DNA of 64,000 nt from assembly GCF_021462225.1 (NCBI RefSeq), contig NC_061818.1, positions 15,046,276-15,110,275 of the forward strand. The letters are read 5' to 3'. The notes beneath the pieces are model-generated. The model searched no databases. It had not been told where the DNA came from and worked only from the letters and a program-made list of their open reading frames with translations. Position 1 is the first letter of the stretch. Each line of letters starts with the position of its first letter. A program made the position numbers and the translations under genes. Below are positions 1 through 64,000 of the stretch, in pieces. This DNA is from Girardinichthys multiradiatus (taxonomy: Eukaryota > Chordata > Actinopteri > Cyprinodontiformes > Goodeidae).

Positions 1-832
1 CCATGCGATCATAAACGTGCGCTATTGCACTGTGGATGCCTTGTACCGATTTCAGTTCATATAAAACCGTCTTGGCAATCGTCTTCACTCTGAAGTCATC
101 CGCTTGTATGCTTCGAAGTACCAGAAGATTCTGAATAGCAGGAACAAGTTTGGGGGTTACGAGTCGTCGTACGATGCGTTGAAAGTTGACTTGGTAATAA
201 TCCTCCCCCAGTACCTCCAGGCAATGGTGTTGACGCTGGCTTGGGTGGTTCGTTATACATCCATAGCAGGTTTCTCTGAGATAGTTCAAAGAGGTTATGT
301 TGAATAAATGAAGTATTGCTGTTTTCACCGTATTGATGATGGTGGTTGAGAACCAACCGTCAATTTCATCCTCCTGGTTACTCTCATCCTCTGCTGAAGG
401 CTGAGGGTCCTCCATCGGTTCCAGGGTTTGTGTAGGGGCTTCGGTAGAGGGTGAGTAGCCGGTGGCTACCCCCTCCTCCACGACCACCTTCATGTCTTCA
501 GGCAGGACATTCGCGTCTACAGACTCAGCCATGAATAGCGGTGATGGTGAGCAGAGGTCTGGAGAAAGCGGTAGATATTTCATGTTGTATCCTGTAGGTG
601 ATGCAGGACTGTAGTGGTTCTCTGAGAATGAGGATGTTGAGGTGGATGGTGAGAAGAGGTCAGGGGAAGGCGGATGATATGGTCCAATGTTGAAGCTTTC
701 ATCGTGCTCAGGAGAGAAGTGGATCTCTGCTCGGTGGTTGTAGAGATCCCTGTATGGTGTCGGTCCACTCATTCTCATGATACGATTCTCAATGTCTGTG
801 AGCTTGCAGTTATCCCCCCGTATATATATCAT
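1..832 (-). CDS. Unidentified intronless ORF, partial (runs off left edge)
   Basis: Reading the minus strand from an ATG at 832-830, the frame stays open through at least 277 codons to base 1, so the C-terminus lies outside the window. An in-frame stop lies about 15 codons upstream of the ATG. The first ~100 residues are rich in Ser and Pro, with two related blocks (SPDLFSPS and SPDLCSPSP). An acidic stretch follows, then a hydrophobic/basic C-terminal half with a compact Cys/His cluster (CYGC, then HPSQ, HH and C within ~20 residues). I do not recognise the family. It is the third of three tandem minus-strand frames; only 16 bases separate it from the one before. The lack of introns and the tight spacing are unlike the host genes here. 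It may be a virus-like or large-transposon protein, or a degraded host gene. That the frame is real is likely; the identity is unknown. Confidence 0.5.
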   Translation of the reverse strand, partial: MIYIRGDNCKLTDIENRIMRMSGPTPYRDLYNHRAEIHFSPEHDESFNIGPYHPPSPDLFSPSTSTSSFSENHYSPASPTGYNMKYLPLSPDLCSPSPLFMAESVDANVLPEDMKVVVEEGVATGYSPSTEAPTQTLEPMEDPQPSAEDESNQEDEIDGWFSTTIINTVKTAILHLFNITSLNYLRETCYGCITNHPSQRQHHCLEVLGEDYYQVNFQRIVRRLVTPKLVPAIQNLLVLRSIQADDFRVKTIAKTVLYELKSVQGIHSAIAHVYDRM

Positions 833-848
833 AGGAAGATGCGTGTCC

Positions 849-1196
849 TCAGAAGAGGGTTCGTTCTAAACGTAAAACAGGAAACGTCAACGTTTTTTTC
901 ACTGACATGACATCGATCCAACTTTGTGACTTGTGGAAAAGGTTGGAAAGACGATGTCCAATTTCACTCATCTTCTCTGCCCAAGCTTCAAACGGCAGAG
1001 CCAGCATTGTCTTGAATACGCCGCAGTCCTGATTGAAAGCCTCCAACACAAACAGATCTGAGGGACTCGTCCGGTTGTTCCTGCGTCTGCTTGCCCGAAA
1101 AGACCAGCTGCCATTTGCTGTGGTTTTTGACCCCCACACTGCGCTAAAGAGAGGTTCTCTCTCAGCTATTTCAACATCGGATGGTATATGAAACAT
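849..1196 (-). CDS. Unidentified small intronless ORF (115 aa)
   Basis: A 115-codon minus-strand frame lies between two other frames on the same strand, with gaps of 30 and 16 bases. The product would be basic in its middle (a run of Arg/Asn around residues 35-42) and has no clear signal peptide or membrane segment. No known domain is recognised. Its main support is position: three non-overlapping frames in one direction with almost no spacing, in sequence that is less AT-rich than the flanks. It could be a coding exon or small gene of an integrated compact element. It could also be chance, since 115 codons is not decisive alone. Confidence 0.35.
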   Translation of the reverse strand: MFHIPSDVEIAEREPLFSAVWGSKTTANGSWSFRASRRRNNRTSPSDLFVLEAFNQDCGVFKTMLALPFEAWAEKMSEIGHRLSNLFHKSQSWIDVMSVKKTLTFPVLRLERTLF

Positions 1197-1226
1197 TCTC
1201 GCCCGTTTTACAGGTCGAGGAGACAG

Positions 1227-1814
1227 TTAATTTTCTTCTTCTTCTTCTTCTTCTTCTTCTTCCTCCCTCTCCTGCCTTGAGACTGTTTCAGGGCTATCAT
1301 TAAGGTGCGGGATTGCAAGCCTTAACACAGCCCAGTCGCTGTGGGTGAGAGTACACAGAGCCAGTGATCCATTAAATACCTCATCTTGATCCAATTGATA
1401 CAGGCAAAGCTCTCCTATTTCATACATGAAAATATAACCCCAGCTGCCAACCAGGCCATATGGCTCCAAAGACCATTCTTTCTGCAGAGTGTCGAACGGG
1501 GGTCTTTGTACCCTGCAGATGTAGTATGTTGATTTCTTAGGAGCATTCAATTCACGGGATGAATACTGGTAGACGGTCACTGGGGTTTCGCACAGAACTG
1601 ACATACCTCTTGGCCGAACCGAGGTCTGATTTTCAACCATGGTTGTTGAAGTTGATTTTGGATCCTCATCATCGGTAGAGTATGTCATGACCGGAATTCC
1701 GATAGGTATCTCCGTTGAGGAAGTATATGATGCAGTTGCTTGTTCATCATCATCATCTTGGCACGCGTTGCGTTTCTCCTCCGCTTGACGATAAACTCTC
1801 TTAACTCTAGCCAT
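1227..1814 (-). CDS. Unidentified intronless ORF with poly-Glu tail (195 aa)
   Basis: The minus-strand frame is open from 1928, but the likelier start is the ATG at 1814 (product beginning MARVKRVYRQ). Upstream of it lies a TATA-like TTTAAATA at about 1877-1884. The N-terminus is basic, followed by an Asp/Glu-rich stretch, a Ser/Thr-rich stretch, and a more globular half rich in Tyr, Trp and Leu. The C-terminus is a run of about 11 Glu encoded by a GAA repeat at about 1231-1262. No family is recognised. It is the first frame of the tandem block 1814 to 1. The repeat-encoded tail may have been extended by slippage. Confidence 0.45.
   Translation of the reverse strand: MARVKRVYRQAEEKRNACQDDDDEQATASYTSSTEIPIGIPVMTYSTDDEDPKSTSTTMVENQTSVRPRGMSVLCETPVTVYQYSSRELNAPKKSTYYICRVQRPPFDTLQKEWSLEPYGLVGSWGYIFMYEIGELCLYQLDQDEVFNGSLALCTLTHSDWAVLRLAIPHLNDSPETVSRQEREEEEEEEEEEEN
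1231..1262. repeat. (CTT)n/(GAA)n microsatellite inside an ORF
   Basis: An almost pure trinucleotide tract of about ten units. On the minus strand it encodes the poly-Glu end of the 1227-1814 frame, so length changes here would be frame-preserving. Confidence 0.85.
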
Positions 1815-1928
1815 TGTTGAACGGGTGTTCTTTTTTCCAATGAATGCTGCATGTAAAGTGCAGAGTTTTATCTCTGTATTTAAAGTAAACACTAAGGCAC
1901 GCCCTATTGTTTTCATTGGGTTATTCAA

Positions 1929-2260
1929 GGTTTAACGATGCTTACAAACACACCCCCTCTATTTTTAATTGGTGCTGATGCCAAACAGTTTCCGATAATA
2001 CCATATTTGTCTTGTTCTATTTATAACAAACACACCCCTGTGTTTTAATTGACTCATTTAAGGTATCGCCCCTAATGACGACAAGCAATCAGCATCCACG
2101 GTTACGCCCCCTTGGACACACCACCTGCTTGACCACGTGACCTCCTGCCCACATGGCAACCACATGGCGCCCACATGGCCCCCACCGGAAATCCTACCCT
2201 CACTGGAAGTCCCACCCACCTGTCAAAACGTTTGATGAAAGGGTGTACTTAAATTCTCTA
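1929..2260. other. Non-coding flank of the ORF block with short direct repeats
   Basis: No gene is seen. Two imperfect copies of a ~28-base unit (ACAAACACACCCC, then a T-rich end with TTTTAATTG) lie at about 1944-1972 and 2025-2052. Three copies of CCACATGGC follow at about 2149-2179. From about 2262 the sequence becomes similar to 8957 onward (the 3' flank of VH-d), so the foreign-looking block ends near here. No convincing terminal inverted repeat was found. Confidence 0.4.
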
Positions 2261-2515
2261 ACAGGGCCTTAATATATAAGAATACTTTCATCTAATACAT
2301 GTATTTTCTCTTCAATCCTGATTTAAAGTGGTAATTAGAATACTGATCCAAAATGAGTTTAAAATCTTCTTTACCCCTCAGATCATCAGAGATGTCTCTA
2401 TCTAAATGTGTTTGTTGTGACAGATAAATGGTGTTAGTGCTCCCCCTGTGGTGGCTTCATGTTAAAACTCTTCATGCACTGCAGAGTTTGTGTTCAGTGT
2501 TTCTACTTTCTGTGT

Positions 2516-2522
2516 CACTGTG
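2516..2522 (-). promoter_or_regulatory. RSS heptamer of VH-a
   Basis: A consensus CACAGTG (minus strand) abuts the V coding end. A weak nonamer (CACAAACTC or ACACAAACT) is spaced 22-23 bases away, as expected for a 23-type V signal. Confidence 0.85.
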
Positions 2523-2954
2523 GATCTTGAGCACAATAATAAACAGCAGAATCCTCAGCTGTCAGACTGTTCATCTGCAGATACACCTGACTTCTGCTGT
2601 TGTCTCTGGAGATGGTGAACCGGTTTCTCACCGAGTCAGAGTAGTAGATGTTCCTGCTGTCATCGCTGATCCAAGCAATCCACTCCAGTCCTTTTCCAGC
2701 TGCCTGTCTGATCCAAGCTGTGGGGTAATTCAGAGAATAAGAGACCTGACAGTTGATGGTCAGACACTGACCCGGCTGCAGAGTCACAGAGACTGGCTGT
2801 GTCAGCTGTTCACACTTTACATCTGTAGAAAGAGAAAATGTATAGCAGAATGAGAATAGTAAACTAACAGTTTTGTGTGATGATACTGTAAATATTTCTT
2901 AAGAGACTCACCGGATCCAGCAGCCAACAGCAGCAGCAGAGCTACAGATAACAT
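2523..2954 (-). CDS. IGH V segment VH-a (leader + V exon), apparently functional, chimeric
   Basis: Leader exon 2912-2954 (43 nt, begins [10 protein letters not shown]) ends on a G|GTGAGT donor in phase 1. V exon 2523-2822 starts after CTACAG and stays open to the RSS. FR1 has CEQLTQ and its Cys, FR2 has [14 protein letters not shown]3 has [19 protein letters not shown] and the end is AVYYCA. The RSS follows directly: heptamer CACAGTG (2516-2522) and a nonamer-like CACAAACTC after ~23 bases. The 5' half (leader, FR1) matches the family of VH-b, VH-e and VH-f. The 3' half (FR2 to RSS and beyond to ~2262) matches VH-d instead. On rearrangement it would encode the variable domain of an Ig heavy chain. 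All key residues are intact, so it is probably usable. Confidence 0.9.
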
Positions 2955-3040
2955 GCTGGTGGTGAAGGTGATCTGGTGGGAGCTTCTCTTCTTCTGCAGC
3001 TGACAGCATCAGATCAAGAATTTAAAACCTGACTCTTCTG

Positions 3041-3048
3041 ATTTGCAT
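3041..3048 (-). promoter_or_regulatory. Ig promoter octamer for VH-a
   Basis: ATGCAAAT on the minus strand, about 87 bases upstream of the VH-a leader ATG. This is the standard Oct-factor site of Ig V promoters. The same octamer with matching flanks occurs upstream of VH-b at 5109-5116. Confidence 0.85.
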
Positions 3049-3327
3049 AATACCAAACCATCCCCTTCAGAAACACTCGAATAAATAATAAATAGGAATT
3101 CAAAATGAAAATCAGAAGGGGCAAGAAATTATTAATACAAAACAGGTGTACCAATTTACAGTAAAACAAGAAGTAAAATGAAGATTTACTTCTTGTCTTT
3201 ATTTATTTATAAGATATTGATAAAATTTATGTAATGATTCTAAAAGTGCCCTTTTTACCCAAATATAAAATGTATTTTTAATAGTCACCTCAAACTAGAA
3301 TAAAAGGTAAAAATCATTTATTCTTAC

Positions 3328-3382
3328 AGATCCAGTTTCCTGACAAGATGAGTAAAGCAATGATGATCCTAGATCTGATCAT
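3328..3382 (-). other. Orphan but intact V leader exon of the VH-d family
   Basis: On the minus strand an ATG at 3382 opens an 18-codon hydrophobic leader (MIRSRIIIALLIL...) ending in phase 1 at T|GTAAGA, an intact donor. It and its upstream flank (to ~3500) match the leader region of VH-d (9712-9781). No VH-d-type FR1 follows; the next V material downstream is the VH-a leader and exon. It can be a leftover of the V gene whose 5' part was replaced to give VH-a. Phase and donor would allow splicing to the VH-a V exon at 2822. Confidence 0.75.
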
Positions 3383-4560
3383 TGTACAAATCTTTTGTCT
3401 CTGCTCAGTCAGCAGTGAGTTTATCGCTGATTTACTGCAGCTCTTCAACTTTGTAACTGAGACATAAAGATGGAAGCAATAAGAGTTTGCATCAACTGTT
3501 CCCCTTAAGAAAAAATGTGTTTATCCTGTCTATATTTAGCAAATAATTATAATTTAAGATTGTTGTATTGCAAATAAATGTTTTTCAGGTTAAACAGCAC
3601 ATTTGAGTAAATTAACATTTTACTTAAGATTAATGTGAGGCATAAACATTTAAAGTCTGGTGAAAGGAAATTTTATTAGCAACCACACATTTGATTTTGT
3701 ATTCTCTTGGATTCTAAAATTTCAGACTTCTCTTTTTACTGTTTTAATCATTAAAACATAATTATAAAGGAACAAAATTATGGTTTAAATATTTTGGTTC
3801 AGATTCTCAAACTTATTGGGTAAAACAAGAAAATGTGTTTTTTTTAAAACATAAATCTTGACAGGACCCTTGAAAAACAGGAAATCCAAAGTCAAGATCT
3901 CATCTGTTCAGTTTCTGTGTCATTTTTCCACCTTCTGTTTACAGTGTTTTTTTCAAAGCCTCTTTTTATATACGGATCTCTGTGGTTCTAATAAAACACC
4001 AGTTTAATCTTCCTGGTTTTTGAGAAACACTAAACTGTTAAGTCAGCATTAAAAATTAAACAAAGAACGCATTAATAAAGAGATAATGGTTAAGAGGAAA
4101 ACATCCGTTGTAAAATGCCTCTAAACCCTTGCATGTACTTAGAGGTCAGAAGTCCTTGAGTGAAATTATTATTGGAGAATTTTCTTAATAGTGATTTATT
4201 TTAGATATTGGCAGTTTTATATAGTTAAAAGCAACTCTGTTCATGCTTGTTTTTATGTCCTCTTTCAACTCTATTTATATTGTGACGTCTAAATCCAGCC
4301 TTTATTTAGAACAATAAAACTGTTATCTTTTAAAGATCTACAAATCAATCATGCAAACTTCTTCAGTTACTTCAAGGTAAATTAGAAAACTATTTCTAAA
4401 CATTTTATCTCTCTATATATCTTAATGCATTCTTTTTTTCTTTTAGCTATGTGTCAACTTGTCAGTGTTTACATAACTATGTTTTAATTTATCCTTTTAA
4501 AGAAAATCATATTCATAGAGCTCCTACTCTGGTGGTTTCATATAATGTGCTCAGGCTCTG
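3383..4560. other. Intergenic, AT-rich
   Basis: Apart from the first ~120 bases, which match the VH-d upstream flank, I see no gene, RSS or repeat family here. The sequence is AT-rich with many short T and A runs. Confidence 0.5.
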
Positions 4561-4563
4561 AGG

Positions 4564-4602
4564 GGTTTTTGTGCAGCTCTGCTGCTTGTTTGTATGACTG
4601 TG
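4564..4602 (-). promoter_or_regulatory. 23-type RSS of VH-b
   Basis: Heptamer CACAGTC, 23-base spacer, nonamer ACAAAAACC on the minus strand. The nonamer is perfect; the heptamer deviates at its last position. Confidence 0.85.
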
Positions 4603-5022
4603 GCTATCTGGAACAATAATACACAGCTGAATCCTCAGGCTGCAAGTTCTGTCCTTTCAGAGTCACTGTTTTACTAGCAGAGTCTGCATTGATACTGAAT
4701 TTGTTCTTCAGTGAATCTTTGTAGTGTGAACCTCTACCAACATGTAGTCCAATCCACTCCAGTCCTTTCCCTGCAGGCTGTCTGATCCAGCCTGACCAGT
4801 AGCTGTTCAGATCATAAGAGACCTCACAGCTGATGGTTAGATGCTGACCTGGCTGCATAGTCACAGAGGCTGACTGTGTCAGCTGTTCACACTTCACACC
4901 TGTGGAGAAAAAGATTGAGTTTTACTAAAATATCAGTCAGTTTAGTGTGATCATGCTGTAAATGTTTCTGTCTCGCTGAGACTCACAGGATCCAGCAGCA
5001 GCAGCACAGCTACAGAGATCAT
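4603..5022 (-). pseudogene. IGH V segment VH-b, leader out of frame
   Basis: V exon 4603-4899 is open through CEQLTQ, the FR1 Cys, [14 protein letters not shown] and SAVYYCSR. The last codon before the RSS is TAG, which V(D)J trimming could remove. The heptamer is CACAGTC (4596-4602, last base non-consensus), with a 23-base spacer and a perfect ACAAAAACC nonamer (4564-4572). The leader exon from ATG 5022 to the T|GTGAGT donor at 4987 is 36 nt, phase 0. The sister leaders are 40 or 43 nt, phase 1. Spliced normally, the V exon would be read GTG TGA, an immediate stop. An octamer promoter is present at 5109-5116. Called a pseudogene on the leader frameshift, unless another donor or start is used. 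Confidence 0.75.
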
Positions 5023-5108
5023 GTTGGTGTTCAAGGTGATCTGATGGAAGTTTCTCATCTTCTGCAGATGCTAGCATCAGATCAAGCCTTTAACACCTGA
5101 CTCTTCTG

Positions 5109-5116
5109 ATTTGCAT
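5109..5116 (-). promoter_or_regulatory. Ig promoter octamer for VH-b
   Basis: ATGCAAAT on the minus strand, 87 bases upstream of the VH-b ATG. Position and flanks are the same as for VH-a. Confidence 0.8.
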
Positions 5117-6429
5117 AATAGCAACCCTTCCCCTCTAGAAACACATGAATAAAAAGCCTTTTTTTATCTACTATTGACTCGCATGAGGGATAAGTATGAT
5201 TGCATTTACAATGCTGCTCTAAAATGAATTCTAAATTTTATTGGAAAGGGTAAATTTATACATTTATATCATGTAACGGTTTATACAAATACATCCTGGA
5301 CATTATATTTTAACAATATATTTAAACCATTCTTTTTTCATGCTTGAATTGCCAAAAATAACTTAAATCATTTTTAGAACAATGAATGGTATACACACAA
5401 TTTAAGTGATTGTAAGGCTTTTTTATCTACACAGGGTCATAATTATGCTTACAGGCTCATACATTTAGATACACCCCTATGGGTGGATAAAGGCTTATTA
5501 AGAAGTTGTACCTCGACCAAACACTTCATGCATTATTCTGGAGATTGAATTATATCTATATTTATTGCTGCTAGAAACAGATGATTCAACCCAAATGTGA
5601 TCAATTTAATTAGTGCTTTTCCTCTGTGTTGTATAACCCAGTTTATAAAACAGTAAGTGAGGACACAGATTTTAAGCAGGACTGGAAGAAATGACTCCAT
5701 ACTCTGATCTGGACCATCTAACAACAACAAAGACAAAGGAACCAGACAGGTGACAGAGACAGTCATCTATAAGAGCTGTCAGCAGGTCAGACACAAGATC
5801 AGACTGTCTTATATCTGTGGTGCTAAATCAATGACCAGTGGCAGTAATTTACTAAATACTCACATACATCAACTGTGTTCTCTTTACATTGAGAAAGTTC
5901 ATCCAAAAGTTTGTTTTTCTAATATTTTCTGACTTGTTAGGCCCAAGCAGCTAAGTGCTGCGAAGACCTGTTGTAATCGCTCTGTTCATATTATTATTCA
6001 TCCATCAAATAAATTGTGTTTTTGGAGGCTTTATCATATTCAAACAGTCATCAAAATTCACATACACATCAATCCTAGTGTAAAATTACGTATTTTTGGG
6101 GTTTTGTTAAAGTCGCAATAAAAACAGCTCCACAGCGCCCCCCGGAAAGTTTCAAAACAATCTCCTCATTAGCCTTACTTTATTGTACAGGTATGAAATT
6201 CTTGTTATATTTGAAGATTTAGTTTTTCCAAGAACTAAACTCAATATTAAGTATTTCATGGCAGTATTTTAACAATGATTAGTTGCTTCTGAACAGCCAG
6301 ATACAATTTCAGTGTTGGTTCAGATAAACTTAAATAATAGACACATTAAGTTTTGTATTTTCAACAGATATTGTATCGACCTGGCACAAGATCTTAATGA
6401 ATAAAGTCAATTAACGATATATTATCGTT
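5117..6429. other. Intergenic
   Basis: No coding region is supported. A stretch near 5680-5760 (ACTGGAAGAAATGACTCCAT) resembles one near 16310-16335, suggesting an old duplication between V units. No other structure was seen. Confidence 0.4.
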
Positions 6430-7476
6430 ATCAGAGTCCTTGTTTATTGGTATGAGCATCAATTAATGTACATAAAATGGGGCAATATTGTGTCTGATGC
6501 ACGTAATACTGGAAATGGACTCAGGCAGGGAAGTATACTGTCTCCTTTCCTCTTTAACATCTATATGGATGAGTTGTCAAAGCTTTTGAATTGCTGCAAA
6601 ACAGGCTGTGTAGTTGGTGACCGCATAGTTAACCATCTGATGTATGCGGATGATTTGGTGGTCCTATACAGTGCTGGCCTTCAACAGTTACTAAGGATAT
6701 GCTCTCAATATGGCTATGACTTTGACATTAAATATAACGCCAAGAAGAGCAACATTATGATTGTTAGAAGCAAGGCAGATAAGCATATGATAACCCCTGA
6801 TTTTTCCCTGTCTGGTACTGTTCTCAACACATGCAATGAGGTTAAATATTTGGGACATTATATAACTGATGACCTGTCTGATGATCATGACATTTACAGG
6901 CAGTATTGTGTGATGCATGCAGAAGCTAATAAGATGGTCAGAAAATTTGATGTGTTCACCCTCCACAAAAATAGCTCTTTTTAAATCTTCTGTACTCCAA
7001 TGTACACTGTCCATCTTTGGCCACAATACAAAAGAGGCAGCATGCAGAAACTTCAGGTAGCATATAATGACGCTATGTGGCTACTACTCAGACTACCCAG
7101 ATGGAGTAGTGCTAGTCACCTGTTTGCAGGTGTTGGTGTATCCACATGTCCTGCTGTGCTCAGGAATCTTATGTACAGGTGTATGTATAGATTATATGTG
7201 TCAAGGAATGGGATAATTGTAATTTTAGTGAATCCTGCGCTGAGTACAGTCAGATTTACTTCAAGACTGTGGAATTATTGGCGTAATAATTTATTTGAGG
7301 GTCAATGAACAATATCATGTGTTGTGGTTTTTATAACTTGTCATTTTATTTGTTTTTATTTTCTTTTTTGTATGTGCTTTCTGTTGGTTTTTATTTTATC
7401 TTATTTTTATCTTTTTTTTTTACTATGGACTATCCTTGTGTCTGGAATAAAGATTGATTGATTGATTGATTGATTG
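6430..7476 (+). mobile_element. 5'-truncated non-LTR retrotransposon (LINE) fragment
   Basis: The plus-strand frame at 6430-6984 is the C-terminal part of a reverse transcriptase: NGLRQGSILSPFLFNIYMDEL around residues 17-37, then the catalytic YADD motif, then the usual KYLGHYI segment. A second frame (7000-7308) holds the C-terminal tail after a frame break, so the copy is dead. The 3' end is a polyadenylation-like GGAATAAAG followed by a (GATT)n tract (7453-7476), a typical short-repeat tail. The copy is heavily 5'-truncated. The clade (L2/CR1- or Rex1-like) is a guess. The tail abuts the coding end of VH-c, where its RSS should be. Confidence 0.85.
7453..7476 (+). repeat. (ATTG)n tail of the LINE
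   Basis: Six tandem ATTG units directly before the VH-c sequence. This is the 3' tail of the retrotransposon copy. Confidence 0.9.
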
Positions 7477-7906
7477 GCGGCTCTCTGGCAAAGTAATACA
7501 CAACAGAGTCTTCAGGCTGCAGATTTTGTCTATTTAGAGTCACTGTTTTACTGGAATCCTGTAAAGGTATGCTAAACTTGTTTTTCAGCAAATTATTGTA
7601 GCCTGGATTATATCCACTGAGGGCAGCACCAATTCACTCCCGCTGTTTCCCTGCAGCCTGTCTGATCCAGTGTGTCCAGCTGCTTAGGTCATAAGAGACT
7701 TGACAGCTGATGGTCAGATGTTGACCTGGCTGAACAATCTGAGTGGCTGGTTGTGTTAACTGTTTACACTTCACACCTAAAAAAGAAAAGACCATTGTAT
7801 ATAATTATGAAAACAGTAAAGCATTTTATATGAATGATCAAACTATTTCTGCCTCACTGAGACTAACAGGAGCCAGCAGCAGCAGCAGCAGGGCTACAGA
7901 GAACAT
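7477..7906 (-). pseudogene. IGH V pseudogene VH-c, RSS displaced by LINE
   Basis: V exon 7477-7776, minus strand, is recognisable from FR1 (CKQLTQPA) to the YY-AR end. Defects: the FR2 Trp codon is TGA (7634-7636); the second conserved Cys is Phe (TTT at 7490-7492); the leader exon 7868-7906 is 39 nt, phase 0, where phase 1 is needed, with donor GTTAGT. The RSS is absent because the (GATT)n tail of a LINE begins right after the last V codons. No octamer lies upstream, but the flank 7950-8040 matches that of VH-e. Clearly non-functional. Confidence 0.9.
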
Positions 7907-7959
7907 GTTGGTGTTGAAGGTGATCTGATGGGAGTTCCTCTTCTTCTGCTGCCACCGAG

Positions 7960-9312
7960 CCATTTATAGTTGACTGCCTGGAGGTTCACTTTGAATATAG
8001 GGAGGGCCAAAGATCAGGTTTTGCTGTTGATATCAATTTTCATGAATAATGAAAGCGATACGATCTTAAAGCATCATAGTAAAAGTTTCTCAGTGCTTTT
8101 TCTACCAACAGTGATGCTGTAGCCAAGAGCTCCATGTAATGTGAGTTTCTACAGACCAGTTAACTACAGGTTCAGATTAAATTTGTGTGATTAGAATTAC
8201 ATTAAATGTAAAAGAAAAGCTGGATTTGAGTTTGGGACTATCTTGTTCCGTATTCGGTGTCACCGACAACTATGTTTTCTGCTAACTAATAAAAGCTGTG
8301 AATTTTATTTTTCTTATTTATTTTTTGTTGTGTTTTTTTAATAAGAGGTCAGTTGTCCTGTTAAACAAAAGCCAATATAGAATATTACCTGTACACAGCA
8401 TGTATATAATAAGCGTTTCTGTTAATAAAGCTTTCTGTCTGACATCAGGAAGGTGCATTTAGAGTCATTTCATTTCTGTATTTTTAAATAATAAAGAGGT
8501 TTTTGTTCTCGCTCTTAATGCAATAATATAATAATATTAGTATTTCTAACAAGTGTGGAGTTCCAACTTAAAAAGGAATAAGATTTTGAATTTTTCTATC
8601 AGTATCAAGGTTTTATGCTGACTTTTGACACACATGCAGGGAAACTCTCAGAAACAATATAGAAGATTTCAATGAATGGTCTCCTTTACTACATTAGCAG
8701 TACTACAATTATGTTATTGCATGCATTATTTAGCTCAGGCACATTCATTTCTACTGTTTACATGAACCAGGCCTTCCCTATAAGAAAGATTAACATTTTC
8801 CCTTCTAAATGACAACAGAGGCTGAGAAGTTTTCAAACTATCACACTCTGGAGCCTATTTCTAAATTGTGCCATTTTCTGAGAAAACCTGCATCACCTTT
8901 AGCAGAACTTTTAGCAGAACTAAACTTTTATATTTCCACAAGAAAATATTGTGGTGTTAACAGGACCTAAATATATAAGAATACTTTCATCTGATGCATG
9001 TATTATCTCTTGAATGCTGATGTAATCTAGTCACTAAAAAACTGAAAAACTAAATAATGCAAAAACCGCTTATAAAAGAAAAGATTTAAAAATCTTCTGA
9101 ATGGTCTACAAGGCACCGAAAGATTTTAGGCGTACAACGTCACAATGTTATTTCTCCAATGTGAACCTTCTTGATCTCTCAGATCATCTGAGATGTGTCT
9201 ACCTAAATATTTGCTGACAGATAAATGGTGTTAGTGCTCCCCAAGTGGTGGTTTCATGTTGAAACTCTTCATGCACTGAAGAGTTTTTGTTCAGTGTTTC
9301 TACTTTCTGTGT
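7960..9312. other. Intergenic; right part duplicated
   Basis: No gene. From about 8957 (TAACAGGACCTAAATATA) to the VH-d RSS the sequence matches 2262-2515, the same flank of VH-a, so this is part of a duplicated V unit. The 7950-8040 stretch matches about 11300-11420. Confidence 0.5.
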
Positions 9313-9319
9313 CACTGTG
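9313..9319 (-). promoter_or_regulatory. RSS heptamer of VH-d
   Basis: Consensus CACAGTG abuts the V coding end, with an A-rich nonamer-like element at 23-type spacing. Confidence 0.85.
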
Positions 9320-9781
9320 GATCTCGAGCACAATAATAAACAGCAGAATCCTCAGCTGTCAGACTGTTCATCTGCAGATACACCTGACTTCTGCTGTTGT
9401 CTCTGGAGATGGTGAACCGGTTTCTCACAGAATCAGAGTACCTGATGTACCTGCTGTCATCGCTGATCCTACCAATCCACTCCAGTCCTTTTCCAGCTGC
9501 CTGTCTGATCCAAGCTATGTAAGGAGTGCTACTAAACCCAGAATATGTGCAGGTCAGTCTGTGGGATTCTCCAGGTCTTTTAACAACAGGTTCAGACTCA
9601 GTCAATGTTTGACCATCAGTACCTGCAGACATACAGATCATCAGGTACCTGAACTATAATAATTGTGTATTTATGACTAAAGAGGTTCCTTTAAGGACCC
9701 TTTGTTCTTACCTGTCCAGTTAACTGTCAGGATGAGAAAAGCAATCATAACCTGATGAGGTCTGATCATTGTAGCAGCCAT
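9320..9781 (-). CDS. IGH V segment VH-d (leader + V exon), apparently functional
   Basis: Leader exon 9712-9781 (ATG at 9781, or in-frame ATG at 9769 giving [18 protein letters not shown]) ends at ACAG|GTAAGA in phase 1. V exon 9320-9622 begins [20 protein letters not shown] after CTGCAG and stays open. It has the FR1 Cys (LTCTYSG), [26 protein letters not shown] and AVYYCAR. Heptamer CACAGTG is at 9313-9319 with a nonamer-like ACAAAAACT about 23 bases on. Its FR1 and leader define a family distinct from VH-b, VH-c, VH-e and VH-f, while FR2-FR3 is shared with VH-a. No octamer was found upstream of this leader, so promoter strength is uncertain. Probably functional. Confidence 0.88.
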
Positions 9782-9869
9782 TTGTCTCTGCTCAGTCTGC
9801 AGTGTGTTTGTCTCTGATTTACTGCAGGTCTTTAACTCTATCACAGACATGTAAAGGTGGAAGCAGAAC

Positions 9870-10770
9870 AAGTTTTACATCAACTCCTCCCCCTGGAAAT
9901 GAACTGAACTCATCTTGTTTTTCTGCAGAATTTTGATTTTAATAATTACTTTGGTTTATTTTTGGACATGTTGATGGTTTAAGTTAAACATTCCTTTTAA
10001 ATTTGTCATTACTTGTGTTCAAAGTTATAAACATTTAAAGCCAAATAATGGCAAATCTTATGAGTGTCTGCAATTATCATGTCACAGGAAACCTTATTAG
10101 AAATACTGTGAACACGAAGCAGAGGTGGCTACAAAATGCAGATTTTTCTTTATTTTATAATTCAGGTTTATTTTGTCACTTAAAGCAACTCCGAAACTTG
10201 CTTTGATCTAAATAATAATCCAGTTGCCAAAGTCTTTGTGGAAGTGGTTAAACAACATTTATTTCTGTTAAACCACAAAATGAACAGAAGCCTGAAAAAC
10301 AGGAGAAGACAAATATTAATTTGAGCAATTTTCTTTGTTTTGAAAGACGTCTGAATTTCATTTATTTAATGCCATTTATTCACGCATAAAACAACTTCCA
10401 AATTTTAACAGTATTAACAAAACTTGTGATCTAAATAATAAACTTTTGAAAGCTCATTGTAGAAGTGGGAAAACCACATCATGAATAAAAACTGATTAAT
10501 ATGAGCTGTTGCATTGTTTTGGAGCCCTGTGGGGTTTTATTCTGGTTAATTACATATTTGTTTGATAAAACTGTGAAAAGATTTAAAAATATGTCAGGTA
10601 TATTTAAGATTATGATTTTTTTTATTTGAAAGGTTTTGCTTGTTTTTGTCATTTTAGGTATATATCAACTTGTCAGGGATAAACTTTGTATACCTTTTAT
10701 TTTTCAATTTAGCCAAACATTAAACTGGTTCAAGAGTGCCTCCTCTGGTGATTTTATATTACATCTGTTA
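9870..10770. other. Intergenic, AT-rich
   Basis: No gene, RSS or recognisable repeat was found between VH-d and VH-e. Confidence 0.5.
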
Positions 10771-10774
10771 TGAG

Positions 10775-10813
10775 GGGTTTTGTACAGCTCTACTGACTGT
10801 TTGTGTCACTGTG
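10775..10813 (-). promoter_or_regulatory. 23-type RSS of VH-e
   Basis: CACAGTG, exactly 23 bases, then ACAAAACCC on the minus strand. A near-consensus signal. Confidence 0.9.
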
Positions 10814-11251
10814 GTCTAGTCTGGCACAGTAATAAACAGCAGAGTCTTCAGGCTGCATATTCTGTCCATCCAGAGTCACTGTTTTGCTGGAGGTGTCTAA
10901 GTCAATACTGAACTTGTTCTTCAGGGAGTCTTTGTAGGAAGAAGCTCCGGTAGCTTTCATCCCAATCCACTCCAGTCCTTTCCCAGCAGGTTGTCTGATT
11001 CAGTGTGTTGCATAGCTGCTCATAGAATAAGAGACCTGACATCTGATGGTCAGATGTTGACCTGGCTGAACAGTCTCAGAGCCTGGCTGTGTCAGCTGTT
11101 CACACTTTACACCTGTGGAGAAACACATTAAAAATTAATTGTTACCAACAATTAATATTCAGTTTAGTGTGATCATGCTGTAAAAGTTTCTGTCTCAGTG
11201 AGACTCACAGGATCCAGCAGCCAGCAGCAGCAGCAGAGCTACAGAGAACAT
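10814..11251 (-). pseudogene. IGH V segment VH-e, single nonsense codon
   Basis: Leader exon 11209-11251 (43 nt, phase 1, [14 protein letters not shown]) and donor T|GTGAGT are intact. V exon 10814-11112 is in frame from CEQLTQ through the FR1 Cys. The invariant FR2 Trp codon is TGA instead of TGG (11000-11002), one transition. The rest is intact: the GKGLEWIG core, FR3 (KDSLKNKFS) and AVYYCAR. RSS: CACAGTG (10807-10813), a 23-base spacer and ACAAAACCC (10775-10783). Because only one base breaks it, this is a very recent pseudogene, a polymorphism or a sequencing error. It could still donate sequence by gene conversion or rearrange non-productively. No clear octamer was found. Confidence 0.85.
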
Positions 11252-11614
11252 GGTGGTGCTGAAGGTGATCTGGTGGGAGTTTATCTTCTTCTGCTGCCGC
11301 TGAACCATTTATAGTTGACTGCCTGGAGGTTCACTTTGAATATAGGGAGGGCCAAAGATAAATCATAAGAAGTACAGCATCAGGATTTGCTGTTAACATC
11401 AATTATCATGAATAATGAAAGTGTAACGATTCTAACGAATGATAATAAAAGTTGCTCATTGCTTTTTTTTCCAACACTGATGGCAACTGTGGTGATCTAC
11501 TTAACATTGTAGTGAAGTAGTGAAGTATTTAACAGTACTTAACATTAAACGTAAAAGAAAAGCTCTATTTGGGTTTGGTTCTAATGTGTCCCTTCCTGTT
11601 GTCACTGGAAACTA

Positions 11615-13224
11615 CAGGTCCTTCTCAAAATATTAGCATATTGTGATAAAGTTCATTATTTTCCATAATGTAATGATGAAAATTTAACATTCATATATTT
11701 TAGATTCATTGCACATTAACTGAAATATTTCAGGTCTTTTATTGTCTTAATACAGATGATTTTGGCATACAGCTCATGAAAACCCAAAATTCCTATCTCA
11801 CAAAATTAGCATATTTCATCCGACCAATAAAAGAAAAGTGTTTTTAACACAAAAAACGTCAACCTTCAAATAATCATGTACAGTTATGCACTCAATACTT
11901 GGTCGGGAATCCTTTGGCAGAAATGACTGCTTCAATGCGGCGTGGCATGGAGGCAATCAGCCTGTGGCACTGCTGAGGTCTTATGGAGGCCCAGGATGCT
12001 TCGATAGCGGCCTTTAGCTCATCCAGAGTGTTGGGTCTTGAGTCTCTCAACGTTATCTTCACAATATCCCACAGATTCTCTATGGGGTTCAGGTCAGGAG
12101 AGTTGGCAGGCCAATTGAGCACAGTGATACCATGGTCAGTAAACCATTTACCAGTGGTTTTGGCACTGTGAGCAGGTGCCAGGTCATGCTGAAAAATGAA
12201 ATCTTCATCTCCATAAAGCTTTTCAGCAGATGGAAGCATGAAGTGCTCCAAAATCTCCTGATAGCTAGCTGCATTGACCCTGCCCTTGATAAAACACAGT
12301 GGACCAACACCAGCAGCTGACACGGCACCCCAGACCATCACTGACTGTGGGTACTTGATACTGGACTTCTGGCATTTTGGCATTTCCTTCTCCCCAGTCT
12401 TCCTCCAGACTCTGGCACCTTGATTTCCGAATGACATGCAGAATTTGCTTTCATGCGAAAAAAGTACTTTGGACCACTGAGCAACAGTCCAGTGCTGCTT
12501 CTCTGTAGCCCAGGTCAGGCGCTTCTGCCGCTGTTTCTGGTTCAAAAGTGGCTTGACCTGGGGAATGCGGCACCTGTAGCCCATTTCCTGCACACGCCTG
12601 TGCACGGTGGCTCTGGATGTTTCTACTCCAGACTCAGTCCACTGCTTCCGCAGGTCCCCCAAGGTCTGGAATCGGCCCTTCTCCACAATCTTCCTCAGGG
12701 TCCGGTCACCTCTTCTCGTTGTGCAGCGTTTTCTGCCACACTTTTTCCTTCCCACAGACTTCCCACTGAGGTGCCTTGATACAGCACTCTGGGAACAGCC
12801 TATTCGTTCAGAAATTTCTTTCTGTGTCTTACCCTCTTGCTTGAGGGTGTCAATAGTGGCCTTCTGGACAGCAGTCAGGTCGGCAGTCTTACCCATGATT
12901 GGGGTTTTGAGTGATGAACCAGGCTGGGAGTTTTAAAGGCCTCAGGAATGTTTTGCAGGTGTTTAGAGTTAACTCGTTGATTCAGATGATTAGGTTCATA
13001 GCTCGTTTAGAGACCCTTTTTATGATATGCTAATTTTGTGAGATAGGAATTTTGGGTTTTCATGAGCTGTATGCCAAAATCATCCGTATTAAGACAATAA
13101 AAGACCTGAAATATTTCAGTTAGGGTGCAATGAATCTAAAATATATGAATGTTAAATTTTCATCATGACATTATGGAAAATAATGAACTTTATCACAATA
13201 TGCTAATATTTTGAGAAGGACCTG
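11615..13224 (-). mobile_element. Tc1-like DNA transposon, near-complete, long inverted repeats
   Basis: The element is bounded by TA dinucleotides (11613-11614 and 13225-13226). The ends are inverted repeats of about 205 bases starting CAGGTCCTTCTCAAAATATT, with only about five mismatches between the arms, so the insertion is fairly young. It carries one transposase ORF (11892-12896). It lies between VH-e and VH-f and directly abuts an older Tc1-like relic (13225-13638), into or beside which it inserted. Confidence 0.93.
11892..12896 (-). CDS. Tc1-family transposase, full length with altered catalytic Asp
   Basis: A 334-aa uninterrupted ORF starting MGKTADLT. The N-terminal helix-turn-helix pair fits paired-like DNA binding: KEISERIGCSQSAVSRHL around residues 22-39, and a second helix set with RATVHRRVQEMGYR around residue 95. 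The catalytic core should have a DDE triad. The first Asp, normally in FSDES, is His here (FSHES, codon 12453-12455). The second is present in QHDLAPAH, and the Glu in NPIENLW. Family members cut and paste DNA at TA sites; with the first acidic residue lost this copy should be unable to catalyse. It may still bind the inverted repeats. Length is normal for Tc1. Confidence 0.92.
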   Translation of the reverse strand: MGKTADLTAVQKATIDTLKQEGKTQKEISERIGCSQSAVSRHLSGKSVGRKKCGRKRCTTRRGDRTLRKIVEKGRFQTLGDLRKQWTESGVETSRATVHRRVQEMGYRCRIPQVKPLLNQKQRQKRLTWATEKQHWTVAQWSKVLFSHESKFCMSFGNQGARVWRKTGEKEMPKCQKSSIKYPQSVMVWGAVSAAGVGPLCFIKGRVNAASYQEILEHFMLPSAEKLYGDEDFIFQHDLAPAHSAKTTGKWFTDHGITVLNWPANSPDLNPIENLWDIVKITLRDSRPNTLDELKAAIEASWASIRPQQCHRLIASMPRRIEAVISAKGFPTKY

Positions 13225-13638
13225 TATAGGGCTTAGGTCAAGAATCTGTGCAGGACACTCAAGCTCATTCATACCAAACTCACTTCACTATGTCTTTATG
13301 GACTTTGCTTTGTGCTGGTGTACTAATTTGTATTCAACAAGGGGAGATATAGATGGTGGTCACTCAAACAGCTTTATTATTGATAACCTCGCAAGGGAGA
13401 AGAGTTTACAGCACCAGATATGTGTCTCTCATTGGAACTAAAGGGCAAAGCCCAGCTCCTGAAAAACAACCCCACAGCATAAACCCCCCTCCACCAAACT
13501 TTACACTTGGCACAATATAGTCAGACAAGTATTGCTTTGCTCTCAACCACCAAACCCAGACTTGTCCATCAGATTGCCAGACAGAGAAGCGGGATTCGTC
13601 ACTCCAGAGAACGGGTCTCCACTGCTACAGAGTCCAGT
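13225..13638 (-). mobile_element. Tc1-like transposon relic, truncated
   Basis: On the minus strand this stretch resembles the middle of a different Tc1-type transposase gene, with multiple stops and indels. One end adjoins the younger Tc1 element. The other end joins VH-f inside FR3 (junction about 13636-13641). No inverted repeat remains. Identification rests on my recognition of the fish Tc1 consensus around the catalytic core, so the subfamily is uncertain. Confidence 0.65.
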
Positions 13639-14036
13639 GGCAGGCTGCATATTCTCTCCATTCAGAGTCACTGTTTTACGGGAAGTATCTAAACTGATAC
13701 TGAACTTGTTCTTCAATGAATCTTTGTAGTGTAAAGAGCTAGAAGATTCCATCCCAATCCACTCCAGTCCTTTCCCAGCAGCTTGTCTGATCCAAGCTGT
13801 ATAGTAGCTGCCCAGAGAATAGGAGACCTGACATCTGATGGTCAGATGTTGACCCGACTGCAGAGTCACAGAGGCTGGCTGTGTCAACTGTTCACATATC
13901 ACATCTATGAAGAAAAACATTTATTCAAATTGTTAACAGCAGTAAACCATAGTGGTGGGATAATTATGCCAGTCTTTCTGTGTCAGTGAAACTCACAGGA
14001 TCCAGCAGCCAGCAGCAGCAGAGCTACAGAGAACAT
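13639..14036 (-). pseudogene. IGH V pseudogene VH-f, 3' end replaced by Tc1 relic
   Basis: Leader exon 13997-14036 (40 nt, phase 1, [13 protein letters not shown]) and V exon from 13904 are intact through CEQLTQPAS, the FR1 Cys (TIRCQVSYS), [14 protein letters not shown] and KDSLKNKFSIS up to NMQP. At that point the sequence switches to transposon DNA. The second conserved Cys, the CDR3 start and the RSS are all missing. The frame continues by chance into the transposon. A weak octamer-like ATGTAAAT lies upstream (about 14122-14129). It cannot rearrange. Confidence 0.88.
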
Positions 14037-14239
14037 GTTGGTGTTGAAGGTGATCTGATGGGAGTTTCTCATCTTCTGCAGCTCACAGCTTTAGATAAAG
14101 CCTTTAAAACCAGCATGTTTAATTTACATAAAGACAAACTAGCCTTGCATTATTTTTATTCTGTCATTGTTAGACCCGTTTATTCAAATTGTTCAGCATG
14201 AAGTGAGACTAAAATACTTGCAGAGTTAACACTAGATTT

Positions 14240-14762
14240 ATTTTATGCTTATGAAAGTAACATGCTGTTTGTCGGTGTTGATATTTCTATTTTCATCATT
14301 CAAACAATAAAAGATGTGAAAAGACTTGCATTAACTGTTTACAAAGATGGAAATCTCAAAGAAATAATCATATAATAAGATTAGTTCTCCTCATTATTAG
14401 TAGTACTTGTAGTATGCCAGAATTTCTTATTTATTTTTTAATGCTTTACTTACTGCTTTTTGTACTCCATGTTAATTTATTATTTTTATTTTTCCGAATC
14501 ATTTCACTGCCAAGAACTATTCTTTTCAACCATAAACCTTTTTCAAAAGCATTTGAAACTGTTTGGTATCGGTGTGACTTATTTCCATCTAAAACATTTT
14601 GTGTTAAATTATGTTAGGAATATTGGATTTTTATTGTTGGTATTTTCTACTCTTCATAAACACTGAAAACTGTGTTTATGAAAATTTCAGTGCCTTGGAT
14701 AAGAGCCCTCGTCACAACCCAATTTTCTGCAAAACCTAAAATAGTAATAACCCCCTCTCCCA
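14240..14762. other. Intergenic, AT-rich
   Basis: No gene or known repeat was seen. Confidence 0.45.
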
Positions 14763-14810
14763 GTTACTAAATCTATGGTCTAACTATGGTTAGACCATAG
14801 ATTTAGTAAC
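14763..14810. repeat. Perfect 22-bp inverted repeat (hairpin)
   Basis: The left arm 14763-14784 (GTTACTAAATCTATGGTCTAAC) reads as its exact complement at 14789-14810 around a 4-base loop. Part of the arm (AAATCTATGGTTAAC) recurs at about 14825-14838. It could be the end of a foldback element or a recombination scar. Confidence 0.9.
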
Positions 14811-14829
14811 CACAGACATTTTTAAATCT

Positions 14830-15290
14830 ATGGTTAACTTATCAGGGCCCAGAGCAATAGATTTACAGCAGGGTTTGTCTGACCCAGGGATGGTTGTTTG
14901 TTTGTTTTGTTTTTTTTAGAATACTCAATAGCGAGTGTGAGGAGCCAGAGACCTGCCCCCTGGGACCACATGGAGGAGATCAAAGCCACAGACATCCAAA
15001 GGCCCCCCAGAGCCAGGAAACCCAGGGAAACTACCCAGCAGCTACAATGCAAAAGCCCACAGGCCCCGCCGGCAGACGGAGCCGATCCAGCCATGGACAC
15101 AGAGACCCAAAAACCAAGGGCACACTAACAGAAGCCCGACAGTGTGTGTCTCAGGCCCCACCAAGCTCATTTGGATCTTTAACTTTCTTCTTAATTACTG
15201 ATTGCTGCTATAGAGAGGAAGACAGCTGCGGGCTAAATGTTGACCTTGATGACCTTATAGTTTATCGCAACTGATCAAATAAAATACTGT
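14830..15290. other. GC-rich insertion of unknown origin
   Basis: A block of about 250 bases around 14930-15150 is markedly GC- and CCC-rich compared with the AT-rich flanks. It contains a 126-codon plus-strand frame that I do not recognise and whose composition (Pro, Gln, Arg, Ser) looks repeat-derived. It occupies the place where the V exon belonging to the decayed leader at 15368 should be. Confidence 0.4.
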
Positions 15291-15328
15291 TTGAACTTAC
15301 TGCACAGTCAACAGTCAATGAGTCTCTC

Positions 15329-15368
15329 GGTATCAAGTAGCCAGCAGCAGCAAAGCTACAGAGAACAT
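15329..15368 (-). pseudogene. Decayed V leader exon (VH-g relic)
   Basis: Minus-strand ATG at 15368 opens MFSVALLLLAT then TGA. The donor expected after GGATCC is destroyed. An octamer variant (ATGCAAAC, 15439-15446) lies upstream at the usual place. No V exon follows. This is the remnant of a further V gene of the VH-b/e/f family. Confidence 0.75.
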
Positions 15369-15649
15369 TATAAAGAACAGTTTTCCTTCTTATGCAGCTG
15401 AGAATGAGATCAGCTGATCTACAAAACCTGAGTGTTCAGTTTGCATAATGACAAACCAGCCAGTCAGTATTCTAACTTGATATTGATAGATATTTAATAT
15501 GTTCATTTAAGCAAGCAGAGCAAGTCTGCCTGAATTAACATTGTTGATAAAAACAGTTAGTTCTGTAAGAAACATAAAACTTATTGTAGCCTTCTTTTTT
15601 GACTTTTTAATGAAAAAACCATAATGTTTTTTTTCTGAAATCAATTCAG

Positions 15650-15800
15650 TTCATTTAAAATGGTAAATGAACCAAACTTATATAGCTCTTTTCCAGTCAT
15701 ACCAACTACTCAAAGCCCTTTACACTAGAGCCACATTCACCCAGTTACACTCAGCAGGACAAATTATCTTTATAAGAGAGTGTTTGTTTGTTTGTTTGTT
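15650..15800. repeat. Short interspersed repeat fragment
   Basis: The sequence around AAATGGTAAATGAACC and CTACTCAAAGCCCTTTACAC matches a repeat I know as common in fish genomes. It is followed by a (GTTT)n tract at about 15782-15805. Confidence 0.5.
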
Positions 15801-15809
15801 TTGTTTTGT

Positions 15810-18700
15810 TTTTTATTTTGTTAGCTTTTTTATTTTTGTTGCTTGACTGACTAACTACATTTCTACATCTAATTTATGCATCATTCATATTTCTGATTAT
15901 ATTATGTAGCAGCCATGAACCACAGTTTCTAGCTGTAACATATATTTGAAAAAAATAAACATTTTATATGATACCTGTTGAGAAGTGGCTTGCGTCACTG
16001 TATTCAAGAGGATTATGTATCTTCTAGTGCCCCCTATAGGTTTTAATAAAAATATTAAATCTCTATGTTGAAGCGCTGTGTGTCTTCCTTTGCACACTGC
16101 AGAAGCATCTACCTTCAAGCTTGAGAGTCCCAAATGAACCATGCTATTAATTTCATCTCTAGTGTTCTCCACACATCCCCTCAGACCGCTGGCATAAGTG
16201 TTATAACTAGAGACAGATTAGTCAAACCACATCCATCCCATTGTCTTTCCCCCAAGTTTTCTGATCTAGTGCATATCACAGCAGGTAAATCTGAACCCAA
16301 ATCCTCTGAGAGTTGGAAGAAATGGACTCCATAGTCTATTCTCTACTATCTTTTAACATAAAAAGAAGACAGATAATATAGTGAGACAATTATCTGGAAG
16401 CTTTTTCCCTGACCAACCATCTGCGTTAACAGGAGAACAGGCTGGACAGGAAAGAAGAAGCAGAAGAGTTAGTGGCTTCATTATCCTGAAGTTGGTGAAG
16501 ATGAGACCCATGATGCTCCACACAAAAAACAGCACAAGTCAGCAGGACAGAAGTACCTGCACAGACTAGATATTTGCATCAGACTATCACCAGGAAGGAC
16601 TTCATACTCTGAGATTAAATGTAATTTAATGAGAATCTAACTTTATTTCGTATAAACACTGTAATTAAATGTGATCCTCGTGTGTGTCTGCAATCAAAAT
16701 CATTAAAAATAACCAATTAATTGCAGGTAAATTAAATATCTTAATTCATATATTGATCTATATTTTTGATAATCCACTGCTTTATTAATGCATCAGAAAG
16801 CTAATTGATGTTTTATCTAAACAGAACTTATTTCAGTTGAATATTTGTGTTGAATGTGTCTGGTATGGGGTCAAAGGTCAGCCACATGATGAGGGTCAGT
16901 CCTCTTTCAATCAGAGGTGCTTTTTAAGACCATTATGTTTATGGTATAACACATTTATATAAATTAACTGGTATTTTCTGTCAAAGAAGCAGTTGCTCCT
17001 CTTGTAATTTGAGAAATGGTTGTAAGGATTTAGATTATCATCATGTTTAACACATAAGTATTTCCATTTTTTATTTTTTGCTTTCTTAGTTTTTTTAATC
17101 TAAACTAAATCTAATAAAACAACTTTTGCATTACAGTGTTTGTGCTATTATTTGTTGTTAGAGATTGATTACAAATAGCACAAGAAAACAGTAAGATATA
17201 GCCACATCTATCTCATATTCTTCCAAATAGATAATCTGCTCCATTTAATAATCTGTTTTAATCTTTATTTAACCTTGGTATAATAAAGTATAGGGTAAAA
17301 TGTTCATTATACATAACAAAGAAGCAACAAACAAGTGTTATACACAGTAAGGCTAGTTTAGTTTTACGATATTGCAGATTGGTGCAACAAAGATGCAGAT
17401 GTAATATCTTCATTAACTTATTCTGTCAGAAAATATCAATTAAGATTTTTAAAAAAGGTGATCCAATTGAAATTTCACAACTCCAGCCACTTGGCCTTGG
17501 CTGGCATCTATGTGAGAAACTCACCTGTTGTAAAATATTCAATACAGTCCTGTCAAGCAGCATTAATGCAAGAAAAGGCCACAACTCTCAATGCAAAATA
17601 ATGTATTTTTTAAAACATTACATAACTAGCATATTTATTTTCAGTGAAGTGTCAAACTGAAGAAGAGAATGTTCATGCTAATACAGCATATAGTTATTAA
17701 AATTTGCAAATTTCTCTCTTTTTTTAGAATGATTATTTTTAACACTTTTGAGGGTGTTTAACCCTTACTTGGTTGGTTTCTGTTGATTCAACAAAAAATG
17801 TTAAACATTGTTATAGAGTTTTAGCCTGAGAGGTGTGTCTGACAGCAGGATGTGTTGGGTTTTCTGATCACGGCTGAGATGTTTTAGACAAATTTACCCA
17901 CCAGTAAGGTTGATATCTAAAGAAAGTCACGCAATATCAGTTACTTCCATCGCTGTTAATTCTTAATGCTTGATCATTTTATGTCAGGATGTAAGTCAGG
18001 AAGCTACTTGAACCGAGAACAACAGCTGACATTCAAATGAAAGGAGTTAGATATGTTTCTGCCATCTGAAAGGTTTATTTATATTTCTGGAGGTTTGTGT
18101 AAAGTTTCACAGTTGCAGGTGTTTACTCAGAGGAATACAGAGAAAGAGGAAGTGGCTTTCTGAAAAGAAACTGGAAACCTGCGAAACTCAACCGATAACA
18201 GCAGGTCACGCCATGGTGGCTTCAAGAGTTGGTTTCTGAACAAACTGATGTCTTCTCTGATCTGATAACAAAAACCTCAATCTCATTTGTATTTTACATG
18301 TTTAATGATTTTAGCACATGTAGAAATGAAAAACTGCATAAGATACAATAATAGCGATTTTTGCTGTACTTTGTCATCTCTATACTGAAAAAAAAGGTTC
18401 AGATTTGATCAATTGTATATAGAAAATGATGTCAATACTAACATCAGAGATCAGTAAAAGATGACAAATGATCAATATGCTGTATTTAAACAACCTTTTA
18501 ACAAAGCAACATTGACAACACCTTTAGGATAACAAGACTTTGACAGTCACTTTATAAACATAAAAGTATTATTGTCAGAGGTCTACTCTCCATTTTATGA
18601 TAACAGACAGCCATTTCATTAAAAAAATATTTTCAAAAGCATAAACAAGCATAAAAAAACATAAACAGAGCTGATTGCTCAGTAAAACAGAAAAAAACAA
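15810..18700. other. Intergenic between V cluster and IgT membrane exons
   Basis: Almost 3 kb without a supported gene. A stretch at 16310-16335 resembles 5680-5700. I see no D, J, RSS or constant-domain exon. Enhancers could lie here but none is demonstrable by eye. Confidence 0.4.
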
Positions 18701-18736
18701 TCACTGTGTTTGTCCCACATTATTTTCCTCTCGTCT
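18701..18736 (-). CDS. Possible IgT TM2/cytoplasmic-tail exon
   Basis: After a strong polypyrimidine tract and TTTTTTAG, the minus strand reads in phase 0 with TM1: AGA CGA GAG ... CAG TGA, a 11-residue tail (RRENNVGQTQ-like with stop). Typical Ig heavy-chain tails are very short, so a different acceptor is possible. Tentative, supported only by phase, acceptor quality and distance. Confidence 0.35.
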   Translation of the reverse strand, partial: RREENNVGQTQ

Positions 18737-18842
18737 CTAAAAAAGAAACAGATAAAAAAAAATTTTTTTACAGATTGTACTGCAGTTCTGCAACATTTTT
18801 TTAATGTATGCTTTCATTCAGTTTGTCAGCCAACAAATTTAC

Positions 18843-18988
18843 CTTCTGCAGGCTGAGCATCAAGTTGCATGAAAGACTGAATATGAAGAGGAATAGGAGA
18901 GACAAGGCCGTGAACCACAGGCTGCTGAATTCATCTTCATCACCAACATCGTCTGTGCAGCTCCATGCAAACGTCAGAGTAGAGAATT
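18843..18988 (-). CDS. IgT transmembrane exon TM1
   Basis: After TTTTATTAG the 146-nt exon reads in phase with the internal C4 donor: an extracellular acidic connecting peptide (SCTDDVGDEDEFSS), then a hydrophobic segment (LWFTALSLLFLFIFSLSC) and a short NLMLSLQK before an AAG|GTAAAT donor. This gives the membrane form (B-cell receptor) of the heavy chain. The acidic spacer plus Trp-led helix is the standard Ig layout. The helix has fewer polar residues than the usual Ig membrane segment. Confidence 0.85.
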
Positions 18989-19289
18989 CTAATAAAACCA
19001 CAACAGGGACAAATTAGATATATGCCATATACAGGAAAGTAGTTGGTTGCACTGGACTTTGTTTAAGGGAATTACCGGTACATTAGAGGGGGCTGAATAC
19101 ATATGCATGCCACACCTTTCAGATTTTTTTTTTTATGCAAAAGATTTTGAAAACCATGTATCCAGTTTCTTCAACTTCACAGTTATGTGCTATTTTCTGT
19201 TTGTCTTCCAAAGAAGGTATTTAAAAATACATTGAAGTTTGATGTAATTTAAAAAAATAAAAGTTTATGAATATTTTTGCAAGGCAAGG

Positions 19290-19570
19290 ACACCTGCGAT
19301 ACAGAGAAAGGTTTGTGTAAGCGCATAAGGATGTGCATGTGAAACAGTTTTGGCTTGCAGCAAGAAGGCCCTTGGTTTGAAACCCTGCCCGGGGTCTGTC
19401 TACATGGAGTGTGCATATTCCCCTCTCGTATGTGTTTGTTCTCTCAAAATACCACGGCTTCCTTCCCGTTCCAAAAACATACCGGTAGGGTAATATGGGT
19501 AAATTATTTTCTTTAAATAGCTCTTAGGATTGAGTGAGTGTGTGCGTGCATGTGTGTCTATAGGCAGGTA
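19290..19570 (+). repeat. SINE-like interspersed repeat
   Basis: The segment GCAGCAAGAAGGCCCTTGG ... TACATGGAGTGTGCATATTC ... CCAAAAACATACCGGTAGG matches a repeat I know as very common in fish genomes. A second copy is at 27549-27800. It lies between IgT C4 and TM1. Confidence 0.65.
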
Positions 19571-19833
19571 TAAACAATTAATGGATGGGTTTTTGCTTGC
19601 ATATGAGTGTCATGCAGTTCAGTTCTTTCTCATCTGATCAAAATTTTTAAAAACTGTAACTACTGACTTTATAAACTTTTTCTTTTAGACTAACTCTCAA
19701 CTCCTCATACCCTCAAACTAAACAAAATATTCTGATTTTATACATTTTCCCTGTCTGTCAAATCTGAGATTATTATGTACTTTTTCATTTGTTAGTTATT
19801 CACAAACATACAACAAGGTACTTCCATGCAACA

Positions 19834-19839
19834 TTTATT
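19834..19839 (-). terminator. Poly(A) signal for secreted IgT
   Basis: AATAAA on the minus strand, about 185 bases past the C4 stop codon. It fits cleavage for the secreted transcript upstream of TM1. Confidence 0.6.
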
Positions 19840-20023
19840 TCAAACATTTATAAGCTGGTTTGGCAGAGACAAATCTATGTTGAATAATTATCACAGTGAC
19901 AAAAACAACCAACATGACTACATGACCTCTGGACATTCACAGTGACTGGTGGCATCACAAAATACACGTTTTCAAAAAGACAGAGCAACATATTTGCACA
20001 AAAAGGCACATTTAACACGTCAA

Positions 20024-20382
20024 CTAGACTGTTTCACACTCAGTTGAGTTACCCATGGCTTGAGACACTCCTCTGGATTTCATGTGATTTTCAGGCCCAG
20101 TGGGCCACACGTTGCAATAGAAGATATAGCCCCCATTCCACTTCTCCTTGGTGGTGGTGTAAACACTTGTAACCAAGTAGCCGTTTTTGGTCTTTCTTGG
20201 TGGAAAGGTAATACCATCATAATATACTGAGCTGCTTTGTCCAACATCTTCAGTCCAGGCGATGTAGTAATCCTGAACCACATTACTGGAAACCAAACAC
20301 ACCAGAGTGACCTCAGCTGATGCTTCTTGGGCAATATCCTTCTCATGGAGCCGATGGACTGTCACTTTTGGCTCTGTCCCAT
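20024..20382 (-). CDS. ight: IgT constant domain C4 with secretory tail
   Basis: After TTTATTTCAG the exon encodes an Ig C1-set domain: first Cys in VTLVCLVSS, Trp in YYIAWTEDVG, second Cys in YIFYCNVWP. The secreted end is MGNSTECETV and stop, with an N-glycosylation site (NST) and a near-terminal Cys suited to polymer bonding. Within the tail, ATGG|GTAACT (exon end 20053) is a donor in phase with TM1, giving AMEFSTL at the junction. Splicing of TM to C4 fits IgT; teleost IgM joins TM to its third domain. C4 follows a 981-base intron that holds a transposon relic. Confidence 0.88.
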
Positions 20383-20439
20383 CTGAAATAAACATGTAGG
20401 TTAAACCAGATATGCTTTTAGTGATTGGAATTAAAACAG

Positions 20440-21305
20440 AACACAGTCCCTTGCAAAAGTATAAATAGCTTTTATAACTGTTTTCTCACATTTTCTCACA
20501 TTACAAACACAAACCTCTGTGAATTTAACTAGGATTTTATCTGATTGACCAATAGAAAATATAACATGAGTGTGAAGTGGATGTGAAAGGAAAACAGGAA
20601 TTTCAAAATTGTTTGCTAATAAAAATCTGAAAAGTGTGTTGTGCATATGTATTCAAAGGCCTATGGTAACTCTGGAGGAGCTTCAGAGATCCAATAAGAA
20701 AGGCATTCCTGAAAGAAAGTCATAAGAGTTGATATTGAAAAGTTTGTCACAAATGATAAAAGGGTGGAAATAGGTGCTGTGGTCAGACGGGAGCACTATT
20801 TAAAATGTTTGGTATAGGGGATAACAAACATAGGGGAAACATAGAGGTGGCAGCATCATGCTGTGGGGGGATGCTTAACTTCAGCAGGGTCTATGAAACT
20901 GGTTAAAGTTGAGGGAATTGTATGAAGATGTGCAAGTTGTATGAAGCTAAATAAAGCTGTGAAGAATCTATGGCAAGACTTGAAAATAACTGTTCACAGA
21001 TGTTCTCCATCCAGTTTAGTGGGGCCTGAGGTAAATTGTAAAAAAGAATGGCACAAGTTAAAAATGTGTAAAGCTGCTAGAGACATACCCTAAAAGACTT
21101 GCAGTTGAGATTACACCAAAAGAGGGTTTTACAGTCCTGAATACATTCATTCACATCACTTTTTAGGTTTCTTTATTTCTAAAATTTTAAACGCCATTTT
21201 ATTTTGGTCTATCACATAACAAGAACAATTGAAGTTTGTAGTTGTGATGTAATAAAATGTCAAAATAATCCAGAGGCATGAATACTTTTGCAAGGTGCTA
21301 CACAT
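20440..21305. mobile_element. Degenerate Tc1/mariner-like relic in the C3-C4 intron
   Basis: The ends are an inverted pair: CTTGCAAAAGTAT near 20451 and ATACTTTTGCAAGG near 21283-21296. Inside are phrases typical of an old fish Tc1-like element (TTCTCACATTACAAACACAAAC, GGTGGCAGCATCATGCTGTG, TCTATCACATAACAAGAAC). No usable frame remains. It accounts for most of this intron. Confidence 0.7.
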
Positions 21306-21363
21306 GCAGGCCATCTGAATTGTCTCTCCTCTTCATTGTCTGATTAATGTATTAGTAACATAC

Positions 21364-21678
21364 CTCCTTTGTTGACAGTCAGATCTTGAATAAATGGTCC
21401 CATATCTCCTGCGAGAGCAGAACATCTCACTTTGCTCACTGTCCTCCAGTCAGAGTAATTATAAGTGAGGAAGCTCTCTTTGCTGTACTGAGGGCCTTCA
21501 ACCTTTGTTGCTTCCCTAATGTTGCTGCTCACACATTTATCTTCATTAATATACCAGGTGATTTCAGTCCCAGATACAGTTGCGTTGTCCTGTCCAGAGA
21601 TGACACACTCTAACTCTACCTGCTTGTTGCTGAACATTTGTTTAGGACTTGGAGGGTTCAGCTTCACTGTGAAAAGAG
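21364..21678 (-). CDS. ight: IgT constant domain C3
   Basis: A 315-nt exon between TTTTGCAG and GGAG|GTATGT. Ig-fold marks: first Cys in VELECVISG, Trp in TEITWYINE, second Cys in SKVRCSALAG. An additional Cys (NEDKCVSS) could make an inter-chain bond. Two potential N-glycosylation sites (NAT, NYS) are visible. The phase links to C2 and C4. Confidence 0.88.
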
Positions 21679-21768
21679 CTGCAAAACAGAAACAAATGAT
21701 TTAAATACTACTGCCCCAAAAGATTAATTATTTACCAGCTTTAGCTGTAAAAATCTAGAGTGCATTAC

Positions 21769-22053
21769 CTTTTGAAGCCTTCTTTGTATATGTTTTTCCA
21801 AGGTGAGTCACTTCACATGAGTAAACAGCTTCACTGTTCCAGTCCGAGCTCTTCACCTTTAGGACGCTGACAGCTGAATACAAGTCTCCGAGTTGTTTGG
21901 GAGGCCATTCGTTGTGTCCATGCACCTCATTGCCATTCTTTTTCCATTTGACTGACAGATTTTCAGTAGAGAAATCCTCAATGGTGCACACTAGTGTTTG
22001 ACCCTCTCCAGTTGTCGCTGAGAGCAAAGTCAGTTTTGGGGTTGAGGAGGCCC
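21769..22053 (-). CDS. ight: IgT constant domain C2
   Basis: A 285-nt exon after TTGCTCAG, ending AAAAG|GTAATG. It encodes a C-type domain with first Cys in TLVCTIED, Trp in LSVKWKKNG and second Cys in AVYSCEVTH, plus a possible N-glycosylation site (NLS). Phase 1 at both ends matches its neighbours. Confidence 0.88.
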
Positions 22054-22232
22054 CTGAGCAAGAGAGGAAGAAGACAGAACTTTTCAGTCTATCTCAGATT
22101 TTATCATCCAACTTACAAAATATTCAGAAACAAATACAAGGGAAAAATCTAAAGCCAATCTTTAAGTGATTGGTTAAGAAAAATATGAATATTCAAGCTA
22201 TTAGATATTAAAACAAATGAGAAAACACTTAC

Positions 22233-22520
22233 TTTTTGCATTCACAGTCTTGGTGCCGCCAGGATGAATCACTGAACATCGAAAAGACCTTAAATCTGCT
22301 TCAGATCTGGACACTTGAACCACACTGACTTCTGTAAATCTGTTGTTTGCTCCCACTACAGGATAACGTACAGAATCCAGCTGTGCTCCACTCGCATCAC
22401 TCCACTCAAAAGAAAGACTCTGTGGGTAGAAGTCAAGAGCCAGGCAGCTCACGGTGACTTTATCTCCAGACGCAGAATTAAACCAAACCATTGGCACCAG
22501 AGTTGGAGATACAGGCAGTT
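22233..22520 (-). CDS. ight: IgT constant domain C1
   Basis: A 288-nt exon after CTTGACAG. The final G of the J segment plus AA makes Glu, then LPVSPTLVPM. First Cys is in VTVSCLALDFYP, Trp in LSFEWSD and second Cys in SFRCSVIHPG. The donor is A|GTAAGT. The order C1-C2-C3-C4 with single D and J segments upstream, at the locus edge, is the layout of teleost IgT/IgZ. The sequence alone does not exclude an unusual IgM-like isotype, but the C4-to-TM splice argues against it. Confidence 0.87.
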
Positions 22521-23146
22521 CTGTCAAGGAAAGGGTTGGTTTGTTTTTTTAAACCACAAACTGGGAATATGACATAATAAAAGACCTAGTCTAATTATTT
22601 AATCAGTAATCCATACAAAAAATTTGTTAATTTTTTTCCCAAAGACAAATTCTAACATCTACATTAATAATCTTGCCAGCCAACTACAGTAATTATCTGT
22701 ACAAAAGAAAATTTGAAGGTTATTTTTCGGAAGCAGTTTTTCTTTGAAATTTTAGATTTTAATTTTGCTGAATAATTTCATATAGCTGCTTGCAGTAATA
22801 TTTTTCTCCCATTTAGTCAACACCAATCAAAATAAAAAAAATCATTGATTACTACATTTAATTTTAATATTCTATATGGAGAAAATTATAAGGTTTTAAG
22901 TGCATTGGCAAAACCCCTAACCCTTACTTACGTATAGAGTACGTGTATGTTTTTTGTTACGTACGAGCATCAAAGTCATTTCTTTTTGTGTGAGTTAAAG
23001 AAAATACTGCTAAAGTCAAGTAAAGTAGTAAAAATGTGCTGCTTTAAGGACACATTTCTGTTTTTACTATTGTGATAACAATATCACTAGATGAACATTT
23101 TTAAAAGAATAAACCTCTTTAAATATGACATGAAAATGCAACTTAC

Positions 23147-23194
23147 CTGAAGTGACTGTGACTCTGGTCCCTCCACCCCAGTAATCTAAGGCAT
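23147..23194 (-). CDS. IGH J segment (single, IgT)
   Basis: The 48-base coding part reads ALDYWGGGTRVTVTS and ends in phase 1 at CAG|GTAAGT. Before it are CACTGTG (23195-23201), exactly 23 bases, and TGTTTTTGT (23225-23233), a 23-type RSS suited to join the 12-type D signal. It lies 0.63 kb from C1. No second J is seen. Confidence 0.95.
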
Positions 23195-23233
23195 CACAGT
23201 GCAGCGTTCTCTCTCAAAGCCTGAACAAAAACA
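23195..23233 (-). promoter_or_regulatory. 23-type RSS of JH
   Basis: Nonamer TGTTTTTGT, 23-base spacer, consensus heptamer CACTGTG on the minus strand, immediately 5' of J. Confidence 0.95.
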
Positions 23234-23560
23234 TCAAGCATCAGAAAACACACACACACATTTATATGAAGATAAAACAAACACAGAGCAGGTATGTTTT
23301 AACATCTGTATAATATCCCAGTGTGACTCTTTTGAGTTTGTTATTCATTTAAATGATGGATGGATGGATTAATTTTAATCATGTGCAGGAAGGGCAGAGA
23401 GCAACTTTTAGCTCTTAACAAACATATTCTTTATCCTGAAAGATCTAAAAAAAATTTTTTTTCATTCATTACATAAACACAGCAATATTGAATATATTTA
23501 GTTTTATTTGGAAAAAAAGTGTAATTTCTTGTGTTTTTTCTTTCACCTCTTTCTTTGGTG

Positions 23561-23634
23561 GCTTTTTGTATTGCTGTTTTTCTCAGTGGCATAGCCTCCT
23601 TGCCACCACTGTGACAAACCCTCACACAAAAACA
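23561..23634 (-). other. IGH D segment with two 12-type RSSs (single, IgT)
   Basis: The D core is 18 bases (23589-23606, GTGGCAAGGAGGCTATGC). On its 5' side are TGTTTTTGT (23626-23634), a 12-base spacer and CACAGTG (23607-23613). On its 3' side are CACTGAG (23582-23588), a 12-base spacer and ACAAAAAGC (23561-23569). All three forward frames of the core lack stops; one reads WQGGY. The 3' heptamer is off consensus in its last three bases. It sits 0.4 kb from J and 1.1 kb from the V. No other D was found nearby. Confidence 0.92.
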
Positions 23635-24682
23635 TCAAGTTCAGATCTGCATTAGAATATACAGAACCTTGTCCTGTAATCTGAATTTTTCTTTAGAAAT
23701 GTTTTGTAAAATTGGAATTAACAACTTTCTTTCATCAAATAAAAAGATAGCATCGCTTAAAATATATATATAATATAATTAGACAAAACCTTGTTGATGT
23801 TTATACAGTGAAACACATTATATAGATTAATTGCATGCAGACTGATGTTTTCAAGCCTTTATTGATGGACGGATCCTATTAGTAGATTTTATATTGCATA
23901 TTTTGTTCTGCAGATGCCTTGTTGTATAAGCATAATGGATTTAAATAAAGATTTTAAAACGTATCTTTTTTGGTCATTGCTGATTACATGTTATGAAATG
24001 CAAAATGTTTGTTCTACAGCTTCTGAATTTGCATCAATAGTACCCTCTTGATTGGACTGTAACTGAAGGTATTTTAATTAAACCTTTGTTTTCCTGTTGA
24101 TTTATGATGGGTATATTGTAAGTCTTCCTCCCTGTGCAATCATTATTTTAGATAAATTGTCAAATTAAATGATTTTTGTAACACTTAACTGTTTCACTAG
24201 TTGAATTCACCCCAAATTGACATTTGTTTTTGTCATCAAAAGCTTTATTCAGTCTGAAACATCTTTTAGAATGATCCAGGGAAGGAAACTAAGGATTAGG
24301 GTTGCGTACAGTGCTGCATAAAACAGAAAAAGCAAATTATCAAACCATCCATCTGGTGATGCACTTGTTGCATTCAGTCGGAGAAAACGACTCCAGATGT
24401 TCATGGAGAAAGAGATTACATTTCTCTGAATTCTAAACATTAAATGCAGAAGCCCAAATTTTAATTGTGAAGAGCATGTAACTAAATAATTATCACTGTT
24501 ATTTTTTATAGAGCAACTACAGTTTTTTTTTTTTTTCCTTTTTTGGGTTTCTTTAACTAAAATGATACATTTTTATTTATTTGGATCTATTTCTTAATGT
24601 TGAGCTGATGCTGTTTGTACACTACATTTAGGATATATCCCAATGCTAAAATTGTGATTCCATTGCCTGTAGTTGTCTGGCA

Positions 24683-24721
24683 GGTTTTTACACTGGCAAT
24701 GTGGTGTTTTGAGTCACTGTG
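24683..24721 (-). promoter_or_regulatory. 23-type RSS of the IgT V segment
   Basis: CACAGTG, exactly 23 bases, then GTAAAAACC on the minus strand. Confidence 0.92.
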
Positions 24722-25169
24722 CTGTATGAGCACAGAAGTAAAGAGCAGAATCTCCCTCTGTCAGACCCCTGATCCTGAGGTGTGCAGTGCTGGGAGACAC
24801 ATCATATGACAGATCAACACGACTTTTAAAGGATGAAGAATATTCCTTTAATGATGTTGATAGTCTTCCAATCCACTCAAGAGCTTTCCCTGTCTTTTGT
24901 CGTGTCCAGTGAACAAGTTCACCATCTATGTCAAATCCATTCACAGCACAAGATATCTTTACGGTTTCTCCAGGCTTTTTCACCACAGACGGTGACTGCT
25001 TCAGTTTGATTTGACTCCAGACTCCTGCAAGTAAGGAGATGATGTTGGATGAAGAAAAACATCACAAAAACACACAACTACCAAAGAGCATCCAGCATAT
25101 AAAAGGACTGTGTTTCTCACCATGAATGGCAACTGCAACAAATAAACTCCAGGTTACTAGATTTATCAT
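24722..25169 (-). CDS. IGH V segment VH-t, next to the IgT D-J-C, functional-looking
   Basis: Leader exon 25121-25169 (49 nt, MINLVTWSLFVAVAIH, donor G|GTGAGA, phase 1). V exon 24722-25024 follows ACTTGCAG: WSQIKLKQSPSVVKKPGE, FR1 Cys (KISCAVNGF), FR2 HWTRQKTGKALEWIG (Thr instead of the usual Ile/Val before Arg), FR3 with SRVDLSYDVSPSTAHL, and ALYFCAH. Coding ends directly at a consensus RSS. It belongs to a family different from both V families at 2.5-14 kb. It is the only V between the D segment and the non-Ig genes to the right, so it is the natural partner for the IgT D and J. Confidence 0.93.
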
Positions 25170-26460
25170 TTTGCAGGAACTCAGACACACTGGTTTCTGG
25201 TTAGTGTTCTTCTCAAAACTAAACCAGCTCCTAATTGTTCTGCCTCAATAGTCTGCTGGTTAAAAAGTCTGTCCCCTATGGCTTTAATATGGGACATACT
25301 TCTGAACTATTTACATGTATTTAAAATTTACAAAAGGAAAGTACTTAAATGGCATGGTTGCAAAGCAGCACAACCCACAGGAGGGGTTGACAGGCTTTTT
25401 ATTTCTCCATAATTGACAATTAAATCACCCCCATCCTAACCACCTTGACTTTTTCAAAAAATATATAACTATAAAGACACTAAGCAGTTGATTCAGCTGC
25501 AGCTACCATTTATACAAACAATAACTGGGCATTTTACAGTTAAGTACATTAATCTGGTCAGGAAAACTGGAGCACAACAGCTTGCCATTAAACCTGACTG
25601 AGCTAGATTAGTATGTTTTAGCCATTCAAGAAGGAGAGTTATTTAAAAAAAATAAAACTTGTCCAACAATCCTCCAGCTGTTAATGGCATCAAATTATCT
25701 GACCCTAAATATTGACTTTATTACACAGAGTTATTCTCTCCTCCCTGAGAGTTTTTAGGAAACAAGTATACTGACATAAGATCACAGTCCAGGCTGAAGA
25801 GAATGGGATAAAAGACATTAATGAATGAATTTTGGGACCATTTTGTCACCTTTCTTTCCGTTGCACGGAACATTCAGTTGCATGAGTTAATATTTTGTGT
25901 TTTGACTTCATGTTATGGTGTTAGTTTTCTATCACTTTTCTATCTTCATTTCTATTGACTGTTATAGGGTATGTAAGCAGCCTAAAAGCTGTTGGAGACA
26001 GAAACTCTTCTTCCCGCTGGTTCAAGTGCATGAAGTGACATGATCATGTCAAATATTTTGCCATCAAAACCTGACATATACCTGTGACCTTCTTCCACCT
26101 CTCCTCTGTGCAACAAGAAGTCATTCCGGTGAAGTCACTTGAAGTGACTTCTTTGATAAGAAAAATGAGAGTCTTTTCCTGTCCCTATGACGTTCTTTCC
26201 ACAGCAGTACTCTAAAAGGTTTTGGATACTATTTGCCCAGGTGTTATAGATATCTCTAATGTGTCTCTTTGGACAGGTGTGGTTTCCAGGTCTTTAAAAA
26301 TATGCAGTCAGTCCAGACTAATAACCATAGGTCAATATCAAAACCTCAATTTCTGTCTAAAATCTTTGAAAAACTTGTAGTAAAGCAACTCTCTTTTTTG
26401 GAGGAAAATAAAATGTTGGGGTTTTTTAAAGATTTATTTCTGGCATTAGTGACCTTTATC
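25170..26460. other. Intergenic right flank of the IGH locus
   Basis: No octamer was found directly upstream of VH-t. No further V, D or J is visible, and no gene is supported. Confidence 0.45.
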
Positions 26461-26465
26461 TTTTT

Positions 26466-26630
26466 TGGTGTTGTTTTTTTTTTTTTTTTTTGGACAGACA
26501 GGAAATAGGGGAAGACATGTGGTAAATGTTGCTGGGGCCAGGACTCAAACCCAGGACTGCCACGTTGAGGACCAAAGCCTTGGTACATGAGCCACACGCG
26601 TAAACCCCTATACCAACAGCACTGCACCCA
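26466..26630 (-). repeat. tRNA-derived SINE, minus strand
   Basis: On the minus strand the repeat starts with a tRNA-like head. A-box-like GGTATAGGGGTTTACGCGTG is followed by B-box-like GGGTTTGAGTCCTGG, and the copy ends in a poly(A) run (poly-T at 26470-26490 on the plus strand). This is the pol III promoter layout of a SINE. Confidence 0.75.
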
Positions 26631-26639
26631 AAAAATAAA

Positions 26640-27540
26640 ATGTTTGATAAATAGTGTGGATTGAGCAGTATTTGACTGAAACAGGCTTATTTTGAATGTT
26701 AAATGACATTATTATGGTGGCTGATAAAAAATCGACAGTAATGGTTTTATTGGATCTCTCTGCCATTTTTCACACTGTTCACCAGAAAATCTAAACCACT
26801 AAAGTCGGATCCCTTTGATCGTCATTTTCTGTTTTCCTGCCATGTTTTACCAGTTAAGATCATTTATTTGTCCCTTTTCATCACTCTACTACACCTGGCA
26901 CTGAAATGTTTATCACAGATAAATTTTACTTAAAATTCTGATAGATATGGTTACAATAAAGATTTAAACATATGCCTTTTACTGAAATAAAGTCACTAGT
27001 TAGGTGGAGAAAAATATTCCATTATGATGGCTGGATTTACTGTATGGTTTCACTGAGGATGGAAGATCTTGTGAATTGTGAGATATGACTTAAGTTGGAA
27101 AAATAAAAGTATCAGCCAATTTAACATTTTGTCCTGCATTTGCTTTACTTACCACATGGCTGTGACATGCTTATATTTGCTACTAATCAATTTAAATCAA
27201 AGTACTGCAAAGTTGATTGAATGAAATGATTACAATGATAGTTTGTGTCATGTCTTAGTTGACCTTTCCTCATAGTGTCTGTTCTGCAAGAAATTTGCTT
27301 TTATGACTCTTCTTGGTTCATATATTACATTATTGTTCATTGGAATTTCTTGAGATAAATTTACATTAAATGGACATAAAAAATAAATCTATTCAATGCT
27401 TTACTATTTGGCTGTATTCCCTGATAAATGTCAGTTTTTTTAAGGGTTTTTATAATATTTAACTGGACATGACAAAGATTAGAGCAATGATGCAAAACAC
27501 ACAGAAGATTATTAATGGATTTGTAATTTCTGGCTTGATT
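26640..27540. other. Intergenic
   Basis: No supported feature between the SINE and the next repeat. Confidence 0.4.
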
Positions 27541-27548
27541 CCTATTTT

Positions 27549-27800
27549 GGGCGGCATGGTGGAGTAGTTATTTGCACTGTTGCCTTGCAGCAAGACGGTC
27601 CTAAGTCTTTCTACATGGAGTTTGCTTGTTTCCATGTTCTCTCTAGATACTATGGCTTCCTCCCACAGTCCAAAAACATGACTGTTAGGTCAATTGGTCT
27701 CTTTAAATTCCCCTTAGGTATGAAAGTGTGCATGCAAGGTTGTCTGTCCTATGTGTCTCTGTTGTTTCCTGTGATGAACTGGAGATAGGCACCAGACCCA
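27549..27800 (+). repeat. Interspersed repeat (GGCGGCATGGTGG family)
   Basis: Begins GGGCGGCATGGTGGAGTAGT and includes CAGTCCAAAAACATGACTGT and TAGGTCAATTGGTCTC. It is the same family as 19290-19570 and is abundant in fish genomes. An opposite-strand relative appears at 33361-33636. Confidence 0.75.
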
Positions 27801-28070
27801 AACTACTACCCTCTGAATATGTGAAACTATGGTCCCCATTAAGCCCATGCTGTCTCTCCAGACAAAAGCTGAAAAGATAATCCACACGAGACGTCACCGC
27901 TCATCGCTGCAGAGACCAGTTCACCACTGCTGGGCTCAAACACAGAAAGGTCCTCAACAAAGACACCTGTAGATATATGCTGGTGGAATGTAAGGCGGCA
28001 GATTTAGTTTCTTTTATTTTTTTTACCAAGCTTTAGCTATTAGAAGAGGATATAGACTGAGCATCTCATC

Positions 28071-30625
28071 ATGAGTGTAAAGCAGCCCTGCATCTTTCTC
28101 AGAGGAGGAGGAGGAAAGAAGAGACAAGTAAGTCAGTGAGGTTTGTTGATTTAACAGTAAAGGATAGAATATATGCTTTAAAGTTGTTTTACTATTTTTA
28201 AATGTATTCTGATCTTAAAAAAAATATTAATCCAAGTGATTTAAGCAATTTCAAATTCAGTCACTGGCTAATTTCCGTTTCTTGTAGCAGCCAGTTTTTA
28301 TGTGACCTTTAATTTACTGTACAAAGGAAACTTAAATAACTGTGGTACAGATTAAGGACGGAAGAGCAAACTTTTTGCAAGTTATGGGGATTTATGGGAA
28401 CTCAATTATTCTTCCATGTCATTATGTTTTATACAGTTCCATTGTAGTCATCACTGATGGTCAGATTTTGACCGTAACCTAAAAATCACAGAAGGCCTGA
28501 CCTAAAATTTATACATAAACCTTATCTTGGGCTCTAAGATTAATTGCACTAAATGATTTATAGACTCAATTATGTATGTATATTTTAGATGTAATAGATT
28601 AATTGTGCATGAAACTACTAGAAGATGTCTAGCAAGATGAAACAGACAGATTTTAGTTCCATTGATGAGTATATGTTTCATTATAGATTATTTCCTCCTA
28701 GTTTGGCACGTTTTTTATTATGTAAAATGCATTTCCATACATTTATGCGTGCAACTTAGATCTTTTACAAATGAACATAATGTAAAGGTTCTACAAAACA
28801 TAACGTTGCGGTGTAACTGCGATGTGCACTTCTTAAGCTGAGACAAAATGCCTCTGAAACAAAGTTTTCATTGCTTTACAGACAAGAAATCTTACTCAGG
28901 ATGAGCTCGAAGGTAATGTCCATTTGGCGTTTTCAGATGCAATCGTTGAGTTAATGTGGAACAAGTTTGATCATTCTCCATTTGATTTGTAGAGCTACGT
29001 GAAGCCTTTATAGAGTTTGATAAAGACAAGGATGGCTTTATCACCTGCAAAGACTTGGGGAACCTGATGAGAACCATGGGCTACATGCCGACTGAAATGG
29101 AGCTGATCGAACTGAGCCAAAACATTAACATGAACTGTGAGTACTGTGTAATAAACTGGACTAAAAAATGTTTAATGGAATGACTTCCAATGGTGTTACT
29201 TTCTCTTATCTCTGCTTTGAAATAGAGCTCAGGCTATTTTTCAGAAAGGAACATGTACTATAAATTATGGCATCTTTCTTAATGTTTCCCAGGAAAAGAA
29301 AAATGAAACAAATTCCACAGTCAAAACTCTCAGAGCAAATATTTATCTAATAATATGGATTTGCTTTGGGCTTTTTTATGCACATCCTGTACTTGCACTG
29401 TGAAACAAACAGAGTAATTATGTAATTTTACTGTCTTGTTGGCACAGTGGGGGGACGGGTAAACTTTGAAGATTTTGTGGAACTGATGACCCCCAAGCTT
29501 CTGGATGAAACCGCCGGGATGATCGGGTTAAAAGAACTCAGAGATGCTTTCAGAGAGGTGAGCTCAACATGTAGTGCAGCTTTTTTTCTGTCTATGTACC
29601 GTATGGGACCTCCTGGGGGATATTAAATGAATTTCATTAATATGGATACATTTTGTTCTTCTTTTTTTTACAGTTTGATATAGATGGTGACGGAGCTATC
29701 ACATCTGAAGAGCTGAGATTTGCTATGATAAAGCTATTAGGTGAACAGACGAGCAAGAAAGAAATAGATGAAGTGGTCAAAGATGTAGACAACAATGGAG
29801 ATGGAAAAGTTGACTTTGAGGGTAAGAAACAAGAAGACAGTCATACAGACATTAAAATATCAGCCTTATGTAACCATCTGTAGTCAGATGTTAAGTTAGA
29901 GGATTGCTTTGTGAAATTGCATAATTGATGTGGTTCAAAATACGACAATGTAACAGTTGTTATGTAAAAGAGGATTATAATTAACTTCTTTCTAATAATA
30001 CATTGCAATCTGTTGGCTTTCATTGCTAGAAAACTTTTTTATTCATTATTTCTGACTTGCCAGATCTGACTGCTCTGAATTGAAAAGGAAGGATTAAAAT
30101 GAACTGGATGGAGTGAAACTGTTATTATTGATAAAGTATAATTACATTTCAGTTGGACTTGTTTATTTTTGTCACAAATGACATCACTTGACTTTTTCTA
30201 TCCAAATATTTCTATAATGAAATTTATAGTATTGAACAAAATTTACATTAATTCAACTGAATTCCGATGATTTCTGTTGAGCTAAGATGGCTTAAATTGA
30301 GTTGGCCTGAGTTTAGTTAAGCTAGCTTTAGCTGAATTCACTTGATATGACTTAAGTTGTACTGAGTTGAATTTTCCTTTTTTTTTTTGTTTGTTTGTTT
30401 GTTTTGTTGAGTTTCATGTCAATTTTGGGGAGTAAAATGCATATTCTTGTGGTTGGTGGTGCATTTGTTATTGCACAGGTAAACAATGATCTGAAATCAT
30501 TCCTAATTCTCAGTTCCCTAATTAAAGGAGCTATTGTATGCCCGTTTTCAGTTTGAATGATTCAGATAAGTAATCTGTTGTGGATTTTCTCCCCAGAGTT
30601 TGTGAAAATGATGTCGAAGAATTGA
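28071..30625 (+). CDS. cabp5: Calcium-binding protein 5 (EF-hand, CaBP family)
   Basis: Six coding exons with consistent GT-AG junctions: 28071-28127, 28882-28912, 28993-29136, 29448-29557, 29674-29821, 30597-30625, giving 172 aa. It starts [11 protein letters not shown], close to the vertebrate CaBP5 N-terminus. EF-hand 1 loop is [12 protein letters not shown] (39-50), EF2 is degenerate ([12 protein letters not shown]), EF3 is [12 protein letters not shown] (116-127) and EF4 is [12 protein letters not shown] (153-164). Three active loops with a silent second one is the CaBP pattern. Family members are calmodulin-like regulators of voltage-gated calcium channels, CaBP5 chiefly in retina. The paralogue (cabp5a/b, or another CaBP) is inferred. 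An AATAAA lies at 30799. It is the nearest non-Ig gene to the IGH locus. Confidence 0.9.
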
Positions 30626-30798
30626 GGACAACAAAATGAAGACAGAAGAGGATCCATGCTGTTTTAAATTCTCATCTGACAAAACCTAATTTTTGTAAAT
30701 AGTCTCACTATCTACATCCACATTATGTTAATTTTTGTAACAAATAAGTTATTTTGTTTGTTAAAAATTATGTGTATAAATTTCTATTAGCAGTCCTT

Positions 30799-30804
30799 AA
30801 TAAA
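30799..30804 (+). terminator. cabp5: Poly(A) signal of cabp5
   Basis: AATAAA about 175 bases past the stop codon, in an A-rich 3' flank. Confidence 0.65.
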
Positions 30805-30809
30805 AAAAA

Positions 30810-33360
30810 TAAGAAATAATGTTTTCCTTTGTATTATTTGACAGTTGTTTTAAAAAAAAATTGTTATATTTTTACCTTATGTTCTCCAGAGCACTCCCAG
30901 TGAAATAACGGTTTGTGTCAATTGTTAAAAAAAAAGCTAATTAACAAACTCAGAAAAAAACTTTTTAAAGTAATGAGAAATGTTATTACATAAATAGCTG
31001 GCATAATAGTAAAAAAATAAAATGATACATTAGCAGAAGTTCAAGTACAGATACCAACTGTATTAAAGAAGCTGCGTTTTGACCAGTAGCTGTAAATTGT
31101 ATTACTTTGTATTGCACCTTGAGTCTTGAAAAAACAGGCAAATTAGTGAGTCTTAGGTAATTGCATGATAAAGGTGGAGTAAAGTTAGTGCACATGCACT
31201 TTACTAACTTTTTACTAACATTTTGATAAGACGATGGTATAGAGTTATGTGCTAGGAAAACATTTTGACATGAAAATCCCTTTTGACTAACTTTCCCCAA
31301 TAACTGTTACTTGATTGGGGATTAATGTGGACATCCTGATGTGCCATAATAGTACTGTTTTAGTGGCTCCACTGTTTAGTTTGTCCTATTATAGATTTTG
31401 TGCAGAGATTTTTCTCGCTCTGCAGTTATCTGTTGTTTGTAAAGCTCATTTGAATGACACAATGTTTATATTGTAATGCTATGTACAGACAATAGTTGCT
31501 CTGTTTGTTGGACCAACATTGTTTTGTAACGTGATGATTTCAAGAGGTTGATTAAACGATTATGATGTTAAACACATGAAGACATTATTATGCTTGGTAA
31601 ACAGCACTAAACAACAGTCAGTGGAAAACATTAAGTGTTAGTATTACAGTTTTGTACACTGGCAATTGGTATTTATATGAGAACGTACAGACTGTGACCA
31701 GGAGGAACACTTCTGTAAGGATCGAATGCAGCTTCCTAAATGTTATTGGTTGTATCTGCAGGGGACCGCAGTTGTTTTAATAGGGATCTGCCCCCCAAAG
31801 CATTACTGCAACCTTGGAACAGCAAGGCGGTTGTTTGTCTCATTGTTGACACCTAGAGGACAATCTTAGCAGCAAACAGTCTCCTGTCTTCTCTTCACCC
31901 CCAAAGGTCTGTTTTACATGGATTCTATCAGCATAAGGTTTTTAATTTTGAGTGTTTTAGCCTTGAATGTACTTTGTCTGAGAGACTTTTGAGATATGTG
32001 CTGAACCAGTTGCAATTTTATGAAGAGTGTTTTTTAATAACTCTACTGGGAAACATACTTTAATTAGAAATAAAGTAGGAATTTCTATAAGGTTTTACCC
32101 ATAAAAACCAATCTGGTTTTGAGAAAATGTATAATTGATGAGACTCTGAAAGCCTTTTTTCTATCTTGCAATACATTCAGAATTTTTCTTTTTAGGCCAG
32201 TTTCATTTTAACAATATCTAGAGGAAAAAGCCCAATAAGCAAAACAAAAATGTCAAATTAAAATAAGGCATTCTGTAATACCACAAATAAAACGTTCCAC
32301 ATGTCTTTTGCAGAAGAATAAGAAATCTGATCATAATATATAGATATTGAGCCTGTTCAGTGCAGACGTATAACTGATTACTGTGCTTAATAAATAATAT
32401 GCATCCACTAAAACATGTAAATTTCTTGCTAAACATTAATCTAAATAAATCACAAGCTTATAGCCACCACATTAATCCGAGCTCAACAAGAATGACTGGC
32501 CTGGTATCATGTTTAAATGACAGCTTATTGTTGGTTATACTGGATTTTTTTTTCTCCCCAACCATTTTACTCATCTGCAGATTTTCAGTAATGCTATTGC
32601 AAAACCATTTAACCATTAAATAACCATTTAATAATGGGATTCTGCTCTGTTTGCTAACTAAATATGATTACAATAAGAGGTCTAAACATTTAATGTTTTT
32701 ACCATACATGAATGCAACTAGTGGCCTGCAAACATTTCTGCATAAAATCTGACAGAAAATGCATTCCTGCAATCTCCATAAAACTGGCAGTCTTATGGAG
32801 AGAGTCTCGTACTCAGCAACCAGTTACAGGTTTGTTTTTCAATGAACTTGACTTGTAAACCTTTTACTTCCAACTGTTCTTCTTCTGCCCTTTTATGGAA
32901 CAGAGGCAAACGGGTTATACATCATGGAGCAACATTCATACAACCACATGTCAACAATCTCGGGACTAATCTCTCTGGGGTGGGATTAGTTCCAGTCCTG
33001 TAATCCTCAACATGGGACCCTCAGATGAACAGATGGCAGATAAGATAAAATTGCCACACTAATTCTCATCTACTGTCTACAAAAAAACAGAAAGAATGAT
33101 ACCAATGTGATAAATAGGATAGGTGGAAATTCTCAATGTGATGGTGTAATTTTAAATGAAATATATTTTGAATAAATGTATAAATTTTACTGGCCAATCA
33201 CTGGTATAAGATACTTTTATTAAAACATCACTAAGGTATTTAAAAACAAATTATGAAATATAACAATTTGCAATCAGGCTTTTATATATAATTATCATTA
33301 GTAATTCCTTTGTCCTGTCATGTTATTGGCCAAGAATTAACCTTGTTTCTTATATTTTAA
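30810..33360. other. Intergenic
   Basis: About 2.5 kb of AT-rich sequence with no supported gene or repeat family. Confidence 0.45.
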
Positions 33361-33636
33361 CTCCATCCATTTCCTATGCCCTTAATCCTGTTTGAGGTCA
33401 CAGGGGTGCTAGATCCTATCTCTAGTGATCAGTGGGCAAGGGGCATACCCTGGACAGGTCAACAGGCAATCACTGGGTCGACACAGAGACACAAGAGACC
33501 GAGAACCATAATCCTAAAGGTAACTTAGAGTCAACAGTTCACTAGTTTAATGTGACATGCAGGCTTTTTCACTCAGGAAAACGGATTACCTGGAGCAAAC
33601 TCACGCATCCATGGGAACAACATGCATAAGCATTTA
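33361..33636 (-). repeat. Interspersed repeat fragment, minus strand
   Basis: Phrases such as GGGGCATACCCTGGACAGGT and CAGGAAAACGGATTACCTGGAG are the reverse complement of the GGCGGC-type fish repeat. The Tc1-like element starting at 33637 is inserted at its TA. Confidence 0.6.
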
Positions 33637-34778
33637 CACTCACCGGCCACTTTATTAGGTACACCTTGCTAGTACCGGGTTGGACCCCATTTTGCCTTCA
33701 GAACTGCCTTAATCCTTCGTGGCCTAAATTCAACAAGGTACTGGAAACATTCCTCAGAGAGTTTGGTCCATATTGACATGATAGCATCACACAGATGCTG
33801 CAGATTTGTCGGCTGCACATCCATGATGCAAATCTCCCGTTCCACCACATCCCAAAGGTGCTCTATTGGATTGAGATCTGGTGACTGTGGATGCCATTTG
33901 AGTACAGTGAACTCATTGTCATGTTCAAGAAACCAGTCTGAGATGATTTGTGCTTTATGACATGGCGCGTTATCCTGCTGGAAGTAACCATCAGAAGATG
34001 GGTACACTGTGGTCATAAAGGGATGGACATGGTCAGCAACAATACTCAGGTAGACTGTGGCGTTGACACGATGCTCAATTGGTACTAAGGGGCCCAAAGT
34101 GTGCCAAGAAAATATCCCCCACACCATTACACCACAAACACCAGCCTGAATCGTTGATACAAGGCAGGATGGATCCGTGCTTTCATGTTGTTGACACCTA
34201 ATTCTGACCCTACCATCTGAATGTCGCAGCAGAAATCGAGACTCATCAGACCAGGCAACGATTTTCCAATCTTCTATTGTCAAAGTTTGGTAAGCCTGTG
34301 TGAATTGTAGCCTCATTTTCCTGTTCTTAGCTGGCAGGAGTGGCATCTGGTGTGGTCTTCTGCTGCTGTAGCCCATCCGCCTCGAGGTTCTACGTGTTGT
34401 GCGTTCAGAGATGCTCTTCTGCATGCCTTGGTTGTAACGAGTGGTTATTTGAGTTACTGTTGCCTTTCTATCAGCTCGAACCAGTCTGGCCATTCTCCTC
34501 TGACCTCTGGCACCAACAAGGCTTTGCGCCCACAGAACTGCCGCTCACTGGATATTTTCTCTTTTTCGGACCACTCTTTGTAAACCCTAGAGATGGTAGT
34601 GCATGAAAATCCCAGTAGATCAGCAGTTTCTGAAATACTCAGACCAGCCTGTCTGGCACCAACAACTATGCCACGTTCAAAGTCACGTAAATCACCTTTC
34701 TTCCCCATTCTGATGCTCAGTTTGAACTGCAGCAGATCGTCTTGACCATGTCTACATGTCTAAATGCATTAAGTTACT
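33637..34778 (-). mobile_element. Tc1/mariner-type transposon, frameshifted, one end lost
   Basis: The left end CACTCACCGGCCACTTTATT follows a TA. The transposase is on the minus strand in two overlapping frames (34454-34708 and 33669-34493), so a frameshift near 34460-34490 breaks it. DNA-binding helices are in the first part (SISETADLLGFSCTTISRVY). The second part keeps the whole DDE core: WSDESRF, FQQDNAPCH and NPIEHLW, and ends GPTRY. The matching right inverted repeat is not found; homology stops near 34778. The copy can neither move nor make a whole enzyme. Confidence 0.88.
33669..34708 (-). pseudogene. Tc1-like transposase pseudogene (frameshift)
   Basis: The N-terminal part starts at 34708 (MGKKGDLRDFERG) and the C-terminal part ends at 33669. 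The two are in different frames and overlap by 40 bases. The catalytic triad residues are all preserved in the C-terminal frame, in contrast to the element at 11.6-13.2 kb. Confidence 0.88.
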
Positions 34779-34779
34779 A

Positions 34780-35471
34780 ACGTCTTTCTATTTTTTCATG
34801 ATGCCACACAAGGAAGCAGAGTGTTTGAGTTTTGGCCTTAAATGCCTCCACAGGTGTGTTTCCATTTAACTCAAATAATGTAAATAAACTTTCAGCAACT
34901 TACAAAGCCATTACATCATCATCTGGGCTTTCTCAAATGGTTTGACGGCTTACAAATGTTAGTGTATGTAAACATTTGACTTTGAAGAAAGAAATAAAAA
35001 CATTTCTATAATCATTCATTAGTATTTATTCTACCATATAACATATAATAATTATAATTTGGTAATCCTAACTAACATCAAGAAAAATGTAGTCCAATTT
35101 AGTGTATAAACATTTGCTTTCTATTGTATTTTCTCTTAAATTTTTTTCCATTCTATTCAAATTCCTATTTTTAAAATTCACAACAATTCAGGCTTATTTA
35201 TCCTTTCAATCATTTTTTATTCAAGTAAACGACATCATAGACAACAAGTCTAATTTCCATATATTTTTTACATTTTACTGTACATAAAATATGTAACAAC
35301 AAACAAACTAGCAGAGAGAATTTGTTAAGAAAGCAAAAATATAATAACTTTGTCGACAGAAACTTTCAGGCATAAAAAGAGCTGTTATACAAGAAAGAAA
35401 AACCATTGTAAATTTGGTTATGTTTTGATTGGGATTATCTTAAGAGAAAAAAATACATTTAAATTTATACA
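34780..35471. other. Intergenic
   Basis: AT-rich, no supported feature. Confidence 0.4.
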
Positions 35472-35477
35472 TTTATT
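35472..35477 (-). terminator. asphd1: Candidate poly(A) signal of asphd1
   Basis: AATAAA on the minus strand, ~450 bases past the asphd1 stop codon. Other A-rich variants are nearby, so this is only the best candidate. Confidence 0.4.
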
Positions 35478-35924
35478 TAATTTTCATGTAAGTATTCACA
35501 GTTTTTTGGGTTGAATCATCTAAAAATTTCCCATGCACGTGCAACAACAGCTCAGATAAGACCAGTAACAATAACAAGTCTGAGGCGTTTCATGCATACA
35601 TTAGCATATTAAACGGCCTTTAGAGGCTAAAGTTTACAGCAGTTAACCCCTGCTCTGGTTTTTGTGCTTCTAGGTGCTGTCAGTTTGCATTTTCAAATCA
35701 GAAGGTCATGCATGAAACATTAGCTAAATACTGCACTGTTTTGACACTTACAAATGTGGACCAAACATACAACGCTGCTTGAATGCATGGATAATGGCTT
35801 GTCTAACACTTAAGTGAGGATTCGCACAGTGATTCACTGACTGGAGTGAGACGCGTAAACTGGGACGAGCAGGGCTAAGTTAAGGCATCCCTGCACGGTG
35901 TTCACAGGAAGTGCTGGTGCAATC

Positions 35925-38842
35925 TCAGAGGTCGGGGGTGAACATGAAGTCCAAAGCTTGTCTCTCCGCTGCAGCCACATTTGGATGCCATAGGTCTACG
36001 TTTAAAATGACTCTGGGTCCAGACTCTGAAGGACCTTTGAAGAAACAAAGAGATGGGTCTATGGATTGTTTCTCAAAATTAAACTTAATAGAGCTTGTTT
36101 TTGCTGGACCTGGCTCTCATACCTTTGTGAGAGATGATGTGAAGGAATGAATCATCAAGAAGCAGGCAGTGCCCCTCTGACCAACACTGAGGCTCCCCTC
36201 CAACCACCAACTCACACAAAGGGGGAGTCTTCAAACCTATGGAAGAGAATTTTATGGTATTGTTCAGCTTCCAATATAACAATATACAAAAACGTCCCAT
36301 CTGTTTTTAAAACTGAGAGGATTATTGACAGATGGCCCAAAGTACAAGATGCACAACATAGAAATTAACCTCAACCTCTTGCTAATGCATTTCTAATAAT
36401 TTACATAACTTTGAGCACCGTAGTCTCACTGTTTACTGCATTGTACTCACATGAGCTGATTTGTTTTGTAACAATGTGCGAGTGAGAAGTTCATGTAATA
36501 ATGGAATTGGATTTATAAGACACATTAGCAATGCAATGCATTGAAGTTTATCCTAAAATTCTATGAAAACATAAATAAATCACCTTTAGGTGCATTGAAT
36601 TTATTTTAACTACAAAGTACATATCATTCACATACCAAGGTGACAGCGAAGGCGTGTGTTTGTTGGTCCATAGGAGCTCCCCAGTATAGCTCCGGGGCCC
36701 AGCAGCCAAAATCCCGCAGATCCCAGCGAGTTGCTGTTTATGAATGTACGCAGAGAAAGAAGCGTGCGGTATGTGGAGGGACAGGAGCGGCAGTTTTTTG
36801 CCACACAGACACCTGCACTGTACAGGGGAAACACAGCCTGGCTCTGAAAAATAAAACAGTGCACATTAAAATCACAGTCACGATTTAACTTGCACACATA
36901 CCCCTCGCTTTACACTTTTTGACACATTTGCTCTAATTGTTTTACGAAGGAAATCTGAATTGAGTTCCAGGAATTTGTGTTCAGTTCTCTTGAGTCCATA
37001 ATTTGTAGATGCTTTCTTTCCTGGTGTTAACCGCTGTAAGGGTTTTGGAGAATATCTCTTCATTGAAAAATTGGTCGAGCTGAGTCAGCTTCAGTGAACA
37101 GTAAAACTGAACATCGACTTCCAGGTGTTAGCATAGATTTCCAGTTGAATTTAGGTCTGGAGTTTGATTAGGCCATCTAAAAACATGAATGTGTGTTGAT
37201 TTAAATCGGTCCTTGTACTGTAGCTCTTCCTGTCAGTATGTTGTGCTCAGAAAGATGTGCAGTGTTATCTTTCTGCTACAATGAGTATTTTGCATATGGG
37301 CCAAGAAGTTCAACTTTAGTTTCATCTGACCAGACCACCTTCCTCCAGGTGTATGCTATGCCCTCTACATTTGAAGAAATTTCATAGGGACTACTTATGG
37401 CCTTATCTGACTAATGGCTTTCTTTTTTCCTCTCTTTGACAAAACGTTATCCTATCGACAGATTCTCACACCTAAACTGTGAATCTCTGGAGTTCCTCTT
37501 GATTTTCCGGACATTTGCGCAGAAATAATGTTCTGCTTGCTAGGCCTGTTAGTTTAGGTGAATGATCAGGTCCTAGTACGTTTGCCTTTGTACCATACTT
37601 TTTCCATTATAAGATGATGGATTACAGTGGCAGTTTTTGCATCAGTATCGCCCCAGGTGTTCCAGTCCTTCTCTCATCTTATAATCAATCAAAATATAGA
37701 AAATCATCTAAATTCTGGGACAGGATAAAATGTAATGTATTTCCGCATAGAGTGGTTAAAATATTCTCCCCATTCGCACCAGCAAGCATGGGGCGCCAAC
37801 TCCCCATTGCCAGCATTTGCATAAAAGTAATAGAAAACGTGTTCATATGTTTCATTATCTGTCACCTGTGCTTCCCTAATTACGATCACTTGCCTATCGC
37901 TTTCTCTAAGTGTTAGTCCACAGACTGTTGCACTCTGTACTTAAGTTTCTTATTGAAGCAAAAAACATTATTGTCAGTGTAGTGTGTGTGTGTGTGTGTG
38001 TGTGTGTGTTCCCAGTAACCCATTACATTTTTGTTGTATACCTTTGGGTTCAGAGAGGTCCAGCCCAATTTGGAATCGATGCCTCTTTGGTAAACAGCCT
38101 GGAATTCAGCCAAGATAGCAGGGTAGTTAGCTTCCAAGACCTCAATATCATGTCGATGAGCATCACGTGGGAAAAAAGGAACACTTGGGACATCTGGCAG
38201 GAAGAAGAGATGTGGCTTCTGTATGGTGGAGAGATCGTTCAGTCTGACCTGAATTTGGAAAAATGACAAATTAGGGTTTTTTGTTGCAATGTTTCTTTGG
38301 ATATATATGCATTACATAAAGAGAAATCAGTAACGTTTTAAGTAACTTTCATGAATGATTCTTAACTCTCAGTAGGAGGAACCAGAGTCTCTTACCTGCT
38401 CACGAAGGCCTTTATGAATGCGGCCCATGCCCACCCAGCTGTAACGCTTGGCATACTCTTGCAGTGCTGCATACAGCTTCTTGGCTTCTGCAGATGCCTG
38501 GGCAGGGAACAAGGTATGACTCAGCACTGGGGTGAGGTAGCCCTGTCCCTGCTCCTCATTCTTCGCTGTTTCCATAGAAATGAAGGGAGCAAGTTGTTCG
38601 CTTCTGGACAACTTGGACCGGGCACTGCAGTTTGTTCCTATACACACACCACTACGGGAAATCATGGACCGCCTTGAGCTCGATTTTGAATTTACAGCAT
38701 GGCCTGGGATTGGAAGGTCAGTACCAATCCTGTAGCAGTGCCACAGAAACAAAAATAGCAGAGTCCACAGAAGGCCACTCAGTGAACGGACACCAAGCTC
38801 AACATACTCAGGCAAAGGCAGTGTGTTTATTGACCAGTGCAT
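35925..38842 (-). CDS. asphd1: Aspartate beta-hydroxylase domain-containing protein 1
   Basis: Five coding exons: 38396-38842, 38042-38248, 36636-36843, 36123-36236, 35925-36034. All junctions are GT-AG and in phase, giving 361 aa. The start is [11 protein letters not shown]; a membrane helix at residues ~20-38 ([16 protein letters not shown]) predicts a type II single-pass protein. The C-terminal half is an AspH/2-oxoglutarate oxygenase-like domain. It has [13 protein letters not shown] with the first metal-ligand His (~286), DDSFLHII with the second His (~320), and GPRV with an Arg matching the co-substrate ligand, then [17 protein letters not shown]. The substrate of ASPHD1 is not established. 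A 5' UTR acceptor lies at 38869-38870, so transcription starts further right. It is divergent from sez6l2, as in human 16p11.2. Confidence 0.93.
36890..37600. mobile_element. Degenerate Tc1-like relic in asphd1 intron 2
   Basis: Phrases such as TGATTAGGCCATCTAA, TTTCATCTGACCAGACCACC and CTCCTTCCTCCAGGTG-like text match an old Tc1-type element common in fish. No usable frame remains and ends are not defined. Confidence 0.5.
37982..38011. repeat. (TG)n microsatellite
   Basis: A tract of about 14 TG units in asphd1 intron 2, about 30 bases beyond the exon 2 donor. Confidence 0.9.
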
Positions 38843-38879
38843 CCTTTAGACGAGTGAGACACAGAACAACTGCAAACAA

Positions 38880-41300
38880 AACAAATAAAGAAATCTTTAA
38901 TAGATGTTTGCTCAACATTAACTTTAAAGTTAATTGTACTGTGTTGCAAACTTATTTATAGCACCAAAACATTTTCATATTGGGTCATTTTACAACTACA
39001 AACTTCACTGCCAGGGTGCCTGGTGGCACAAGCAGAATATGCAGCTGCCAGCATGGAAAAAAATAGATAATCAGATGGATTGATAGACAGTAATTTGCAT
39101 TGTTTATTTGTTATAGGCCACATATTGCATTTTTATGCATTGCAGAAAGTCTGATTTCAATCTCATCTGAGCAGATCAGCTTCCTGCACATCTTTGCTCT
39201 GTCCTCTATATAACTTCTTACAAACTGAAAATGAGGCTTTTTTTGTTTGCCTTTTTCTTGAGACTGCACAGTGCTCTGTGGGAAGTTCAGAGCTTGGTGT
39301 ATTATTTAATAAGCTAACTCTGCAATAAACCTTCTACAAAATGATCCCAGGCCTGTCTTGATAAGGCTGTTATATCATGCTTTTATATAATTTAATAATA
39401 TGATTAAAATCCAGTAAAACTAATTGTCTTCAAAATAGAGTGCGAACAGTATATATTCTTGCATGGTACTGTATGGTTATATTTGCTATTTTTGTTACAG
39501 TCTGTTCCTTATGAATCAGAATAAAAATAATAATAATTATGAAATGTGGAGCTTTCATCTCTGTCTAGCAAATATTCAAGGTTTACAGCAAAGAGGACAA
39601 CTGTTCCTTTACTCTAATCTCCTTGTGGGTCCGTATGGATTGGGGGCTTTCCCAGCATGCACTGGGAGTCAATTTGCTTGACATTTAGGAGGAGAAAGTT
39701 ATCCAGCACAGAACCAAGGACCCTTTGGTGTTTCCTCTTGGCCATATGGTGTCTCATACATCCAGATCCCATGTTCTCCTGGCAAATTATAATTAAAGAA
39801 AGATTTACCACAGCAAAAAACCTGAGGTCATGCACTCAGTGCCTGGTAAATTTGTCTTAGCCAACATGAGGGTGACACTGGCCTTGTTTAGTGGCTTCTT
39901 TTCACAAAGCCAACGGACTGCTTCTGATTTTGTATTTTGAAGAACTGCATCTGATACGATTTGTTTTTGATGATGGACATTTTATTGCAACAAATATATT
40001 TGATAGAAAAGACCCAATTAAATGCAGTGCCTGCAACATTTCACACCTTATATTTTTTTCTGTAACTGAAACCCATACTGATAACTTTGGAAAATCCCAA
40101 CCTTTATTTTGATCAACGCAATTCCAAGACAAAATTACAAATGTTAAGAAAGTGTTTTTATCAACATCACCAGTGACCCTGTTATTGTTAACTCTGCTGC
40201 CTTTGTGGCACAATCACCCTTTGCTAACAGGACGACAGTTAGTGTTCTGCAAAAAGATTTCCCAAGGTTGCAGAGAGAATGATCTTTGATACTTCCTCTT
40301 TCCACAATCTCTGTAAATCATCCAGAATCCTGGGTCCTCTTTTCTAATATCTTATCTTTAGTTCACCCTGCGACTTTTTATTTGATTTAGGCCTTAGGAC
40401 TGAGGTGGCTATAGAATAAATTTGATTTGGTGTCTGCTGAACCATTTCTGTGTTGATTTGTAAATATGTTTAGAATTGTTATTCTGCTGTAAAACTAAGT
40501 GACAATCCACCTTTATCATATTTAGTTTACTAAAAGAGGCCAAACACATTTTTATTTAAAGTCTCGTGGTATTTTAAAGAGTTTATGATACCATTAGAGA
40601 TACTCCACCATACATAACATTGGGCATGCAGTATTTTTCTACATAAAAGTGCATTATTTCACACCAATACCATTTGGCTTGCTGTTAAAAAGTTCAACCT
40701 CCGTTTTTTCTGACTAAAGCACGTAGTTTGAGTTAAAGTTGAGACCTGTGTTAGGCTGTATTTACACTCTTGTCTTTAAAAAATGTATCTAAATGCTTTA
40801 GATGCATCACGTTAAAAGACTTGTTAAGAGTAACAATATTTGTGTCAAATGTTCTTTTATTAAAAACTATGAGTTATTTCATGCCATTGTTTTCCTCTTT
40901 GAATAACTAAAGATGTGATTTTCTTTGCCATGGGAGCCATTTTAACTAATAACAACATAGTTATGAACCTTAACAGTTTTTTATTGATTCAGTGAAATGA
41001 GCAGAGGTGTTATTTTCTGAATGACACTAAAAACCCAAAAATATTTTGTCAAGCGCTCAGTCATCTGAAGATGGCAAATCATGTGTGATTGTAATAAAGA
41101 GACAATAGAGGGAAGATCTTTGTTGTTTGTAATTTTGTTGCAGTATACGGTTAAACTAAGGCAGAAAATTAAAGTGAATTCACAGTTTTATATGTGGGTG
41201 CATGCCAGTTTTGTTGCAGCAGACTTGTTGTTGCATCAACATCAGTGATGCACTCCATTGGCAGGCATTGAATGCTTCATAAATTCATGCTTCTTGCAGC
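38880..41300. other. asphd1 upstream / intergenic
   Basis: No coding exon is supported. It probably contains asphd1 5' UTR intron sequence. The stretch is AT-rich, with no clear repeat family. Confidence 0.4.
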
Positions 41301-41900
41301 GGCGTGAGCATTCATTTTGTTCTTTGCTCTGCCCCAGCCCGCACAGCTCCACTGGCTCTTGTTTACTTACCACATTGGCATAAACATCCACCATTCAATG
41401 AAAATCCTACACTAAACGTTTGCCATGCATTACCATACAGCACATGCAAGCGAAAATATCTTATAGCGCTGCATCCCGCATCTCTGTCAGATTACCTTGA
41501 TGCACCGTGAAGCTCCGTGTCTGACAGCTTCAGCACCGTGTTGGTGGACAGCTCCTCCAGCTCTCCGGCAGACAGAAATGTGGACTTCTGCAGTTTACCG
41601 TTCGGCCGCTAGGGCGCACTGGACGCTCCAGCACAAATGCCCTCACATCATAGCCGAATGCGTCAACCACACGGTAACCAGCTAGAGGCAATCTCACAAG
41701 CACAAACACAGCCGTGTTTACGGCCTTAAGCAACGCTAAACCCACTGAGATACGAGATTAAAAAGAGAAATAAAGGGCAGTGGACGCGTCCTGGAAGACA
41801 GGTAAGCAGCTTGCACCTTTTATTATTGCTGCGGAAACAGCGGTGATGACTGATTTATTATTATTTTTTTTTTAATCGTCCTCCGCACAAAGAAGGCCGG
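41300..41900. promoter_or_regulatory. Likely bidirectional promoter region of asphd1 and sez6l2
   Basis: This stretch is clearly richer in G+C and CpG than the flanks (for example CCGTTCGGCCGCTAGGGCGC). It contains the sez6l2 5' UTR exon, which ends at GACAG|GTAAGC (41801). It lies between the divergent genes, so a shared promoter is likely, but no start site can be read from sequence alone. Confidence 0.5.
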
Positions 41901-42499
41901 GTTATTCTCCCTCAAATAAAACCCCATCATTTATGCCACAGACCCGGTTGGCATTTTTCACAGAGGAAACGCCTCGAATAGCAGCGAAGAAGCTTTTTGA
42001 CACTATTAACAGGTTGGAAACAATAGGGACCCTTCGGAGACCATATAGGCTCGCTAGCTGGATTTTGGAATAGCGCATTTTTTTCGGCGTGTTGTTGCAG
42101 ATTTGGGTGAGAAATTGCGGAGGGAAAAGCCTGAATATCAAACGTGTAAAACCAAGTGTATTCCTATGTTGTATTCTTGAACATCTGTGACAAAGCTTTG
42201 CACATGGATATGCATCTTTATGTTTTATTCTACGTATCAATTACATGAGCAGAGCCTTTTACAGTATCATGTCGAGATGATTCCAGTCTGTAATGGCCTG
42301 TTTGATGTAAACAGAACATGTGAGACATGCGGTCACTAATAAATTGTTGGCCTTTTCATTACGGCTCTGTGGTTTTTTTTTGCCTCTAGTTGCTATTGTG
42401 AGCTATTAATAGGCAGACAAACACGTGCAAAATCACCACTTGTTTCTTTTCATTCTGCTCCCTTTAACCTTCGCAGGTCATTCAGCTTAATCCAGAAAC

Positions 42500-60986
<18,487 letters not shown>

Positions 60987-62150
60987 AGAAGAACATTTCT
61001 GGGTGAGAAATAAAACCACAGAAGCATTAAATTCTTGAAGAAGACAAAGTCTTTTTATATAAAAAGGCCTCACTCACCCTATGTTTATTTTTTTCTCTAT
61101 TTTTGTTTTTTTACCATCTCAGTTATGAACTATTTTATATTGATAGCGTTGCAAATGCCAGAAGTGAGACCCAGGTAATAGTATAACTTTCTGTAATAGT
61201 AGGACTGGTGCCTTATGAAGGATAAGAAATTGAATTCCAAACAAATGGAAGTAATTATAGGCAAAGAAAATGTAAAAGAGGAAGGGGGAGTTCTTTTATT
61301 TGAGTTATTATTCTGTTCGGTCATTACAAGGCTAAAACATTATGGCATAGCAATACTTTATTTGAAGCAATCAAGTTATGTTCAATGATCCTGTAATACA
61401 TGCTGAATGTTTGATTTTACTTTCTAAAGCGGCTCTTATTACGTTTCAAAGAGTTTTGCAGCTAAGGGAAAAACTTTTAAAAACAATAATCGTTTTGTTT
61501 CTTTTTTTTCACAAGTTGTAACAAATTCACACTATTTGAATATAAATATCTGACTTAATATATACACTTGGTGGCAGGAGGTTATATATTTTCATTATAT
61601 ACACATAATGAAAGTTCTGTGCCAAAATATGATGTTAAATAATTTAATGTCTCTTAGTGTTTTATCCGTTGTTGGAATAGTGTTTACAAAGGCAGTGTTT
61701 ATTTTATTCCTCGCTGTTTCTGCCGTCATCTGCCAACTGTCGCACCACATACTGTATAAGCAAAGGTGAGGACATGAATGTCATAACGCTTCGAGCATGC
61801 ACTGATTGTAAATTATATTGCTTATGCTCAATCTCTTACATTAACATTATAGTTGCTGGCAGGTATCATTGTTATCGAATTTGATGTTGTATGCACTACG
61901 TTGATGAGAAACTTTAAATCTTGCCGCTTGCTGTGATGCGCATTATGTATTTATTTATAAACAATTGTTTGAACGGTGAATTTTAGACATTCACTGGGCC
62001 ATGTGAGGGATCCTGGAGACTTGCTTTGTTGACCTAAATCTTCTACGATCATCAGCAGCATTTCTTTGCTTCATATTATAAATGCACTCTTTTAAAGACA
62101 GTGAATCATTTGCAGAATTGGAAATAAAGTCTTTGTTGAATGGTGTAACA
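60987..62150 (+). other. sez6l2: sez6l2 3' UTR with poly(A) signal
   Basis: From the stop codon to an AATAAA at 62123-62128 followed by a T-rich stretch. The 1.1-kb length is inferred; no earlier strong signal was noted. Confidence 0.6.
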
Positions 62151-62399
62151 AGTGTGTTTTCATTTGCTAAATAATTGTGGCATCTACTTCACATGCATAC
62201 ACGCATTTAAAATTAATAGATAAATAAAATACTCCATCCCAGTGAAGGAAAGACAAAAGTGACATCGATTTATTTTATGTATTTATAAACTTATTGGCTA
62301 AACCCTTGATAAATATGTGAAAAAAGCCTTAAAATAAACTTTTCATGTGGAAAACTTTTGAAAAATACATTATTTAATTATAGTATATGTAGTATATGT

Positions 62400-62960
62400 G
62401 GAGAAAATGTTAAATAATTGTTTTTAACAAAATCAGCAATGGCACAATTATTTGCACGCTAGCTGTTAATACTTTGCACAACCCCCTTTTGAAAAGTGAA
62501 GAAAACCTCCTCTTCCAAAACATTACAAAAGGTTGGAGTATTTGGAGAAAAATGCCATGGAAAAATGTTAATTTCTTATCTTATGAACCTCTTTGTGTAT
62601 TTGGTCATATGTTTTGCACCATTATCCTGTCGAATGACGCAATAACAACCACAGTTCGGTTTTTCTACCAGAGAGCAGCAGTTCTCTTACAAGGTCCCCG
62701 GGTCCTTTGGAAGAGAAACGGGTCCATGGCATAATATATATTTCACCATACTTAAAAGTGGACATGAAGTGCTTTCCAGGTATTCATGCTTTGTTTTATG
62801 TCAGGCCCACCTAGAATGTTTATCAAAACTTTGATCAGCCTCATTTGACCAAAACACATAATTCCTGTTAAATTCCCAGGCCTTTTTCTGGACATTCCTC
62901 TAAAACAACCATTTTGATAGTAAATAGTGTTCAATTTCTGTTTTGGAGATTTAGAAACAT
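62400..62960. mobile_element. Decayed Tc1-like relic
   Basis: Text such as GCACAATTATTTGCACGCTA, GTATTTGGTCATATGTTTTG and TTTGACCAAAACACATAATT has the look of the fish Tc1-like consensus. No frame or clear ends. Confidence 0.4.
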
Positions 62961-63600
62961 TAGTGCCACTGAGACTAAGATTGCTACAGTTTTCTTTTTT
63001 ACACCTTTTTATTATTTTGTGGGTGGTTACAAGATAAATATTAGTTTATTGTGAAATAACTAAGTGTAAAACAACATTTCCAGTTGTTTTATAATTAATA
63101 AACTCATATACTTAATTACTGCACTGTGCGTAGATATGTACAAGTTTAAGCAATCAGCTATTTTGTTATATTTGCTGACTTATGAATATCAAAGCCAACT
63201 TCCTTACTTGAATGATAGGTTCTCTAGTCTTTCCCTTGTTTTAAGGGTGGCTACGATAAACCGTGAAGTGTTTATTCTTTTCCCTCAACAAAAGACAGCA
63301 AAACATAGGTCAATAATATTTTTGTGTTAAATTGAATATAATTTCTTGTGCGCCATGAAAATCAGTCCGTTGAAGAATAATGGTGTTACAGTTTCCCATT
63401 TTCACCACCTAGGAGCAACAAAGCTTACTTTCATCTCGTAATTACAGAAAGACACTTTTATGTCCCGTCAAGCACTCTTACAACAACAACAAAAATCATA
63501 CATTATGATGAGTATTTGTGTTGTGTATTTTATCATCTGCTTTTAAATACAAGGAGGTTTGTCAAAGCAAAACAGACACAACATCTGAGACTGAAATCAA
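62960..63600. other. Intergenic
   Basis: No supported feature. Confidence 0.4.
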
Positions 63601-63609
63601 TACAACCTG

Positions 63610-63623
63610 CCACCAGGTGGCGG
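63610..63623 (+). promoter_or_regulatory. CTCF-like motif
   Basis: CCACCAGGTGGCGG fits the CTCF core consensus closely. It stands at the start of a CpG-richer stretch that continues to the window end. Confidence 0.45.
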
Positions 63624-63639
63624 TAGTCAAGATCTGAAT

Positions 63640-64000
63640 TGTAGAAAGCAGCGGAAGCGGATTGTCTGTTTTTCATTTCCGAGTGACCTATTTAGCGTCT
63701 CACATTAGCATCAGTTGATAATCAGCGTCGAAAACAATGGAAGTGGCTTTAGTTGATATAATAATGTGTTAATTTGATTAGTATATTTAGACTGTTCGTC
63801 GCAGAGGAAGCAGCGCTCAGTAAATGAGTTTTATTAGCCCGAAGCGTATGAAAACATAGCAGCCATTGTTAGCTTGTTTATTTGGGAAGGTGATTGCGGT
63901 TAAAAAAAAGAGATGTCTGTGCTAGCTGCGTTTTAAATGATTGCGTGTTATTCAGCTTGTTTATACTAGCTAATCATAATTTCCTGATCTATTAACGCTC
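63640..64000. promoter_or_regulatory. CpG-richer stretch, possible promoter of a neighbouring gene
   Basis: Several CpG dinucleotides (AGCGGAAGCGGATT, CGTCGCAGAGG, CGAAGCGTATG) contrast with the flanks. No coding exon can be supported before the window ends. Confidence 0.3.

What the first reader, a model, noticed from the sequence alone, without database searches (positions are those of the whole stretch)
1..1928. Tandem intronless ORF block of unknown identity at the left edge
Three minus-strand frames (at least 277, 115 and 195 codons) follow each other with 16- and 30-base gaps, a TATA-like element in front and no introns, next to IGH V genes. That packing suits a compact DNA virus-like element or a large transposon, not the host genes here. 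The first frame extends beyond the window. I recognise none of the products. An integrated virus-like element beside an antibody V cluster would be unusual.
Basis: partly seen in the sequence, partly recalled or inferred. Interest (0 to 1): 0.75.

Follow-up and report, generated by a model that had tools for sequence, protein, structure and literature searches.

The report
Endogenous Maverick virus inside antibody cluster
The strange genes at the left edge are the end of a Maverick (Polinton), a known kind of virus-like mobile DNA that has multiplied to high copy number in this fish's genome, and one copy has landed next to an antibody gene segment.

Summary
The frames are real and are not host genes: they are the end of a Maverick/Polinton. 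The three frames are two genes. ORF3 and ORF2 are the halves of gene A, parted by an in-frame stop; ORF1 is gene B, cut by the window edge. In the same genome gene A was scored at 123 places (106 without a stop) and the neighbouring integrase at 113 (105 without), the best of larger candidate pools. In a sister copy A and B are followed by an rve-chromodomain integrase, an adenain-type protease, an A32-type ATPase and a B-family polymerase. Three copies with both ends in hand have inverted repeats, AGAG/CTCT ends and perfect 6-bp target duplications. In the window the element ends at base 2259, where homology to an unoccupied paralogous V-gene flank resumes. It is a new member of a known kind. 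Less ordinary: the copy number, a 3.2-kb symmetric mini-copy that keeps A and B, and a weakly supported Whirly/PUR-like (single-strand DNA-binding) fold for gene A. The rest of the window copy reads N and was not seen.

The parts
1..2259 (-). One end of a Maverick/Polinton copy; the rest lies left of the window, where 5,000 bases read N
   Evidence: Best stretch 87.5-97.8% identical (median 95.8) to 20 of 20 fetched copies; end shared with sister copies; N run
2..832 (-).
   Evidence: its 3' end is seen on C24
849..1196 (-). 3' half of gene A (ORF2)
   Evidence: Covered by intact relatives P0017/P0018
1227..1814 (-). 5' half of gene A (ORF3), same frame as ORF2 and parted from it by an in-frame stop
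   Evidence: shared with C24
1877..1884 (-). TATA-like TATTTAAA in front of gene A
   Evidence: by eye; same letters in the short C20 copy (print). Function not tested
2028..2259 (.). Terminal inverted repeat, as delimited by the other ends of two full-size copies
2256..2259 (.). End motif CTCT (AGAG on the other strand)
2260..2265 (.). AACAGG, presumed copy of the 6-bp target duplication; the partner lies in the unseen part
   Evidence: By analogy with three other copies; host homology resumes here
2515..2787 (-). Nearest immunoglobulin V exon (V-set)
   Evidence: Pfam V-set E 1.4e-11; heavy-chain type not tested here
8958..9045 (.). Paralogous V-gene flank without the insertion, reference for the unoccupied site
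   Evidence: 83% identity over 88 bases, starting at window 2259/2260

Best explanation
Window 1-2259 is one end of an endogenous Maverick (Polinton), an integrating linear dsDNA virus-like element, inserted next to an immunoglobulin V segment of a teleost (probably a goodeid or a close relative, inferred from protein matches). Shown: the end of the element in the window, its terminal repeat, two accessory genes; and, in sister copies, the integrase and other core genes downstream of these two genes, and 6-bp duplications. Inferred from established knowledge of Mavericks: a chromodomain-rve integrase inserted a linear genome that is copied by a protein-primed polymerase. Inferred weakly: gene A is a Whirly/PUR-type protein that binds the single-stranded DNA made by strand-displacement replication, and gene B is a metal-binding accessory factor with unknown target. 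Gene A is interrupted in this copy.
For: Sister copies: rve + Chromo integrase, Peptidase_C5 protease, Pox_A32 ATPase, DNA_pol_B_2 polymerase, in the two-module order published for vertebrate Mavericks (PMC8097293 section 7). A and B at 20 of 20 fetched gene-A loci and the integrase start next in 17 of 20. AGAG/AGAGAG ends in 17 of 19 end matches; perfect 6-bp duplications in 3 of 3 copies with both ends found; sizes 15,803, 15,851 and 3,182 bp. Window homology to a V-gene flank breaks at the element end.
Against: The core genes of this very copy were not seen: 5,000 N lie left of the window and a 100-N run on C24, and no Maverick sequence was detected in C24:14543500-14549500, so it may be a truncated copy. 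Of four full-size copies whose far end was sought, two gave none in the stretch fetched. The presumed major and minor capsid proteins match nothing by sequence. The role of gene A rests on a low-confidence model.
Confidence: 0.95

Rival explanations
1. A Teratorn-like fusion of a piggyBac transposon and an alloherpesvirus, a giant viral element known from teleosts.
For: Giant viral element of fish genomes (titles and abstracts in the listing).
Against: 6-bp duplications instead of the TTAA of piggyBac elements (TTAA recalled); size 15.8 kb against 180 kb; neighbours are Maverick core genes.
Confidence: 0.01
2. Host genes: a compact intronless host gene family beside the antibody locus.
For: None found beyond the open frames themselves.
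Against: Gene A scored at 123 places, flanked by viral-type genes; homology of the flanking host DNA ends at 2259.
Confidence: 0.01
3. It is a Maverick, but the window copy is a deletion derivative like the 3.2-kb copy on C20 and not a full element.
For: Such a copy exists. On C24 the assembled flank and the element are only about 0.6 kb apart across a 100-N run.
Against: An N run of 100 has no reliable length, and 5,000 N stand at the same place on C25; among the 20 fetched copies only one was shown to be so short.
Confidence: 0.35
4. Gene A is a sequence-specific regulator of the element's promoters and not a general ssDNA-binding protein.
Against: Nothing specific. Protein-primed strand-displacement replication makes ssDNA (recalled), and none of the nine core frames scanned matched an SSB family in Pfam.
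Confidence: 0.35

Closest known systems
Vertebrate Mavericks/Polintons (Barreat and Katzourakis 2021, PMC8097293; seen: outline, sections 7 and 8, part 1 of 2 of section 14, find passages)
   Same: Two inward-facing gene modules, rve integrase, protease, A32-type ATPase, PolB, accessory region beside the integrase, inverted repeats, (AG)n ends, 6-bp duplications, 15.8 kb.
   Different: Most end matches have two AG units (13 of 19) where the paper gives three. Over 100 open integrase frames here (C24/C25 pairs counted twice) against a published maximum of 38 intact elements in one genome; an open integrase frame is not a proven intact element. Accessory genes A and B are not named in the parts read.
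Adintoviruses (PMC11071296, find passages only)
   Same: Retrovirus-like integrase with C-terminal chromodomain, adenovirus-like protease, PolB.
   Different: The defining N-terminal OTU-like domain of PolB and reciprocal hexon matches were not tested.
Whirly / MRP1-MRP2 / PUR-alpha nucleic-acid-binding proteins, for gene A only
   Different: No sequence similarity detected; model of low confidence; Foldseek best E 0.057.

Membership tests
Maverick/Polinton | rve integrase with chromodomain | tested here: met
   PF00665 E 6.9e-12 and PF00385 E 3.9e-07 in sister copy L022; the integrase start follows A and B in 17 of 20 loci. Not visible in the window copy.
Maverick/Polinton | B-family, protein-primed type DNA polymerase | tested here: met
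   PF03175 DNA_pol_B_2 E 4.2e-09 on a part of the frame; protein priming itself not testable
Maverick/Polinton | Packaging ATPase and adenain-type protease | tested here: met
   Pox_A32 E 2.7e-08; Peptidase_C5 E 5.7e-06
Maverick/Polinton | Major and minor capsid proteins | tested here: inconclusive
   Frames of 435 and 257 aa at the expected places, but no match in Pfam, the PDB or PHROGs
Maverick/Polinton | Terminal inverted repeats with (AG)n//(CT)n ends | tested here: met
   About 0.23-0.24 kb aligned at 92.6-93.6% identity in two full copies; AGAG 13, AGAGAG 4, not recognised 2 of 19
Maverick/Polinton | 6-bp target site duplication | tested here: met
   3 of 3 copies with both ends found; in the window copy only one side is visible
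Maverick/Polinton | Two modules on opposite strands facing the centre | tested here: met
   L022: integrase to protease on +, polymerase to 276-aa frame on -
Adintovirus | PolB with N-terminal OTU-like domain | not tested
   The N-terminal part of PolB was not fetched
Teratorn (piggyBac-herpesvirus fusion) | TTAA target duplication of piggyBac elements (recalled) | tested here: not met
   6-bp duplications CAGTTT, AACGTT, AATATT
Whirly/PUR fold (gene A) | Tandem beta-sheet plus helix domains of the Whirly/PUR type | tested here: inconclusive
Whirly/PUR fold (gene A) | Binding of single-stranded DNA | not testable with these tools
   Needs a binding assay

The most novel reading that the evidence does not exclude
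Gene A is a so far unrecognised single-strand DNA-binding protein of fish Mavericks, of the Whirly/PUR type, which works with gene B in replication from the terminal repeats, so that symmetric mini-copies that keep only two ends, A and B can form and be integrated.
Probability: 0.3. Interest if true: 0.6.

Novelty: new member of a known kind. Interest (0 to 1): 0.42.

Why it matters
An unexplained open-frame block becomes a named element with an exact end. It points to a genome with a large set of open-framed, recently spread Mavericks: three loci with equal integrase scores are 98.9-99.3% identical over about 4 kb. It gives a testable idea for two unnamed accessory genes, one of them a candidate ssDNA-binding protein. 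The place beside antibody V segments is a marker for comparing haplotypes, not evidence of a special relation to antibody genes.

Full report
What was checked. The three minus-strand frames exist at the stated places, with gaps of 16 and 30 bases. They match no Pfam family but have protein relatives: 13 for ORF1 and 18 for ORF3 at E up to 1. The named ones are mainly goodeid fishes (Goodea 89%, Xenoophorus 93%, Crenichthys, Ataeniobius and others), with Nibea and Collichthys for ORF3; all are uncharacterised. A profile search with the ORF1 family gave 21 proteins at E up to 0.01, among them Takifugu, Epinephelus and Nerophis.

Two genes, not three. Relatives P0017 (337 aa) and P0018 (324 aa) cover ORF3 and ORF2 in one protein. 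In the window the two are in the same reading frame and parted by an in-frame stop. Between the window (C25) and the second assembled homologue C24 no difference was found from 1131 to 1317, so the stop is shared. I call this gene A and ORF1 gene B. Gene B runs off the window; its 3' end is seen on C24. Copies with open frames exist elsewhere: of 20 fetched loci, 15 have a gene A frame of at least 327 aa and 12 a gene B frame of at least 279 aa.

Copies in the same genome. The window is G000:C25:15046276-15110275 of a 1.15-Gb assembly of 72 contigs. Gene A was scored at 123 places of 1,339 first-look candidates, 106 of them without a stop. The integrase beside it was scored at 113 places of 4,133 candidates, on 26 contigs, 105 without a stop and 36 with one and the same score. 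These are the best-scoring candidates, so the share of open frames is biased upward, and C24/C25 pairs count twice. The window copy is 87.5-97.8% identical (median 95.8, best stretch) to the 20 copies fetched.

What lies next to A and B. Downstream of gene B in a sister copy (L022, C16) follow a 362-aa integrase (rve, Chromo), frames of 257, 147 and 435 aa and a 180-aa adenain-like protease; on the other strand lie frames of 276 and 113 aa, an A32-like ATPase and a B-family polymerase. This is the published two-module order of vertebrate Mavericks, with accessory regions that flank the core modules (PMC8097293 section 7). The capsid names rest on position alone. A and B were found at 20 of 20 loci, and the start of the integrase follows in 17 of 20; L004, L005 and L014 lack it in the stretch held. 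No core gene was detected in the 64-kb window.

Ends. Copies share homology up to about window base 2259 and then diverge. Of 19 end matches, 13 show AGAG, 4 AGAGAG and 2 were not recognised. Far ends were sought for four full-size copies and found for two. With the short copy, the three copies with both ends have perfect 6-bp duplications: CAGTTT (15,803 bp), AACGTT (15,851 bp) and AATATT (3,182 bp) (lengths follow from its coordinates). The terminal repeats of the two full copies align over 234 and 242 columns at 93.6 and 92.6%. In the window, homology to a V-gene flank at 8958-9045 begins at 2259/2260, the element edge, which gives an unoccupied reference site. The nearest V-set exon is at 2515-2787.

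The unseen part. The 5,000 bases left of the window read N. On C24 a 100-base N run stands at the same place, beside an AC-rich repeat; on its far side the flank of L021 is found again at 96% identity. This looks like an assembly gap on both homologues, though withheld letters cannot be told from a gap. No Maverick sequence was detected in C24:14543500-14549500, so a full-size insertion of assembled sequence is not there. Whether this copy is full length or a derivative is open.

Constraint. dN/dS among copies is 0.575 for A (15 copies) and 0.559 for B (12 copies), and 0.52-0.72 between the window pieces and these copies. One B frame (L004, 379 aa) is longer than the others and may inflate the spread. 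This is weak constraint, as expected for copies that drift after insertion.

What gene B may do. Invariant residues in 13 relatives form C-x-G-C-x3-H-P-S-Q-x-Q-x2-C-L. The model is helical (pLDDT 72) and has no convincing fold match. A metal-binding accessory factor is an inference from these residues only.

A symmetric mini-copy. The 3.2-kb copy on C20 has A (327 aa) and B (297 aa) open and the first 39 integrase residues. Its right end is an inverted duplicate of its left end over 469 bp at 97.4% identity, longer than the normal repeat. Symmetric molecules of this sort are known by-products of protein-primed or hairpin-like replication (recalled). It has a 6-bp duplication and so looks integrated like the large copies.

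Verdict. It is a known kind of element, and the place beside the V segments is one of many sites.

Noticed in passing
G000:C20:12614471-12617652 (L006, L023): A 3,182-bp Maverick derivative with open A and B frames, 39 integrase residues, and a right end that is an inverted duplicate of the left end (469 bp, 97.4%), flanked by a 6-bp duplication.
   Followed up: partly
window 760-4610 against G000:C24 (L033): The V locus with this insertion is present on C24 and C25. They differ by 25 small indels but only 6 substitutions, 12 and 4 of them in the element part; the indels look like assembly errors in one of the two. C24 and C25 may be sex chromosomes or haplotypes.
   Followed up: partly
L021 3001-8000 and L039 5795-5894: 5,000 N directly left of the window on C25 and 100 N at the same place on C24, beside an AC-rich repeat.
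   Followed up: partly
G000:C25:17637245-18142892 and G000:C24:16926937-17432726: More V-gene-like matches on the opposite strand, about 2.6 Mb from the window cluster, on both homologues.
   Followed up: no
L001, L003, L005, L020: A second variant of the Maverick end (AGAGAGACTAAAG... or AGAGACTAAAG..., then GACCTTTGACCTTAA...), unlike the window copy beyond the first 50 bases or so: a second subfamily of ends.
   Followed up: no
L014: The end sequence occurs twice in the same direction within about 2 kb, the second time just after the truncated gene B match: one copy inserted in or recombined with another.
   Followed up: no
P0032 (Ameca splendens): A database gene model joins the start of gene A to a piece that is nearly identical by eye to the protease frame of L022: an annotation that mixes two Maverick genes.
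   Followed up: no
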